NCBI GenBank assembly: GCA_017556145.1
Contig: JAFZCU010000054.1
Span: 1-56,884 of the forward strand
Length of the DNA stretch: 56,884 nt
Reading direction: 5' to 3'
Source of the DNA: Prevotella sp.
GTDB lineage: Bacteria > Bacteroidota > Bacteroidia > Bacteroidales > Bacteroidaceae
A program made the translations under genes and the position numbers. Shown in pieces: positions 1 to 56,884 of this stretch. Under the pieces are notes generated by a model that saw only the letters and a program-made list of their open reading frames with translations, searched no databases and was not told the DNA's origin. Each line of letters opens with the position of its first letter. Position 1 is the stretch's first letter.

Positions 1-1388
1 ATCTTCCAACCGATGGAGGCAATAAAAATACTCATCAACGGCGAGAGATAGTTAAAGAAACAATACGGCAAATAAGTCAGTGTTGCGACACCAAGCACCG
101 TACTCTGCGTGAGACCGCAGGTATTCCAGGGCACCAGTACAGAAGTAACCGTAGCACCGTCCTCACAGCTTCGGCTCAAGAGTCTCGGTTCATAGCCCCG
201 TTCACGGAACGTGTCCTTAAACATTGAACTGGAAAGCATAATCGACAGATACTGGTCTGCCATCGCGATATTACAGAAAATAGCTGTGCCCACGGTAGAA
301 GCCACCAACGAAGCAGTCCCACGAACCAGGCGAAGAATGAGTCGCATCAGATCCTGCAACTGTCCAGTAGCCGTCAGTGCACCGCCAAACGTCTGCGCAC
401 AGATAATCAGCCAGATAGTAGGCATCATACCCGCCATACCACTGGTGTGTACCAGTTCGTTGAGTACAGGGATACCCGTCTCAATATCAGTGCTGCCATA
501 GCACACCTGCATCATGCCTTTGTATTGTGCAAGCAGCCCCTGCCCTTCCTCACCAGAAATCTGATGAACCAGTTGCGGCTGCACTAGTAGTGCAACGACT
601 ACTGCCAAGAGTATCGCCAGAAACAATACCACCATCGAGGGCCAGCGACGAGCTATCATTACCCCCGTCAGCACAGGCACGACCAAAAGCCAGGGCGAGA
701 TCACAAAGGTATGCTGAAGGCCCTCCATAAACTCGGCCACATTACCATGTCCTGATACATTCATCGTCAGACCGGCAATCAGGAAGATGGTCAGGGAGAT
801 GCAGAACGTTGGCACCGTGGTATAGAGCATATAGCGGATATGGGTAAAGAGCGGTGTACCGGAAACGCTCGATGCCAAAACCGTTGTATCAGACAGCGGT
901 GAGAGCTTATCCCCGAAGTAGGCACCTGTAATAATCGAGCCTGCAATCCACCCGTCATCAAAGCCATGTGCCTTACCAATACCCATCAGCGCCAATCCAA
1001 TAGTGGCCACAGTGGTCCATGAGGAACCGATCATCAGACTGACCAATGCACAAAGAATACTACTGCTGACAAGGAATACCTCTGGACGGATGATCTGCAT
1101 GCCATAGTAGATCATTGTGGGTACAATGCCCGACACCATCCACGTGCCACCGATGGCACCAATCAACAGCAGAATAATAATCGCTGGTGTACAACTGGCA
1201 ATCTTTGAAGTTATCTCCTTTTCAAGGTTCTCCCATTCCAAGCGCTTCGAGAAATGCCCGATCAGCACGCTGACAGCCGAAGCCACCAGCAGCGACACCT
1301 GCGAGGCACCATCCAATGTTGCGTTGCCGAACACGGCAACGCAACACGTGATGAGTAGGATGAGAACCAAAAAAGGGACAAAAGCCAT
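1..1388 (-). CDS. NhaC-family Na+/H+ antiporter (3' end cut by window edge)
   Basis: The reverse strand is open from an ATG at 1386-1388 to the left edge, about 462 codons without a stop, and reads as a very hydrophobic polytopic membrane protein. Features matching the NhaC antiporter family are the GSSWTT segment followed by a GxYFGDKLSPLSDTT-type signature, and a second WNTCG segment near the C-terminus. Members exchange cytoplasmic Na+ for external H+ across the inner membrane. The protein is probably nearly complete, since the family is usually around 450-500 residues. It lies 30 bp after the POT transporter stop and is likely the last gene of that run. Substrate is inferred from family only. 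Confidence 0.88.
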   Translation of the reverse strand, partial: MAFVPFLVLILLITCCVAVFGNATLDGASQVSLLVASAVSVLIGHFSKRLEWENLEKEITSKIASCTPAIIILLLIGAIGGTWMVSGIVPTMIYYGMQIIRPEVFLVSSSILCALVSLMIGSSWTTVATIGLALMGIGKAHGFDDGWIAGSIITGAYFGDKLSPLSDTTVLASSVSGTPLFTHIRYMLYTTVPTFCISLTIFLIAGLTMNVSGHGNVAEFMEGLQHTFVISPWLLVVPVLTGVMIARRWPSMVVLFLAILLAVVVALLVQPQLVHQISGEEGQGLLAQYKGMMQVCYGSTDIETGIPVLNELVHTSGMAGMMPTIWLIICAQTFGGALTATGQLQDLMRLILRLVRGTASLVASTVGTAIFCNIAMADQYLSIMLSSSMFKDTFRERGYEPRLLSRSCEDGATVTSVLVPWNTCGLTQSTVLGVATLTYLPYCFFNYLSPLMSIFIASIGWK

Positions 1389-1418
1389 CGTAAGTCTATT
1401 CTACTTACTCCCCAACTC

Positions 1419-2948
1419 CTAACAAACCTTCTCGAGTCGTTTCATCATAGCAAACATGAAGATGGCTGCAACGAGGCAAACACCCAGAAATACGCTCCAG
1501 CATACCCAGAGGGGAACAGCACCCCACAGCAGACCACCAACGACAACGAGTTGGTTACCAATAGCCGTAGCTACGAACCAGCCACCCATCATCATACCCT
1601 TATACTTGGGAGGAGCCACCTTCGATACGAAAGAGATACCCATAGGCGACAGCAACAGCTCACCGAAGGTCAGCACCAGATAAACCATAATCAGCAGGTT
1701 CGGTGTAACGTCGGCCACATGAACGGCAACGGGATTACCATCAGCACCCATCTCCGTCTGAGGCATCGGCAGTCCGAATGAACCAATGGCCATCAGTGCA
1801 TAGGCGATGGCAGCCACAATCATACCGTATGCAATCTTACGGGGTGCAGAGGGTTCCTTACCCTTCGCAGCCAAGGATCCGAAGATAGCCATCGACACAG
1901 GTGTCAGTGCTACTACATAGAACGGATTGAACTGCTGGAAGATAGGAGCAGATACAGTCACACTACCATTGCCGTCATATTGTATGAACAGGAATGCCAA
2001 GGCTGCCAGAATCACGATGGCAGAGATGGTCTTACCCTTATTGGTCTTCGACTGGAATAGCGAGAACAATGCATACACAATAAAGATTACTGCCACGAGG
2101 TTCCACACGTCAAAGCACATAGCCTGCAGGCCGTCAGCCGACTGAGCCGTAAACTCATCAGCGAAATAAGTCAGCGACAGACCGTTCTGATGGAAGGCCA
2201 TCCAGAAGAAGATGACGACGGCAAATACGAGGCAAAGCGCCACGATGCGCTGTGAAGTCTCTTCCCTCGACAGTTCCTCGACAGGTGCTGCATCAGCAGC
2301 AGCTGCCTTCTTCTTACCTCCCTCGGTATGACGGAAGGTTGAGCGGAAAATGTAATAGATGGCGATGGATAGGATCAGCGAGGCGCAAGCCACAGCAAAC
2401 GAGAAGTGGTAGGCATCGTTGGATGAATAGCCTAAGGCAGTCTCTGCATATTCCTTAATCTTAATGGCTGCCGTCGGTGCAAACAGGGCACCGATATTGA
2501 TGGCCATATAGAAGATTGAGAAACCAGAGTCACGCTTATCCTTAAACAGCGGATCGTTGTAAAGGTCACCCACCATCACCTGAAGGTTTCCCTTGAACAG
2601 ACCGGTACCGAAGCCGATGAGCAACAGAGCAGCCAGCATAACAATCAGCGCCGTGTTGTCACCACCCAATGGCACTGCCAGCAACAGGTAGCCGGCGAAC
2701 ATAATCATAATACCCGTCGTCACCATGCGGCCAAAGCCGAACTTGTCGGCCATGATACCACCGATGAGGGGGAAGAAATAGACTAACATGAGAAACGCAC
2801 TATAGATGGTGCCTGCAAGGGCGGGCGACAAGCCATAGTTAGCTCTCAAAAACAATGCGAAAACTGCGAGCATCGTGTAATAGCCGAAGCGCTCGCCGGT
2901 GTTGGCCAGTGCCAACGCAAATAAACCTTTAGGTTGTCCTTCAAACAT
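1419..2948 (-). CDS. POT-family proton-dependent oligopeptide transporter
   Basis: A 509-residue multi-spanning inner-membrane protein. The N-terminus carries the GERFGYY signature of the first helix of proton-dependent oligopeptide transporters (PTR2/POT, major facilitator superfamily), followed by about a dozen hydrophobic segments ending in a basic tail. Family members import di- and tripeptides with protons. The start lies 2 bp after the stop of the upstream beta-barrel gene, so the two are very probably co-transcribed. The length is typical of bacterial members. Peptide specificity cannot be read from the sequence. Confidence 0.9.
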   Translation of the reverse strand: MFEGQPKGLFALALANTGERFGYYTMLAVFALFLRANYGLSPALAGTIYSAFLMLVYFFPLIGGIMADKFGFGRMVTTGIMIMFAGYLLLAVPLGGDNTALIVMLAALLLIGFGTGLFKGNLQVMVGDLYNDPLFKDKRDSGFSIFYMAINIGALFAPTAAIKIKEYAETALGYSSNDAYHFSFAVACASLILSIAIYYIFRSTFRHTEGGKKKAAAADAAPVEELSREETSQRIVALCLVFAVVIFFWMAFHQNGLSLTYFADEFTAQSADGLQAMCFDVWNLVAVIFIVYALFSLFQSKTNKGKTISAIVILAALAFLFIQYDGNGSVTVSAPIFQQFNPFYVVALTPVSMAIFGSLAAKGKEPSAPRKIAYGMIVAAIAYALMAIGSFGLPMPQTEMGADGNPVAVHVADVTPNLLIMVYLVLTFGELLLSPMGISFVSKVAPPKYKGMMMGGWFVATAIGNQLVVVGGLLWGAVPLWVCWSVFLGVCLVAAIFMFAMMKRLEKVC

Positions 2949-2950
2949 AA

Positions 2951-3793
2951 TTATTTAATTTTAGAGTTTTTGGTTCTGACAATGTCGAACAAGTATGTAA
3001 ACTTGATGATGATATTTCCGAAGTTAGAGCGGGCAAAAAAGTCACGCTTCGAGCTGCCGTAGATATTACCCAAACCGTAATAGTAACGGCCCTCCAAAAG
3101 AAAATGGCCCAATTTGGGATGACTGAACTCCAAACCTGCACCGGCAGCAATACCATAATCAAAAGTATTCTCGACAGCCATAGAGTCCTGAGCCACAACA
3201 TGAGAGACACGGCTACTGCCATAACGATAATTTGGACCAAACTTCCCATTTTCGTCGATTGCAGGATTGAAAGCAGGGTCGTGCACGTCGAAGTTGGCAT
3301 CTGTCTTCTCGCTAAGAAAGAAACCCACCTGCGGACCTATTTGGAAAAAGAACTGCATACCCTTTCGCTCACGTCCCCACCCCAAACGAGCCAGAAGAGG
3401 AACCTGAACATAACTCATCTTCCGGGCATAATTCAGGGTTTGCGTCTCATCCGTATGCAGAACAACGGGTTGGTCGTTTGCATTCAGAATATCCTCCTGC
3501 CATCCTATCTGTGTGAGATTCACCTCACCTACCACGGCACAGATACTATTGAAATACTTCTCACAGGTATAACGAGCCGAAAAGCCTGCTGTCATACCTC
3601 CCAATTGACCTTGGGGGACTTTCGGCACAAAGGCAATGGAACTCATGGAATAACCGCCATTGAAGCCCACAGCAAAATCATTCCGATATTCTCCAACCTG
3701 AGCGGAAACAGTGAAAGGTAAAAAGGCAAAAAGGTAAAAAGGCAAAACCTTTACCACGCTCTTTACGGCTCTTATCACAATCCTGCTCTGCAT
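2951..3793 (-). CDS. PorT-family outer-membrane beta-barrel protein
   Basis: A 280-residue exported protein with an N-terminal signal sequence ending near residue 31 (TVSAQ). After it come alternating aromatic/polar strands (FAVGFNGGYSMSS, SFSARYT-like stretches) and a C-terminal aromatic strand typical of Bacteroidota outer-membrane beta-barrels of the PorT/OMP_b-brl class. Such proteins sit in the outer membrane; many annotated as PorT are not the type IX secretion component itself, and I see no basis for calling this one true PorT. The signal peptide core (residues 16-27) is encoded by a simple tandem repeat of AAAGG(T/C)A units. It lies between a LysM protein (27 bp) and the POT transporter (2 bp). 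Confidence 0.72.
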   Translation of the reverse strand: MQSRIVIRAVKSVVKVLPFYLFAFLPFTVSAQVGEYRNDFAVGFNGGYSMSSIAFVPKVPQGQLGGMTAGFSARYTCEKYFNSICAVVGEVNLTQIGWQEDILNANDQPVVLHTDETQTLNYARKMSYVQVPLLARLGWGRERKGMQFFFQIGPQVGFFLSEKTDANFDVHDPAFNPAIDENGKFGPNYRYGSSRVSHVVAQDSMAVENTFDYGIAAGAGLEFSHPKLGHFLLEGRYYYGLGNIYGSSKRDFFARSNFGNIIIKFTYLFDIVRTKNSKIK

Positions 3794-3820
3794 GTCTTCA
3801 ATCTTTTTACTGTTTTATCA

Positions 3821-5206
3821 TTAAAATCGAATCGACTCCACCCTGTGTTCTGGCATATAATGCACAAAGAGCAGACTATGATTCTGCAAACCGCCATTCC
3901 CCATCCGCTCGAACACCAAAGGTGTCTGAACCGGAGAATAGCCGAACATACCAGCTGCACCATTAAACGACTTCCCGTATTTATGAAGTCCCCTCAGGAA
4001 AAAATAAGCATGGTCGAAACCAGTCAGAGCAAAACGGGGAAGGGCATTCTGCATATCTGAATGAAAATTCCAGCGGTATTTCTGTTCCAGACGTGCAGTC
4101 TGCGATGACAAAGGGTTGTAATAAAACGTAGATGGTATGTAGGTGTCATATTTATAGAAGTTCTCAAGATGTGTACGTGTGTACATCAGCCACTCCGTAT
4201 AGCCAAACATCGTGATGTTGATATTCGGCATATTAGACTTCACACCATTAATCTTAGCAAAGGCAACGCCCAATTCCGGAGAACGTGCCGAATTCAGAAT
4301 GACGATATTCGGTTTCGTCTGACTAAAGGCCTTTGAGAAGGCATCCTCTGAGGATTTCAGATTCGTCACATGATACTCTATTTTTTGGCTTTCCAACTGA
4401 CGACGCAGGCCAAAGGTGAAGTTTCCTTTCTTACTGGTTGTGTCGTTACAGTCAATGAAGACCGGATGATAGTCTTTAAACCGTTCTAAAAACCGTGCAA
4501 TCGTGGCATCATTGATAGTAGTAGGCGACTGCCATATCTGGAATATATTACGGTTCGTCAATAGTTGTGGAGCACTAATAGAGAAAGGAATCACCAAACG
4601 GATGTCGTGAGCAGTGACAAAATCCGATAAGGCATCCATCTGTTTCGAGTACAACGGACCGAAGATAATGTCGCACTCTGCAGCAGCCTTATCACTCAAG
4701 ACTGTTGAGATATTGCCGTCCTCAGGTGTATTCCAGGCATGCATATCAACAGAAATGCCAATCTTCTTCAAACTGTCACAGGCCATCAGGATGCCACGAT
4801 AGTACTCCACCATCCGACGCCCGTCGCCATTGATGTTATGCAACGGCAGCATCACACCCACGCGAATGGCTCGCTGCCGGATATCATCAACAGAAGTGGC
4901 GACTGCTGAGGAAACAATCGGGCTCTGAACGGTCTGAGCAGGTGTCTCCAAAGGAGCTGTATCTTTCTTATAAGGGATTCTGATGACATCACCTTTCTTA
5001 AGTTCATAATCAGGCTTCCGCATCTCGGGATTAGCCGCTATCAGTTCTTCTATCTGGATGTCATATTGTCGGGCTATTCCGAAAATCGTTTCCTTACGCT
5101 TTACCTTGTGAAGTCCTCTGATCTGTTCCGACACCTGAGCAACAGCCATGTCCGTAGAAAAGAGTATGGCCAATAACAGTATTGAGTATCTTAAAAATCG
5201 AGTCAT
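3821..5206 (-). CDS. LysM plus type 1 periplasmic-binding-like protein
   Basis: A 461-residue protein with a signal peptide (cleavage after MAVA, about residue 23), a LysM domain at about 33-80 (HKVKRKETIFGIARQY, then GDVIRIPY), and a C-terminal region from about 113 on resembling type 1 periplasmic binding proteins (VGVMLPLH, IIFGPLYSKQMDALS, TMFGYTEW). LysM modules bind peptidoglycan glycan, so the protein probably sits in the periplasm on the wall. In Bacteroidota this two-domain arrangement is common and usually annotated as a substrate-binding protein, but no permease genes lie nearby, so transport is doubtful. It heads the run of minus-strand genes and has a good -7 box at 5234-5241. 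Confidence 0.78.
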   Translation of the reverse strand: MTRFLRYSILLLAILFSTDMAVAQVSEQIRGLHKVKRKETIFGIARQYDIQIEELIAANPEMRKPDYELKKGDVIRIPYKKDTAPLETPAQTVQSPIVSSAVATSVDDIRQRAIRVGVMLPLHNINGDGRRMVEYYRGILMACDSLKKIGISVDMHAWNTPEDGNISTVLSDKAAAECDIIFGPLYSKQMDALSDFVTAHDIRLVIPFSISAPQLLTNRNIFQIWQSPTTINDATIARFLERFKDYHPVFIDCNDTTSKKGNFTFGLRRQLESQKIEYHVTNLKSSEDAFSKAFSQTKPNIVILNSARSPELGVAFAKINGVKSNMPNINITMFGYTEWLMYTRTHLENFYKYDTYIPSTFYYNPLSSQTARLEQKYRWNFHSDMQNALPRFALTGFDHAYFFLRGLHKYGKSFNGAAGMFGYSPVQTPLVFERMGNGGLQNHSLLFVHYMPEHRVESIRF

Positions 5207-5233
5207 AAGTCCAAATTATTACATTTTACCGTG

Positions 5234-5241
5234 CAAAGGTA
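5234..5241 (-). promoter_or_regulatory. Bacteroidota-type promoter for the LysM operon
   Basis: The minus strand reads TACCTTTG, matching the TAnnTTTG -7 consensus. A TTTG at 5264-5267 lies 22 bp upstream, near the usual -33 spacing. It lies 28 bp before the start codon of the LysM gene. Confidence 0.6.
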
Positions 5242-5317
5242 CACTTTTTTCGAGATAAAAGAACAAAAGAAATCTAAAAATATTACGTTCTTATGTTATT
5301 ATGTCTAAAATATTATA

Positions 5318-5325
5318 TATCTTTG
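5318..5325 (+). promoter_or_regulatory. Promoter -7 box for the CTD protein and uvrA
   Basis: TATCTTTG matches the Bacteroidota -7 consensus; no clear TTTG lies at -33. It falls downstream of an in-frame ATG at 5301, so the ATG at 5343 must be the real start of the first gene. Confidence 0.6.
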
Positions 5326-5342
5326 CACTCAAAACAAGAAAA

Positions 5343-5765
5343 ATGAGAACAATAAAAACCATCTTATTGTCATTTATGACTGTAATAGCGTTGTCCGCTC
5401 ATGCCCAAGAGGTGGCCGACAACGATAGCGTAGTTTCTGACAGCACTGTGGTACTGACGAGCACCCTGGTCATCCCCAATGCCTTTTCACCCAATAACGA
5501 TCGGATCAATGATGTCTTCAAGGCCAAGAGTTATCAGAATATCGTCGAGTTTCATGCCTATATCTTCAACCGTTGGGGTCAGAAGCTCTATGAATGGACG
5601 AATATCGATGAAGGCTGGGACGGCACTTATCGTGGGAAGGATGTCAAGCAAGGTACTTACTTTGTATTGGTAAAGGCACGTGGAGCAGATGGTCAGACCT
5701 ACAATATCCGAAAAGACGTCAACCTGCTTCGTGGCTTTTCTGAGGGGACCTCAATCAGTCAATAA
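5343..5765 (+). CDS. Small exported protein that is mostly a type-B T9SS C-terminal domain
   Basis: A 140-residue protein starting at the ATG at 5343; an in-frame ATG at 5301 lies upstream of the promoter and is rejected. A signal peptide (ending ALSAHAQ) is followed by about 25 acidic, Ser/Thr-rich residues. The rest matches the gliding-motility-associated C-terminal domain (type-B sorting signal): PNAFSPNNDRINDVF, FNRWGQKLYE, WDGTYRGKDVKQGTYF. These domains normally sit at the end of large cell-surface adhesins and direct export by the type IX secretion system; here almost nothing precedes it. A short tail (FSEGTSISQ) extends past the usual end. uvrA begins 6 bp later, so the two are co-transcribed. 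Confidence 0.8.
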   Translation: MRTIKTILLSFMTVIALSAHAQEVADNDSVVSDSTVVLTSTLVIPNAFSPNNDRINDVFKAKSYQNIVEFHAYIFNRWGQKLYEWTNIDEGWDGTYRGKDVKQGTYFVLVKARGADGQTYNIRKDVNLLRGFSEGTSISQ

Positions 5766-5771
5766 CCAATC

Positions 5772-8618
5772 ATGAGCAGGGAAGACGAAAGGATCTGCGT
5801 TTACGGTGCTCGCGTACATAATCTTAAGAATATTGACGTCGTCATTCCGCGAAACACCCTGACAGTTATCACTGGCCTTAGCGGTTCAGGTAAATCTTCA
5901 TTGGCTTTCGATACCATCTTTGCTGAAGGTCAAAGACGCTATATTGAGACCTTCTCGGCCTATGCCCGCAATTTCCTGGGAGGCATGGAACGACCTGATG
6001 TCGACAAGATAACAGGTCTTTCTCCCGTTATCAGCATCGAACAGAAGACCACCAACCGTAATCCCCGTTCTACCGTAGGCACGACAACAGAAATCTATGA
6101 CTATCTGCGTCTGCTCTATGCCCGAGCCGGAAAGGCATACAGTTATATGACAGGCGAGGAAATGGTGAAATATACCGAGGAAAAAGTGATTGACATGATC
6201 CTCCACGACTACCAGGGAAAAAGAATCTTCATTCTCGCTCCATTGGTGCGCAGTCGTAAAGGCCACTATCGCGAACTCTTTGAATCCATGCGTCGCAAGG
6301 GCTATCTGAACATCCGTGTGGACGGTGAGATCAAGGAAATCGTCAGAGGCATGAAGGTCGACCGCTATAGAAACCACGACATCGAAGTGGTCATCGACAA
6401 GATGCAGGTCAAGGCAGAAACGCCAGGAGTACCCAACACCCCTGATGAGCGCTTGAAGAAAAGCATCCTGATTGCCATGAAGCAGGGCGAAGGCCTCATC
6501 ATGATTCTCGACAAGGACACCAATGCCATCAAGTATTTCTCCAAGCGTTTGATGTGTCCCACCACGGGTATCAGCTACAGTGACCCTGCCCCTAACAATT
6601 TCTCATTCAACTCTCCTCAAGGGGCCTGTCCGCATTGCAAAGGATTGGGCACCATTAATGAGATAGATCTGAAGAAGGTAATCCCCGACAGCAAGATCAG
6701 TATCTATGAAGGCGGCATCGCACCTTTGGGCAAATACAAGAACCAGATGATCTTCTGGCAAATCGATGCATTGCTGAAGAAATATGATGAAGACCTGAAA
6801 ACACCCATTGAGGAGATTCCAGAGGAGGCCATGACGGAAATACTCTATGGTTCTCTGGAAAATGTCCGGATTGAAAAGGAACTTGTACATACCACCAGTG
6901 ACTACTTCGTCAGTTTCGACGGCATCATCAAATACCTACGGAATGTCATGGAAAATGATGAGTCGACATCTGGGCAGAAGTGGGCTGATCAGTTCTTGGA
7001 AGAGTGCGAATGTCCTGAATGTCACGGACAGCGGCTCAACCGTGAAGCCCTCTCCTATCGCATCTGGGACAAGAACATCTCTGAACTGGCTGCAATGGAT
7101 ATCAGCGAGCTACGCGAATGGCTCGATCAGGTGGAAGACCATCTGGACAACCAGCAACGGCAGATAGCACATGAAATCCTCAAGGAGATTAAAACCAGAC
7201 TCGACTTCCTGCTCGAAGTAGGACTTGACTATCTGGCCCTGAATCGTCAGTCGGCTTCACTCTCTGGTGGAGAAAGCCAGCGCATCCGTCTGGCCACACA
7301 GATAGGATCACAACTTGTCAATGTACTCTATATCCTTGACGAGCCAAGTATCGGTCTCCATCAACGTGACAACAAACGACTGATCCACTCACTCAAAGAA
7401 CTCCGTGATTTGGGTAATACCGTCATCGTTGTAGAACACGACCAGGACATGATGCTCAACGCTGATTACATCATCGACATAGGTCCTCGAGCAGGTAGGA
7501 AAGGAGGCGAAGTCGTCTTTCAAGGATCACCAAAGGAAATCTTGAAAACCGACTCGGTTACAGCCAATTATCTTAATGGGACATTATCTATACCTATCCC
7601 CCCGAAAAGGAGAAAAGGCAATGGGCATGACCTCATTATCAAGGGTGCCTCAGGCAACAATCTCAAGCATGTAGATGTCACTTTTCCACTCGGCAAGCTC
7701 ATTGTCGTGACAGGCGTCAGCGGCAGTGGAAAGTCCACGCTCATCAATGAGACCCTACAGCCGATTCTATCGCATCAATTCTATCGTTCGCTCAAAAGGC
7801 CCATGCCTTATGACAGCATCGAAGGCTTGGCATTTATAGATAAGGTAGTCAACGTCGACCAGTCTCCCTTGGGCCGTACACCCAGGAGCAATCCAGCAAC
7901 CTATACGGGGGTTTTCAGCGATATCCGAAGTCTGTTTGTCAACCTCCCCGAGGCCAAGATTCGAGGCTATAAACCAGGCCGTTTCTCCTTTAATGTGAAG
8001 GGGGGCCGTTGTGAAGCCTGTGGTGGCAACGGTTACAAAACCATCGAGATGAATTTCCTCCCCGACATCCAAGTCCCCTGTGAGGTCTGTCATGGCAAAC
8101 GTTACAACCGCGAGACCTTAGAGGTTAGGTATAAAGGCAAATCCATTGCCGACATCCTCGACATGACCATCAATCAGGCTGTTGAGTTTTTTGAAAACGT
8201 ACCAGACATCCTCCGGAAGATCAAGACCATCCAGGATGTAGGTTTAGGCTATATCAAACTTGGCCAGCCCTCCACCACCCTCTCTGGTGGTGAAAGCCAA
8301 CGTGTGAAACTGGCGACAGAACTGTCAAAGAAAGATACAGGTAAGACCATCTATATCTTAGATGAGCCGACAACAGGTCTGCATTTTGAAGACATCCGCA
8401 TCCTCATGGACGTGCTCCAGAAACTCGTAGACCGTGGCAACACAGTTATCATTATCGAACACAACCTCGATGTCATCAAATTAGCCGACCATCTTATTGA
8501 CATGGGCCCCGAAGGCGGACGCAAAGGCGGAACAATCCTCGCAACTGGTACACCGGAAGAGGTTGCAAAAAAAGGCGTAGGCTACACAGCCAAGTTCTTG
8601 AAGCAACTATTCAAATAA
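5772..8618 (+). CDS. uvrA: UvrA, excinuclease ABC subunit A
   Basis: A 948-residue UvrA, full length for the family. It is the damage-recognition ATPase of nucleotide excision repair, acting as a dimer with UvrB on cytoplasmic DNA. Visible features: first Walker A GLSGSGKSS at 35-43, second Walker A GVSGSGKST at about 648-656, two ABC signatures SGGESQR, Walker B ILDEP segments, and the C-terminal zinc finger (CEACGGNG followed by CEVCHGKR). The N-terminal zinc module has an incomplete first pair: CPTTG replaces CxxC, while the partner CPHC is kept. It lies 6 bp after the small CTD protein and shares its promoter. Confidence 0.97.
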   Translation: MSREDERICVYGARVHNLKNIDVVIPRNTLTVITGLSGSGKSSLAFDTIFAEGQRRYIETFSAYARNFLGGMERPDVDKITGLSPVISIEQKTTNRNPRSTVGTTTEIYDYLRLLYARAGKAYSYMTGEEMVKYTEEKVIDMILHDYQGKRIFILAPLVRSRKGHYRELFESMRRKGYLNIRVDGEIKEIVRGMKVDRYRNHDIEVVIDKMQVKAETPGVPNTPDERLKKSILIAMKQGEGLIMILDKDTNAIKYFSKRLMCPTTGISYSDPAPNNFSFNSPQGACPHCKGLGTINEIDLKKVIPDSKISIYEGGIAPLGKYKNQMIFWQIDALLKKYDEDLKTPIEEIPEEAMTEILYGSLENVRIEKELVHTTSDYFVSFDGIIKYLRNVMENDESTSGQKWADQFLEECECPECHGQRLNREALSYRIWDKNISELAAMDISELREWLDQVEDHLDNQQRQIAHEILKEIKTRLDFLLEVGLDYLALNRQSASLSGGESQRIRLATQIGSQLVNVLYILDEPSIGLHQRDNKRLIHSLKELRDLGNTVIVVEHDQDMMLNADYIIDIGPRAGRKGGEVVFQGSPKEILKTDSVTANYLNGTLSIPIPPKRRKGNGHDLIIKGASGNNLKHVDVTFPLGKLIVVTGVSGSGKSTLINETLQPILSHQFYRSLKRPMPYDSIEGLAFIDKVVNVDQSPLGRTPRSNPATYTGVFSDIRSLFVNLPEAKIRGYKPGRFSFNVKGGRCEACGGNGYKTIEMNFLPDIQVPCEVCHGKRYNRETLEVRYKGKSIADILDMTINQAVEFFENVPDILRKIKTIQDVGLGYIKLGQPSTTLSGGESQRVKLATELSKKDTGKTIYILDEPTTGLHFEDIRILMDVLQKLVDRGNTVIIIEHNLDVIKLADHLIDMGPEGGRKGGTILATGTPEEVAKKGVGYTAKFLKQLFK

Positions 8619-8716
8619 AGAACAAAAGTGTCCGAAAAACGTAAACACCCCGTTTGTATGTTAAATTTCTTTGAACACATAAGCTGTTATTCAAAAAAAC
8701 TACCGAAATTTGCAGT

Positions 8717-9613
8717 ATGAAAGAAACTCAAAACAATATTAAACCTTATGTCGGACTGACAGATTATAACTATCAGGAAGTCGACTACACAGATGGAGAA
8801 CTAGCAATTATCAACCACTTGACATTCAGTTCTCGTATGCATGCCACTCAGGTCAATTATGTCTTTGTTGTCATTTGCAGTCAAGGAGGACTAAGATTCG
8901 AGATGGATGGTGCAGAGTATATGATTGGCAAAGACGATGTCTTTGTGGGCTATCCGAATGCCATCTATAACCATTTCGAGGCCACCTACGACCTCAAATG
9001 CCGCCTGATCTGCCTGACAAAGTCGCTCTTGCAGGAGATGCTCTACCCCAACCAAGGCATCTGGAACAAGACACTTTACCTGAAGAAACACTATATCTTC
9101 CATTTGTCCGACCAGGAAGTCGTTATGCAAAACTGTATGAACACAGTTCTTACTTACAATCTGAAGAGCAATAAGACAACCTTCCGCAAGGAAATCCTGC
9201 ACTCACTCGCTCAGTGCATCATCTTCGAACTCTGTCGTACTTTGAGCACCCTTGAACAGACAGAGAACACGCAGGAGACCAATCAGCGCAAGATCCTGTT
9301 CGACCGTTTTGTCTCCCTTCTGTCAGAGAGTGAGATCAAGAAACGTCCTCTTTCCTATTATGCCGACAAGCTATGTGTGTCCACCCGCTATCTCACAATG
9401 GTATGCAGGGAAGTCAGTAAAAGAACGGCCTATGACTGGATTTGTGAGTATGTCCAGAACGATGTCCGTTTCTATCTGCTACACACCAATTTGTCCATCA
9501 AGGAGATTGCCGTCAAGTTGGGGTTCTGCAACCTGTCTTTCTTCGGTAAATATGTGCGTGAGAACTTAGGGAAATCACCATCCGAGTTCAGAAGACAGCT
9601 CAAAGACGATTAG
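8717..9613 (+). CDS. AraC-family transcriptional regulator
   Basis: A 298-residue cytoplasmic regulator. The N-terminal half resembles an AraC-type cupin sensor (short beta strands around residues 45-110). The C-terminal 100 residues form the double helix-turn-helix DNA-binding domain, with the typical second-helix run SIKEIAVKLGFCNLSFFGKY followed by GKSPSEFR. The effector is unknown. It lies 98 bp after uvrA; I see no consensus promoter in that gap beyond a weak ATTTGC just before the start. The sensor-kinase-like gene follows after 68 bp with its own strong promoter, so joint action is only a guess. Confidence 0.9.
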   Translation: MKETQNNIKPYVGLTDYNYQEVDYTDGELAIINHLTFSSRMHATQVNYVFVVICSQGGLRFEMDGAEYMIGKDDVFVGYPNAIYNHFEATYDLKCRLICLTKSLLQEMLYPNQGIWNKTLYLKKHYIFHLSDQEVVMQNCMNTVLTYNLKSNKTTFRKEILHSLAQCIIFELCRTLSTLEQTENTQETNQRKILFDRFVSLLSESEIKKRPLSYYADKLCVSTRYLTMVCREVSKRTAYDWICEYVQNDVRFYLLHTNLSIKEIAVKLGFCNLSFFGKYVRENLGKSPSEFRRQLKDD

Positions 9614-9628
9614 AAAAATCCCCATTTA

Positions 9629-9660
9629 TTTGGCGGAATTCAAAAAAATGCATACTTTTG
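9629..9660 (+). promoter_or_regulatory. Textbook -33/-7 promoter for the kinase-like gene
   Basis: TTTG at 9629-9632, a 20-bp spacer, then TACTTTTG at 9653-9660 fit the Bacteroidota primary sigma factor consensus well. The coding sequence starts at 9682. Confidence 0.7.
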
Positions 9661-9681
9661 CACCATGAAAACATTTGAATC

Positions 9682-11187
9682 ATGATGAAAAAGGTATTAT
9701 TCTTATTTGTGAACCTACTCTTCTGCTGTACCTTTGTCTGTGCGCAGGAGGTCAAGAAAAGCGATCTGCAGCAACGGGCAGAGGCCGTAGATCCTCAGAA
9801 AAATATTGCATCAGCCCGTTCTTTGTATATCCACGCCTTCAACGACTATGCCAATAAGGGGCAAGTGCGTCAGGGCGTAGAGTGTGCGGTCAAGGCAACA
9901 GCCCTGTATTACAAGGAGAACTTCTGGAAAGAAGCTTTCGATTTGTTGCGTCGGGCAGACCAGACGATTATCGCCAGCCAGCTCCCTGCCAGCGAGAAAG
10001 CCGCTGCACACTATCTGGTCACCAAGGAGCGCATGCAGATGTATATGAAACTCAGAAAGGGTGAAAGCGTCAAGGAACAACTGAAAAACATGGAGAGCCT
10101 GGCCAGTCAGTCGAGCGACGAGACGATCAAAAACGACCTGCTGTATAATAAAGCCATCTATTACTATACATTTGGCATGAACACACAGGGCAATGCCGTC
10201 TTCAAAGAGATGGCCGACAAACTGACAGCCCAGAAGGATTACGACAAGGTCGACGAGGTCTACCAGACGCTGATTGCCAATGGCCGCAAGAGCAACAATG
10301 CCAATATGGTGGCACAGTCTTACAGCAACTATCTCGCCTGGAAAGATTCTACCAATGCCATCAAGCATGCTGATGAGATTGCTGCCCTGAAGAAGCAGAT
10401 TGCCGACAACGAGGCAGCCATCGCTGAGAGAGACAGTTCACTGACCACACGCTGGATCATCATCGTTGGTCTTGGCATCCTGGCCGCTGCCCTCGCAGCA
10501 GCCCTCATTGTAGGAGCCATCATCCTCATGCGTTTTATCTTCCTCACCCGCAAGCAGAAGAAAGTCATCAAACTGGCCAACGAGAGCAATGCCTTAAAGG
10601 CCAAGTTCATCAGCAACATCTCCGCGCAGTTGGAGCCTACCTTCAAAAAGCTCGACAGTCGTCAGCCGGAGGTGAAGGCCCTGCTCGACTTCTCCAACCA
10701 CATCCAGACGCTGTCGGAGTTGGAGAACACGCCTGATGATGCCATCCAACTGGAAGATACGCAAGTTCAACCCTTCTGCGAAGGACTGATGGACGGCATC
10801 CGCGACAAAGTAAAGAGCAAAGTCAACCTGACGGTGAATGCCCAGAAGATGAGCGCACCCCTTTATAAGGAATATGTCACCCACATCCTGAAACATCTGC
10901 TGGAGAATGCAGCAGAATTCACGCCAGAAGGTGGCAATATCCACCTGGAATTCAAGAAACGTGGCCCGCATTCCTACCAGTTCCTGGTGTCTGATACGGG
11001 TTGTGGAATCGCAGAAGAGCGACGCGAGGATGTATTCAAGCCCTTCCTCGAAATCCACGATCTCACAGAAGGCGACGGACTGGGTCTGCCCATCTGTAAG
11101 CAGATGGCCCTGAAGATGAAAGGCGACCTCGAGATTGATCCCCAATTCACAAAGGGCACCCGTTTCATCCTCGACCTACATTCGTAA
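9682..11187 (+). CDS. Sensor-kinase-like membrane protein lacking the phospho-acceptor His
   Basis: A 501-residue protein: signal peptide (residues 1-22), an extracytoplasmic alpha-helical region with TPR-like helices (about 35-225), a short coiled coil (about 228-252), one membrane helix (about 258-288), then a kinase-like cytoplasmic part. The HATPase domain looks intact: N box with N409, G1 DTGCGI at 438-443, G2 GDGLGLP at 464-470. In the dimerisation helix, however, the usual SHELRTPL is replaced by SAQLEPTF, so the phosphorylated His is Ala315. I therefore infer a pseudokinase, or a protein that phosphorylates or regulates a partner. It ends 38 bp before the convergent macro-domain gene, with a palindrome between. 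Confidence 0.85.
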   Translation: MMKKVLFLFVNLLFCCTFVCAQEVKKSDLQQRAEAVDPQKNIASARSLYIHAFNDYANKGQVRQGVECAVKATALYYKENFWKEAFDLLRRADQTIIASQLPASEKAAAHYLVTKERMQMYMKLRKGESVKEQLKNMESLASQSSDETIKNDLLYNKAIYYYTFGMNTQGNAVFKEMADKLTAQKDYDKVDEVYQTLIANGRKSNNANMVAQSYSNYLAWKDSTNAIKHADEIAALKKQIADNEAAIAERDSSLTTRWIIIVGLGILAAALAAALIVGAIILMRFIFLTRKQKKVIKLANESNALKAKFISNISAQLEPTFKKLDSRQPEVKALLDFSNHIQTLSELENTPDDAIQLEDTQVQPFCEGLMDGIRDKVKSKVNLTVNAQKMSAPLYKEYVTHILKHLLENAAEFTPEGGNIHLEFKKRGPHSYQFLVSDTGCGIAEERREDVFKPFLEIHDLTEGDGLGLPICKQMALKMKGDLEIDPQFTKGTRFILDLHS

Positions 11188-11197
11188 GATCACATTA

Positions 11198-11221
11198 AGG
11201 GCTCGCAAATTTGCGAGCCCT
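11198..11221. terminator. 24-bp perfect palindrome, likely bidirectional terminator
   Basis: Two 12-nt arms (AGGGCTCGCAAA and its complement) form a perfect palindrome between two convergent genes. The plus-strand side is followed by CTGTTTATT. The position fits a shared transcription terminator. Confidence 0.7.
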
Positions 11222-11225
11222 CTGT

Positions 11226-11717
11226 TTATTCTTGATAGTATTTTGCGTCACTCTCTGTGAAGCAGCAGACGATGATTTCACCTTGATAGCCATTTCGGAT
11301 ATGTTCTGACAGTACCTGCTTGGCTATGATGGCAGCCTCAGCTTTGGGAAATCCGTAGACGCCTGTGCTGATGCAGGAGAAGGCAATGCTCTTCAAGCCA
11401 TTCTCCTCAGCCAGACGCATCGCTGTGTCATAGCATGAGGCCAGCAACTCACGCTCATGGTAATTGCCACCATACCAGATAGGTCCTACGGTATGTATCA
11501 CCTTCTTACACGGCAGGTTGTAGGCATCGGTCATCTTACTCTGCCCGGTTTCGCAACCGCCCAATGTACGGCACTCCTTTAACAATCCAATACCAGCAGC
11601 CCTGTGAATGGCTCCGTCCACACCGCCGCCACCCAGCAAACTCCTGTTGGCAGCATTCACAATCGCATCCACCTTCAGCGTCGTGATATCACCTACTACA
11701 ATCTTTATTCCTTCCAT
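11226..11717 (-). CDS. Macro-domain protein, probable O-acetyl-ADP-ribose deacetylase
   Basis: A 163-residue single macro domain of the MacroD/YmdB type. Visible ADP-ribose-binding elements are GDIT at 9-12, NAAN at 21-24, the Gly-rich loop [10 protein letters not shown] at 29-38 and STGVYGFP at 117-124. Relatives hydrolyse O-acetyl-ADP-ribose and can remove ADP-ribose from acidic residues; the Asn and Asp used for catalysis in that class are in place (N24, D33). It is a cytoplasmic enzyme by lack of a signal. It follows the hepT gene on the same strand with a 57-bp gap and may be read through from the mntA promoter. Confidence 0.93.
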
Positions 11718-11774
11718 ATCGTCGACTTACAATACACCTAAGCCCCACTCCGGCCCTCTCTGCCTGCTAAAGGG

Positions 11775-12167
11775 TCAAGAACTTCTATGCCCCAAATCAG
11801 AGATTATCTTTTCAACAATAGGAATCATTGTAGGGATATCCTCTTCAAGTGTTCGAAATACCACATCGGAGTCTATTTCAAAATAGTGGTGGGATATTTT
11901 ATCACGCATTCCCATAACGCCTTTCCAATAAACTTCTGGGTAATTTTTGAGCAATTGACCTTCAGTTTGTTTATCCAGGCCTTTGACAGTCTCACCTAAA
12001 GCAATAAGATTCATACAAATCGCATCAAGCCTCATCAAGCCTCCAGGAGAACATAAGAAATCATTAGGTGTCTCTACTACAGATGATCTTTCTGTAATGA
12101 GATCCAGCATAGCTTTTATCTTCTGAAGACTATCAAGCGTGATTTCTATATCAAACGTAGATTCCAT
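11775..12167 (-). CDS. hepT: HepT-like toxin (HEPN domain)
   Basis: A 130-residue all-helical protein of the HEPN/DUF86 family. The catalytic motif RX4HXY is present as RDKISHHY at residues 88-95. HepT toxins are RNases whose activity is blocked when a partner MntA nucleotidyltransferase adds AMP to the motif tyrosine. The start overlaps the end of the MntA-like gene by 17 bp, as expected for a coupled antitoxin-toxin pair. Role in phage defence or plasmid-like maintenance is known for relatives but not shown here. Confidence 0.88.
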   Translation of the reverse strand: MESTFDIEITLDSLQKIKAMLDLITERSSVVETPNDFLCSPGGLMRLDAICMNLIALGETVKGLDKQTEGQLLKNYPEVYWKGVMGMRDKISHHYFEIDSDVVFRTLEEDIPTMIPIVEKIISDLGHRSS

Positions 12168-12444
12168 CTCTTAAGATTCTCTGCCTGAGTAAACTATTCA
12201 TATTATCGCGAACACGAACCAAATCAACCTTACTATCTAATAGTTGTTCAAGTTCAGACTGAATCATGTCCAAGGTAAGAAAAGAGGGGGCCAGACCTTC
12301 GTAGCAGACATCAACATCGCTGTCTGGAGTTTGTTCGCCACGAGCTACAGATCCGAAGATACCAAGTTTGGTAATTCCATACTTTTTCTGAGCCGTTGGC
12401 TTGTAACGTCTCAGCAAACTTAATATCTCAGTTCTTGACTTCAT
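12151..12444 (-). CDS. mntA: MntA-like minimal nucleotidyltransferase antitoxin
   Basis: A 97-residue nucleotidyltransferase with the exact GSX10DXD signature: G31-S32, then D43 and D45. This is the active site of MntA antitoxins, which AMPylate HepT on its motif tyrosine. I take the ATG at 12442-12444 as start; an in-frame ATG at 12492 lies upstream of the -7 box (12470-12477) and cannot be on the transcript. The gene overlaps hepT by 17 bp. The promoter and a further 56 bp upstream are nearly the same as those of the five-gene operon starting at 17941. Confidence 0.88.
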   Translation of the reverse strand: MKSRTEILSLLRRYKPTAQKKYGITKLGIFGSVARGEQTPDSDVDVCYEGLAPSFLTLDMIQSELEQLLDSKVDLVRVRDNMNSLLRQRILRDGIYV

Positions 12445-12469
12445 ATCTTTCTGGCTTTCTTTCACTTCG

Positions 12470-12538
12470 CAAAGATAAGCATAATTTGGCAAACTACAAT
12501 CATTATAAGACGTTTTTTTGCAAAAATAGTGGAATTTT
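12470..12538 (-). promoter_or_regulatory. mntA promoter with upstream repeat, copy 1
   Basis: The -7 box TATCTTTG lies at 12470-12477 on the minus strand. Five bases upstream begins a 56-bp segment (12483-12538) that matches 18082-18137 without gaps at 49 of 56 positions by my count. The spacer 12445-12673 holds this element and, near 12607-12637, a weak ACCGG/CCGGT pair followed by T6; I see no gene in it. Confidence 0.65.
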
Positions 12539-12673
12539 GCACGTTTTGATTCATTCAGATGTGTATATGACCGTTTCTATGACCTTTGGCTCCAACAATT
12601 AGTAAAAGACCGGCGAAAAAGAGAGCAACAACCGGTTTTTTAGATATACCATACCTGCGAATGAATCTGATTG

Positions 12674-14221
12674 TCATTCTACTATTATGACAAGATAGTC
12701 ACTTGTAGACCAAAAAAGTTGAGGGTCAGTAATTCTGAGGACATATCGCATATTTTCATCGGGTCTTAAAGTGTAAGCACTAGAAGGATGAGACGTCAAG
12801 ACATTTGCTTTCTTGCTATATAGTTTGATCTCTTTGTCGATGCGGGTGTCAATCTTTGTGAAGTAGTCTCTGCTGGAGTCCATGAGCCTTGTCTTGCTAA
12901 AAGTACCATCATTCATCAGAATATTCTGCCTCATGAGTTCATTCTTTGTTCCGAACACAAACCAAGCAGTATACTGCTGTCTACTCTGCACAGAGCTATT
13001 CTGCACCTCTTTATTACTCCCATCCAATTTAAAAGTCACTGGCACAGTGTATTTTACACGTACTGCTGAACCTTTTTGCCTTCCAGGAATCCAATGAGGC
13101 ATGGATTTCACCACACGTATTGCCTCCTTACTAAGCGAGGGATCAACAGACTTGACGATCTTTTCATTAGTAATCGATCCATCGCGTTCCACCACAAATG
13201 TTACGATAACACGACCTTGTACGCCGTTTTCCTCTGCAACAACAGGATACTTGATGTTTTTAGAAAGGTATTCTAACATAGATTGTGAGCCACCTGGAAA
13301 TTGTGGCATTTCATCTACAACATCATACACCTTAGCTGGTTCCAAGACATGGTTGCTTTTGACAGAATTCCCAGCATTGCCACTATTAGGTGTCCGGACA
13401 GGTATTTCCTTTGTTTTGGCACTATCAGAGCCCTTTAAAACATCTTTCACTTCGTCCGTTAAATACTGTTGTATCTCTGAAAAGGGAATATCTTCCTGGA
13501 CATAGCCGGCTTCTGGTGCAGTAACTTCACGTTTTTGATACACAAAACGAACGCCACTCTGTATAAGATATGGTTCCGTAGTTGGTATGGGAATGTCGGT
13601 GTCAGGTTCATACATAAAATCTTTCATTTCACCTGGGAAATAGCTATTTAACAGTTTCTTGAAATTTGAGGTGGGAGGATCGGCAATGATTTTAAGTTTC
13701 TTGCCATCACTTTTACGAAATGTTTCACCATAACAATTTACGACAGCATTGTATGAAGAAGCCCATATAATCACAGTGACCTCAAAGGTAATAAAATCGT
13801 CGTTCTCTGCAATCTTTTTTATTACCTTTTCTTCTTCCATTGACTCCCATTCATAGGCTGCGCGCCTTTTCTTAAGAAGAGGTACACCCCCGACTCCATA
13901 ATAATTGATGACGGCCTGACCATTGGAAGGATCACCATTATAGCGCCCCATCGAAGCGGCACCGGAATAAAGATCAAATTCGAGAGCTTCCATGATAAAA
14001 GTCCTAACTCGTCTCATAAAGACAGGATTACCTTTCACTGGATAATCCACCTGTATTTTCAATTTGTGAGTTCTAGAAGAATCAGCAAAAGTATAGTTCT
14101 TTGTGGTATCATATTCACGGAGATTAAGACGCACAGAAAACTCCCCCTCTTGATTTCCTGACTGCGCAAAGAGTGAGTGATTCACTATTAAACATACAAT
14201 GATAAAAAATAATCTCCTCAT
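12674..14221 (-). CDS. Exported protein with DUF3298-like and central TonB C-terminal domains
   Basis: A 515-residue protein with a cleavable-looking signal peptide (ends SLFAQ at residue 20) rather than the membrane anchor of classical TonB. Residues about 25-250 resemble the RsiV/DUF3298 type of extracellular domain. A TonB C-terminal domain follows at about 300-405: VYDVVDEMPQFPGGSQSMLEYL, IKYPVVAEENGVQGRVIVTFVVERDG and MPHWIPGRQKG. About 100 further residues of unknown type end the protein. It lacks the Pro-rich periplasmic spacer of an energy-coupling TonB, so energy transduction is doubtful. It is the last gene of the five-gene operon, 9 bp after the corrected stop of the preceding gene. 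Confidence 0.72.
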   Translation of the reverse strand: MRRLFFIIVCLIVNHSLFAQSGNQEGEFSVRLNLREYDTTKNYTFADSSRTHKLKIQVDYPVKGNPVFMRRVRTFIMEALEFDLYSGAASMGRYNGDPSNGQAVINYYGVGGVPLLKKRRAAYEWESMEEEKVIKKIAENDDFITFEVTVIIWASSYNAVVNCYGETFRKSDGKKLKIIADPPTSNFKKLLNSYFPGEMKDFMYEPDTDIPIPTTEPYLIQSGVRFVYQKREVTAPEAGYVQEDIPFSEIQQYLTDEVKDVLKGSDSAKTKEIPVRTPNSGNAGNSVKSNHVLEPAKVYDVVDEMPQFPGGSQSMLEYLSKNIKYPVVAEENGVQGRVIVTFVVERDGSITNEKIVKSVDPSLSKEAIRVVKSMPHWIPGRQKGSAVRVKYTVPVTFKLDGSNKEVQNSSVQSRQQYTAWFVFGTKNELMRQNILMNDGTFSKTRLMDSSRDYFTKIDTRIDKEIKLYSKKANVLTSHPSSAYTLRPDENMRYVLRITDPQLFWSTSDYLVIIVE

Positions 14222-14230
14222 ACAAAAACT

Positions 14231-15132
14231 CTATTTTATGATTTTCTTTCCATTAACGATATAAACGCCAGAAGGAAGATGCTGCCACTTCTCTGCAAAA
14301 TCGCTCTGAGGAACAGAGAACATCAACATACCTGTTAGAGCGTAGACTGTCACCCTACCCTCTCTTCTCGCTGCCAGCGGTATCTCATCAATACCCGTTG
14401 CGCCATCCTCTGTAGATATTTTGTCACATTAAAGACTCTGCGCAGATTGTTCAGATACTGCTGCTTGTTCTGCTTATTATAGCGAACCTTCTGAGTGATG
14501 AAGCCTTCCGGATGTTTTTGGGTTATCACGTTGCCAGTAATAATGAGCGCATCATCGCTGAATATCTGATTGAGGAACTTGAGATCCTTCTGATTATAGG
14601 CTGTACGGAACTGCTCTACATAATCGAGTATCATCTGGCGACGACGAAGATCTGTCAATTCCAGATTGCTCTTGATGACATTCATATAGAGGTTCATAGA
14701 GATACAGAGATAGAAACTGACGACATTGCCTTGCTTGTCGAAGCTGATGACTGCCTCTTGGTATTCATCCTCATTAAACTCACGCTCACCAGTTGGCTTC
14801 ATCATCAGAGGAATGTTACGAATCTGATAGCCTGTACCCGTAGAAATGCAATGCTCAACAATCTCATCATCTGTACAGATGAAAGGCGTATTCTCCCATA
14901 GCATCCCCATAGAAAGCTGCACCTGTTGATTGACCCCCATGGCATAGAAGTTGAGGGTGCGATGATCAGCTTGGGCTGAATTTACCTCATTCAGAATGCG
15001 CTCGATGGCATTCTCCATTTTCGACTTTATAGTCTGATTGTCTATTCCATCAGAAATAGTGACCGATACAGCATGTGCTACTGGGCTATAGAGCGCCATC
15101 AGAAGTGTTAGCCAGAAAAAATGTCTTTTCAT
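14231..15132 (-). pseudogene. Exported protein of unknown function, frameshifted near its 3' end
   Basis: From the start at 15132 the frame encodes a signal peptide (ending VAHA) and a domain with an NTF2-like tail (FRTAYNQKDLKFLNQIFSDDALIITG), then runs into an unlikely basic tail and stops at 14350. From about 14415 another frame stays open to a TAG at 14231-14233 and encodes a plausible ending: STEDGATGIDEIP, RVTVYALTGMLMF, LPSGVYIVNGKKIIK, which resembles the Gly-rich C-terminal sorting-type tail of many Bacteroidota exported proteins. Adding one A to the A4 run near 14417-14420 restores one reading frame. The corrected stop lies 9 bp before the next gene, matching the tight spacing of this operon. 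Natural mutation, sequencing error and true frameshifting cannot be told apart here. Confidence 0.6.
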
Positions 15133-15147
15133 ACTTATTTCTCCTAT

Positions 15148-15843
15148 TTATTTAAACTGAAGCCAGATAGCTCCGCAATTTTTATAATTCCTTACATTGT
15201 CTTCTTTCAAAGAGCGCAGATTAAAGTGTTGTCCGTCTTCCGACTGGCGAAGCACAGCTACAACGCTGCCCTCCTTATCATACACAAACATATAGCATGG
15301 ATCGTCTTCAGGCAAAGAGGCATATTTTCCATAGGCCCGTATACGACCATCATTCTTCAAACCTTTGACGTATGGCTCAATATCATCAAATCTCACAATG
15401 GCAGCCATAGACTCCTCATCAGATGTCAGTTCTGGAACCAGTACTTCTTCCAGGATAGGAACAAATTCCTCTTCTACGGGTTCCGGTTCCTCTGCGATAG
15501 GAACGACATCACGTTTCTTAACATACACAAAGATACGATTGTATTTTCCTCTTTTTGTTAGCAGGGGGAACCATTTCTCCTTGGAGTTATTCACCAGCGC
15601 CTCAGCATTCTCATTGGGATAATTGCTGCGCAGCCAGTCGTAGAGTTTCAACTCCAAAATTGCCTGGGCGCCTGACTGGGCTTCAAGAGCATCTTTCATT
15701 GTTGATTCAGCATAGATGAATGAAGTATCACGCTTGATGGCATTGATATCATTCAGCGCATCAGCACTTCCCGTGTCCTGAGCCTGGCCAGAGAAACAGC
15801 CCAACAGGAAAGCCCCAAATAATAATAATTTCTTCATTGCCAT
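15148..15843 (-). CDS. Exported protein of unknown function
   Basis: A 231-residue protein I do not recognise. It has a signal peptide ending at about residue 21 (GQAQD). Residues 20-115 are helical; 116-145 form a Glu/Pro/Val-rich acidic stretch (EEPEPVEEEFVPILEEV) that could be a flexible linker; the C-terminal 85 residues look like a small alpha/beta domain. It overlaps the upstream gene by 10 bp and precedes the next by 15 bp, so translation is likely coupled within the five-gene operon. A periplasmic or outer-membrane-facing location is inferred from the signal peptide. Confidence 0.7.
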   Translation of the reverse strand: MAMKKLLLFGAFLLGCFSGQAQDTGSADALNDINAIKRDTSFIYAESTMKDALEAQSGAQAILELKLYDWLRSNYPNENAEALVNNSKEKWFPLLTKRGKYNRIFVYVKKRDVVPIAEEPEPVEEEFVPILEEVLVPELTSDEESMAAIVRFDDIEPYVKGLKNDGRIRAYGKYASLPEDDPCYMFVYDKEGSVVAVLRQSEDGQHFNLRSLKEDNVRNYKNCGAIWLQFK

Positions 15844-16805
15844 TTTATTTTTCGATGATTTATATTTTCTTTCTGAAACAGGTTCTTAATATTATGAGTC
15901 GGAATATAGGGCGTCATACGGACTTTCAAAACAGAGTTCTTGTCAGAAACGAACTTGTCAGGTATAACCACAGAGAGCATGTGATTAAAGCCTAAGTCCT
16001 GATTCTCTGCAATGACCAATGCCAAAAGGCCATCCTCACGTTGCTCCTCGATGCCACAATAAACCTTCATCCCCCATTCAACACAATAATCAAGCCACTG
16101 ACGGAGTGAAATGGTATAATTGATGGTTTTCAATCCATAGACAGACTGCTCTACATACATCTGGAAATCTGCATCAGGGATCAGACCATGAAACAAGTTG
16201 GCTGCAGAATAGTCAAGATGAGCCTCATTGAAATAGGGACTGAACGCTTTGTCTACATTATTATATATATAATAGGTGGCATCGTTGAAACTCTCAAGTT
16301 CCAAATAGCCAGTCTTCGAAACGAAAATACCATCCTCTATCATATCTTTTTCCATTTGCATCACAACAGAGTCTTTGCAATGAGAAGAGGCCAGAATGGT
16401 TTCTTTAAACTTCTGCTGCGCTTCTTCCTGCTGCATGCCAAGCAACAAATCATACTGAGCTGGGAATACAATGGTAATGAAAGGCTTATCCTGCTTTTTC
16501 CACTCCACTTCATAATTTGGATATGACAGATTGATAGAGAAAGGCATGGTGTCGGCAATCTGAGAGAGGTCAGACAATTGGCCATTGCGGAAATAGACTT
16601 TATCATCGGCCATCTTAGTTGAGACAGTCGTGCGCTTCTGCTTTGGCAACTCATTGAAATAACGTTCCAAGAAATCCATGACAATGACGTGGGAACGACT
16701 GGCAATTTCTCGCTGCTCAGGACTGAACAGTTTCAAGTCCTGAGAAGAGGCGGATGTACAACACATCACCATCAACAGAAATATATAGACAGAGCGTCTT
16801 GACAT
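15834..16805 (-). CDS. Exported protein of unknown function
   Basis: A 323-residue protein I do not recognise. The N-terminus is a signal peptide ending near residue 21 (CTSASSQD; the Cys residues lack a clear lipobox). The rest is rich in aromatic and acidic residues and looks globular, with no repeats or membrane segments. It sits second in the five-gene operon: 10 bp after the Ig-like gene's stop and overlapping the next gene by 10 bp. Its constant company of exported proteins suggests a shared envelope role, but no function can be assigned. Confidence 0.7.
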   Translation of the reverse strand: MSRRSVYIFLLMVMCCTSASSQDLKLFSPEQREIASRSHVIVMDFLERYFNELPKQKRTTVSTKMADDKVYFRNGQLSDLSQIADTMPFSINLSYPNYEVEWKKQDKPFITIVFPAQYDLLLGMQQEEAQQKFKETILASSHCKDSVVMQMEKDMIEDGIFVSKTGYLELESFNDATYYIYNNVDKAFSPYFNEAHLDYSAANLFHGLIPDADFQMYVEQSVYGLKTINYTISLRQWLDYCVEWGMKVYCGIEEQREDGLLALVIAENQDLGFNHMLSVVIPDKFVSDKNSVLKVRMTPYIPTHNIKNLFQKENINHRKIKWQ

Positions 16806-16815
16806 TGCCTAAAGA

Positions 16816-17941
16816 TTACTTTCCAATAAGTATACTACCCTTTGCCTTGTTATCGGAACCATACCAGATACCTTGTACCAAATGGCCCTCTGACCACTCA
16901 CCTACCACATAGTCACCAGGACTTGCCATCCGTCTCTTCGGATCTCTACTATCGATGACGTGGGTACTCTTAAATTCCATACGGCCTTTTACGTCATCTG
17001 GCCAAGTTCCCTTAAAGGTGGCATAACCAAAATCCTTAGATCCGGATGATTTAGTCGCTGCCGATTGTGCAGGCTTAGTTGTTTTAACTGTAGCTGGTTT
17101 GGAAGCGGTTGATGCTGCTGGTTTGGGAGTTGTTTTTACTGTATTCTTGGGAGCAGACGTTTGAGCAGGCTTTGAAGCTGGCGCTGGAGAAGGCTTTTGA
17201 GTTATCACAGGTTTCTGAGATGGGGCTGGATTCTGCGCTGGAGCAGGTTTCTGGGCTGAAGTCGGAGAATTTTGCGGATTATCAGTCTGAACAATAGCAG
17301 CATTACCTATCACACCAGTTCCCTCAACCGAAACGATAGCCGTATCAGCAACACCAGTACGATCGGAAATTGCAATAATCTTGGCTACGCCAACCTTTAT
17401 CGCCTCAACCTTACCTCTTGGCGACACTCTCGCTATAGATTCATTGGTCGAAGACCATAAAATCATTTCATTCTGGTTTTCTGGTGTAAAATTCACTGTC
17501 AGTTGCTGATGTCCACCTGGCCTCAAGACAATGGGCTCTCCTATAATATCCAGGGTCTGCATATCAACATCAGGATCCAAGACAGTATATTCGCAAGTAG
17601 CAAACAGTTCATTTTGATCCTTAACAGAAACTTTGACTACTGCAGTTCCAGCATTACAACCCATCACGACACCATCTGTGACTTTAACGATGTTTTCGTC
17701 AGATGAGTTCCATATAAGAACTGGTTTAGCTTCTTCAGGCTTCACTGTAACAATAAGCCGGTCAGTCTCGTCAATACCAAGGGACACATTTGTCTTGTCA
17801 AGGGTCAATGTCTCGACCTTTGGTTCTCCACGAAATCATGGCTGCAAGTGCAACGCCAATAAAAACAACAACGACAATAAACTTGGAATGGTTAGTCTTG
17901 TCTCTCTTGTCAGGTTCCTTTATCCAACGATCTTCTTCCAT
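16816..17941 (-). pseudogene. Membrane-anchored Ig-like (Big2) and MORN-like protein, frameshifted
   Basis: A first frame from the ATG at 17939-17941 encodes a 22-residue charged cytoplasmic tail, a membrane helix (KFIVVVVFIGVALAAMI), and then stops at 17798. A second frame, open from about 17845, encodes GEPKVETLTLDKTNVSLGID, two Big2-type Ig-like repeats, a linker of about 100 residues rich in Pro, Ala and Lys, and a C-terminal MORN-like domain (ATFKGTWPDDVKGRMEF, VVGEWSEGHLVQGIWY). Dropping one T from the TTT near 17844 joins them into one protein of about 374 residues. In the second frame alone only a TTG at 17808 could start translation. The joined product would be a single-pass inner-membrane protein reaching into the periplasm. 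It is the first gene of the five-gene operon. Confidence 0.65.
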
Positions 17942-18068
17942 ATTGGTAAACTCAATCAATAATACACACGGCCCGATGTAGTTAATATTGTTTTTTAGGT
18001 ATGACATTGAGAAAGTGTGAGCCAAACACTTATTATGTCATGTCTGTGACAGATTTTCCACCACGGTG

Positions 18069-18137
18069 CAAATATATGAAAAATTTAGCAAACTACATAC
18101 ATTATAACCCGTTTTTTTGCAAAAGTAGTGTAATTTT
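18069..18137 (-). promoter_or_regulatory. Promoter of the five-gene operon with upstream repeat, copy 2
   Basis: The -7 box TATATTTG lies at 18069-18076 on the minus strand. The segment 18082-18137 upstream repeats the one before mntA, at the same distance from the -7 box. The 5' leader to 17941 would be about 120 nt. Confidence 0.6.
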
Positions 18138-18257
18138 TTTCATTTTCACTACATTTCATCGATTTTTCATCGTGTTTCGTCTATTATTTGTGAGTTTTAC
18201 ACTCATATGTTCAGATAGTCTTTTCGCGTCGTCCGAATAGTTTCAACGATTGAAAGG

Positions 18258-18331
18258 GATAGTCTCTATACCTATATTCAAATAATCGGAACAAGTTGTA
18301 GAGATTATTGGGACGAGGTATAGAGACTATC
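18258..18331. repeat. Nested palindrome with 16-bp perfect arms
   Basis: Left arm 18258-18273 (GATAGTCTCTATACCT) is the exact complement of 18316-18331. Inside the 42-nt loop a second pair, AATAATC at 18281-18287 and GATTATT at 18303-18309, pairs as well. It lies in the 511-bp gene-free stretch 17942-18452, which otherwise holds the operon promoter, its upstream repeat and the stem-loop at 18408-18460. There is no T-run, so a terminator is less likely than a protein-binding site or a relic of a mobile element. Confidence 0.75.
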
Positions 18332-18407
18332 TAAACAAAGCAAAGATGACCCATGCTGCTATCTATACTATAATATTTATTAAATTACTGATAAACAAGA
18401 AACTATG

Positions 18408-18460
18408 AGGTGTAAGATATCAATATTATTCTACTATCTTCTTGCATCTATCCTACACCT
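18408..18460. repeat. Stem-loop element at the 3' end of the primase gene
   Basis: AGGTGTAAGATA at 18408-18419 pairs imperfectly with TATCCTACACCT at 18449-18460 (one internal mismatch). The right arm overlaps the last codon and stop of the primase-like gene. A related element lies at 20777-20842, after the HU-like gene. Confidence 0.55.
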
Positions 18461-20528
18461 TTTTCAATTTCAAATAGTAACCTCGGATGCCTGAAATGCC
18501 ACCTTTGGGCCAACGGAGTTTCTTGAGGGTCTCGCCAAGGATTTTCAGATTGGGCACATCGCTGGCTTTCAGATGCTTCTCAAGCTCCTTCTGGATGGCC
18601 TGCACCTGCCAGAAGTAGTCCTTCTTGTGGATCTTCGAGGGTTCGAAGAGATTCTGAAGCACCTGCTCAAGGGATGATGCATCCTGATACTGACGATTAT
18701 GCTCCTGAATCTCCCGTTCATCCTCAGATGTGAACCAATAGACACAATCCGAATACCGAAGTTCCGTCACAGCCTGCGCAAACATCTGCTTATAGGGGAT
18801 GCGCCCGCTCATATCCACCTGCCCCTTCACCTCGACACAGAGATAACGTCTGGAACCGTCGCCAGAGGGAAGCGGCGTAGGATCGTTGGTGGTGGCGATG
18901 AACGAACAAAGACGAGGCTTCATCGTGTACTGGTCTGAACGCATCTTGCGCACCTGAACATCCTTTTCCGTCAGGATGCGCTTGATCTTTGCCTGTTCAC
19001 GAGCGGTTTTCGCATTGTACTCATCGATACAGACGAGCCACATGCGCCCTAAGACGCGCTCCACCTGTTCCGCATTGTCCATCTTGATGTCGTCCATATA
19101 ATACTCACGCATACCCAACGGCAAGATGTTCTTACAGAAGTTCGACTTCTTGAAACCCTGATCGCCGATAAGCATGGGTACCATCGAGTTACCGTAGTCG
19201 CGATTGATATCAAGTGCCTGCGCCACCATTGCAAGGAACCAACGGTGGAAATACTTGGGCCAATGCACATAGTCTGTTGGCAGACGACGGGCAAACGCCT
19301 CGATGTAATCCTGCTTGCGATCCCAATCGCCACAGCCTGCGAGGAACTCGTGGATAGGATTATGCTCCCTGACGTGCGCACTCTCGATATAAGTACGGAT
19401 GTCGCTCATCCAGCTTTCCCCACCCTCTTTCATCTCCTCGACGACAATACTCTTCAACTCTCTGTCGGTCAGCGGTTTCCAATCTCTGAAGCGTAGGTCA
19501 TTGGGACGGAACTCTGTCATCTGCTTCACCGTATTATAACGCAGCTCATAGCGACGCGATAGAAAGCTTTCGATGCTCCGCATGATGCGTTCTTTCTCGT
19601 TCATCTGAGACAAACGTTTTCCTTTGTAATCTTTTTTATATGAATTTCGGAAGGTCTTGCGAATCAAATCGATGCCAAGCGGCTTAAAGTAGCTGTTCCA
19701 GGAGGCACGCATCACACAGCCTTCCTCCTGCAAACGGGCCATTGCACAATAATCTGCCAAGAGATGCAGGCATTGTTCAGCCTCGCCCTCACAATCGTCG
19801 ATAGCCTTCGAGAGGCAGGTCTGGAACTCAAGATCGATACGCTCTATCTCCTCTGTATTGGGATAGCAGACGACATCGCCATTATCATCGACTTTCGTAC
19901 CTTCATAGGCTTTCAGCGGATCCTGTGCTTCACGCACCACTGGCAACGGCAACGCCTCAGGATTATAGTACAGCTGGGCATCGTGACTCATGCGACAACC
20001 CCTGACAAGGCGCTGTTCGCCAACGAGCAGGTCACAGCGTACAAGCGACATGTACAGACGGGCCGCACACTCATGAGCCTCTTTCAGAAACGACAGATAG
20101 TCATCGGCATCCGCGCCCTTATACTCACACTTGACGAGCACCTTCAGCGTGACACCGCTTACACCAGCAAAGGCCAACAGCGTGAACTGTATCTGCTGCA
20201 CACGACGCTTCATCTCCTGTACCTGCTTCAATCCTTCGGGACAAGGGATGTTGAGCAGAACCAGACCCGTGAAAGTCTTAGGATGATCCAGCCCTGCCTT
20301 TCCGAAAGTGGCTCCGAACATCAGGTAGGGCAACCTATCGACGTCAATCAGATAATAGCGTGGCATACCTTGTGCCATCGCCAGCCGTGAGTGCAGACAG
20401 CCTCGTGCAATGAGATTGGCAGCATCCTTCGTTTCGTCTGAGCGCATACGTTCGACAATGGTGTCGAGTTCCGTTGAAACAGGCGAACAAAACACTCCGC
20501 CCTTGGTTCTGATCTTTGTTATCTTCAT
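18453..20528 (-). CDS. VirE N-terminal / VapE-type primase-helicase-like protein
   Basis: A 691-residue protein of the class found beside HU-type proteins in Bacteroidota chromosomes and integrated elements. The N-terminal 230 residues fit the VirE_N/BT4734-like domain (primase-like fold); residues about 370-640 fit the virulence-associated E P-loop ATPase (IGDQGFKKSNFCKNILP, then MWLVCIDEYNA as Walker B, and ATTNDPTPLPSGDGSRRYL). The Walker A shows FKKS where GKS is usual, so ATP binding may be altered. The start at 20526-20528 is chosen because the longer frame would begin with a TTG inside the -7 box (20556-20563). The HU-like gene lies upstream on the same strand. Confidence 0.85.
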   Translation of the reverse strand: MKITKIRTKGGVFCSPVSTELDTIVERMRSDETKDAANLIARGCLHSRLAMAQGMPRYYLIDVDRLPYLMFGATFGKAGLDHPKTFTGLVLLNIPCPEGLKQVQEMKRRVQQIQFTLLAFAGVSGVTLKVLVKCEYKGADADDYLSFLKEAHECAARLYMSLVRCDLLVGEQRLVRGCRMSHDAQLYYNPEALPLPVVREAQDPLKAYEGTKVDDNGDVVCYPNTEEIERIDLEFQTCLSKAIDDCEGEAEQCLHLLADYCAMARLQEEGCVMRASWNSYFKPLGIDLIRKTFRNSYKKDYKGKRLSQMNEKERIMRSIESFLSRRYELRYNTVKQMTEFRPNDLRFRDWKPLTDRELKSIVVEEMKEGGESWMSDIRTYIESAHVREHNPIHEFLAGCGDWDRKQDYIEAFARRLPTDYVHWPKYFHRWFLAMVAQALDINRDYGNSMVPMLIGDQGFKKSNFCKNILPLGMREYYMDDIKMDNAEQVERVLGRMWLVCIDEYNAKTAREQAKIKRILTEKDVQVRKMRSDQYTMKPRLCSFIATTNDPTPLPSGDGSRRYLCVEVKGQVDMSGRIPYKQMFAQAVTELRYSDCVYWFTSEDEREIQEHNRQYQDASSLEQVLQNLFEPSKIHKKDYFWQVQAIQKELEKHLKASDVPNLKILGETLKKLRWPKGGISGIRGYYLKLKKV

Positions 20529-20555
20529 AAGATTGTGATGTTTTAATCTATGATG

Positions 20556-20563
20556 CAAAGATA
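20556..20563 (-). promoter_or_regulatory. Promoter -7 box of the primase-like gene
   Basis: TATCTTTG on the minus strand, 27 bp before the chosen ATG. The primase therefore has its own promoter, separate from the HU-like gene upstream. Confidence 0.6.
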
Positions 20564-20693
20564 CAAAAAAAATAGGAAATATCCAAGAGAATCTTAAGCT
20601 TTTTTCAACAGAATAAGCATTCTTAATAGGTACAGAGCCTATGTCGCAAGGATTAATAAGGGAGGTAGCAGGGATTTATAAACTATGTAGCAA

Positions 20694-20759
20694 GCTTGCG
20701 CGCCTACGCAAAATATCTTACGCGTCTACGCAAAAGGTCTTACGAGGCAACGCAAAATG
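20694..20759 (+). repeat. Three 22-bp iteron-like direct repeats
   Basis: The shared core ACGCAAAA occurs at 20706, 20728 and 20750, exactly 22 bp apart; the flanking bases (CTTACGCGTCT-like) are also largely shared. The spacing is about two helical turns. They lie in the 361-bp spacer 20529-20889, upstream of the primase promoter. The spacer otherwise holds that promoter and the stem-loop at 20777-20842; I see no gene in it. Confidence 0.7.
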
Positions 20760-20776
20760 GAGAGCATAAAAATATT

Positions 20777-20842
20777 AGGGTGCAAGATAGAAGCATAGAC
20801 ATAGATAGAAGAAAACCATATCATACACCTAAGAATATCCTG
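20777..20842. repeat. Stem-loop element after the HU-like gene
   Basis: GGGTGCAAGATA near the left end pairs imperfectly with TATCATACACCT at the right end. It resembles the element at 18408-18460 (in reverse complement), so each of the two genes is followed by a related stem-loop. Confidence 0.5.
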
Positions 20843-20889
20843 CGAATCAAGCACTTATGCATATGTATAGCAATGATAGTAGGATAATA

Positions 20890-21513
20890 CTAAATTTCAG
20901 TATAGATATATTCCTGGCCTCGCTTGGTTTTCAGCAGTTTGGGATTATCGCCCATTGTCCATTGGTCTAATTGTTTCCTGGCGGAATAGTACGTCAAACC
21001 GGTCTGGTATGTGAATAGCCTGGCTGTGACATAGCCGTTATACTTGCGGATGCATTCATGCAACTGTGCCTCTAACTTCTCTGAATCTGCAAGAACCTCC
21101 TGCACATTGGTCTTCTGGGCAAGGCGGAAACCTTCGAGCCACTTTTCTACCGACTTATGCCAGAGCTTGCCTGAGTTATACTCCACCCCATCGAAGCGCA
21201 CATCACTGCCCTTCACATCGTCAGGATCCGTAATCTCACGTACGACTCTCAACCTTGGCGCAAACGAACCGATGGGCGTCTCTATCCGATAACCCTCCGA
21301 CAAATAGAATCCCGTAGCCTGGATAAAGGCCTCAAAGGCCCTTGTCAGTTCAAAGGGTCGCAGCCCGTAGTATTTCGCACAATACTCATCGAGCCCTTTT
21401 ATCGTAATCTTCTGTCCACTGAGCGGACGAGGGTAATACAAGATTTTCCCGTCCTTCCCCTTGGCTGGTGTCGGATGCATCTCAAACGGCATCCCGTCTT
21501 TCTTCCTTGGCAT
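20890..21513 (-). CDS. HU-like DNA-binding protein with C-terminal winged-helix-like extension
   Basis: A 207-residue protein. Residues 1-125 match the Bacteroidota HU/histone-like family that begins with MPRKKDGMPFEMHPTPAKGK, containing an HU-type helix-strand body (FELTRAFEAFIQATGFYLSEGYRIETPIGSFAPRL). The remaining 80 residues (ECIRKYNGYVTARLFTYQTGLTYYSARKQLDQW, then GQEYIY) look like a small winged-helix DNA-binding module. Such proteins commonly neighbour VirE/VapE genes, as here. The usual further partners in such loci (a DUF4248 protein and an amidase) are not visible. Binding of the 22-bp repeats downstream is a plausible guess. Confidence 0.8.
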   Translation of the reverse strand: MPRKKDGMPFEMHPTPAKGKDGKILYYPRPLSGQKITIKGLDEYCAKYYGLRPFELTRAFEAFIQATGFYLSEGYRIETPIGSFAPRLRVVREITDPDDVKGSDVRFDGVEYNSGKLWHKSVEKWLEGFRLAQKTNVQEVLADSEKLEAQLHECIRKYNGYVTARLFTYQTGLTYYSARKQLDQWTMGDNPKLLKTKRGQEYIYTEI

Positions 21514-21540
21514 ACGCGTACCTTATTATATTATTAAAGT

Positions 21541-21571
21541 AAAATCCTCGCCAATTCATGGCGAGGATTTT
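21541..21571 (-). terminator. Rho-independent terminator of the nuo operon
   Basis: Perfect 12-bp arms (AAAATCCTCGCC and its complement) around a 7-nt loop, 20 bp after the nuoN stop. The minus-strand stem ends in TTTT and a T-rich stretch. Confidence 0.85.
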
Positions 21572-21590
21572 AATAAAGTATAGTCTTTGA

Positions 21591-23042
21591 TCAGATGCCG
21601 GCAGCTGCGATCCACTCGTAGATACAAGAGACAATACCGAAAAGGGCAATGCCGACTGTGCAGACAGCAAGCGCAACCTTGGTATTGGCGTCGCTCTGGA
21701 AAGTAGGCAACGGACTGTCGGTCTTCGTGATATACATGGCCTTGACAATGAGCAGGTAGTAGTAGAGTGACACTACCGTGTTGACCAAGGCGATGAAGAC
21801 CACGAAGTAAGCCCAGGGATCACCGTTCTGAACACCAGCCATGAACACGAAGAACTTCGAGAACATACCTGCGAACGGTGGGATACCTGCCAGTGAGAAC
21901 AGCGCCAGCGTCATGAGGAACGACAGCTTGGGATTGGTCTGATAGAAACCGTTGTAAGCTGACATCAGAGTTCTCTGAGAACTCGGAATATTCTGAACAC
22001 TCGGATTGTGCTCCACCACATTGATGACAGTGAACACAGCCATGTTGGCGACAATGTAAACCAGTACATAGTAGGTCAAGGCAGCCACACCGAGTTGGTC
22101 ATTACCCACTACAGCCAACATGATATAACCGGCCTGTGAGATACTCGAGAACGCCATGAATCGCTTGAGCTCGCTCTGACGGATGGCAAACAGGTTGGCT
22201 ACCGTGATGGAGAGTACAATAACGATATAGAGCATATAATCCCAATACTCAACCATCGGCTGGAACACCTTCATCAGGATGATGCACAAAGTGATGGCTG
22301 CGGCACCCTTAGAGATGACACTCAGATAGCCAGTGACCGGTGTCGGCGCACCCTGATAGGTGTCGGCTGTCCAGAAGTGGAAGGGAACAAGCGAAATCTT
22401 GAAGCCAAGTCCGCTGAAGAAGAAGACCAAGCCCATGATGCTGAGGGGCTCTGCACTGATGCGTTGAGCCACATCGTCGAAGTAAAGCGTACCTGTAGCA
22501 GCATAGATGAACGAGATACCGAACAGCATCACACCACTGGAGAAGGTAGCCACGAGGATGTATTTGGCAGCACCCTCTGCACTTTCCTTGCGATGGCGAT
22601 CGAATGCCACCATACAGGCCAGAGGCACAGAGGCCATCTCGAGACCCAGGAAGAACAGCAGGAAGTTGCCAGACGACATCATCACGAACATACCCAACAG
22701 CGTAGAGATGATGAGCATATAGAACTCACCTTCCAGCTTCATGGCCGACTTCTGGATCCAGGGCTGAGCCATAATACAGACGATGACAGTACCAGCAGCA
22801 AGTATGACCTTCATCACATTGACGGCTTCTGAGGTCACGTATAGTCCGCCAAAGGCAGACTCCGGCTGTGCCAACAGTAATGTGGCAGCAGCCGTCACAA
22901 CCAGCATACCGATAGTCAGGAACTGCATGGTATAACCCTTCACCTTTGTCTTGGCCAGACAGAAATCGGCTACGAATACGATCAACAACGCGAGAACCAA
23001 GAAGGCCTCAGGAATCATTTTCAGAAATTCACTATAATTCAT
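21591..23042 (-). CDS. nuoN: NuoN, complex I membrane subunit
   Basis: A 483-residue antiporter-like proton-translocating subunit with about 14 membrane helices. Family hallmarks seen are the charged run of helix TM5 (LGLEMASVPL), the TM7 lysine region (GLGFKISLVPFHFWTADTYQGAPTPVTGYLS) and the ISQAGYIMLA segment. The segment at residues about 344-358 (NPSVQNIPSSQRTL) is encoded by a short dispersed repeat (21969-22008). It is the last gene of the operon, 19 bp after nuoM, and is followed by a strong terminator. Confidence 0.95.
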   Translation of the reverse strand: MNYSEFLKMIPEAFLVLALLIVFVADFCLAKTKVKGYTMQFLTIGMLVVTAAATLLLAQPESAFGGLYVTSEAVNVMKVILAAGTVIVCIMAQPWIQKSAMKLEGEFYMLIISTLLGMFVMMSSGNFLLFFLGLEMASVPLACMVAFDRHRKESAEGAAKYILVATFSSGVMLFGISFIYAATGTLYFDDVAQRISAEPLSIMGLVFFFSGLGFKISLVPFHFWTADTYQGAPTPVTGYLSVISKGAAAITLCIILMKVFQPMVEYWDYMLYIVIVLSITVANLFAIRQSELKRFMAFSSISQAGYIMLAVVGNDQLGVAALTYYVLVYIVANMAVFTVINVVEHNPSVQNIPSSQRTLMSAYNGFYQTNPKLSFLMTLALFSLAGIPPFAGMFSKFFVFMAGVQNGDPWAYFVVFIALVNTVVSLYYYLLIVKAMYITKTDSPLPTFQSDANTKVALAVCTVGIALFGIVSCIYEWIAAAGI

Positions 23043-23061
23043 ATCTAAGTCCTCCTATCTT

Positions 23062-24582
23062 TTACATGACACCAATAGACTGAAGTATCGTTCCTGCAGC
23101 GGGCGAGATCATGTCGCTGAAGAAGAACGGCATACAACCTAAGCCAGCCACACAGAAAATCAGGCAGATCACTGCAACGCGCTCATCCCAAGTTGCATCG
23201 GTGAGCTCAAGGAAGTGCTTGTTCTCCACCTCGCCATAGAGGATCTTACCGACCACACGCAGGATGTAGACTGCCGTGACGACAATCGACGTACAGGCGA
23301 TGATGGTAGCCACCATGCGGAACGACGTGTTGGGATCGCCAGAAAGAGGCTCAGCACCAAAGGCTCCCACAAAGATGGTCATCTCAGCGATAAAGCCAGA
23401 GAATCCAGGAAGACCCAGGTTGGCGAGACCGGCAATCACATAACCCACAGCCAGGAAAGGCATGATCTTCATCAGACCAGCCAACTCGCGGATGTCACGG
23501 GTATGCGTACGACCGTAGATCATACCGATCAGGGCAAAGAAGAGCGCTGTCATCAGACCATGCGACAACATCTGCAGCACAGCACCTGTTACGGCCGTCT
23601 GACTCATCATCAACAGGGCAAAGAGCACCAGTCCGCAGTGAGACACTGAAGAATAGGCATTGATATACTTCAGGTCGGTCTGTACGCAGGCGCTGAAGGC
23701 TCCATAGACCACAGAGATGGTGGTGAGGATGAGGAAGATCCACGCCAGATCCTGAGCAGCCTCAGGCAACAGATACATGGCAACACGGAAACAGCCATAA
23801 CCTCCCAGTTTCATCAGCACACCAGCGTGCAGCATGGATACAGCTGTAGGCGCTGAAGCATGACCATCAGGAGACCATGTGTGGAATGGGAACAGAGCAC
23901 CCAGCACACCGAATCCGATGAAGATGAAGGGGAAGAAGATATTCTGAATATCTGCCGGAATGCAATGATTGGCAGCAATCGTGGTCAGTTCGAACGTATA
24001 GCTGCCACTATAGATGCCATTGAAGTAGTAGATGCCCAGCAATCCGAGAATCAGCAGGGCCGAGCCTCCCATCAGCATCAGCGTCAGCTTCATGGCCGAG
24101 TACTCCTTATGTCCGGAACCCCAGACACCAATCAGCAGGTACATCGGAATCAGTGCCACCTCGTAGAACATGAACATCGTGAAGAGGTCGGTAGAGATAA
24201 AGAAGCCGAACACACCCGTCGAGAGCAGGGTGAACCAGAGGAAATACTCCTTGGTGAGGGGCTTCAGCTGCCAAGAGGCAAACGTACCAGTGAACACGAT
24301 GATGCTCGACAACAGCAGCATCACCACAGAGATACCGTCGACACCTACCGAATAGGCAATGTTCAGCGGTTCGAACCAGGGCACACTATAGGTGAGCAGC
24401 ATCTCGGCTGTATTTCCAGCCGCACGCTCCTGGACAAAGTAGATGGTCAACCAGATTGAGAGGGCCAGCAGACACGAAGCTCCCGTTACCATCACACCAC
24501 GCACCTGATTGAGGTTCTTGGCCAACCAAAGACCCAACAGCATCAGGGCGGGAATTATTACGAAAACACTTAATATACTCAT
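23062..24582 (-). CDS. nuoM: NuoM, complex I membrane subunit
   Basis: A 506-residue antiporter-like subunit, about 14 membrane helices. The TM5 glutamate lies in MFYEVALIPMYLLIGVWG, and the TM7 region reads GALFPFHTWSPDGHASAPTAVSMLHAGVLMKLGGYG, both diagnostic of NuoM. It forms one of the three proton channels of the membrane arm. It follows nuoL after 91 bp, a gap occupied by an imperfect inverted repeat (24601-24673), and precedes nuoN by 19 bp. Confidence 0.96.
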   Translation of the reverse strand: MSILSVFVIIPALMLLGLWLAKNLNQVRGVMVTGASCLLALSIWLTIYFVQERAAGNTAEMLLTYSVPWFEPLNIAYSVGVDGISVVMLLLSSIIVFTGTFASWQLKPLTKEYFLWFTLLSTGVFGFFISTDLFTMFMFYEVALIPMYLLIGVWGSGHKEYSAMKLTLMLMGGSALLILGLLGIYYFNGIYSGSYTFELTTIAANHCIPADIQNIFFPFIFIGFGVLGALFPFHTWSPDGHASAPTAVSMLHAGVLMKLGGYGCFRVAMYLLPEAAQDLAWIFLILTTISVVYGAFSACVQTDLKYINAYSSVSHCGLVLFALLMMSQTAVTGAVLQMLSHGLMTALFFALIGMIYGRTHTRDIRELAGLMKIMPFLAVGYVIAGLANLGLPGFSGFIAEMTIFVGAFGAEPLSGDPNTSFRMVATIIACTSIVVTAVYILRVVGKILYGEVENKHFLELTDATWDERVAVICLIFCVAGLGCMPFFFSDMISPAAGTILQSIGVM

Positions 24583-24600
24583 ATTTCTTCTTTCTTTTAT

Positions 24601-24673
24601 ACAACGGATTTAACTGATTTTACGGATTATACTCATGCATATCCAAATCCGTTTAATCCGTGTAATCCGTTGT
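24601..24673. repeat. Imperfect inverted repeat between nuoL and nuoM
   Basis: Left arm 24601-24628 starts ACAACGGATTTAACTGATTT; right arm 24646-24673 ends AATCCGTGTAATCCGTTGT. The arms pair over most of 28 bp and are built from short CGGATT(A/T)AA-type units. A closely related element lies at 29226-29294. Confidence 0.75.
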
Positions 24674-26659
24674 TTATATTGCAAGCAGTATTAATGTTAA
24701 TGCTACCGTGCCTGTGAGGAACCAGACGGCATACTGGCGGACATCGCCACTCTGCCAACTGCGGATACTCTCACCAGCCTCGTTGGCACCCCAGGCCATG
24801 AAGTTGAACGTGCCATCGACAATGTGACGGTCGAACCAGGCAATCGGTGTGCTGATGCAACGGAAAATAATACGATGAGTGACATACTGCCAGATCTCGT
24901 CCTGATAGAAACGCTTGTAGGCTGCCCGGTGCAGTTTGGGGAACTGCTTGTACAGACGGTCGGCAATCGGCTGTGTCTCACCTTTATAGATATAGGTTGC
25001 CAGACAGATGCTCAGGATGGCAATGATGGTAGAGGTCAGTGCAATCTGCGTATTGAAATGGATGGTGTAGTCGGTACCTTCAGCCGAAACATAGCTGCCG
25101 AAGCTGCCACCCCAGCCAAGGAATCCGCCTAATGTAGAGTAGATACCCACTCCAACGGTGATGACACAGAGCACAATCAAAGGAATGGTCATCGAAGCAG
25201 GTGCCTCATGAGGTGTATGATGCTCATGGGCCTCCACATTCTCCGTACCCCAGAAAATGCCGTAGTACAGACGGAACATATAGAAGGCGGTCATAGCGGC
25301 AATACCCGTCATGATCCAACCCACCACAGGACTGTACTGCATGCAGGCGGTGATAATCTCATCCTTTGAGCTGAAGCCCGAGAAGAAGGGAATACCAGCG
25401 ATGGCCAGACAAGAAATCAGGAACGTGATGTGGGTGATTGGCATATACTTGCGCAAGCCTCCCATCAGCGCCATCTCGTTCGAGTGAACGGCATGGATGA
25501 TACAACCTGCACCCAGGAACAAGCATGCCTTGAACATAGCATGGGTGAACAAGTGGAACATACCAGCCATATAACCCAACTGAGCGTGGTTGTCGAAGAC
25601 GCCTCCATGATGACCAGGCAGGCAAACGCCTAATGCCACCATCATAAAGGCAATCTGAGAAATCGTCGAGAAGGCGAGCACACGCTTGATATCGCTCTGG
25701 GCACATGCCACAGCAGCAGCATAGAAAGCGGTGAACACACCCACCCAGACCACAATCGACATGGCCTCAGGGGCATACTGGATCCACAGGGGGAACATAC
25801 GGGCAATCTGGAACACACCAGCCACCACCATCGTAGCAGCGTGAATCAGTGCAGATACAGGCGTCGGACCCTCCATGGCATCGGGCAGCCAGATGTGCAA
25901 CGGGAACATGGCAGACTTACCGGCACCACCAATGAACATCAGCACCAACGCAGTAGGAATGATGAACCCACCTGCAGCCACAGCCTTGGCAATGTTACCC
26001 TCGATAAACGGTGTAGTGCCCTGGCCCATTACAATATCGCCAGCAAACGAGAAGCTGAACGAGTCGACAAAGTAGCCGAAGGTCAGGATACCCACGAGGA
26101 AGAACATATCGGCAAAGCGGGTCACGATGAACGCCTTCTTAGAGGCTGCGATGGCTGGCTTCAAAGGATAATAGAAACCGATGAGCAGGTAAGAGCTCAC
26201 ACCTACCAACTCCCAGAACATATACATCTGGAAGATGTTGGTGGCCAATACCAGACCCAGCATCGACATCGTGAAGAGGCTCAGGAAAGCGTAGTAACGC
26301 TGGAAGCCCTTCTCACCATGCATATAGCCGAATGAGTAGATATGAACCATCAGTGATACCGTCGAGATCACGATCAGCATGACAACGCTGATAGGATCCA
26401 ACAGAATACCGAGGTCGAAATGCAGATTGCCCAGAGGCAACCAGGTGAAATTATACGGAACAAACGTCTGATAGACTCCGTCTACACGCGCACCGCCAAA
26501 GTACTGGAATGCGCAGAGATAAGAGAGTATCGTGACGATGCCCAGCGAACAGGTGCCGATCAATCCGGCCACCTTGTGCTGCATCTTCATGCCTGCCAGT
26601 CCCAGAATAATGAACGACAGCAGCGGCAGAAGCATGATAAATATCGTGTAACTAAACAT
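24674..26659 (-). CDS. nuoL: NuoL, complex I membrane subunit
   Basis: A 661-residue distal membrane subunit with about 16 helices and the long C-terminal lateral helix. Signature segments: MFWELVGVSSYLLIGFYY (TM5 Glu), GGAGKSAMFPLHIWLPDAMEGPTPVSALIHAATMVVAGVF (TM7 region). It is the end of the proton-pumping arm. The nuoK gene lies 29 bp upstream, separated by a T/A-rich repeat tract (TTTTAACTTTTTTACC, 26664-26690). Confidence 0.97.
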   Translation of the reverse strand: MFSYTIFIMLLPLLSFIILGLAGMKMQHKVAGLIGTCSLGIVTILSYLCAFQYFGGARVDGVYQTFVPYNFTWLPLGNLHFDLGILLDPISVVMLIVISTVSLMVHIYSFGYMHGEKGFQRYYAFLSLFTMSMLGLVLATNIFQMYMFWELVGVSSYLLIGFYYPLKPAIAASKKAFIVTRFADMFFLVGILTFGYFVDSFSFSFAGDIVMGQGTTPFIEGNIAKAVAAGGFIIPTALVLMFIGGAGKSAMFPLHIWLPDAMEGPTPVSALIHAATMVVAGVFQIARMFPLWIQYAPEAMSIVVWVGVFTAFYAAAVACAQSDIKRVLAFSTISQIAFMMVALGVCLPGHHGGVFDNHAQLGYMAGMFHLFTHAMFKACLFLGAGCIIHAVHSNEMALMGGLRKYMPITHITFLISCLAIAGIPFFSGFSSKDEIITACMQYSPVVGWIMTGIAAMTAFYMFRLYYGIFWGTENVEAHEHHTPHEAPASMTIPLIVLCVITVGVGIYSTLGGFLGWGGSFGSYVSAEGTDYTIHFNTQIALTSTIIAILSICLATYIYKGETQPIADRLYKQFPKLHRAAYKRFYQDEIWQYVTHRIIFRCISTPIAWFDRHIVDGTFNFMAWGANEAGESIRSWQSGDVRQYAVWFLTGTVALTLILLAI

Positions 26660-26688
26660 AATTTACCTTTTAACTTTTTTACCTTTAA

Positions 26689-26997
26689 CTATCGTTTCAT
26701 ATTCTTAATGGCATCAACGCTGTCGCTCTTGAACTTGCGATAGACATTGATGATAATAGCGATGGCGACCGCACTTTCGGCAGCAGCAACACCAATCACA
26801 AAGAGTGTCATAAACATGCCCTCCATACCATTTGGATAGAGCAGACGGTTGATGGCGGCAAAGTTGATGTCGACGGCATTGAGCACCAGCTCGACAGAGA
26901 TGAGCATGGCAATCAGGTTGCGACGGGTCACGAAACCATAGACCCCAATAAAGAACAACAGGGCACTGAGTGCGAAATAACATTCAATGGGTATCAT
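26689..26997 (-). CDS. nuoK: NuoK, complex I membrane subunit
   Basis: A 102-residue subunit with three membrane helices. The two conserved membrane glutamates are visible in LISVELVLNAVDINF and AAAESAVAIAI. Length is as expected. The start overlaps the end of nuoJ by 4 bp, indicating coupled translation. Confidence 0.96.
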   Translation of the reverse strand: MIPIECYFALSALLFFIGVYGFVTRRNLIAMLISVELVLNAVDINFAAINRLLYPNGMEGMFMTLFVIGVAAAESAVAIAIIINVYRKFKSDSVDAIKNMKR

Positions 26998-27515
26998 ACC
27001 TTATCCTCCTTTTCTTTACGTGCAACAACCAGTCCTCCGATGATACATGCCAGCAGGAACACTGAAATGAACTCGAAGGGCAATACATACTGATACTTCC
27101 CGGAACCGACGAGAGCCATACCAATGTCCTTCATCGGCACCTCAACGTTGGCAATCTCCTTAGAATAGAAGCCGGTCTTCAACAGAATCAGACTCACGAC
27201 TACCAGTCCGGCAAGAGCAGCCAGACCACCGGCAATCATCTTGCCTGACTTCACCCGCTCTTCCAATCCCTGAAGCGTACGCTTGCTCACCAGTTGAATG
27301 GCGAACACATAAATCATCGTAACACCTCCGGCATATACTGCAATCTGAGCGGCACCCAGATAGGTGTAGTCGAGCAGGAAATAGATGCCTGCCACACCAA
27401 AGAGCACGAACAACATGAATGTTGCGGCCCGCATAATTCTCGTCGTGGTGACACACATCAGCGCCGAGCCGATGATGAACACCGCGAGAATGATAAACAT
27501 AACTGTATTTGCCAT
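26994..27515 (-). CDS. nuoJ: NuoJ, complex I membrane subunit
   Basis: A 173-residue subunit with five membrane helices. The conserved pi-bulge region of TM3 reads YLGAAQIAVYAGGVTMIYVFAI. It sits at the junction of the matrix and membrane arms. It overlaps nuoK by 4 bp and lies 6 bp after nuoI. Confidence 0.95.
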   Translation of the reverse strand: MANTVMFIILAVFIIGSALMCVTTTRIMRAATFMLFVLFGVAGIYFLLDYTYLGAAQIAVYAGGVTMIYVFAIQLVSKRTLQGLEERVKSGKMIAGGLAALAGLVVVSLILLKTGFYSKEIANVEVPMKDIGMALVGSGKYQYVLPFEFISVFLLACIIGGLVVARKEKEDKV

Positions 27516-27521
27516 ATTGCG

Positions 27522-28067
27522 TTACTTCGTTTTAGTGTTAAACTTACCGACTTCCCACTCTGCACCGCCTTCGATGAGGTCGGGCAGCGAACCACCCTGA
27601 TAGACTTCCTCGTTCAGGTGAAGCACCAGCTTCGAGCGGTCGAACACGGCGTTCTCGAAATCATTCGTAAACTCGATGGCGTCGAAGTTGCAGGCGTTCG
27701 TACAGAGCTGGCAGAACATACAGTCGCCCAGGTCGTACGCATAATCGTCGAGCACCTTCTTTTTCTTGCCTGTCTCAGGATCCTCGGCCATGTGAGCCGT
27801 AATCTTGATGGTTCCGTTCGGACAGGCCTTCTCGCACAATGTGCAAGCCGTACACTTGTAGCTGCCGTCCTCGTTGCGCTTGAATATCAAGCGACCGCGA
27901 TGACGCTTAGCCACATGGAGTGTGGTCTTGCGGTTCTCGGGATACTGCTCTGTCGACTTGTTGGTGAAGAAGTCCTTGAAGTATTCCTTCCAGGTGGTCT
28001 TCATACCAATAGCCAAAGTCTTCAGGCCGTGCCCGATTTCTCCGAAATATGTTTTGTTATCTTCCAT
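27522..28067 (-). CDS. nuoI: NuoI, 2x[4Fe-4S] complex I subunit
   Basis: A 181-residue cytoplasmic-side subunit carrying two ferredoxin-type clusters: CTACTLCEKACP (C72, C75, C78, C82) and CMFCQLCTNAC (C116, C119, C122, C126). These carry electrons towards the NuoB cluster. With NuoEFG absent from the operon, NuoI is the likely entry point, possibly from reduced ferredoxin or another donor; the donor is not shown by the sequence. Confidence 0.96.
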   Translation of the reverse strand: MEDNKTYFGEIGHGLKTLAIGMKTTWKEYFKDFFTNKSTEQYPENRKTTLHVAKRHRGRLIFKRNEDGSYKCTACTLCEKACPNGTIKITAHMAEDPETGKKKKVLDDYAYDLGDCMFCQLCTNACNFDAIEFTNDFENAVFDRSKLVLHLNEEVYQGGSLPDLIEGGAEWEVGKFNTKTK

Positions 28068-28070
28068 ATG

Positions 28071-28112
28071 CTAGTATTTCTAGTATTTCTAGCCTGACTA
28101 GTCTGGCTAGTA
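28071..28112 (+). repeat. CTAG-rich short tandem repeat between nuoH and nuoI
   Basis: Three CTAGTATTT-type units are followed by CTGACTAG and CTGGCTAG. It fills the 49-bp gap between the nuoI start and the nuoH stop. Confidence 0.6.
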
Positions 28113-28116
28113 CACC

Positions 28117-29205
28117 TTATTTAATATATAAGCCTAAAGCCACGATAACCGTCATAATTACCAGGTTGATGAGACCCAGAGGCATCAGGTACTTCCACTC
28201 CAACTTCAGGATCTGATCGATACGCAGACGTGGGAACGTCCACTTAATCCACATCAAAATCCACACCAGGAAGAAGGCCTTGCCTAAGAACCAGACGATA
28301 CCAGGGATATAGTTCATCACGTTATCGAAGGCTTCAATACCGATGTTCACAGGAGCCCAGCCACCGAGGAATACCGTAGCGGCAATACCTGCGATGATAA
28401 ACAGATTGAGGAATTCTGCGAGGTAGAAGAAACCAAAACCCATACCGGAATACTCAGTATGATGACCGGCTGTCAACTCACTCTCAGCCTCTGCCATATC
28501 AAACGGACCACGGTTGGCCTCGGCATTACCTGCGACAAGGAACACGAGGAAAGCAATGATGGCAGGGATATGGCCCTGGAAGATCAACCACTTCCAAGGA
28601 CCTGTCTGAGCTTCCACGATACCGCTCATCTGCATGGTACCCGTCAGGATCACAGCAGTGATGAGACAAAGGCAGAGCGACATCTCATAGGAGATCATCT
28701 GCACGGCACCACGCATGGCAGAAACCACAGAGTACTTGTTGTTGGAACCCCAACCTGCGAGGAAGATACCTACCACACCAATCGAAGAGATGGCGGTGAG
28801 CAGGAACACACCCACGTTGAAATCGAGAATGGTTGCGCCATTGTTCCAAGGCAGGAACGAGAAGGCGCCCACAGAACCGATAATCACTAAGAGAGGAGCA
28901 ACGAGATAGAGCAACTTGTCGGCCTTGTCGACGATGAAGATCTCCTTGACAAGCATCTTGAACACGTCGGCAAACACCTGCAGCAAGCCCCAGTAACCTA
29001 CTCGCATCGGGCCTAAACGGCACTGGAAGTAGGCACACACCTTACGCTCCATAAATATCAGTACGATGGCCAGCAGGGCATAACCGCCAAGGACGGCAAC
29101 TCCCACCAGCACGCACTCAATCAATATCGCCAACCATTCCGGGCAGCCTAATGTCACCTGCAGCAGTTGGTCGAACCATTGTGTAACTAAACTAAAATCG
29201 AACAT
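28117..29205 (-). CDS. nuoH: NuoH, complex I membrane subunit
   Basis: A 362-residue subunit with about eight membrane helices and the conserved cytoplasmic loops that form the quinone chamber (ERKVCAYFQCRLGPMRVGYWGLLQ, and PFDMAEAESELTAGHHTEYSGM). I choose the ATG at 29203-29205; a longer frame starting with TTG at 29229 would begin inside the repeat at 29226-29294. Confidence 0.96.
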   Translation of the reverse strand: MFDFSLVTQWFDQLLQVTLGCPEWLAILIECVLVGVAVLGGYALLAIVLIFMERKVCAYFQCRLGPMRVGYWGLLQVFADVFKMLVKEIFIVDKADKLLYLVAPLLVIIGSVGAFSFLPWNNGATILDFNVGVFLLTAISSIGVVGIFLAGWGSNNKYSVVSAMRGAVQMISYEMSLCLCLITAVILTGTMQMSGIVEAQTGPWKWLIFQGHIPAIIAFLVFLVAGNAEANRGPFDMAEAESELTAGHHTEYSGMGFGFFYLAEFLNLFIIAGIAATVFLGGWAPVNIGIEAFDNVMNYIPGIVWFLGKAFFLVWILMWIKWTFPRLRIDQILKLEWKYLMPLGLINLVIMTVIVALGLYIK

Positions 29206-29225
29206 ATATTCTTTTCTTTTTTCTG

Positions 29226-29294
29226 ACAACGGATTTAACTGATTAAACGGATATATTCTGTTCGTTCATCCGTGAAATCCGTGTAATCCGTTGT
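29226..29294. repeat. Imperfect inverted repeat between nuoH and nuoCD
   Basis: Left arm 29226-29252 starts ACAACGGATTTAACTGATTA; right arm 29268-29294 ends ATCCGTGTAATCCGTTGT. It is a second copy of the element at 24601-24673. Confidence 0.75.
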
Positions 29295-29299
29295 TGTTA

Positions 29300-30910
29300 T
29301 TATCTGTCGATGTCTGGAATGACCACGTCAATAGCGGCACAAGTGGCAATGAGGTCGGCAATCTTCTGACCACGGAGCATCGGGTCGAAGGCACCAACCA
29401 ATGAGAGACCCATCGGACGCATCTTCATACGGTAGGGACTCTTGTCGCCACGAGAGTCGAGATAGACACCAAACTCACCGGCCACACCCTCAACAGAGAA
29501 GTACCACTGTCCCTCAGGCACCTTGATGATAGGCTTCTGCTTCACGTAGAAGTCACCCTCAGGAATGTTGTCGATGAGCTGCTCGATGATGTTCAGGCTC
29601 TGGTACATCTCATTGATATGAACGAGATAACGGTCCATCGAGTCACAGCCGTTGAGCGTACACTGCTCCCACTCCACCTTGTCATACATATCATAGGGGT
29701 GGTTCTTGCGCACGTCGTTCTTCCAACCGGAAGCACGTCCGGCAGGACCAGTCACGGCATAGTTGATACAATCCTCAAGACTCATCGGTCCACAGTTCTC
29801 AAGACGGTTGTGAGTGATGACATTGTCACCAAACACATCCATGTACTCCTGAATCGTCGGACGCAGGTAGTTCACCAGATCCTTGCAGTTCTTCACGAAG
29901 TTCGGATCGATGTCGTCCTGCAGACCACCAATACGATAGTAGTTCTGAATCAGACGACCACCAGTGGTCTCTTCCATACAGTTCAACACATGCTCACGGT
30001 CACGCATACCGTAGAGCATTGCCGTCAGGGCACCCAGGTCCTGACCGACACAGGAGGTATAGAGCAGGTGGGAATCGAGACGCTGAAGCTCGTCCATAAT
30101 CGTACGGATGTACTTGATACGGTCGGTCAATTCAACCTCTAAGGCTTCCTCAATGACACCCACCAAAGCATGGCGATGTTGCATGGCTCCCAGATAGTTA
30201 AGACGATCTGTTAAAGCAAGCGTTTGAGGATAGGTCATGCTTTCCCACATCTTCTCAATCGCACGATGGATATAGCCCAAGTGCGGATAGATGCGCTTCA
30301 CGGTCTCACCATTCAGCACCGTCTGCAGACGGAGCACACCATGCGTAGCAGGATGCTGCGGACCAATGTTGATCACATAGTCATCGGAACCGAAAAGCCT
30401 GTTCTGCTTTGACTGCAAAACGCCGTCCTTGTCGAGATAATACTCCAGACCATAGTCGGGTTCTTCGTCATCCTCCAGGGTATAGGCATCATTAAACTGC
30501 CAGTCCTTGCGGAAGGGGTAACCCTTGAAATCGCTGCGCAGGAACAGGCGGCGCATATCCTTATGACCGAGGAACACGATACCGTAGAAGTCGTACACCT
30601 CACGCTCCAGCAGATCAGCCACACGCCAGATGTCAGAAACAGTGGGGAGATAAGCCAACACCTGACCATCTGTCTCACCAGTACCATTTGAGGCCAGTCC
30701 ATCGCCGCAGACCTGCGTCTTGGCGAGCATCTTCACCGAGCAACGCTCGTGCGTCTGTGTATTCTCAAGGATATAGACACAACCGAGGCCTTCCTCTCCA
30801 AAGTCTTCACCGACAATCGTGACAAGATAGTCAAAGCCCTTCTTGTCTTTCAAGTTCTGCATCTCAGAGGCGAACTTGTCAAAATCGAATGATAGGAATT
30901 CTAATTTCAT
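29300..30910 (-). CDS. nuoCD: NuoCD, fused 30-kDa and 49-kDa complex I subunits
   Basis: A 536-residue fusion. Residues 1 to about 165 are the NuoC part (EREVYDFYGIVFLGHKDMRRLFL...GYPFRKDW); residues from about 180 are NuoD (NIGPQHPATHGVLR, YPHLGYIHRAIEK, the ends DLIATCAAIDVVIPDIDR). The NuoD part lines the quinone site and faces the NuoB cluster. The fusion is a known arrangement in Bacteroidota and some Proteobacteria. The start overlaps the nuoB stop by 4 bp. Confidence 0.97.
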   Translation of the reverse strand: MKLEFLSFDFDKFASEMQNLKDKKGFDYLVTIVGEDFGEEGLGCVYILENTQTHERCSVKMLAKTQVCGDGLASNGTGETDGQVLAYLPTVSDIWRVADLLEREVYDFYGIVFLGHKDMRRLFLRSDFKGYPFRKDWQFNDAYTLEDDEEPDYGLEYYLDKDGVLQSKQNRLFGSDDYVINIGPQHPATHGVLRLQTVLNGETVKRIYPHLGYIHRAIEKMWESMTYPQTLALTDRLNYLGAMQHRHALVGVIEEALEVELTDRIKYIRTIMDELQRLDSHLLYTSCVGQDLGALTAMLYGMRDREHVLNCMEETTGGRLIQNYYRIGGLQDDIDPNFVKNCKDLVNYLRPTIQEYMDVFGDNVITHNRLENCGPMSLEDCINYAVTGPAGRASGWKNDVRKNHPYDMYDKVEWEQCTLNGCDSMDRYLVHINEMYQSLNIIEQLIDNIPEGDFYVKQKPIIKVPEGQWYFSVEGVAGEFGVYLDSRGDKSPYRMKMRPMGLSLVGAFDPMLRGQKIADLIATCAAIDVVIPDIDR

Positions 30911-31692
30911 ACAGCGGCCTCCTTTCCTATTTCAGAGTTTTCAGAATACTCAGAGTTTTCTGAATTCTCCGACATAAAATCCTTGGGCACATCCGTAATA
31001 ACCATGGGCTCTCTGCGATGATCGCCATGCTTCTCGCGGAAGGTCAGCTCCTCATTCGATACGCCCAGGGCTGCTTCTTCAGCCGTCTGCTTGTGATTGG
31101 CGCCACCGAAGAACTTCTCGATCTTCACCTTACGCTGCAGCTGCATCATGCCATACATGATAGCCTCCGGACGTGGGGGACAACCAGGAATAAACACATC
31201 GACGGGTACGATCTCCTCGATACCCTTCACCACATGGTAACTCGACTTGAAAGGTCCACCACTGATGGCACAGCCACCAACGGCAATCACATACTTAGGC
31301 TCAGCCATCTCGTCGTACAGACGCTTCAGGGCAGGTGCCATCTTGTGTGTGATGGTACCGGCACACATGATCAGGTCGGCCTGACGGGGAGAGTTACGCG
31401 TGACCTCGAAACCAAAACGAGCGAAGTCGTAACGGGCACAGCCACAAGCCATGAACTCGATACCACAGCACGAGGTGGCGAAGGTCAGCGACCAGAGGGA
31501 GTTGGCACGTCCCCAGTTAATCAACTGGTCGAGCGAGCCGGTAATCACATTGACGCCACCCTCATGGAGTTCGTCAACGATCTTCTCCAACGAGGCGTTG
31601 TCGTTCCACTCCTCGTAGGGAATACTCTTGATGTGCGGCCTAAGGCCGCCATTCTTCGACTGTGTCGAAGCGGTCGTCTTCCTTACTTCCAT
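30907..31692 (-). CDS. nuoB: NuoB, complex I [4Fe-4S] cluster N2 subunit
   Basis: A 261-residue subunit from the ATG at 31690-31692, which overlaps the end of nuoA by 10 bp; the frame stays open upstream inside nuoA but that part is not used. N2 cluster ligands fit C75-C76 (TSCCGIEF), C141 and C171 (PGCPPRPE), with the usual spacing. Two stretches look foreign: residues about 6-20 (TTASTQSKNGGLRPH), encoded by two adjacent palindromes, and the C-terminal tail SENSENSEYSENSE, encoded by a short dispersed repeat. The protein is accordingly longer than typical NuoB. Confidence 0.95.
   Translation of the reverse strand: MEVRKTTASTQSKNGGLRPHIKSIPYEEWNDNASLEKIVDELHEGGVNVITGSLDQLINWGRANSLWSLTFATSCCGIEFMACGCARYDFARFGFEVTRNSPRQADLIMCAGTITHKMAPALKRLYDEMAEPKYVIAVGGCAISGGPFKSSYHVVKGIEEIVPVDVFIPGCPPRPEAIMYGMMQLQRKVKIEKFFGGANHKQTAEEAALGVSNEELTFREKHGDHRREPMVITDVPKDFMSENSENSEYSENSEIGKEAAV
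31635..31670. repeat. Two palindromes inside the nuoB 5' coding region
   Basis: GCGGCCTAAGGCCGC at 31635-31649 is a perfect palindrome with a 1-nt centre. CTTCGAC/GTCGAAG arms at 31654-31670 surround TGT. Both are translated as part of an N-terminal stretch not usual in NuoB. Confidence 0.7.
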
Positions 31693-32033
31693 TCCAGATC
31701 TCCTTTCCGCCAGGCATACGCCAAGCCTAATACCAGAACTACCAGGAAGAAACCGATGCTCAGCAGAGCCAGCGCACCGAAGTCCTTCACAACGACTGCC
31801 CATGGATACAGAAACATCGTTTCCACATCAAACATGAGGAACAGGATGGCGAAGAGGTAGAATCCCACTGTGATGGGCAACCATGCGGTGCCTCGCGTGG
31901 GGATACCACTCTCATACGGCTCACCTTTCACCTTCGCGTAGGATCTCGGTCCTATCAGCTTGGCTACGATATAAGCCGCCACCACCAATGTAATAGCCGT
32001 CAACAAGACGGTAATTAACAAAGTAAAGTTCAT
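31683..32033 (-). CDS. nuoA: NuoA, complex I membrane subunit
   Basis: A 116-residue subunit with three membrane helices and the typical PYESGIPTRGTA and FYLFAILFLMFDVETMFLYPWAV segments. It is the first gene of the ten-gene nuo operon. The promoter -7 box lies at 32120-32127, leaving a leader of roughly 80 nt that shows no recognised regulatory structure. Confidence 0.96.
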   Translation of the reverse strand: MNFTLLITVLLTAITLVVAAYIVAKLIGPRSYAKVKGEPYESGIPTRGTAWLPITVGFYLFAILFLMFDVETMFLYPWAVVVKDFGALALLSIGFFLVVLVLGLAYAWRKGDLEWK

Positions 32034-32119
32034 AAAATTAATATATAGTTATAACAATATTATTCTTGTTTTCAAGCAGTTACTATTCTACACCTTGTAG
32101 CTTCACAGCTTTCGTGCTG

Positions 32120-32127
32120 CAAAGGTA
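32120..32127 (-). promoter_or_regulatory. Promoter -7 box of the nuo operon
   Basis: TACCTTTG on the minus strand, about 87 bp before the nuoA start. The region upstream is very A/T-rich with no clear -33 TTTG. Confidence 0.55.
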
Positions 32128-32158
32128 CAAATAATATTTGTAAATAAGTGGAATATTT

Positions 32159-32179
32159 ATTTATTATTTGATAATAAAT
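32159..32179. terminator. A/T-rich hairpin after the epimerase gene
   Basis: Perfect 9-bp arms ATTTATTAT/ATAATAAAT around TTG, 14 bp past the epimerase stop. The stem has no G/C pairs, so terminator activity would be weak. Confidence 0.35.
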
Positions 32180-32193
32180 GTTAATTTTGTATT

Positions 32194-33444
32194 TTAGCCT
32201 CCTGTCGATGTCCTTTCAATCAGTTCCAGACACATACGGCTGTTGTGGTATGGACATTTCCAGAAACCCGCCTTGTCATCGACGGTATTCAGCGTTCCAT
32301 CGGCATGACGGCTCCAAAACCATTCGCCATGATGCCAGTCGATGAGCTGCGTCTTGATATACTCCCAACAACGACCAGCCCTCTCCAGGGCCTCCTCATC
32401 ACCGAAGTGCTGGTAGATGTTATACCAACCCACGACATTCTCTGCCTGCACCCACCAATGGAGATCGTCATCCACATGACCGGTATCAAGATTGGCCTCA
32501 TGAATCATCGAGCCATCCGGTCGCAGACCTTTCCCTGAAGCCTTCGCCACCTCACGGACAATCGGTTCCACTTTTGCCAGGACCTTCCGATCGCCAAGAA
32601 CCAAGGCCGCCTCATGCAAGAGCCAGGAGCATTCGATATCGTGGCCATAGCTCTCCAGATGTCCGGCACCACGGGTCCAGTCCATCTCAAAGAAGAGATC
32701 CAGATGATGCGTCTCCGGATTCAATATACGATCGGTGAAGATGTCGATAAGGTTTCTAAGAGAAGAGGTGAGAGGTGAGAGGTAAGAGGTGAGAGATGTG
32801 TCTGCGGCGGATGTGTTCGCTGGAAAGGCCCTTAAAGCCCTCAGCAGATTGGTATAAGGCTCGATGATATGCAGATGGGTATTCTGCGACTTGGGATAGT
32901 TGGCATCATATTCCGACAGGCGCATATCTTCTATCTTCCCCCACGCTCTCGTACAGGCTTCGATATAACCGTTATGCTCTCTATCAAAAGCATGCGCCTC
33001 TATGCAGTCATAAAGCTGCAGGGCATAGTCCAAAGCCTCCCTGTCACCTGTAGCCCGAGCATATTCAGAAAGACCGTAGATGGCAAAACCAATGGCATAG
33101 AACTGTTTTTTGGTATCAAGCGGATTGCCAAGATAGTCGACACTCCAGTAGGCACCCCCATATTCCTTGTCGATAAAATGCGCTATCAGATAATCCTTTG
33201 CCCTTGTAGCGATAGCAAGGTATTCTTCCACCTCTAACAATCGATAGGCAGCAGAGAACGACCAGAGGATACGGGCATTGAGGATAGCGCCTTTCTCAGC
33301 CTTAGGATGAAGTATTCCACTATTGTCGATGCGACCATAGAACCCACCATGCTCCTCATCCACCATCTGAGTCATCCAAAAGTGCAGGATGTTCTTCTCC
33401 AGAACATCCTGCATCTCCTTTTTCATCAATGTTATATCAAACAT
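32194..33444 (-). CDS. AGE-family epimerase, probable mannobiose/cellobiose 2-epimerase
   Basis: A 416-residue (alpha/alpha)6-barrel enzyme of the N-acylglucosamine 2-epimerase family. Conserved segments include EEHGGFYGRIDNSG near the N-terminus, NTHLHIIEPYTNLLRA at about 188-203 with the catalytic His, HDIECSWLLHEAA, and WWVQAENVVGWYN. Context makes cellobiose 2-epimerase-type activity likely: beta-1,4-mannobiose to mannosyl-glucose in the cytoplasm, feeding the GH130 enzyme upstream. Residues 215-230 (DTSLTSYLSPLTSSLR) are encoded by a tandem GAGGTGA repeat (32765-32795) and look like an insertion. It is the last gene of the mannan operon. Confidence 0.88.
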   Translation of the reverse strand: MFDITLMKKEMQDVLEKNILHFWMTQMVDEEHGGFYGRIDNSGILHPKAEKGAILNARILWSFSAAYRLLEVEEYLAIATRAKDYLIAHFIDKEYGGAYWSVDYLGNPLDTKKQFYAIGFAIYGLSEYARATGDREALDYALQLYDCIEAHAFDREHNGYIEACTRAWGKIEDMRLSEYDANYPKSQNTHLHIIEPYTNLLRALRAFPANTSAADTSLTSYLSPLTSSLRNLIDIFTDRILNPETHHLDLFFEMDWTRGAGHLESYGHDIECSWLLHEAALVLGDRKVLAKVEPIVREVAKASGKGLRPDGSMIHEANLDTGHVDDDLHWWVQAENVVGWYNIYQHFGDEEALERAGRCWEYIKTQLIDWHHGEWFWSRHADGTLNTVDDKAGFWKCPYHNSRMCLELIERTSTGG

Positions 33445-33464
33445 TGCCTGATATTTCCAAATAC

Positions 33465-34862
33465 TTACTCTTCGATTTCGCGCATGGTCTTCAGTTTCTC
33501 ATTGATCTCATCCACACGTTTGGTGGTCAACGGATAGAACCATACCACGATGACTGCCAGTGCTGCCACGGCTGCCGGGATGAAGCTCATCAGCCAACGC
33601 AGTACCATCAAGGCACTCTCAGGCTGAACCACACCTGCGGCCACTTGTGCGGAATCCGTGATATAGCCGAAGCCGGAAAGCAACCACAGCACAGCTGCAC
33701 CACCAATGGCACCACCGAACTTCTGGGCCATTGAGGCCGACGAGAAGATCAGACCAGTAGAAGCCGTGCGGAACTCCAGTTCTGCATAGTCGCTCACATC
33801 GGCATACATACTCCAGACCAACGGCGACATCACACCTGTCAATATCGAGATGATCACCTGGAAGATCAACATCAGCCAGAAACCGGAAGGCGTAATCGGA
33901 ATAAAGAAGAACAGCACGCTGGTCACCAGCAACAGCGCATTCACAAGGATGAAGGTTGTTTTCTTACCAAGCTTATTCGCAATGGGCACACAAAGTGCCA
34001 CACCCACCATGTTCGACACCTCGCCAATACCTAAGAAGAGACCGGCATAGAAGAGGAATGCCATACCCATGAAACTCAGATAGACATCGGCACCAATAAT
34101 ATCCACAAAGAAATAGGCCACTGTGGCACCACGAACGGTATTAAAGAGGTTCGAACACAAGGCTGCACCAATCAACAACCACCAAGGCTTATTCTTCAAC
34201 AGCGAGGCAAAATCATCACCCACACTCACAGTCGACACAGTCTTCAGGTGCTCCCTGGTGAGTGTAAAGCATATGAGGAACATCACGAAGCAGGCTGCAG
34301 CGATGGTAACCATAGCCCAGAACCAGCCATTGGCGGAATTATAGCCACCGAAAAGGTTAGTGAGGGGTTCCCAGAGGAAAAGCGAGATAAACGAGCCACC
34401 ATAAGCGAAGAACATACGGAAGGACGAGAAGACCGTCTTCTCTTTGGGATCGTCAGTCATCACACCCAACATGGCTCCGTATGGCACGTTGATACCCGTA
34501 TAAACGGTCATCATCAGGATATAAGTCACATACGCCCAAACCAGTTTTGCCCCATAATCCCAATCAGGGGTGGTAAACAGCAAGATACCACAGATACTGA
34601 AGAAAGGAGCCACCCATAACAAGTAAGGACGATACTTACCCCACTTGGTGTTCGTACGGTCAGCGATGATACCCATCATCGGGTCTGAGACGGCATCCCA
34701 GATACGGGTCACAAGTACCAACACACCGGCATCTACAAGGTTCAGGCCAAAGATGTTGGAATAGAAAAACGGAAGATAATAGGAGAATATCTTCCAAAAC
34801 ATTGACGATGACATATCGCCAAAGCCATAACCGATCTTTTCGATAAATTTAGTTCTTACCAT
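33465..34862 (-). CDS. GPH-family sugar:cation symporter
   Basis: A 465-residue protein with about 12 membrane helices belonging to the glycoside-pentoside-hexuronide:cation symporters. Family marks: KIGYGFGDMSSSMFW at the N-terminus, the loop DPMMGIIADRTNTKWGKYRPYLLW, and YADVSDYAEL in the second half. It most probably imports mannobiose or other mannan oligosaccharides with a cation across the inner membrane. It lies 2 bp after the GH130 stop and 20 bp before the epimerase start. Confidence 0.92.
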   Translation of the reverse strand: MVRTKFIEKIGYGFGDMSSSMFWKIFSYYLPFFYSNIFGLNLVDAGVLVLVTRIWDAVSDPMMGIIADRTNTKWGKYRPYLLWVAPFFSICGILLFTTPDWDYGAKLVWAYVTYILMMTVYTGINVPYGAMLGVMTDDPKEKTVFSSFRMFFAYGGSFISLFLWEPLTNLFGGYNSANGWFWAMVTIAAACFVMFLICFTLTREHLKTVSTVSVGDDFASLLKNKPWWLLIGAALCSNLFNTVRGATVAYFFVDIIGADVYLSFMGMAFLFYAGLFLGIGEVSNMVGVALCVPIANKLGKKTTFILVNALLLVTSVLFFFIPITPSGFWLMLIFQVIISILTGVMSPLVWSMYADVSDYAELEFRTASTGLIFSSASMAQKFGGAIGGAAVLWLLSGFGYITDSAQVAAGVVQPESALMVLRWLMSFIPAAVAALAVIVVWFYPLTTKRVDEINEKLKTMREIEE

Positions 34863-34864
34863 AA

Positions 34865-36031
34865 TTATTTGATATTTTTGTTTTTCCGAATCAGTTGCTT
34901 AATCGTCTCTACACTGGCGCCAGTATACAGGCCGTCTGGAGGGGTATTCATACAGTAGTCCACGAGTTTGTCGATGGTGGAGGTAGCGACATGCATACGG
35001 GTATCTGCCGAGGCGTAGTAGACGAACACCTTGCCATCGGGATCGGCAATCCAGCCGTTAGAGAAGGCCACGTTCATCACATCACCAAGATACTCGTAAC
35101 CTTCAGGTACGAGAAAATAGCCACCCGGTTGAGCGATGACCTTCGTAGGATCCTCCAAAGCAGTCATATACATATATAACACATAACGCAGGCCATCGGC
35201 TGTAGCACGCACGCCATGTGCCAGATGCAGCCAACCCGCCTTGGTCTTGAGAGGATGCGGTCCCTCGCCATTCTTCACCTCTGTAATCGTGTGATATTGA
35301 CGGGCATTGATGATTTGCTCCTCTTTCACCGCTGCATGGGTGATGTCATCCACCAGCGCCCAACCGATTCCTCCGCCCGAGCCTGTATCGATGAAACCAT
35401 CCTGCGGACGGGTATAAAAGCCATACCTACCGTCGACGAATTCCGGATGGAGCACCACATTACGCTGCTGACACCTGGTATTCAGGTCAGGCAAGCGCTC
35501 CCAGGTCTTCAGATCCTTGGTACGGGCGATACCGGCTGTGGCTGTGGCAGCAGACAGATTGCCCGGCTGCGAGTCGTCATGACGCTCCGCACAGAACACA
35601 CCATAGATCCAGCCGTCCTCATGCTGGGTGATACGCATATCATAGATGTTGGTGGCGGGAATCACATCATCGGGCATGGTGATGGGTTCCTCCCAGAAAC
35701 GGAAGTTATCGATACCGTTAGGCGATTCTGCTACAGCAAAGTAACTCTTTCTGTCAGCCCCCTCCACACGGACCACCAGACAATACTTTCCATGCCATTT
35801 GATAGCACCGGCGTTGAAAGCGGCATGACACATGATACGCTGCATCAGGTAAGGATTATCCTGCTCGTTGAAGTCGTATTTCCATTCCAAGGGGATATGG
35901 GCAGCTGTCACTACGGGATTCTTATACTTCTCGTAGATGCCGTTTCCCCACTCCACGGGTTCGTTCTTCAAACTCAGCAGCGCCTCATGATGGGCCCGAA
36001 GGGCAGCCACTTTCTGTTCAAACGCGGTCAT
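34865..36031 (-). CDS. GH130 4-O-beta-D-mannosyl-D-glucose phosphorylase
   Basis: A 388-residue cytoplasmic enzyme of the GH130 five-bladed propeller family. The segment RQRNVVLHPEFVDGRYGFYT followed by RPQDGFIDTGSGGGIGWALV is characteristic of subfamily 1, which phosphorolyses beta-1,4-mannosyl-glucose to mannose 1-phosphate and glucose. The neighbours agree: epimerase and symporter downstream, GH26 upstream (4-bp overlap). The gene order GH26-GH130-symporter-epimerase is the same as in the described Bacteroides fragilis mannan operon. Confidence 0.92.
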   Translation of the reverse strand: MTAFEQKVAALRAHHEALLSLKNEPVEWGNGIYEKYKNPVVTAAHIPLEWKYDFNEQDNPYLMQRIMCHAAFNAGAIKWHGKYCLVVRVEGADRKSYFAVAESPNGIDNFRFWEEPITMPDDVIPATNIYDMRITQHEDGWIYGVFCAERHDDSQPGNLSAATATAGIARTKDLKTWERLPDLNTRCQQRNVVLHPEFVDGRYGFYTRPQDGFIDTGSGGGIGWALVDDITHAAVKEEQIINARQYHTITEVKNGEGPHPLKTKAGWLHLAHGVRATADGLRYVLYMYMTALEDPTKVIAQPGGYFLVPEGYEYLGDVMNVAFSNGWIADPDGKVFVYYASADTRMHVATSTIDKLVDYCMNTPPDGLYTGASVETIKQLIRKNKNIK

Positions 36032-37140
36032 TTGTTGATATCGTTAAGGAATAATGTATTCTTTTTATCATACAGTTGCCTGAAATATTCAGCATCAGGC
36101 TTGGCAGGCGACGGACCGAACCATTCCTCCTTATAGTTCCGCCATACCAGGAAATAGCTGATAGGATATTTGTCGAGTATCGGTGTCAGCGTCGAGGTCC
36201 ACCAGGTAGGATCGGTCAGGTTCTTCAGGCCGCACTCCGTCAGGGCGGCAATCTTTCCGTGGTCCTTTGCAAACTGACACAGCATCGCGAGGTTCTGGTC
36301 CAACTGACTCACGAATTCTTCCCTGGTGCCCCACTGATAGCCGTCGATACCAACCAACGAGATACGCTCATCACCAGGATAGCGCTCCAGGTATTTCTCA
36401 TTGGTCAGATCCGTAGCCATACCTGGCGAATAGGCCCAGAGCAGGTTGTCGAAGCCGTCGGCATCGAGCTTATCCTGCAGCAGGTTCCACAAAGCCTTAT
36501 ATTCTTCTGCGGTACAGAGTTTCTCGCCCCACCAGAACCAGGAACCGGTATTCTCATGCCAAGGACGGAAGATAATGGGTATTTTCTGTCCGTCTGCGGT
36601 CTTCAGAGTCGCCAGGAAATCGCTCAAACGATCCATCCAGACCTTGAACAACTCAGCATTTGGGCCGCCAGGCAGTATGCTTCTCACGACGGTCGTGTCA
36701 GACACATCCCAGGCAGACCCCTCAGGAAATTTCTGTGCGCCTCTGCCGCCATCAGGAGCCGTTGTAGCAGGATTGCGTGGGTGCCAGCTGATGGTCACGA
36801 TACCACCGCGCTCATAATGGCGGATGATTTCTTCGGTAATCTTGGTAAAAGGCACACTGTCGAGACTCTTCACGTCGCCCATCTCAATGCCGCCGAGCTC
36901 AAAACCCATCACGGCCGGCCAGTCGCCACAGACATTCTTCACATCACTGGAGTCTTGCTGGTACGCCCACGTCAGTCCGTAGAACGGATCATCCTCATGT
37001 CCGAACATATAGCCTTTCTGTCGCAAGGTGTCCAATCGCTCCATCAACTGCTGTGCCGGTGTCTTCTCGGGCTCAGCTTGTTTCTGAACGTTACACGCCA
37101 CCACAACCACGGCGGCTAAAACCATCAAAAAATGTTTCAT
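36028..37140 (-). CDS. GH26 beta-mannanase lipoprotein
   Basis: A 370-residue lipoprotein: lipobox VVVAC with Cys16, so it is membrane-anchored outside the cytoplasm. The GH26 catalytic pair is visible: acid/base E196 in RPWHENTGSWFWW and nucleophile E302 in ALTECG. Relatives cleave beta-1,4-mannan, several releasing mannobiose. It overlaps the GH130 start by 4 bp and has its own promoter (-7 box at 37167-37174), so the four genes from GH26 to the epimerase form a transcription unit that can run without the two genes upstream. Confidence 0.93.
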   Translation of the reverse strand: MKHFLMVLAAVVVVACNVQKQAEPEKTPAQQLMERLDTLRQKGYMFGHEDDPFYGLTWAYQQDSSDVKNVCGDWPAVMGFELGGIEMGDVKSLDSVPFTKITEEIIRHYERGGIVTISWHPRNPATTAPDGGRGAQKFPEGSAWDVSDTTVVRSILPGGPNAELFKVWMDRLSDFLATLKTADGQKIPIIFRPWHENTGSWFWWGEKLCTAEEYKALWNLLQDKLDADGFDNLLWAYSPGMATDLTNEKYLERYPGDERISLVGIDGYQWGTREEFVSQLDQNLAMLCQFAKDHGKIAALTECGLKNLTDPTWWTSTLTPILDKYPISYFLVWRNYKEEWFGPSPAKPDAEYFRQLYDKKNTLFLNDINK

Positions 37141-37166
37141 ATTGTCAGGTCCATGCTATTTGGGTG

Positions 37167-37174
37167 CAAAGATA
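37167..37174 (-). promoter_or_regulatory. Internal promoter -7 box before GH26
   Basis: TATCTTTG on the minus strand in the 81-bp gap between GH5 and GH26, about 26 bp before the GH26 start. Confidence 0.6.
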
Positions 37175-37221
37175 CACATTTTTTCCCAAATTCGGAAACA
37201 TTCTATTGACAAATTTTAATA

Positions 37222-38511
37222 CTATTCGGCAAAAATGTGCTTAAATCGCTCAATTTGGTGCTGAATCACATCTAATGTTGACTTGTCACCGACAAAGACC
37301 GAGTTCAAACCCTGTTGTTCCTGAGCCGGATCGCCGGTGTAGTCGTCACCCACCTGCCACTGCTGTTCATGTCTGGGTTTTGCGAAGCCACCCCAGCCCC
37401 AGAAGTTACAGCCAGCAAAGTAGCCACCTTGCTCAGCATTGTCGCCCACGAGCGAGAACACATACTGGTAGAAGCCGTCACGACCCTTGGTGGGTGTGCC
37501 CAAAGCGAACTTGAAGTCATCTCGTGGGTAGCCGAACTCCTCCATCACCAAGGGTTTGTTCAGTCGGGCACAGATCTCCAAGTGGCGGTCAATATAATCC
37601 TTGGTGTTGGCTTTCGCCTGCGGAAGGTCCTCTATCAGATGGTCTTCACGCGCCCAACTCCAGTTATAGGGCCAGAGGTGGATGTTGCAATAGTCGATGT
37701 TCTCGTCCTTGCAGATGCGCTCATAGCAGTCCCAGTCGTTCTCACAGCCCCAGGAACCCTCCGAGCCAATGGATATCAGATGGTTCGGGTCGAGACTGCG
37801 GATCAGGGCCGAGGCCTCAGCCAGCCACTTTTCGAAATCGGGGAGCACAGCCTTGTCGAAGGCTCTGGGCTCGTTGCCAATCTGCCACGACATGATGGCC
37901 GGATCGTCCACATATTTCAAGCCTGTATAGCGATTGGTACGACCGAGGATGAAACGCACATAGTCATAAAAAAATTCGTGCGCCTTCTGGTTGGTGGCAT
38001 ACTGGCTCATCGCCTTCATATAGGCCGGATAGCCGTCTTCATTAGGTCGCGGCTGCTTGCCTGCGCCAGCATGCTCCAAGTAGAAGCCGTAGCCCCCACT
38101 CCACTCCCAGGAATTGTTAAGATAAAGCACGGCCACCATCCCGCGCTTACCCATCTCCTGAAGCAGGAAGTCGAGACCAGCCAGAATCGTATCGTTGTAG
38201 ACACCTGGTCTGGTCTGCAGCGTCGGCTCCACCTTGGTGGTAATGCCTCGCTCACCATCACTGCCAACAAGGATTCTGAGGTTGTCGATGCCAATCTGTT
38301 TCATGTAGTCCAGTTCCTTGATCAGACGCTGGCGGTCACCTCCCTGCCCTTCCGAGCCCAGAATGGCCCCATACCAGAAGTTGGTCCCTACATAATAATA
38401 AGGTTTGCCATCCTTCACGAAATGGCCGTCGCTGACGGTCACAAACTTGGTAGACTGGGCACATGCGGAAAGACAGAATGCCGCAAGGAATAAAAAGTTT
38501 CTAAGTTTCAT
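37222..38511 (-). CDS. GH5 (subfamily 7-like) endo-beta-mannanase lipoprotein
   Basis: A 429-residue lipoprotein with lipobox LSAC (Cys17). The (beta/alpha)8 glycosidase has the catalytic acid/base E214 in WQIGNEPR and the nucleophile E325 in VMEEFGYPRD. The opening VTVSDGHFVKDGKPYYYVGTNFWYGA and these motifs fit the mannanase subfamily GH5_7. It probably makes internal cuts in mannan at the cell surface or in the periplasm, ahead of GH26. It overlaps the kinase gene upstream by 4 bp and is separated from GH26 by an 81-bp gap with a promoter. Confidence 0.9.
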   Translation of the reverse strand: MKLRNFLFLAAFCLSACAQSTKFVTVSDGHFVKDGKPYYYVGTNFWYGAILGSEGQGGDRQRLIKELDYMKQIGIDNLRILVGSDGERGITTKVEPTLQTRPGVYNDTILAGLDFLLQEMGKRGMVAVLYLNNSWEWSGGYGFYLEHAGAGKQPRPNEDGYPAYMKAMSQYATNQKAHEFFYDYVRFILGRTNRYTGLKYVDDPAIMSWQIGNEPRAFDKAVLPDFEKWLAEASALIRSLDPNHLISIGSEGSWGCENDWDCYERICKDENIDYCNIHLWPYNWSWAREDHLIEDLPQAKANTKDYIDRHLEICARLNKPLVMEEFGYPRDDFKFALGTPTKGRDGFYQYVFSLVGDNAEQGGYFAGCNFWGWGGFAKPRHEQQWQVGDDYTGDPAQEQQGLNSVFVGDKSTLDVIQHQIERFKHIFAE

Positions 38512-39353
38512 AGTGCATTGTTTAGGTGATATGTAATCAGCCCCTCTATCGGCGACGGGAGGATTTTGCCAAGACGGAAGCCCTCTGCCTCAGCAGCACC
38601 CGACAGCTGGTCGCGGAAATACCAGGCAATACTGCCCACAAACGAGACGGGTATCTCCGGATGGCCATAGGGACGGATATTATAACGGAAGAAATCCCGG
38701 AAATTAGCCATCACCAGATGCGCCACGGCAGCATCGGAAAGATGGCGATGGATGAAGGGAGCGAGCGATGCCAGGAAACGATTCGGCATAGGTTCCCGGT
38801 AGACCCGTTGGATGACATCCGACATCGTCAATCCGTATTCCTGTTCGAACTCAGATCGGATATTATCTGACAAAACACCTTTATAGAGTTCATGCAGGAA
38901 ATGCTTTCCAAGAACACCGCCACTCCCCTCATCACCCAGGATATAGCCCAAGGCCGGGGTGTTGGCAACGATGCGTTCACCATCATAAAGGCAAGAATTA
39001 GCGCCCGTTCCTAAAATACTGGCAATACCAAAGTTATGGCCACAGAGAGCACGCGCCGCACCCAACAAGTCACTATGCGCTTCAACCTGTTTTGCCTGCG
39101 GAAAAGCCGCTTGTAGGAGGGTTGTCATGATTGTCGCCTGTTCCGGACGGACACCACTGCCATAAAAACAGACACACGACACACAATCCGGATCCAACTG
39201 CGGAAGAAGTTCACGACGCAGGATCTCCGCAATAACTGTCGGGTCCTGATGAAAGGGATTGATGCCTTGGGTATGAAAATGCGCCACGGAGCCAGATGCC
39301 GACTGCAAGGCCCAGTCGGTCTTCGTACTACCACTATCTGCTATCAGTATCAT
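38508..39353 (-). CDS. BadF/BadG-type ATPase, probable N-acetylhexosamine or hexose kinase
   Basis: A 281-residue cytoplasmic ASKHA-fold protein. The phosphate-binding loop ADSGSTKTDWAL opens the protein and the second loop reads ILGTGANSCLYDG; GYILGDEGSGGVLGK follows. This is the pattern of the BadF/BadG/BcrA/BcrD family that includes N-acetylglucosamine kinases. Within a mannan locus it might phosphorylate released glucose or another sugar, but the substrate is not readable. It starts the locus; its ATG lies only 4 bp after the -7 box, so the mRNA is probably leaderless. Confidence 0.8.
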   Translation of the reverse strand: MILIADSGSTKTDWALQSASGSVAHFHTQGINPFHQDPTVIAEILRRELLPQLDPDCVSCVCFYGSGVRPEQATIMTTLLQAAFPQAKQVEAHSDLLGAARALCGHNFGIASILGTGANSCLYDGERIVANTPALGYILGDEGSGGVLGKHFLHELYKGVLSDNIRSEFEQEYGLTMSDVIQRVYREPMPNRFLASLAPFIHRHLSDAAVAHLVMANFRDFFRYNIRPYGHPEIPVSFVGSIAWYFRDQLSGAAEAEGFRLGKILPSPIEGLITYHLNNAL

Positions 39354-39357
39354 GCCG

Positions 39358-39365
39358 CAAAAGTA
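39358..39365 (-). promoter_or_regulatory. Promoter -7 box of the BadF-type kinase gene
   Basis: TACTTTTG on the minus strand, ending 4 bp before the start codon. No leader is possible beyond a few bases. Confidence 0.55.
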
Positions 39366-39408
39366 TAAAAAAAACGACAGAATCTGGCCGTTTTCGCTGA
39401 CTTTTTTA

Positions 39409-39439
39409 TTAATCTGTGTTAATCTGGGCCATCTGTGAC
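39409..39439 (+). repeat. Dispersed repeat TTAATCTGTGTTAATC, copy 1
   Basis: The first 16 bases are identical to 54459-54474, and both copies continue with C(T/C)G.G and CTGTG. It lies in the divergent spacer between the kinase and the MscS gene. Confidence 0.6.
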
Positions 39440-39445
39440 ATTTTT

Positions 39446-39478
39446 TTTGCTTATTATTTGGCTTTTTTACTATCTTTG
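39446..39478 (+). promoter_or_regulatory. -33/-7 promoter of the MscS-type gene
   Basis: TTTG at 39446-39449, a 21-bp spacer, and TATCTTTG at 39471-39478. The coding sequence starts 20 bp later. Confidence 0.7.
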
Positions 39479-39498
39479 CGCACTAAAATAGCAAGACG

Positions 39499-41838
39499 AT
39501 GAAGAGAATACTTATCATATTGACCCTCATCCTGGGCGTCGTTAGTGAGGCCGGTGCCGTGCTCAAGGAAAAAAACCTCGACTCGACGCTTGTCATTCTA
39601 CGTGCGGAACTGACAAAGCACTATCAGGAACTGAATGACCAGCGCACCGAACAACGGAAACAAAGCCAGGAAGTGCTCAAGAATCTGACACAGACCATGA
39701 AACAGTCGAATCAGAATGCCCTGATGCTCTACTCTCAGCAACAGGAATTCCTGTTCGATCTGACCTATGCCTGTCACCAGGCCACAGAACAATACCAGCG
39801 TTTCCAGCGTCAGCAGCTTCCTTTCCGCGAGTTCATCAGCAACACCAGTGGTGAGATTGCCCGTTATGACAGCCTCATCAACAGCTTGCAGGCCATGCCC
39901 ACGAACATCATGGGGACGCAGGCCATCAAGAACCGCAGCGTCTGTCTGACATTGGCTACGGTCATTAAACGTTCGCTCGAAGAAGACTCCCAGCAGATGG
40001 AGGACTACATCAGATACTATAATATCACGGAGCAGCGCCTGAAGCACATGAACGACTACGCCCAAAAGCGCTACTACGACATACAAACGAGCATCTTCGT
40101 GAATGGTGGTGACACCTATTGGGACATTCTGCGTAACATCTCGGAGAAATGGGAGGACATGAAGGACGTGGTTGCGAAAAAATATACGACTGATGAGTCC
40201 ACCAAGCACTCCGACTGGAACATGTACTGGATCTTCGGTCTGTTTGTGGCCATCGCCTTCTACGCCCTCTTGGCCATCGGCATCAACCTCCTTGTGTTCA
40301 AGTTCATGCCTCGACGCTTCCATACCATAGAATTCCTGAAGAAGCGGTCTTCCATCATGTGGGCCACGACCACCATCACCCTGGCCATCCTGATGGGACT
40401 GATACAATATAACAGCCATCAGAACTTCGTCATCATGGCCTCAGGCTTGTTGGTCGAATACCTATGGCTGCTGGCGGTCATCCTGATCTCACTGTTGCTG
40501 CGGGTCAACGGCACCCAGATCAAAAACGCCTTCAAAATCTATGCGCCCCTGTTGGTGATCGGCTTTGTAGTGATTACCTTCCGCATCATCCTCATCCCCA
40601 GCGAACTGGTCAGCCTTGTTTTCCCACCCATCCTGTTAGTATGTCTACTATGGCAATGGTGGGGCATCCGACGCTTCAACAAGAACATCCCCCGCTCCGA
40701 CATGTTCTATACCTACGTGTCGATGACGGTGTTTGTGGCCTCGGCTGGGTGTTCATGGGCCGGTTATACCCTCTTGGCTGTACAGCTGCTCATCTGGTGG
40801 ATCATGCAACTGACCTGCATCCTGACCATCACCTGCATCTCCGACTATCTGAGGATGTACGAGGAGAAGCATGAGTTCTCGAAGAAACCTGTGACGCAGA
40901 CCTGGCTCTATACCCTGACCCACCAGGTAATCCTGCCCATCCTTATCGTCTGTTCGGTGATGATCAGTGTCTATTGGGCTGCTGAGGTATTCAACCTGAG
41001 TGACATGTGCTGGGACATCTTCAACAAGAAGTTCATCAACCAGAAGAACCTCCAGGTGAGCGTAGTAAAACTGGCAGTTGTGATTGGCACGTGGTTCCTG
41101 TTCAGATGGATCTCAAAGACAGTGCTGAGTCTGATGCGTCTGCATTTCGAGACGAAAGACCCGACAACAGCCGAGAGTCGTGTCGTGATGGGTAAGAACG
41201 TCATCCAGCTGATTATCTGGGGTGCCTGGCTGCTGATGATCCTCGCCTACCTGCATATCAGCGTGGAATGGCTCCTCGCCATCTCTGGTGGTCTTTCCAC
41301 AGGTATCGGTTTTGCCTCGAAGGACATCATCGAGAACATCTACTATGGTGCCTCGCTCATGGCAGGACGCATCAAGGCAGGCGACTGGATAGAAATCGAC
41401 GGCACCATGGGTAAGGTGACCAGCATCAGCTACACCTCCACCATCATTGAGTCGCTCTATGGTGAGATTATCACCTTCCAGAACTCACAGCTGTTTACAA
41501 AGAACTACAAGAACCTGACGCGTAATCACGGCTATGTCCTGGCGGTCATCCCATTTGGTGTGGCTTATGGTTCCAACCTCAAACAGGTCACCATGCTCGT
41601 GGAGGATGCCGTCAATAACCTCCATCACGAGTGGATCGACCCCGAGAAGACCGTCAAGAGCGTGGTGTCGGAGATGGCCGATTCGAGCGTCAACTTCAAA
41701 TTGTTTGTCTGGGTTGATGCGCCCAGGAAATCATATGTCGTCAGCGACGTACTGAAATGCGTGTACGATACTCTCACGGCCAATGGTGTACAGATACCAT
41801 TCCCACAGAGAGACGTGCACTTGATAAGTGAAAAGTGA
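39499..41838 (+). CDS. MscS-family mechanosensitive channel with long N-terminal extension
   Basis: A 779-residue inner-membrane protein. It has a signal peptide (residues 1-20), a periplasmic coiled-coil region (about 25-225), about ten membrane helices, and a C-terminal MscS core. The pore helix and beta domain are recognisable: LLAISGGLSTGIGFASKDIIENIYYG, then GDWIEIDGTMGKVTSISYTST and ITFQNSQLFTKNYKNLTR. The layout resembles the large MscK-type channels, which release solutes on hypo-osmotic shock. It stands alone with its own promoter. Confidence 0.9.
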   Translation: MKRILIILTLILGVVSEAGAVLKEKNLDSTLVILRAELTKHYQELNDQRTEQRKQSQEVLKNLTQTMKQSNQNALMLYSQQQEFLFDLTYACHQATEQYQRFQRQQLPFREFISNTSGEIARYDSLINSLQAMPTNIMGTQAIKNRSVCLTLATVIKRSLEEDSQQMEDYIRYYNITEQRLKHMNDYAQKRYYDIQTSIFVNGGDTYWDILRNISEKWEDMKDVVAKKYTTDESTKHSDWNMYWIFGLFVAIAFYALLAIGINLLVFKFMPRRFHTIEFLKKRSSIMWATTTITLAILMGLIQYNSHQNFVIMASGLLVEYLWLLAVILISLLLRVNGTQIKNAFKIYAPLLVIGFVVITFRIILIPSELVSLVFPPILLVCLLWQWWGIRRFNKNIPRSDMFYTYVSMTVFVASAGCSWAGYTLLAVQLLIWWIMQLTCILTITCISDYLRMYEEKHEFSKKPVTQTWLYTLTHQVILPILIVCSVMISVYWAAEVFNLSDMCWDIFNKKFINQKNLQVSVVKLAVVIGTWFLFRWISKTVLSLMRLHFETKDPTTAESRVVMGKNVIQLIIWGAWLLMILAYLHISVEWLLAISGGLSTGIGFASKDIIENIYYGASLMAGRIKAGDWIEIDGTMGKVTSISYTSTIIESLYGEIITFQNSQLFTKNYKNLTRNHGYVLAVIPFGVAYGSNLKQVTMLVEDAVNNLHHEWIDPEKTVKSVVSEMADSSVNFKLFVWVDAPRKSYVVSDVLKCVYDTLTANGVQIPFPQRDVHLISEK

Positions 41839-41898
41839 AAAATTTGCTGCTGCGACAAAAAAAAGTGCCAAAATGTTGGTGAATTAAGAGAAATTACG

Positions 41899-41906
41899 TA
41901 TTTTTG
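41899..41906 (+). promoter_or_regulatory. Promoter -7 box of kdsA
   Basis: TATTTTTG, 10 bp before the kdsA ATG; the leader would be only a few bases. No clear -33. Confidence 0.5.
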
Positions 41907-41916
41907 CAAAGCAAAT

Positions 41917-42678
41917 ATGAGTCAGAAGGCAATATTTATTGCGGGTCCCTGTGTGATAGAATCAGCTGAGTTGCTGGATACTGTTGCGCGCAAGTTGGTG
42001 GAAATCAACGGGAAGCATGGGACGGACATCATCTTCAAAGCATCATTCGACAAGGCCAATCGCACGTCGATACGCTCTTTCCGTGGTCCGGGATTGGAAC
42101 GCGGACTTCAATTATTGGCTGACATCAAAGCAAAATTCGGACTGCGGATTCTGACTGATATCCACGAAGCCTGGCAGGCAAAACCCGTGGGCGAGGTCTG
42201 CGACGTGATACAGATCCCCGCCTTCCTCTGCCGTCAGACAGACCTGTTGATAGCTGCTGCACAGACCGGTCGCATCGTGAACATCAAGAAGGCGCAGTTC
42301 CTAAGTGGTCGCGACATGCGCTATCCGGTGGAAAAGGCCCGGGATGCAGGCGCTAAGGACATCTGGCTCACCGAACGGGGTAATATGATGGGTTACAACA
42401 ATCTCGTAGTCGACTTCCGCAACATCCCTGACATGCTCGACATCGTGCCGACGGTCATCATGGACTGTACGCATAGTGTGCAGCGTCCCGGAGGCAGCGA
42501 TGGCAAGACAGGCGGCGACCGCCGCTTCGTGCCACAGATGGCGCTGGCTGCCAAGGCCTTTGGTGCCACAGGTTATTTCTTTGAAGTACACCCCACTCCT
42601 GACGAAGGACTGAGCGATGCGGCTAATATGCTGGAACTGGACAAACTGGAACAACTCATTGAAGAACTGATCAGATGA
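41917..42678 (+). CDS. kdsA: KdsA, 3-deoxy-8-phosphooctulonate synthase
   Basis: A 253-residue cytoplasmic enzyme condensing phosphoenolpyruvate with arabinose 5-phosphate in Kdo synthesis for lipopolysaccharide. Motifs: IAGPCVIES at the N-terminus, FKASFDKANRTS, FRGPGLERGL, TDIHE, PAFLCRQTDLL, and THSVQRPGG. Cys12 in the first motif marks the metal-dependent class II enzymes (as in Aquifex); the metal-independent E. coli type has Asn there. It overlaps kdsD by 4 bp, which supplies its substrate. Confidence 0.96.
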   Translation: MSQKAIFIAGPCVIESAELLDTVARKLVEINGKHGTDIIFKASFDKANRTSIRSFRGPGLERGLQLLADIKAKFGLRILTDIHEAWQAKPVGEVCDVIQIPAFLCRQTDLLIAAAQTGRIVNIKKAQFLSGRDMRYPVEKARDAGAKDIWLTERGNMMGYNNLVVDFRNIPDMLDIVPTVIMDCTHSVQRPGGSDGKTGGDRRFVPQMALAAKAFGATGYFFEVHPTPDEGLSDAANMLELDKLEQLIEELIR

Positions 42679-43628
42679 TGAAGGAATCAAGAGCATACGC
42701 CATACAATGCATGAAGGATGAGGCACAGGCCGTCCTGGGACTGATACCTCAGCTGGACGAGTCGTTCGACATGGCCGTCGACCTCATGTTTCATTGCAAG
42801 GGAAAGATCATCGTCACGGGTGTTGGCAAAAGCGGACATATCGGTGCAAAGATCGCAGCTACCCTCTCGAGCACAGGAACACCCTCGTTCTTCATCAATC
42901 CCCTCGACGTGTTCCACGGCGACCTGGGAGTGATGGCCCATGGCGATGTGGTGCTCGCCATCAGCAACTCCGGACAGACCGACGAACTGCTACGCTTCAT
43001 ACCGATGGTGCTACACATGGAGATACCGATCATCGGCATGAGTGGGAATCCGGCCTCCCTGCTCGCCAAATACTCCACCTGTCACCTGAATGTGAGCGTG
43101 GAGAAAGAGGCCTGCCCGCTGAACCTCGCCCCCACCAGTTCCACGATGGCACAGTTGGCCATGGGTGATGCCTTGGCAGTGGCACTGATCGAGAAGCGCA
43201 ACTTCCAGCCTCGCGACTTTGCGCAGTTCCATCCGGGTGGAGAACTGGGAAAGCGTCTGTTGACGACCGCCCAGGATGTGATGCGCAGCGACGACCTGCC
43301 GGTACTGCCGCCTGAGATGCACCTCGGCGAAGCCATCATCCTGGTGAGCAAAGGCAAGTTGGGCCTTGGAGTGGCAGAGGTAGATGGAAAGATCACAGGT
43401 CTGATTACTGACGGTGATATCCGTCGGGCCATGGAGAAATGGCAGGCGAAGTTCTTCGACCGTACCGTGAGCGATATCATGACACGTACCCCGAAGACCG
43501 TCAGACCTGAGACAAAGATCACGGAGATTCAGCAGATTATGAATAGATACAAGATACATTCCGTTCTGGTAACCGATGACAACCAGCATCTGCTTGGCGT
43601 CGTCGACCATTACTCCTGTATGTTATAA
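42675..43628 (+). CDS. kdsD: KdsD/KpsF-type D-arabinose 5-phosphate isomerase
   Basis: A 317-residue enzyme converting ribulose 5-phosphate to arabinose 5-phosphate for Kdo synthesis. An N-terminal SIS domain (GKIIVTGVGKSGHIGAKIAATLSSTGTPS, ISNSGQTDEL, NLAPTSSTMAQLAMGDALA) is followed by two CBS domains (about 205-317; GLITDGDIRRAME, SVLVTDDNQHLLGVVD). Length and layout match KpsF/KdsD. It begins within the kdsA stop (ATGA overlap). The regulator gene follows after 17 bp and may be on the same transcript. Confidence 0.95.
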   Translation: MMKESRAYAIQCMKDEAQAVLGLIPQLDESFDMAVDLMFHCKGKIIVTGVGKSGHIGAKIAATLSSTGTPSFFINPLDVFHGDLGVMAHGDVVLAISNSGQTDELLRFIPMVLHMEIPIIGMSGNPASLLAKYSTCHLNVSVEKEACPLNLAPTSSTMAQLAMGDALAVALIEKRNFQPRDFAQFHPGGELGKRLLTTAQDVMRSDDLPVLPPEMHLGEAIILVSKGKLGLGVAEVDGKITGLITDGDIRRAMEKWQAKFFDRTVSDIMTRTPKTVRPETKITEIQQIMNRYKIHSVLVTDDNQHLLGVVDHYSCML

Positions 43629-43645
43629 ATAGAAATTAAGGTTTT

Positions 43646-46600
43646 ATGAAGACTATAAGAAAACTGATTATCGTACTGCTGCTCACACTGCCGATGGCGG
43701 TGGTGGCAGACTATCTGTTTAAGACACTCGATGCACGCAACGGTCTGACAAGCAGCCAGATCAACTGCATCATGAAGGACTCACGCGGCTATGTGTGGTT
43801 TGGAACGCCTGCAGGACTGTACCGCTTCGACGGCTATGTCTTCAAGAACTTCCAGAGTGACTCACAGGATGGCTCCTCGCTGCCCAACAGTTACATCAAT
43901 GCGCTGCAGGAGACCCTCGATGGCAATCTGCTGGTAGAGACAGCGGCCGGCTATTGTGTGTATCACCCGCAGACAGAGAGCTTTGAACGCGACATGAAGC
44001 AGGTATTTGCCCGCATGGGTATTGAGACCATCCCCACCATCGTCTATGTCGACCGCCACAAGAACCTGTGGGGGGCGATTCCCAACAAAGGGGTGGTATG
44101 CTACAACATGCAGCAGCAACTGCTCTATGAGTTCGGCTATACCGACGATTCACACGGTGTACCACAAGGGGCCATCTGCTCCATCAGCGAGTGTAAGGAC
44201 GGCGCCTTGATCGTCTATGACGACGGACGGATCGTCTGCTGTGATGTCATGCACCAGCAGCACACGGTATGGGGCACCAACGAGATTGCCAACCGTAAAC
44301 TGCGCAGATCGAAGACCCTCAAGGCTTTTGCCGACCAGATGGACAACATCTGGCTATATGGTCAGGGTACCCTCTTCAAATATAACAAGAGTGCAGATAC
44401 CTGGGACACCTCCATCAGCGAACAGCTGGGACTGACGAGCGTGGGTGTCGACCGCAACATCAATGGCATGGCAGGCGACCGCAACGGTAACATCTGGATT
44501 GGTTCCGACCAGATGGGACTGCTGCGCTATGACATCAATACCCACGAGGTGGAGCCTGTACAGCCCGTCAACATGAACGACAGGCAGATGCGCCACGAGA
44601 CCATCAGCATACAGAGTGTCTATGTCGACGATACTGACCTGCTCTGGATTGGTACGGAGAAGTCGGGCATCGCCTATTCCGGTCAGTACATTTACCGTTT
44701 TGCCTCACTCATCAATGGCGATATCACAGCCATTGCCCAGTCTGACAGCGGAAAGGTGTGGTACGGCACCAGCGACAATGGTGTCATCGGCTATAATGGC
44801 CCACTCGCCAGTAAGAAGGTGTCTGCCATGGCATTCACCCCGGACGGAAGTCTATGGGTTGGCTCCAAGCGCAATGGTCTCACACGCATCAAAGACGGCA
44901 ATGCCACCATTTATTCACTGGCAAAGGACAGCATGAAGACCTTGATCGACGACCATGTCAATGCGCTTTGTACGGATAACATCGGCAACCTGTGGATTGC
45001 CACCAATGGCGGTTTGCAGGTCTACAATCCCAGAATGAACTCCTTCTCCTCCTATACCCGCGAGAATGGTAAGCTGAACACCAACAATGTCACTTGTCTG
45101 CATTATAACAAGGACAGTAAGAAGAACAACCTCTACATCGGTACTTCAGAAGGGCTGGTGGTACTCAACCTGTCCAATACCGAGAAACGGGTGCTCACCG
45201 GAAATGTCTCACACACCAAACAGTTCACTAACAACTATATTACCCAGATTGCCAAAGACTCCCGCGGACTCCTCTGGGTGGGTACGCGTGAAGGTCTGAA
45301 CGTGCTGAATTCCAACAATGACCTGAACAACGACAACCTCGACTATATCACCGAGAAACAGGGTCTTTGCAATAACAACATCTGCGGTATAGCCGAAGAC
45401 AAGAACCACAACATGTGGATCACCACCAGCAGTGGTGTCACCCGTATTGTGGTCAACCGCAGCCATGAGGACGGCAGCTATGCCTATGGCCTGTATAACT
45501 ACTCCACAGCAGATGGTCTGCAGAGCAATGAGTTCAACCCAGGTGCTATTCTGACCCGTCACGACGGTAATGTGGCGTTCGGTGGTCTCTTTGGTGTCAA
45601 CTGGATGCTCAAGAACGGCAACGCCGATACTGAGACGCTGCCCAGAGTGATGCTCACCCAGTTGTTCCTGGGCGAGGAGGAAGTACTGATAGGACATGAA
45701 TACGACGGCAAGGTGCTGTTGACGCAAGCCTTCAATGAAACCTCGAAATTGCAACTGAACCACAACCAGAACACGTTCACCATCAAGTTTGCCGCAGGCA
45801 ACTACAACCAGAGTGAGCGTCTGCAGTTCATGTACTGGATGGAAGGTCTCGACGATGACTGGAAAAACGGAAATGCCCTCACCCATGGTGTAACCTTCCG
45901 CGATCTGTCCAGTGGAAAATACACGCTCCATGTTAAGGCCGTCAGTACCGATGGTGCCGTCAGTAACCAGGAGCGTACCTTGTCTATCACGGTGGCCAGT
46001 CATTGGCTCCTCTCTTGGTGGATGCTGCTCGCCTATGCCATCATCATACTGGTGGCCGTCTATTTCTGGCGTATCGGTCTGAAACAGCTCAAGGCCATCA
46101 GAGACCGAAAGAGAGCAGTCATCCTAGAGCTGAAGATGCAACGCGAAGCCATCAAGGCTGCCAGCGATGACCTGCGCCAGCCGATGGCCCGTATGACATC
46201 CATCATCGGCAACCTCTCTGAGAAGGAGAAGGACCTCGAAGAGCGCGAGCAGCTCAATGCCCTTCACTCTCAGATGCTTCAGATTATCACGCGTGTGAGC
46301 GACATGCAGACCGAATTGGAGCATCCTGAGTTGAAAGCCAAGAATGCTGTCCACGACCGCATGGAACTGAATGCCAAGGGTGAGATTGTATTGCCTGATG
46401 TTCCCAGCGAGACACTGACCTCGGAACACACCAGGTCAAGGGCAGCCATGGACACCCCGACCATGAAGTTCTCAGTGTTCATGATCGACGACAGCGAAGA
46501 CTTCATCAAGTTCGCCATGGCACGACTCAAGTACGTCTACAACTTCCATGCCTATAACGATATCATCAAGGCAGCCACAGATATTGATGCCTTGCACCCC

Positions 46601-47440
46601 GACCTGGTCATCTGTAAGCAGAACATGGCGGGCATGACCGGTAGTGAGTTGTGTAACCAGCTGAAGATGAGTCCAATCTCACAGAAGATCAAGTTCGTCC
46701 TGCTCACCGACAAGGCCCTCACCCCGATCGACATGCGCAACCAGAACATCACCCTCTCTGCCGATGACTATCTCGCCAAGCCGTTCAACCTGCAGGAGGC
46801 CATCATGCGCTTCAACAAAGTGCTCGGCCTTGGTCCGATTGAGATCGACAGCGACCTGATTGAAGGGGCAGAGACGCGTATGCTGGAGAACCAGAACTCA
46901 AGTATGACCACTGCCACCGAGTCCTATGAGGATACCGACACTGCCACAGCATTGGCACAAGGCAGCGGAGTGACCAGCGAGGATGATCCCATCAATATCG
47001 TGGATACGAAAATCACGAGACCGAACATCCAGAATGCGCCTGCCGTCACCGGAACTCAGAATTTGGTTCAGGAGGAGTCGACCTTGTCCGACTACTCCAT
47101 GCTCGACATCATGGACCAGCAGCTGATGAAGAACATCGAACAGTATGTGATGCAGAACATGAGCCGTGGCCAGATCAGTCTCGAGGAGATGGCCACTGCC
47201 ATGGGCATGGGACGTGTACCCTTCTTCCATCGCATCCGTAACCTGACTGGCAAGACACCTGCCGAACTGATTCGCGACCTGCGTCTGAAACACGCCTGCA
47301 TTCTGTTGAAACGCACCAATATCAATATGAGTGAATTGGCCACGAACATCGGCTTCATGACTGCCGAGAACTTCATCACCATCTTCCGTGAGAAGTTTGG
47401 CATGACCCCGCTGGAATACCGGCTGAAGCATAGAAAGTGA
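43646..47440 (+). CDS. Propeller-sensor/AraC transmembrane regulator without a kinase domain (degenerate HTCS)
   Basis: A 1264-residue protein with the outline of a hybrid two-component system: signal sequence, two propeller domains of Reg_prop repeats (about 25-660; DSRGYVWFGT, GNIWIGSD, GNLWIATNGGL), a Y_Y_Y domain (about 705-783), one membrane helix (787-808), a receiver-like domain (942-1060) and an AraC helix-turn-helix (about 1165-1260). The kinase is missing. The dimerisation helix shows SDDLRQPM where SHELRTPL is expected (His replaced by Asp841), and only about 50 residues stand in place of the HATPase domain. In the receiver, D948/D949, T1021 and K1045 remain, but the phosphorylated Asp is Lys991. 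A linker of about 90 polar residues precedes the DNA-binding domain. No polysaccharide utilisation genes adjoin it; the targets are unknown. Confidence 0.85.
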   Translation: MKTIRKLIIVLLLTLPMAVVADYLFKTLDARNGLTSSQINCIMKDSRGYVWFGTPAGLYRFDGYVFKNFQSDSQDGSSLPNSYINALQETLDGNLLVETAAGYCVYHPQTESFERDMKQVFARMGIETIPTIVYVDRHKNLWGAIPNKGVVCYNMQQQLLYEFGYTDDSHGVPQGAICSISECKDGALIVYDDGRIVCCDVMHQQHTVWGTNEIANRKLRRSKTLKAFADQMDNIWLYGQGTLFKYNKSADTWDTSISEQLGLTSVGVDRNINGMAGDRNGNIWIGSDQMGLLRYDINTHEVEPVQPVNMNDRQMRHETISIQSVYVDDTDLLWIGTEKSGIAYSGQYIYRFASLINGDITAIAQSDSGKVWYGTSDNGVIGYNGPLASKKVSAMAFTPDGSLWVGSKRNGLTRIKDGNATIYSLAKDSMKTLIDDHVNALCTDNIGNLWIATNGGLQVYNPRMNSFSSYTRENGKLNTNNVTCLHYNKDSKKNNLYIGTSEGLVVLNLSNTEKRVLTGNVSHTKQFTNNYITQIAKDSRGLLWVGTREGLNVLNSNNDLNNDNLDYITEKQGLCNNNICGIAEDKNHNMWITTSSGVTRIVVNRSHEDGSYAYGLYNYSTADGLQSNEFNPGAILTRHDGNVAFGGLFGVNWMLKNGNADTETLPRVMLTQLFLGEEEVLIGHEYDGKVLLTQAFNETSKLQLNHNQNTFTIKFAAGNYNQSERLQFMYWMEGLDDDWKNGNALTHGVTFRDLSSGKYTLHVKAVSTDGAVSNQERTLSITVASHWLLSWWMLLAYAIIILVAVYFWRIGLKQLKAIRDRKRAVILELKMQREAIKAASDDLRQPMARMTSIIGNLSEKEKDLEEREQLNALHSQMLQIITRVSDMQTELEHPELKAKNAVHDRMELNAKGEIVLPDVPSETLTSEHTRSRAAMDTPTMKFSVFMIDDSEDFIKFAMARLKYVYNFHAYNDIIKAATDIDALHPDLVICKQNMAGMTGSELCNQLKMSPISQKIKFVLLTDKALTPIDMRNQNITLSADDYLAKPFNLQEAIMRFNKVLGLGPIEIDSDLIEGAETRMLENQNSSMTTATESYEDTDTATALAQGSGVTSEDDPINIVDTKITRPNIQNAPAVTGTQNLVQEESTLSDYSMLDIMDQQLMKNIEQYVMQNMSRGQISLEEMATAMGMGRVPFFHRIRNLTGKTPAELIRDLRLKHACILLKRTNINMSELATNIGFMTAENFITIFREKFGMTPLEYRLKHRK

Positions 47441-47444
47441 TTGT

Positions 47445-48665
47445 ATGAGTAGGCGTATTCTCTTACTTCTCACCTCGTACCTCTTACCGCTGACGCTTTC
47501 CGCCCAGACCAGCGACTCCCTCATCGTCCATCAGATGGAGGCCGAGGGCGTATACTTCACCCAGGGCAATCAGGTCAAGCTGCTGATGTCCGGCAAAGAC
47601 AAGTTTGCCGATATGTTTGATGCCATCCGACAGGCCAGAAGCAGTGTCCATCTGGAATACTTCAATTTCCGCAACGACTCCATAGCCTCGCTGCTCTTCG
47701 ACCTCCTCCGGGAGAAACGGAAGGAAGGTGTGGAGGTCAGGGCCATGTTTGATGGCTTTGGCAACGACTCCAACAACCAGCCGCTCAAGAAGTACCATCT
47801 GCGGAAACTATGGGCCGACAGCATCAACATCGTGGAATACGACCCCATCCGTTTTCCGTGGGTGAATCACATCTGGCCCCGTGACCATCGGAAGATTGTG
47901 GTCATCGACGGCGAGATTGCCTACACTGGGGGCATGAATGTAGCCGACTATTACATTGTCGGCACTGAACAGGTGGGCGAATGGCGGGATATGCACTGCC
48001 GTCTGGAAGGACCTGTAGTCAACGACCTCCAGACCATCTTTGCCCGCATCTGGAAGAAAGCCACGAAAGAGGATCTCTCCGATCCGAAATATTACCAGGG
48101 CAAACCTGCCGGCAACAAGATGGTCGGTATCGTCAACCGCGAACCTCATGTCACTAATACCATCATGCGTCGGCTCTATATCCAGGCCCTCGACAATGCC
48201 CAGGACTCCATCCGTATCATCAACCCCTACCTCACCCTGATACCGTCTGTCAGCAAAGCATTGAAACGGGCGCTCAAGCGAGGTGTCAAGATGGAGATCA
48301 TGGTGTCTGCCAAGAGCGACATCCCCCTCACCCCTGACGTGGTCTTCCGCAACGCCCATAAACTCATGAAGCGTGGTGCAACGGTCTGGCTCTATCAGCC
48401 CGGTTTCCATCATTCGAAGATCATGATGGTCGACGGTAGATTCTGTACTGTTGGCAGCACGAACCTCGATGCCCGCAGCATGCGGTTCGATTATGAGGAG
48501 AATGCGCTGATCATCAATCGTGCGACCACTAAGGAACTCGACGACATGTTCGACCGCGACAAGCAGAAGAGTGTCATGCTGACCGAAGAGGAATGGAAAC
48601 GCTTCCGCACAGGCTGGCAGAAGTTCCGTGGCTGGTTCGGAAGTCTCTTGCAGCCATGGCTTTAA
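47445..48665 (+). CDS. Phospholipase D family protein, cardiolipin synthase-like, with signal peptide
   Basis: A 406-residue protein with both HKD motifs of the phospholipase D superfamily: H148-K150-D155 (HRKIVVID) and H323-K325-D330 (HSKIMMVD), each followed by the usual GG/GS-N segments. The spacing fits bacterial cardiolipin synthases. The N-terminus, however, is a signal peptide (ending LSAQ at residue 21) rather than membrane helices, suggesting a periplasmic or surface-associated enzyme. The hydrophobic core of that signal is coded by a CTTAC/CTCAC-rich repeat tract. It starts 4 bp after the regulator and overlaps the acyltransferase by 10 bp. Confidence 0.85.
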   Translation: MSRRILLLLTSYLLPLTLSAQTSDSLIVHQMEAEGVYFTQGNQVKLLMSGKDKFADMFDAIRQARSSVHLEYFNFRNDSIASLLFDLLREKRKEGVEVRAMFDGFGNDSNNQPLKKYHLRKLWADSINIVEYDPIRFPWVNHIWPRDHRKIVVIDGEIAYTGGMNVADYYIVGTEQVGEWRDMHCRLEGPVVNDLQTIFARIWKKATKEDLSDPKYYQGKPAGNKMVGIVNREPHVTNTIMRRLYIQALDNAQDSIRIINPYLTLIPSVSKALKRALKRGVKMEIMVSAKSDIPLTPDVVFRNAHKLMKRGATVWLYQPGFHHSKIMMVDGRFCTVGSTNLDARSMRFDYEENALIINRATTKELDDMFDRDKQKSVMLTEEEWKRFRTGWQKFRGWFGSLLQPWL

Positions 48666-49804
48666 CCCGCGATACCGTTATTTCTGTGGCGAAGGGTATC
48701 GCCATCATATTGATGGTCATCGCCCATGCAGAGGCACCTGGCTGGCTCTGTAAGTTCATCTTCGAGTTCCACATGCCCCTGTTCTTCATCACTGCCGGCT
48801 TTTTCTTCTCCACACGTTACCTCCACGATGAAGCCACCTTTGTCGAGAAAAGAGTCAAAGGCCTCTACTGGCCCTTTGTGAAATGGGCGCTCATCTTCCT
48901 GATTCTCCACAACTGGATGTTCGACATCGGCATCCTCAACGAGGTCTATGGCAATGAACAGGGAGGGGTGCTCCATCCCTGGACCTGGCGTCAGATGCAG
49001 CAGAACATCTGGAACATCTTCACTGCCATGGGAGGCTACGATGCCTTCCTCTGTGGCGCTTTCTGGTTCTTCCGGGGCCTCTTCGTCGCCAGCATCCTCT
49101 ATCTCATTATATATAAGGTGGTACTGAAGTTGCTGCCCACGCGGGCAGCAACTTCAGCGCCTTACCTCATTTGCCTTATCCTACTCCTCCTCTGCGCCTG
49201 GAAGACCTGGTCAGGTCTAAAAGTGGTGAATCTCGTGCAAGGGGGCTATCGCGAGCTCATGGGTTGTTTCTTCTTCGGCATCGGCTTTATCTTCCGACAG
49301 TTCGTGGCCACCTACCGTCAACAGATGTCACGCCATCATGCCCGTCTCTGGACCTCCCTCCTCTTTGCTGCCGTGGTGTTCCTCTTCTCCAAGTATCTCA
49401 CCGCCAACATGAACTGGCGCTCTTCCTTCCAGCAGTTCCTCTCTCTCCCCATCCCAGCCATCCTCGGCTTCCTGATGACCTACAACCTCAGCAGCTGGAT
49501 CGACGAACACAACAACCGGTTCAAGCAGTTCCTGGTCTACACCGGCGACCATACCCTCTATGTCTTCATCTTCCATATCATCGCCTACAAGACCATCAGC
49601 TTGCTGAAGATCTGGTACTATGGCCTCGATCCTCGGCAGATTGGCTGTCACATGGTTATCCACGACCATTCACAGGACGACTGGTTCTGGGTACTCTATA
49701 CCATTGCAGGCGTCGGCTTGCCCTTGTTAGGCATCTGGCTCTATGAAAAAGGAAAGGCGAGGTTCAGAGCATATAGAGCATCATCTGCATCTCAGGTTCA
49801 GTGA
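48656..49804 (+). CDS. Acyltransferase 3 family membrane protein
   Basis: A 382-residue protein with about ten membrane helices. The opening SVAKGIAIILMVIAHAEAPGWLCKFIFEFHMPLFFITAGFFF contains the conserved active-site His of acyltransferase 3 proteins, which O-acylate sugars, peptidoglycan or surface polymers. The start at 48656 is chosen because it gives a 10-bp overlap with the phospholipase D gene; an in-frame ATG at 48593 lies deep within that gene. The 3' end overlaps the convergent TPR gene by 41 bp. The acceptor is unknown; O-acylation of lipopolysaccharide is possible given kdsA-kdsD nearby. Confidence 0.88.
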   Translation: MALTRDTVISVAKGIAIILMVIAHAEAPGWLCKFIFEFHMPLFFITAGFFFSTRYLHDEATFVEKRVKGLYWPFVKWALIFLILHNWMFDIGILNEVYGNEQGGVLHPWTWRQMQQNIWNIFTAMGGYDAFLCGAFWFFRGLFVASILYLIIYKVVLKLLPTRAATSAPYLICLILLLLCAWKTWSGLKVVNLVQGGYRELMGCFFFGIGFIFRQFVATYRQQMSRHHARLWTSLLFAAVVFLFSKYLTANMNWRSSFQQFLSLPIPAILGFLMTYNLSSWIDEHNNRFKQFLVYTGDHTLYVFIFHIIAYKTISLLKIWYYGLDPRQIGCHMVIHDHSQDDWFWVLYTIAGVGLPLLGIWLYEKGKARFRAYRASSASQVQ

Positions 49805-51956
49805 TGCCCTTCTCCCGTAACAGTGCCAGCTCATTCTCGATGATGAAGGTCTTAGGCTCACGCGTCTCCTTCAGATAACGGTGGAAACAGTCGGCAGCCT
49901 CATCCACATGCCCGCCCAACCACAGGCAATAGCCGTTGTTCAGCAGGTCTTCAGGCAGCGACCGACCTGTCAACAGCTGGGCATAGATCTTCTCCGCCTG
50001 CTCGTATTTCCCATCGCAGGTGAGCGTCCATGCCAGGACCCTGTTCACATTCTTGTCATCAGCAGATTCGAAGTTCAGGCGGTAGAGATCCTTTAGGGCA
50101 TCGGCATACCGGCCGAGATTTGTCAGACAGACGGCACGGTTCAGCAGATAATGCTTCTTCTCAGGTTGGATGGTCAGAAGCTTGTCGTAGGCCTCCAGCG
50201 CCTCCTGATAGCGTTCCTGGTCGAAAAGTGCCCGGGCATAGCCCTGCTGCGCTTTCTCATTTTCCGGCTCCAGTGCCAGTGCCTGCTGATAGCAGTACAA
50301 AGCGTCTTTCTCTGGCCCGAAGTCATAATACCGGTGCTGTAGCAGATACCCGCACATCATATAATGACGGAAGTCACATCTGGCCTCCCCGCAGTTCTCA
50401 AGCACCATCCCTGCCTCATGCAGCCGTTTCTGCTTGATGAGGAAAGCTGCCATATCGTTGAAATAGGCCTCGATATGGGTGCGTGAGAACACTTTCTTTG
50501 CCATGAAGAGATACTGGCAGTCCTCGAAGGGACGACTGAACTCACTGCGATAGGGGTACAACCGGAAGAAACGGTACAGGTCCTGCAGATAGATCCGTCG
50601 GATATAAGCGTCACTCTGGCTGTCCTCCGGCATCACCTCCGATACACTGGCCTCCCCACGCTCCATCATCTCCCAGAGGTTCTTCGGGATATGGTTTATC
50701 ACCTGATTGAAGGCAAGCAAAAATGAGTATTTGTCACTGTGGCAGAAAGGTCCCGCCTGCATCAGACTCTTCATAAACGCGTTGTTCTTCAGCTTCGACG
50801 CAACGTCCGCAATACCCGGATGGTCTGGATAGAAAGGCACGAACCAGTTGCAGATCTCCCGGAAGAAGTCGTAGCGCTTCATCTGCGAGAACCCCCCGAA
50901 ATAGATGTCCGAGCCTTGTTTCTGCATCTCCTGCATCCGCAGGAAGCTTTCCTCCACCTGTTCCATCCTGCGTTCTTCGGCATCCGGATGCAGGATGTCA
51001 TCCAACGAATGGTCCTCCACCTCCTCTATGCCATTACGTGTCACCCGGAAACCGTTGTTCTTCAACAGGTCGGGCATAATCTCCTGCTGGATGGTCTGAT
51101 TGTCCTTCTCGGCATTGATACACAGGATGATCTGATGCTGCAACTGCACCAGCTCCTGACACACGGCCTTGTCGGCTAGGAGTTCCTCCAGCTCCTTCCT
51201 TTCCTCGCCATAGAGACTCAGGAAGATGTCATCCTGCAAGGCGAGCACCCATCCTACCAAGGCTCTCTGACGCACGGCTGTGTCTGTACTCTGGCGGTAG
51301 ACCGTCAACAGCACCTTGAACTTGACGATGTCGAAGTGGTTCAGTGTCGCCAGCATCACGGCGCTGGTCAGCACCTGCTGGTCGTTGGAATCGATGGTGG
51401 GCGACAGCAGGATCTCCTCCATGGCAGAAGCCTGACTATCACGCCAGATGGCAGAAAGCCAGAGACGGTCAAACCAGTCGGCTATCAGCTGATGATGCCG
51501 CTGATGCAGTGCCTTCTTCTTCTCTGCCTGCGTATGTTCGGGTTCGAGCGCCAGCATCGCCCCGTCAGCCACATAGGCCTCGAGGGCCTCCTTCAACACC
51601 TGTACCGTCCAGTCATGCGTAGCAAGGCTCAGACGGTCATTGACGGCCGTCAGATAAGTGGAATGCTTGATACTGTAACTCAGGGCAGCATTGGCATAAA
51701 TCACATAGAGCCGATGCAGGAGACTGTCGTAGAGGACTGGCAACTGCGGATCCCTGAAGCCCCGTTTCCAGTAGTCCGACATCAAATGGAAATCGGCCTT
51801 GATGCTATACAGACGATCCGCATCACTGGGTCCTGAATAGGAGGCGAGATACCCCTCCATGGCATTGAGCGCCTCACTGAGGTTCCGCTTCAACAGCCAG
51901 TCGTAGACTACATCCAATGCACGATTCTCTGTCATACCTATTTCTTGGAAAGCCAT
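49764..51956 (-). CDS. TPR-repeat protein of unknown function
   Basis: A protein of up to 730 residues without signal peptide, almost all alpha-helical. Classical TPR units are clear at about 560-705 (ALYCYQQALALEPENEKAQQGYARALFDQERYQEALEAYDKLL and following); the N-terminal 500 residues are helical and acidic but not recognised. The start may be 51956 or the ATG at 51933-51935, which lies just after the upstream stop at 51938 and is preceded by AGGT; I cannot decide. It is presumably a cytoplasmic scaffold. The upstream lipoprotein gene overlaps or abuts it, suggesting co-transcription. Confidence 0.8.
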   Translation of the reverse strand: MAFQEIGMTENRALDVVYDWLLKRNLSEALNAMEGYLASYSGPSDADRLYSIKADFHLMSDYWKRGFRDPQLPVLYDSLLHRLYVIYANAALSYSIKHSTYLTAVNDRLSLATHDWTVQVLKEALEAYVADGAMLALEPEHTQAEKKKALHQRHHQLIADWFDRLWLSAIWRDSQASAMEEILLSPTIDSNDQQVLTSAVMLATLNHFDIVKFKVLLTVYRQSTDTAVRQRALVGWVLALQDDIFLSLYGEERKELEELLADKAVCQELVQLQHQIILCINAEKDNQTIQQEIMPDLLKNNGFRVTRNGIEEVEDHSLDDILHPDAEERRMEQVEESFLRMQEMQKQGSDIYFGGFSQMKRYDFFREICNWFVPFYPDHPGIADVASKLKNNAFMKSLMQAGPFCHSDKYSFLLAFNQVINHIPKNLWEMMERGEASVSEVMPEDSQSDAYIRRIYLQDLYRFFRLYPYRSEFSRPFEDCQYLFMAKKVFSRTHIEAYFNDMAAFLIKQKRLHEAGMVLENCGEARCDFRHYMMCGYLLQHRYYDFGPEKDALYCYQQALALEPENEKAQQGYARALFDQERYQEALEAYDKLLTIQPEKKHYLLNRAVCLTNLGRYADALKDLYRLNFESADDKNVNRVLAWTLTCDGKYEQAEKIYAQLLTGRSLPEDLLNNGYCLWLGGHVDEAADCFHRYLKETREPKTFIIENELALLREKGITEPEMQMMLYML

Positions 51957-52864
51957 GCCTTCGCCCTTTCCACATCCGCTTCCCGGGGCAGGGCAATACG
52001 ATGGAACTTCAAATCCTTGCTAATCTCTTTCAATGCCTCTGGCTTCACCCGACAGTATTTCGTGATCAGGGAGACATAGCTGGCGATGCCATATTGGTTG
52101 ATGGAGTCGCAGGCACGGTTATAGCCCTTCGTGAAGGCCCGCAACTGCTTGGCACGGCTGGCTTCCTCCATGCCCTTCCACTGCACCACGATGACCCCCA
52201 TCTCCATATCCATCTTCCTGGTGTCCATCAGCACCTTGTGCTTGAGCAGCCTCGCCTGGGCAGCCTGGGGTTCCGGCAGGATGAGGGCATCCATCTCATT
52301 GTTCTCCAACATCTTCAGGCGCACGTTCACATCGTTGATCTGGATGCGGAACACCTGCTCCGACTTGAGCTTCCCGCTGTCTACGGCCAGATCGCCGATC
52401 AGGTCTGTCACAGAGTATCGTGTCATGGCGAGCATCTTGTCGTCCAGGTTCTTCAACGCCAGGATACGGGCACTACGGTTGGTCACTAACTGCCAGTAGG
52501 CATTCGTCGACGTCAGATAGCGCAGGCTGTCTCCCTGTTTCTTCAGTCGCTCCACACGGACCAGGTCCGACACACCCACTTCCACCCTTCGGTTAACCAG
52601 GGCCGTATCGATATCCATCTGGGCAGTAAACGGCTTCAGACGGATATCCACAGCCGTATCAAACATCTGATGATCCTTAGCCAGGAAGATGGGCAGACAG
52701 TCGAGTGTGGGCAGCACCGCCACCTTCAGGGCTGCGGAGTCTTCCCGCAGGGCCTTCTGACGCTGGGTACGGTTCATGCGCTTGGTCTCCTCATACGACT
52801 CACTACAGCCTGCCAGCAACAGCAAGCCAAGCAGCACGAGGGGTAATATCTTTGTATATCTCAT
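51938..52864 (-). CDS. Substrate-binding lipoprotein (periplasmic binding protein type 2-like)
   Basis: A 308-residue lipoprotein starting at the ATG at 52862-52864, with the lipobox LLAGC within the first 21 residues. An open frame extends upstream to 52981 but lies before the promoter. The body resembles the NMT1/SsuA-type solute-binding fold: LKVAVLPTLDCLPIFLAKDHQMFDTAVDIRLKPF, DLVRVERLKKQGD, and DALILPEPQAAQARLLKH. No ABC permease or ATPase genes adjoin, so the ligand and any transporter are unknown. The -7 box TAACTTTG lies at 52886-52893. Confidence 0.78.
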   Translation of the reverse strand: MRYTKILPLVLLGLLLLAGCSESYEETKRMNRTQRQKALREDSAALKVAVLPTLDCLPIFLAKDHQMFDTAVDIRLKPFTAQMDIDTALVNRRVEVGVSDLVRVERLKKQGDSLRYLTSTNAYWQLVTNRSARILALKNLDDKMLAMTRYSVTDLIGDLAVDSGKLKSEQVFRIQINDVNVRLKMLENNEMDALILPEPQAAQARLLKHKVLMDTRKMDMEMGVIVVQWKGMEEASRAKQLRAFTKGYNRACDSINQYGIASYVSLITKYCRVKPEALKEISKDLKFHRIALPREADVERAKAWLSKK

Positions 52865-52885
52865 ATCACATTCACAAATCGCCTG

Positions 52886-52893
52886 CAAAGTTA
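52886..52893 (-). promoter_or_regulatory. Promoter -7 box of the substrate-binding lipoprotein
   Basis: TAACTTTG on the minus strand, 21 bp before the chosen ATG. It excludes the longer upstream start at 52981. Confidence 0.5.
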
Positions 52894-52967
52894 CAATTTT
52901 TTTTCTTTTATACCTATTTCTGGATAAAATTATTCTGATTATTCTGATTTCTTTCCGAAAAAAATAG

Positions 52968-52975
52968 TATCTTTG
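52968..52975 (+). promoter_or_regulatory. Promoter -7 box of radA
   Basis: TATCTTTG ends 8 bp before the radA ATG, so the transcript is leaderless or nearly so. Just upstream, 52930-52950 is a TATTCTGATTATTCTGATTT tract. Confidence 0.6.
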
Positions 52976-52983
52976 CACCAATT

Positions 52984-54462
52984 ATGGCAAAAGACAGAAT
53001 CGCATACGTATGTTCCAACTGCGGACAGGAATCCGCTAAGTGGATTGGCAAATGTCCCGCCTGCGGACAGTGGAACACTTTCAAGGAAATTAAGGTATCC
53101 CCTTCCTCCCCTAAGTTAGGGGAGGTCAGGAGGGCTCTGAACACCAGCATCCCCGGAGCATCCGGTATCTCTGCGCTTTCCGCCTCCACCGCCAAGGCCC
53201 TCCGCCTGCGCGATATCTCCAACCATGACGATCCGCGCATCGACATGCACGATGAGGAACTGAACCGTGTCCTCGGTGGTGGTCTTGTCCCGGGCAGCAT
53301 CGTCCTCTTAGGGGGAGAGCCAGGCATCGGCAAATCCACCCTCACGCTTCAGACCATGCTCCATCTCCCTGAGAAGAAGATCCTCTACGTCAGTGGTGAG
53401 GAATCCGCCCACCAGCTCAAGATGCGCGCCAACCGATTGAAGAAATCGGAACACTCCGATTACTCAGAACACTCCGATTACTCAGAACACTCTGATTACT
53501 CAGAACACTCCGATTACTCCGACAACCTCCTCATCTTAACCGAAAATTCCCTCGAATCCATCTTCGACCACATCAAGGCGGAAGTCCCCGACCTCGTCGT
53601 CATCGACTCCATCCAGACCATCATGACCGAGGATGTCGAGTCCTCGGCAGGCTCCATCGCCCAGGTCCGCGAGTGCGCCTCTGCCCTCCTCCGCTTTGCC
53701 AAGACCTCTGGTGTGCCCGTCATTCTCATCGGCCATATCACCAAGGAGGGTACCCTCGCTGGCCCGAAAATCCTGGAGCATATCGTCGACACCGTCATTC
53801 AGTTCGAGGGCGATCAGCACTATATGTACCGCATCTTGCGAAGCATGAAGAATCGCTTCGGAAGTACCTCGGAATTAGGCATTTATGAGATGCAGCAAAA
53901 CGGACTCCGACAGGTCTCCAACCCCTCTGAACTTCTGCTCACCCAAGATCATGAAGGTCTCTCCGGCATTGCCATCTCCTCGGCCATCGAGGGGGTGCGT
54001 CCTTTCCTGGTCGAGACACAGGCGCTGGTATCTTCTGCCGCCTATGGCACCCCTCAGCGCTCTGCCACCGGTTTCGACCAGCGTCGCCTGAACATGCTCC
54101 TCGCCGTTTTGGAGAAGCGTGTGGGATTCAAACTCATGCAGAAGGATGTCTTCATCAACATTGCGGGAGGCCTAAGAGTCACCGACCTGGCGATGGACCT
54201 CTCTGTCATCGCAGCGGTCCTCTCGTCGAATGTCGACACCCCCATCGAGTCGGGCTGGTGCATGGCTGGCGAAGTCGGCCTCTCAGGTGAGGTACGTCCG
54301 GTCAACCGCATCGAACAGCGGATTGCCGAGGCGGAGAAACTGGGCTTCACCGATATGATCATCCCCAAGTACAACCTCAAGAGTCTCAACCCGAAGAAAT
54401 ACCACATCACCCTCCACCCCGTCCGCAAGGTCGAAGAAGCCCTCCGTGAATTGTTTGGTTAA
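52984..54462 (+). CDS. radA: RadA, branch-migration DNA repair ATPase, with repeat-encoded insertions
   Basis: A 492-residue RadA (Sms). Seen: N-terminal zinc finger CSNCGQESAKWIGKCPACGQW (C10, C13, C24, C27), Walker A GGEPGIGKST ending at 119, the RadA motif KNRFGSTSELG, and a C-terminal Lon-like domain (GGLRVTDLAMDLSV, GEVGLSGEVRPV). It processes recombination intermediates with RecA. Two stretches look like insertions: SPSSPKLGEVRR at 39-50, encoded by a palindrome, and four tandem SEHSDY units at 155-178, encoded by an 18-bp repeat. The protein is correspondingly longer than usual (about 455). The stop codon lies inside a dispersed repeat (54459-54488). Confidence 0.96.
   Translation: MAKDRIAYVCSNCGQESAKWIGKCPACGQWNTFKEIKVSPSSPKLGEVRRALNTSIPGASGISALSASTAKALRLRDISNHDDPRIDMHDEELNRVLGGGLVPGSIVLLGGEPGIGKSTLTLQTMLHLPEKKILYVSGEESAHQLKMRANRLKKSEHSDYSEHSDYSEHSDYSEHSDYSDNLLILTENSLESIFDHIKAEVPDLVVIDSIQTIMTEDVESSAGSIAQVRECASALLRFAKTSGVPVILIGHITKEGTLAGPKILEHIVDTVIQFEGDQHYMYRILRSMKNRFGSTSELGIYEMQQNGLRQVSNPSELLLTQDHEGLSGIAISSAIEGVRPFLVETQALVSSAAYGTPQRSATGFDQRRLNMLLAVLEKRVGFKLMQKDVFINIAGGLRVTDLAMDLSVIAAVLSSNVDTPIESGWCMAGEVGLSGEVRPVNRIEQRIAEAEKLGFTDMIIPKYNLKSLNPKKYHITLHPVRKVEEALRELFG
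53105..53125. repeat. Palindrome inside radA
   Basis: Perfect 10-bp arms CCTCCCCTAA/TTAGGGGAGG with a 1-nt centre, translated as part of the linker between the zinc finger and ATPase domain. Confidence 0.75.
53446..53517 (+). repeat. Four 18-bp tandem repeats inside radA
   Basis: The unit TC(G/A)GAACACTC(C/T)GATTAC is repeated four times in frame, each encoding SEHSDY; a partial fifth unit (TCCGAC) follows. Confidence 0.9.
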
Positions 54463-54488
54463 TCTGTGTTAATCCGTGCTTTCTGTGG
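54459..54488 (+). repeat. Dispersed repeat TTAATCTGTGTTAATC, copy 2
   Basis: Shares its first 16 bases with 39409-39424. It supplies the radA stop codon (TAA at 54460-54462) and lies upstream of the pgk promoter. Confidence 0.6.
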
Positions 54489-54499
54489 TCGATTTTTCG

Positions 54500-54507
54500 T
54501 ACCTTTG
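54500..54507 (+). promoter_or_regulatory. Promoter -7 box of pgk
   Basis: TACCTTTG, 60 bp before the pgk ATG. The 17 bp at 54493-54509 are identical to 55970-55986, before the 79-residue gene. The leader contains repeated AAATCGT units. Confidence 0.6.
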
Positions 54508-54567
54508 CACCCGCAAAAAAGATTATAATATAGTAATAAATAGTAAATCGTTAAATCGTAAATCATC

Positions 54568-55842
54568 ATGACTATTAGTGAATTCAATTTTGCCGGTAAG
54601 AAGGCAATCGTACGTGTAGACTTCAACGTACCCCTCGATGAGAATGGTAAGATCACTGACGACACCCGTATTCGCGGTGCCCTCCCCACACTGAAGAAGA
54701 TCCTGGCCGACGGTGGAGCTGTCATCATCATGTCACACATGGGTAAGCCCAAAGGAAAGGTCGATGCCAAGAAGTCACTGGGTCAGATCCGTGAGGCCGT
54801 TGAGCAGGCCCTGGGTGTGCCCGTTGCTTTCGCGCCCGACTGTGCCAAGGCTGCCGACGCTGCTGCTGCCCTGAAGATGGGCGAGGCCCTGTTGCTCGAG
54901 AACCTGCGTTTCTATCCTGAGGAGGAAGGCAAGCCCGTCGGTATCGACAAAGCAGATCCCGCCTACGACGAGGCGAAGAAGGCCATGAAGGCCAGCCAGA
55001 AGGCATTTGCCAAGACCCTCGCCAGCTATGCCGACTGCTATGTGATGGATGCCTTTGGTACCGCTCACCGCAAGCATGCCTCTACTGCTGTCATCGCCGA
55101 CTACTTCGATGCCGACAACAAGATGCTGGGTCTGCTCATGGAGAAGGAGGTTCAGGCTGTCGACAATGTGCTCTCTAACATCAAGCGTCCGTTCGTCGCT
55201 ATCATGGGTGGTTCGAAGGTCTCTTCTAAGATCGGTATCATCGAGAACCTGCTCGGCAAGGTCGACAAGCTCATCCTCTGCGGTGGCATGACCTATACCT
55301 TCGCCAAGGCACACGGCGGTGAGATTGGTGATTCTATCGTAGAGCTCGACAAGCTGGATGTAGCCCTGGGCGTTGAGGAACTCGCCAAGAAGAACGGCGT
55401 AGAGCTCGTGCTCGGTTCTGACTGCACCGCTACCAATGGTCTCGACTTCGATACGATGACGGTGAAGCCCGGTGCTGAGATCATCACCTGCCCTGCCAAC
55501 AAGGTGCCTGCCGGTTTCGAGGGCGTTGACGCCGGTCCTGCTTCTCAGGACGACTTCCGCAAGGCCATCGAGGGTGCAAAGACCATCCTGTGGAACGGTC
55601 CTGCCGGTGTGTTCGAGTGCGACAACTTCACCGCTGGTTCACGTGCCATTGGTGAGGCCATTGCCAAGGCTACTGCCGAGGGTGCCTTCTCACTGATTGG
55701 TGGTGGCGACTCTGTGGCTTGTGTCAACAAGTTCGGTCTGGCCGATCAGGTATCCTACATCTCTACGGGTGGCGGTGCCCTGCTCGAGGCCATCGAGGGT
55801 AAGGTGTTGCCAGGCGTAGCAGCCATCAAAGGAAACGATTAA
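54568..55842 (+). CDS. pgk: Pgk, phosphoglycerate kinase
   Basis: A 424-residue cytoplasmic glycolytic enzyme transferring phosphate from 1,3-bisphosphoglycerate to ADP. Motifs: [25 protein letters not shown] near the N-terminus, [61 protein letters not shown] and GGGDSVACV. Length and order are typical. The coding sequence has stronger codon bias than its neighbours, as expected for high expression. It has its own promoter and is followed by a strong terminator at 55935-55974. Confidence 0.98.
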
Positions 55843-55934
55843 GTGAGAACAGTAGAAATGCATTTATACTGTCGAACGTGAGTTTGCTCGAGGCAAAGCC
55901 TCAAAGGCGAATAAACCTACAAACGTTTACGTAT

Positions 55935-55974
55935 AAAAATCCCCGGTATGCGCATACAGCATATCGGGGTTTTT
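55935..55974 (+). terminator. Rho-independent terminator of pgk
   Basis: Arms AAAAATCCCCG and CGGGGTTTTT around an inner ATGC/GCAT pairing, ending in T5. The -7 box of the next gene follows within 3 bp. A smaller hairpin, GAGGC/GCCTC, lies at about 55890-55902. Confidence 0.88.
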
Positions 55975-55976
55975 CG

Positions 55977-55984
55977 TACCTTTG
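55977..55984 (+). promoter_or_regulatory. Promoter -7 box of the 79-residue gene
   Basis: TACCTTTG directly abuts the pgk terminator; part of the terminator stem would occupy the -33 region. Confidence 0.6.
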
Positions 55985-56035
55985 CAGCGTTAAAAGAACG
56001 AAATAAACAAACTACATCAATATATAAAGACAGCT

Positions 56036-56275
56036 ATGAGTAAGAAATTTGTTATTGGAGACCGTTCAAAGGACGAGTGGATCTCAGTCTTAGACACAGA
56101 GAGGAAGAAGCTCGAGTTCACCAATCACCTCGCCAGTGCCAAGGAGTATCTCTTGGAGGAGGATGCCCAGATCAACCTGCAGCGGATTCAGGAGACCGGC
56201 TATTTCAGCGACCTCCAGATCTACCTGAAGGAAGACAACAAGGCCTATAAGATGAACGAAAGCGACACACTTTAA
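56036..56275 (+). CDS. Small protein of unknown function, 79 residues
   Basis: A 79-residue, charged, mostly helical cytoplasmic protein I do not recognise. It has no signal peptide, membrane segment or cysteine. The N-terminus (MSKKFVIGDRSKDEWISVLD) is followed by an amphipathic helix with many Glu and Lys. It is a stand-alone unit, with its own promoter, a leader of about 45 nt and a strong terminator, which supports it being a real expressed gene. Confidence 0.72.
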   Translation: MSKKFVIGDRSKDEWISVLDTERKKLEFTNHLASAKEYLLEEDAQINLQRIQETGYFSDLQIYLKEDNKAYKMNESDTL

Positions 56276-56276
56276 A

Positions 56277-56319
56277 TAAAAAATCCCCGCCAATTTGGGC
56301 GGGGACTTTTTTTATTTAT
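56277..56319. terminator. Bidirectional terminator between convergent genes
   Basis: CCCCGCC at 56285-56291 pairs with GGCGGGG at 56298-56304; A-rich and T-rich flanks lie on either side. It serves the 79-residue gene and the mutase gene, whose stop codon overlaps the T-rich flank. Confidence 0.88.
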
Positions 56320-56884
56320 CCAACAGGATCTTCATCATCTGGATGGCAGAATAAGGAATCGGCGTACCAGGACCGAAGATACAGGCGACACCAGCCTTGT
56401 AGAGGAAGTCGTAGTCCTGAGCGGGAATCACACCACCGGCAGTCACCATGATGTCCTCACGCCCCAGTTTCTTCAACTCCTCGATGAGCTGCGGGATGAG
56501 TGTCTTGTGACCGGCAGCCAGAGAGGATGCGCCAACGATATGCACATCGTTCTCCACCGCCTGACGGGCAGCCTCTTCCGGCGTCTGGAACAAGGGTCCC
56601 ATATCCACGTCGAAGCCGCAGTCGGCATAACCTGTTGCCACTACCTTTGCACCACGGTCGTGACCGTCCTGACCCATCTTGGCAACGAAGATACGCGGAC
56701 GACGACCTTCCTTCTGTGCGAACTCGTCGGTAAGCTTCTTGGCCTCCTCAAAGTCCTTGTCGTTCTTTGATTCTGAACTATACACGCCTGAAATTGTTCT
56801 GATTACTGCTTTATAACGACCTACGATCTCTTCGCAGGCATCTGAAATCTCACCCAGCGTACAACGCAGACTGGCAGCCTTCAC
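56312..56884 (-). CDS. Methylmalonyl-CoA mutase large subunit, C-terminal part (cut by window edge)
   Basis: The frame is open to the right edge; the 190 residues in the window are the C-terminus of a protein of about 715 residues. The cobalamin-binding domain is complete: [27 protein letters not shown] carries the DxHxxG motif, followed by [16 protein letters not shown] and [11 protein letters not shown]. The enzyme interconverts succinyl-CoA and methylmalonyl-CoA with adenosylcobalamin, the succinate-to-propionate route common in this phylum. The first in-window codon is GTG but is internal, not a start. Confidence 0.95.

Follow-up and report, generated by a model that had tools for sequence, protein, structure and literature searches.

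A candidate phosphorelay-free transmembrane regulator of hybrid two-component ancestry in Prevotella

The open reading frame at positions 43646..47440 (+) of the window, the 56,884-nucleotide stretch of Prevotella sp. DNA analyzed here, probably encodes a conserved one-component transmembrane transcription regulator that works without a phosphorelay and descends from a hybrid two-component system (HTCS); we put the probability of this reading at roughly 0.7. As the initial annotation had stated, the frame is uninterrupted over 1264 residues, combining a propeller, a pseudo-receiver and an AraC domain. The window comes from a draft genome (82.7% complete, 5.0% contamination), and near full-length relatives were found at 80 further loci, seven of which (L016, L018, L026, L027, L038, L052, and L063) come from strain (NZ_) records without a MAG label.

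Domain layout and lost kinase parts

The protein starts with a hydrophobic segment, a signal peptide or anchor, defined by a Kyte-Doolittle peak (residues 1-25; 43646..43720; this and all other features are on the + strand). A periplasmic beta-propeller sensor of Reg_prop repeats follows (residues about 26-718; 43721..45799; Pfam), with 4a2l, 3v9f, and 3ott as PDB relatives, and then a Y_Y_Y domain (Pfam; residues 719-783; 45800..45994). Kyte-Doolittle windows above 1.5 are confined to residues 1-28 and 783-813, and the membrane helix spans residues about 786-812 (46001..46081). Beyond it lie a helical segment that is DHp-like (HisKA-like) but has no phospho-His (residues about 815-905; 46088..46360), a receiver (REC) fold (residues 944-1052; 46475..46801; Pfam E 3.2e-11, hhalign 99.9%), a post-receiver motif, IEGxETRxLExxxSMTT, conserved in an alignment of 25 sequences (residues about 1072-1089; 46859..46912), a fast-evolving linker (residues about 1096-1150; 46931..47095) and an AraC-type DNA-binding domain (HTH_18, Pfam; residues 1182-1259; 47189..47422). 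The sensor, membrane helix, receiver and AraC domain reported earlier are therefore all in place by Pfam and Kyte-Doolittle analysis, with the receiver fold appearing intact on profile evidence.

Pfam gave no HATPase_c match in the window protein, and its HisKA match (residues 832-887, E 0.0084) fell under the cut-off. When the cytoplasmic part alone was searched at E up to 0.01, HATPase_c was matched in 0 of 63 members, the window protein included. HisKA was weakly matched in 16 of the 63 and generic coiled-coil models in 11, so the geometry of the hairpin is uncertain. Our own HMMs, made from 11-14 intact HTCSs, detected REC and AraC in all 81 members and HisKA or HATPase in none. Profile-profile alignment equated Asp841 (codon 46166..46168) with the H-box His (hhalign E 4e-5, probability 70%) and Lys991 (codon 46616..46618) with the phospho-Asp (probability 99.9%), in agreement with the original assignments. 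A search for homologues sharing both the deletion and the Lys, which had been suggested as a check, returned Lys991 and no HATPase match in 81/81 members; residue 841 was D in 66 of them and E in 15. The initial annotation went slightly too far, however, in proposing that every phosphotransfer part was lost. The HATPase domain, the phospho-His and the phospho-Asp are gone, but D948, T1021, and K1045 are retained in 81/81 members and Y1042 in 79/81.

Cys990 and Cys1003 are invariant among members. The receiver side of S/CHIP-DK, a latch between the receiver and the DNA-binding domain (DBD) that is found in most HTCSs, is replaced: its Pro is Lys in 80/81 members, and it is Pro in all 43 intact relatives, only 23 of which have the full S/CHIP. 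The DBD side is kept (D1157 and K/R1196, each in 81/81), in a register of D and K set by hand from published spacing.

Conservation, genomic setting and repeated kinase loss

Within the genus, 155 of the 398 genomes matched the regulator; cultured carriers include Xylanibacter ruminicola Ga6B6 and Prevotella sp. ne3005 and khp7. Over 88 pairs, dN/dS was 0.009 in the H-box region, 0.019 in AraC, 0.037 in REC, 0.043 in the sensor, and 0.152 in linker 2, values that are rough because dS is near 1. Judged by these ratios, purifying selection acts strongly on the sensor, the hairpin, the receiver and the AraC domain. Conservation over so many genomes suggests a functional switch rather than a broken gene.

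Upstream lie kdsA, encoding 3-deoxy-8-phosphooctulonate synthase (41917..42678; NCBIfam above cut-off), and kdsD, encoding a KpsF-GutQ family sugar-phosphate isomerase (42675..43628; KpsF/GutQ subfamily above cut-off), which ends 17 bases before the regulator; the three genes likely form an operon. kdsD, a gene of Kdo synthesis, directly precedes the regulator in 81/81 loci tested, and kdsA is present in 79/81. Four bases downstream is a PLD-family, cardiolipin-synthase-like gene (47445..48665), assigned by synteny and by a match below the equivalog cut-off. Eight genomes of the genus without the regulator were examined, and in seven of them the PLD gene comes immediately after kdsD; no regulator remnant was seen between the two. 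A scan of six window neighbours found no kinase, HTCS or sugar-utilisation gene among them. No operator was evident upstream of kdsA (77 loci) or mscS (58 loci), only conserved blocks that resemble promoters by comparison with the Bacteroidetes promoter motif. Given its place in the likely kdsA-kdsD operon, the regulator may report on the envelope or a periplasmic glycan, and its role in this genus may differ from that of a classical switch of a polysaccharide locus.

HATPase is likewise missing from relatives in two other genera, whose phospho site is occupied by Glu or Ser. Among the REC+AraC propeller proteins that we gathered, all 42 with HATPase have D at this site, whereas the 97 without it have K (87), S (8), or E (2), and never D. 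g20, present in eight genomes, has a Ser receiver and no HisKA match; L123 has a pseudo-DHp fused straight to AraC without a receiver; and L143/L144 and L160/L161 match neither kinase nor receiver. These relatives have gone further along the same route of loss. L206 and L207 occupy the same locus in two congeneric genomes; L206 has AraC alone, and L207 has HisKA+HATPase+AraC without a receiver. Genes neighbouring L106, L107, L109, L117, L119, and L120 presumably encode MutS2, an aquaporin, a sugar transporter, a beta-galactosidase, and SusC.

In sensor trees, the window clade nests among intact HTCSs, as expected from the HTCS origin proposed at the outset. Close homologues with an intact HATPase and Asp, which the initial annotation had named as a sign of recent deletion, did not turn up; among the intact HTCSs found, the nearest have about 30% sensor identity to the window protein. 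A single clade for all HATPase-less rows was rejected (p-AU 1.5e-8) in an AU test on a quick tree, run after a 67-row tree had been seen. According to these trees, other lineages lost the kinase separately. Support for joining the window clade with g20, which bears on one shared loss, was 67 in the AU-test tree and 88 in a 38-row tree. The 67-row tree left out 75 of the 81 window-family members, second copies or truncated fetches (L081-L084, L091-L097, L101, L102, L105, L111-L116, L127, L129, L133-L136, and part of L106), and, among the rows fetched, those that were long-branch or far (L089, L090, L117, L118, L124-L126, L170-L172, and L178-L185), of which L117 and L118 are HATPase-less. The suggestion of a recurring class thus held, given the spread within the genus, the relatives in two further genera and the separate kinase losses elsewhere.

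Alternative explanations

Phosphotransfer might still occur in trans, with a separate HATPase propeller protein or another kinase acting on the regulator, or with modification of a residue other than 841 or 991. We consider this unlikely. The same genome encodes a candidate partner, L119, a propeller protein with HATPase and without receiver or AraC, and the two invariant Cys residues would also suit such a reading; L119 itself, however, has no HisKA match, both canonical acceptors are missing in 81/81 members, and no kinase was found among the six neighbours scanned. Among 41 near-complete genomes of the genus, L119-size matches, meaning matches to the full profile in frames of 1032-1069 aa (our own cut-off, applied to uninspected sequences), occurred in 8/20 regulator-bearing and 0/21 regulator-less genomes. 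The other 12 regulator-bearing genomes had none, and such a partner is therefore not obligatory. An obligatory partner of the L119 type had looked promising because all four regulator genomes first compared held a propeller protein of 1061-1095 aa, but that of G015 proved on inspection to be L123, which is another type. In G091 and G092, both with the regulator, the partner profile matched over the sensor half only; in G016, G036, G294, and G328 (regulator-less) and G261 (with the regulator), the frames matched were 1377-1408 aa long, as full HTCSs are.

The protein could also be a decoy or dominant-negative form that dampens an intact HTCS paralogue by heterodimerising with it or competing for its sites, an idea to which we give quite low odds. 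One g14 genome has a relative and an intact HTCS whose sensors are homologous and which are separated by about 2.4 kb, or two small genes (L106/L120), and BT2391, described in a passage of PMC11253607 as an HTCS with a deviant latch motif, represses its locus. The six window neighbours scanned, however, contain no HTCS, and the AraC domain has diverged widely from its counterparts in two HTCSs of its own genome, with 34% (L124) and 30% (L126) identity.

It is very improbable that the protein is a constitutive DNA binder that has lost sensing and uses its sensor as a mere membrane anchor. Lys991 could lock the receiver in one state, leaving it signal-blind, and the receiver side of the inhibitory latch is gone; but constraint on the sensor is near that on the receiver (0.043 versus 0.037), which counts against an idle anchor because about 780 idle residues should drift. 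Gene decay, recent local deletion or assembly error, for which loss of the catalytic part would look alike in one genome, is refuted by the 80 further loci, with their seven strain records, and by purifying selection, and the remnant-free kdsD-PLD junctions of regulator-less genomes also speak against it.

Proposed mechanism and comparison with known systems

We favor conformational (mechanical) signaling from periplasm to DNA, as the anatomy and the selection pattern suggest. Two propeller sensors would pair in the periplasm and bind a ligand, probably a glycan, and the change in sensor geometry would travel along the membrane helix into the DHp-like hairpin; this retained hairpin would carry no phosphate yet pair and move both chains. 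The receiver would be a fixed aspartate-less domain; Lys991 probably occupies the acidic pocket beside Asp948, replacing metal and phosphate, so that the receiver, placed between hairpin and AraC, would serve as a rigid adaptor or as a dimer surface. Direct-repeat DNA would then be bound or released at the membrane by the paired AraC domains. More tentatively, and with considerable doubt, HTCSs may repeatedly have shed the phosphorelay to become mechanical switches; here the receiver would have turned into an allosteric adaptor, its charge reversed by the Lys and its contact with AraC newly made, and the regulator moved from polysaccharide use to a Kdo/envelope operon, linking a periplasmic glycan signal to outer-membrane synthesis.

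Bacteroidetes HTCSs with a propeller/Y_Y_Y sensor, such as BT4124 and BT4663, as described in passages of PMC11253607 and PMC3243724, have the same order of sensor, helix, DHp-like segment, receiver and AraC, and homology between HTCSs and the window protein is significant in sensor, receiver and AraC. It has the Reg_prop/Y_Y_Y sensor with membrane helix and the C-terminal AraC domain of an HTCS; unlike one, it lacks a phospho-His HisKA, HATPase_c, a phospho-Asp receiver and the complete S/CHIP-DK latch, and the six neighbours scanned are not sugar-utilisation genes. For BT4236, an HTCS in which Gln replaces the His, a phosphorylation-independent mechanism was suggested (PMC11253607); the passage in question concerns one protein and the His only, whereas the window clade has lost all three of HATPase, His and Asp, in many genomes. 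We noticed no report of a HATPase-less HTCS in searches of an open-access library that covers few subscription journals.

By its profile-defined fold and replaced phospho-Asp, the receiver is of the aspartate-less (ALR) type. ALR domains such as RitR, as described in PMC4395418, likewise keep the first acidic residue, the pocket Lys and the Thr/Tyr switch, and Lys, Arg, and His together account for only 4% of substitutions there; unlike those domains, the window ALR sits inside a membrane-spanning propeller protein. One chain joins an extracytoplasmic sensor, through a membrane helix, to a cytoplasmic DNA-binding domain, and no kinase is present; this is the layout of transmembrane transcription regulators (TTRs) such as Rsp of Neisseria, one-component proteins that act on DNA from the membrane and, according to parts of PMC10269533, may descend from two-component systems. 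That source gives 7.7% as the share of TTRs with a Y_Y_Y domain and also describes 'hybrid TTRs' that contain kinase or receiver domains. Neither 'propeller' nor 'AraC' occurs in its main text; its tables may list such proteins. In contrast to the TTRs described there, intermediates and separate losses are traceable inside the one window family. SusR of Bacteroides, a glycan regulator presented in an excerpt of PMC3878776 as a separate family, also spans the membrane between a periplasmic sensor and a cytoplasmic DNA-binding domain, a likeness of description.

For proteins of this kind, the name 'hybrid two-component system' can mislead on mechanism. The case puts the direct question of whether DNA binding can be driven, with no phosphate involved, by a sensor that was made to work with a phosphorelay, and nature offers a series: intact HTCSs, forms with the receiver lost and the kinase kept, forms with the kinase lost and K, E, or S in the receiver, and forms that have lost both. 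Comparing members of this series would give guidance to sensor engineering and would separate the mechanical from the chemical parts of HTCS signaling.

Domain organization of the regulator

The regulator gene (43646–47440, + strand) is fully open over 1264 codons, as the initial annotation had it. A Pfam scan of the product of this (+) frame identified Reg_prop repeats, Y_Y_Y (residues 719–783), Response_reg (residues 944–1052, E 3.2e-11) and HTH_18 (residues 1182–1259, E 1e-16); HisKA matched below the Pfam cut-off (E 0.0084), and no HATPase_c was found. Kyte-Doolittle windows above 1.5 occurred only at residues 1–28 and 783–813, which would place the propeller outside the inner membrane and the remainder inside. 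The solved relatives of the sensor are 4a2l, 3v9f and 3ott, all sensors of hybrid two-component systems (HTCSs).

A genome_contigs scan yielded 226 related stretches, of which we retained the best 80; together with the window gene, these form an 81-member family that was compared profile to profile with 14 intact HTCSs, which have the phospho-His, HATPase and receiver phospho-Asp. The receiver aligned with 99.9% probability, with Lys991 on the phospho-Asp. The hairpin aligned more weakly (E 4e-5, probability 70%) and placed Asp841 opposite the phospho-His. Probabilities in four wrong-domain controls did not exceed 0.3%. When the cytoplasmic part of 63 members was scanned, HATPase_c matched none (0/63), HisKA matched weakly in 16 and generic coiled-coil models matched 11. 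These results agree with the annotated absence of HATPase and the placing of Asp841 and Lys991 at the phosphorelay positions. Directly after the receiver, ahead of a variable linker, we observed a conserved motif, IEGxETRxLExxxSMTT (46859–46912).

Conservation of the family and separate kinase losses

In all 80 loci (best 80 of 226), a long open frame matched nearly the whole protein, with 63–93% identity. The loci were labelled Prevotella, Prevotellaceae or Xylanibacter, except L055 (Bacteroidales) and L021 (bacterium), and seven were NZ_ strain records. Asp948, Cys990, Lys991, Thr1021 and Lys1045 were invariant in the 81 members, which carried D (66) or E (15) at position 841 and D (58), S (15), N (6) or T (2) at position 949. 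Over 88 pairs, dN/dS was 0.043 for the sensor, 0.037 for the receiver, 0.009 for the H-box region, 0.019 for AraC and 0.152 for the linker between receiver and AraC domain, values that are approximate because dS was about 1. By profile search with E no higher than 1e-80, 155/398 genomes of the genus matched, as did 53/175 of its good genomes, residue 991 being read in just a few of the matches; in a family-level sample, 15/301 genomes matched at 1e-50. The window gene thus belongs to a conserved class, as had been proposed in preference to one decayed gene, and homologues sharing both the deletion and the Lys were recovered (Lys991 in 81/81 members, HATPase_c in 0/63). A further member, L110:6805–10830 (genome G261), has a longer receiver–AraC linker in a frame of 1342 residues.

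Relatives from other genera also lack HATPase. In the pair from genus g14 (L106 and L107, one genome each), Glu replaces the phospho-Asp, and the phospho-His position holds Gln or Glu. L107 keeps PLD-family and TPR genes downstream, behind one other gene; in the genome of L106, an intact HTCS (L120: H, HATPase, D) lies about 2.4 kb from the relative. In genus g20 (eight genomes), no HisKA match remains and the phospho-Asp is Ser. Among all gathered propeller proteins with receiver and AraC domains, deduplicated on the last 250 residues, the phospho-Asp position was D in 42/42 HATPase-bearing proteins, and K in 87, S in 8, E in 2 and D in none of 97 HATPase-less ones. Of 44 HATPase-bearing proteins, 41 showed H by an H-box pattern, two were without match and one had L; none of 104 HATPase-less proteins showed H, the pattern giving D in 71, E in 17, Q in 1 and no match in 15. 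Being related, the proteins do not represent independent events, and they were chosen by likeness to the window family. A mixed profile (A2), with few candidates scored per genome, matched 56/301 family and 33/295 order genomes; matches outside g1, g14 and g20 were mostly of full-HTCS length.

A sensor tree of 67 rows required at least four changes of HATPase label. A single clade for all 26 HATPase-less rows was rejected (p-AU 1.5e-8); the window clade, g14 and g20 may share one loss, with a support of 67. The kinase was evidently lost separately in other lineages: L123 keeps a pseudo-hairpin (EELRQP) fused to AraC, and L143/L144 and L160/L161 pass from membrane to AraC. The L160 and L161 propeller proteins (family f24) are about 1010 aa long, with about 60 residues between sensor match and AraC domain. 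L206 and L207, from two genomes of genus g25, share one locus, as judged by eye from flanking genes. Because L207:6251–10219 keeps HisKA and HATPase, with AraC and no receiver, and L206:6869–10147 has neither kinase nor receiver, the pair suggests that the phosphorelay was lost step by step. Their linkers look similar. The window's own genome encodes two more propeller proteins with an AraC-type domain and no kinase or receiver match, L117:3589–6735 (contig C196, 1049 aa) and L118:3545–6073 (contig C101, 843 aa); L117 adjoins what is presumably a SusC-like gene.

Gene neighbourhood and a candidate helper

Flanks of other loci were examined solely for homologues of the window neighbours. Across 81 loci (best 80 of 226 plus L110), kdsD was immediately upstream of the regulator gene in 81, the cardiolipin-synthase-like PLD gene was found in 81 and kdsA in 79; kdsD was absent beside relatives at four loci from other genera. 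The window gene lies 17 bases from kdsD and 4 from the PLD gene, and the kdsD gap ranged from −4 to 91 in the 80 loci (best 80 of 226), with starts picked by script. The kdsA and KpsF/GutQ isomerase genes of the window scored above NCBIfam cut-offs, and the PLD gene under its equivalog cut-off. Neither SusC/SusD nor a glycoside hydrolase was among the six scanned neighbours in the window (MscS-type channel, kdsA, kdsD, PLD, acyltransferase and TPR). In 7/8 regulator-less genus genomes examined, the PLD gene directly followed kdsD, with no regulator remnant seen between them; the eighth (L202) had no PLD gene after kdsD. At L197:3823–5162 (genome G017), the PLD gene after kdsD is split over two overlapping frames, possibly by frameshift or sequencing error. 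No operator was seen by footprinting upstream of kdsA and mscS. Judged by gene position, the regulator may control envelope or Kdo functions.

L119:4849–8052 (own genome, contig C168) encodes a 1068-aa protein with propeller, Y_Y_Y and HATPase_c, in which HisKA, receiver and AraC domains were not matched; it complements the window gene by keeping the half that the latter has lost. Such a protein may have a helper role: matches of its size occurred in 8/20 genomes with the window gene versus 0/21 without, a distribution that allows for a helper and argues against an obligatory one.

Signalling and class assignment

Because the phospho-His and phospho-Asp are absent in all 81 members (window gene plus the best 80 of 226), phosphotransfer via the canonical residues is, judging from these sequences, not possible in the family. 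The constraint on hairpin, receiver and AraC domain says that all three still matter. We favor, at a probability of about 0.7, a phosphorelay-free regulator in which the signal would be carried by conformation. The possible helper protein and the footprinting upstream of kdsA and mscS, in which no operator was seen, count against this reading. In the available text of PMC4395418, aspartate-less receivers mostly keep the first acidic residue and pocket Lys, a basic pocket residue is suggested as a metal substitute, and Lys, Arg and His together make up 4% of substitutions; the window family fits this pattern of acidic, Lys and basic residues. The Thr/Tyr switch pair is kept (T1021 in 81/81, Y1042 in 79/81). 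In most HTCSs, according to the available text of PMC11253607, an inhibitory contact joins the receiver S/CHIP motif to D and K of the DNA-binding domain. Its DNA-binding side is kept (D1157 and K/R1196, each 81/81) and its receiver side is changed, with the S/CHIP Pro, present in 43/43 intact relatives, replaced by Lys in 80/81 members. Because only 23/43 intact relatives have the complete motif, part of this change may predate the window clade. The contact was possibly re-made with opposite charges.

In the texts available, BT4236, an HTCS with Gln for His, is suggested to act without phosphorylation (PMC11253607), and descent from two-component systems is proposed for transmembrane regulators, 7.7% of which have Y_Y_Y domains by census (PMC10269533). 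The window gene derives from an HTCS, yet lacks three core features tested and hence is not an HTCS by membership. On its domain content, we class it as an HTCS-derived transmembrane one-component regulator with an aspartate-less receiver. A class of HTCSs without HATPase was not described in the part of the literature that our searches covered.
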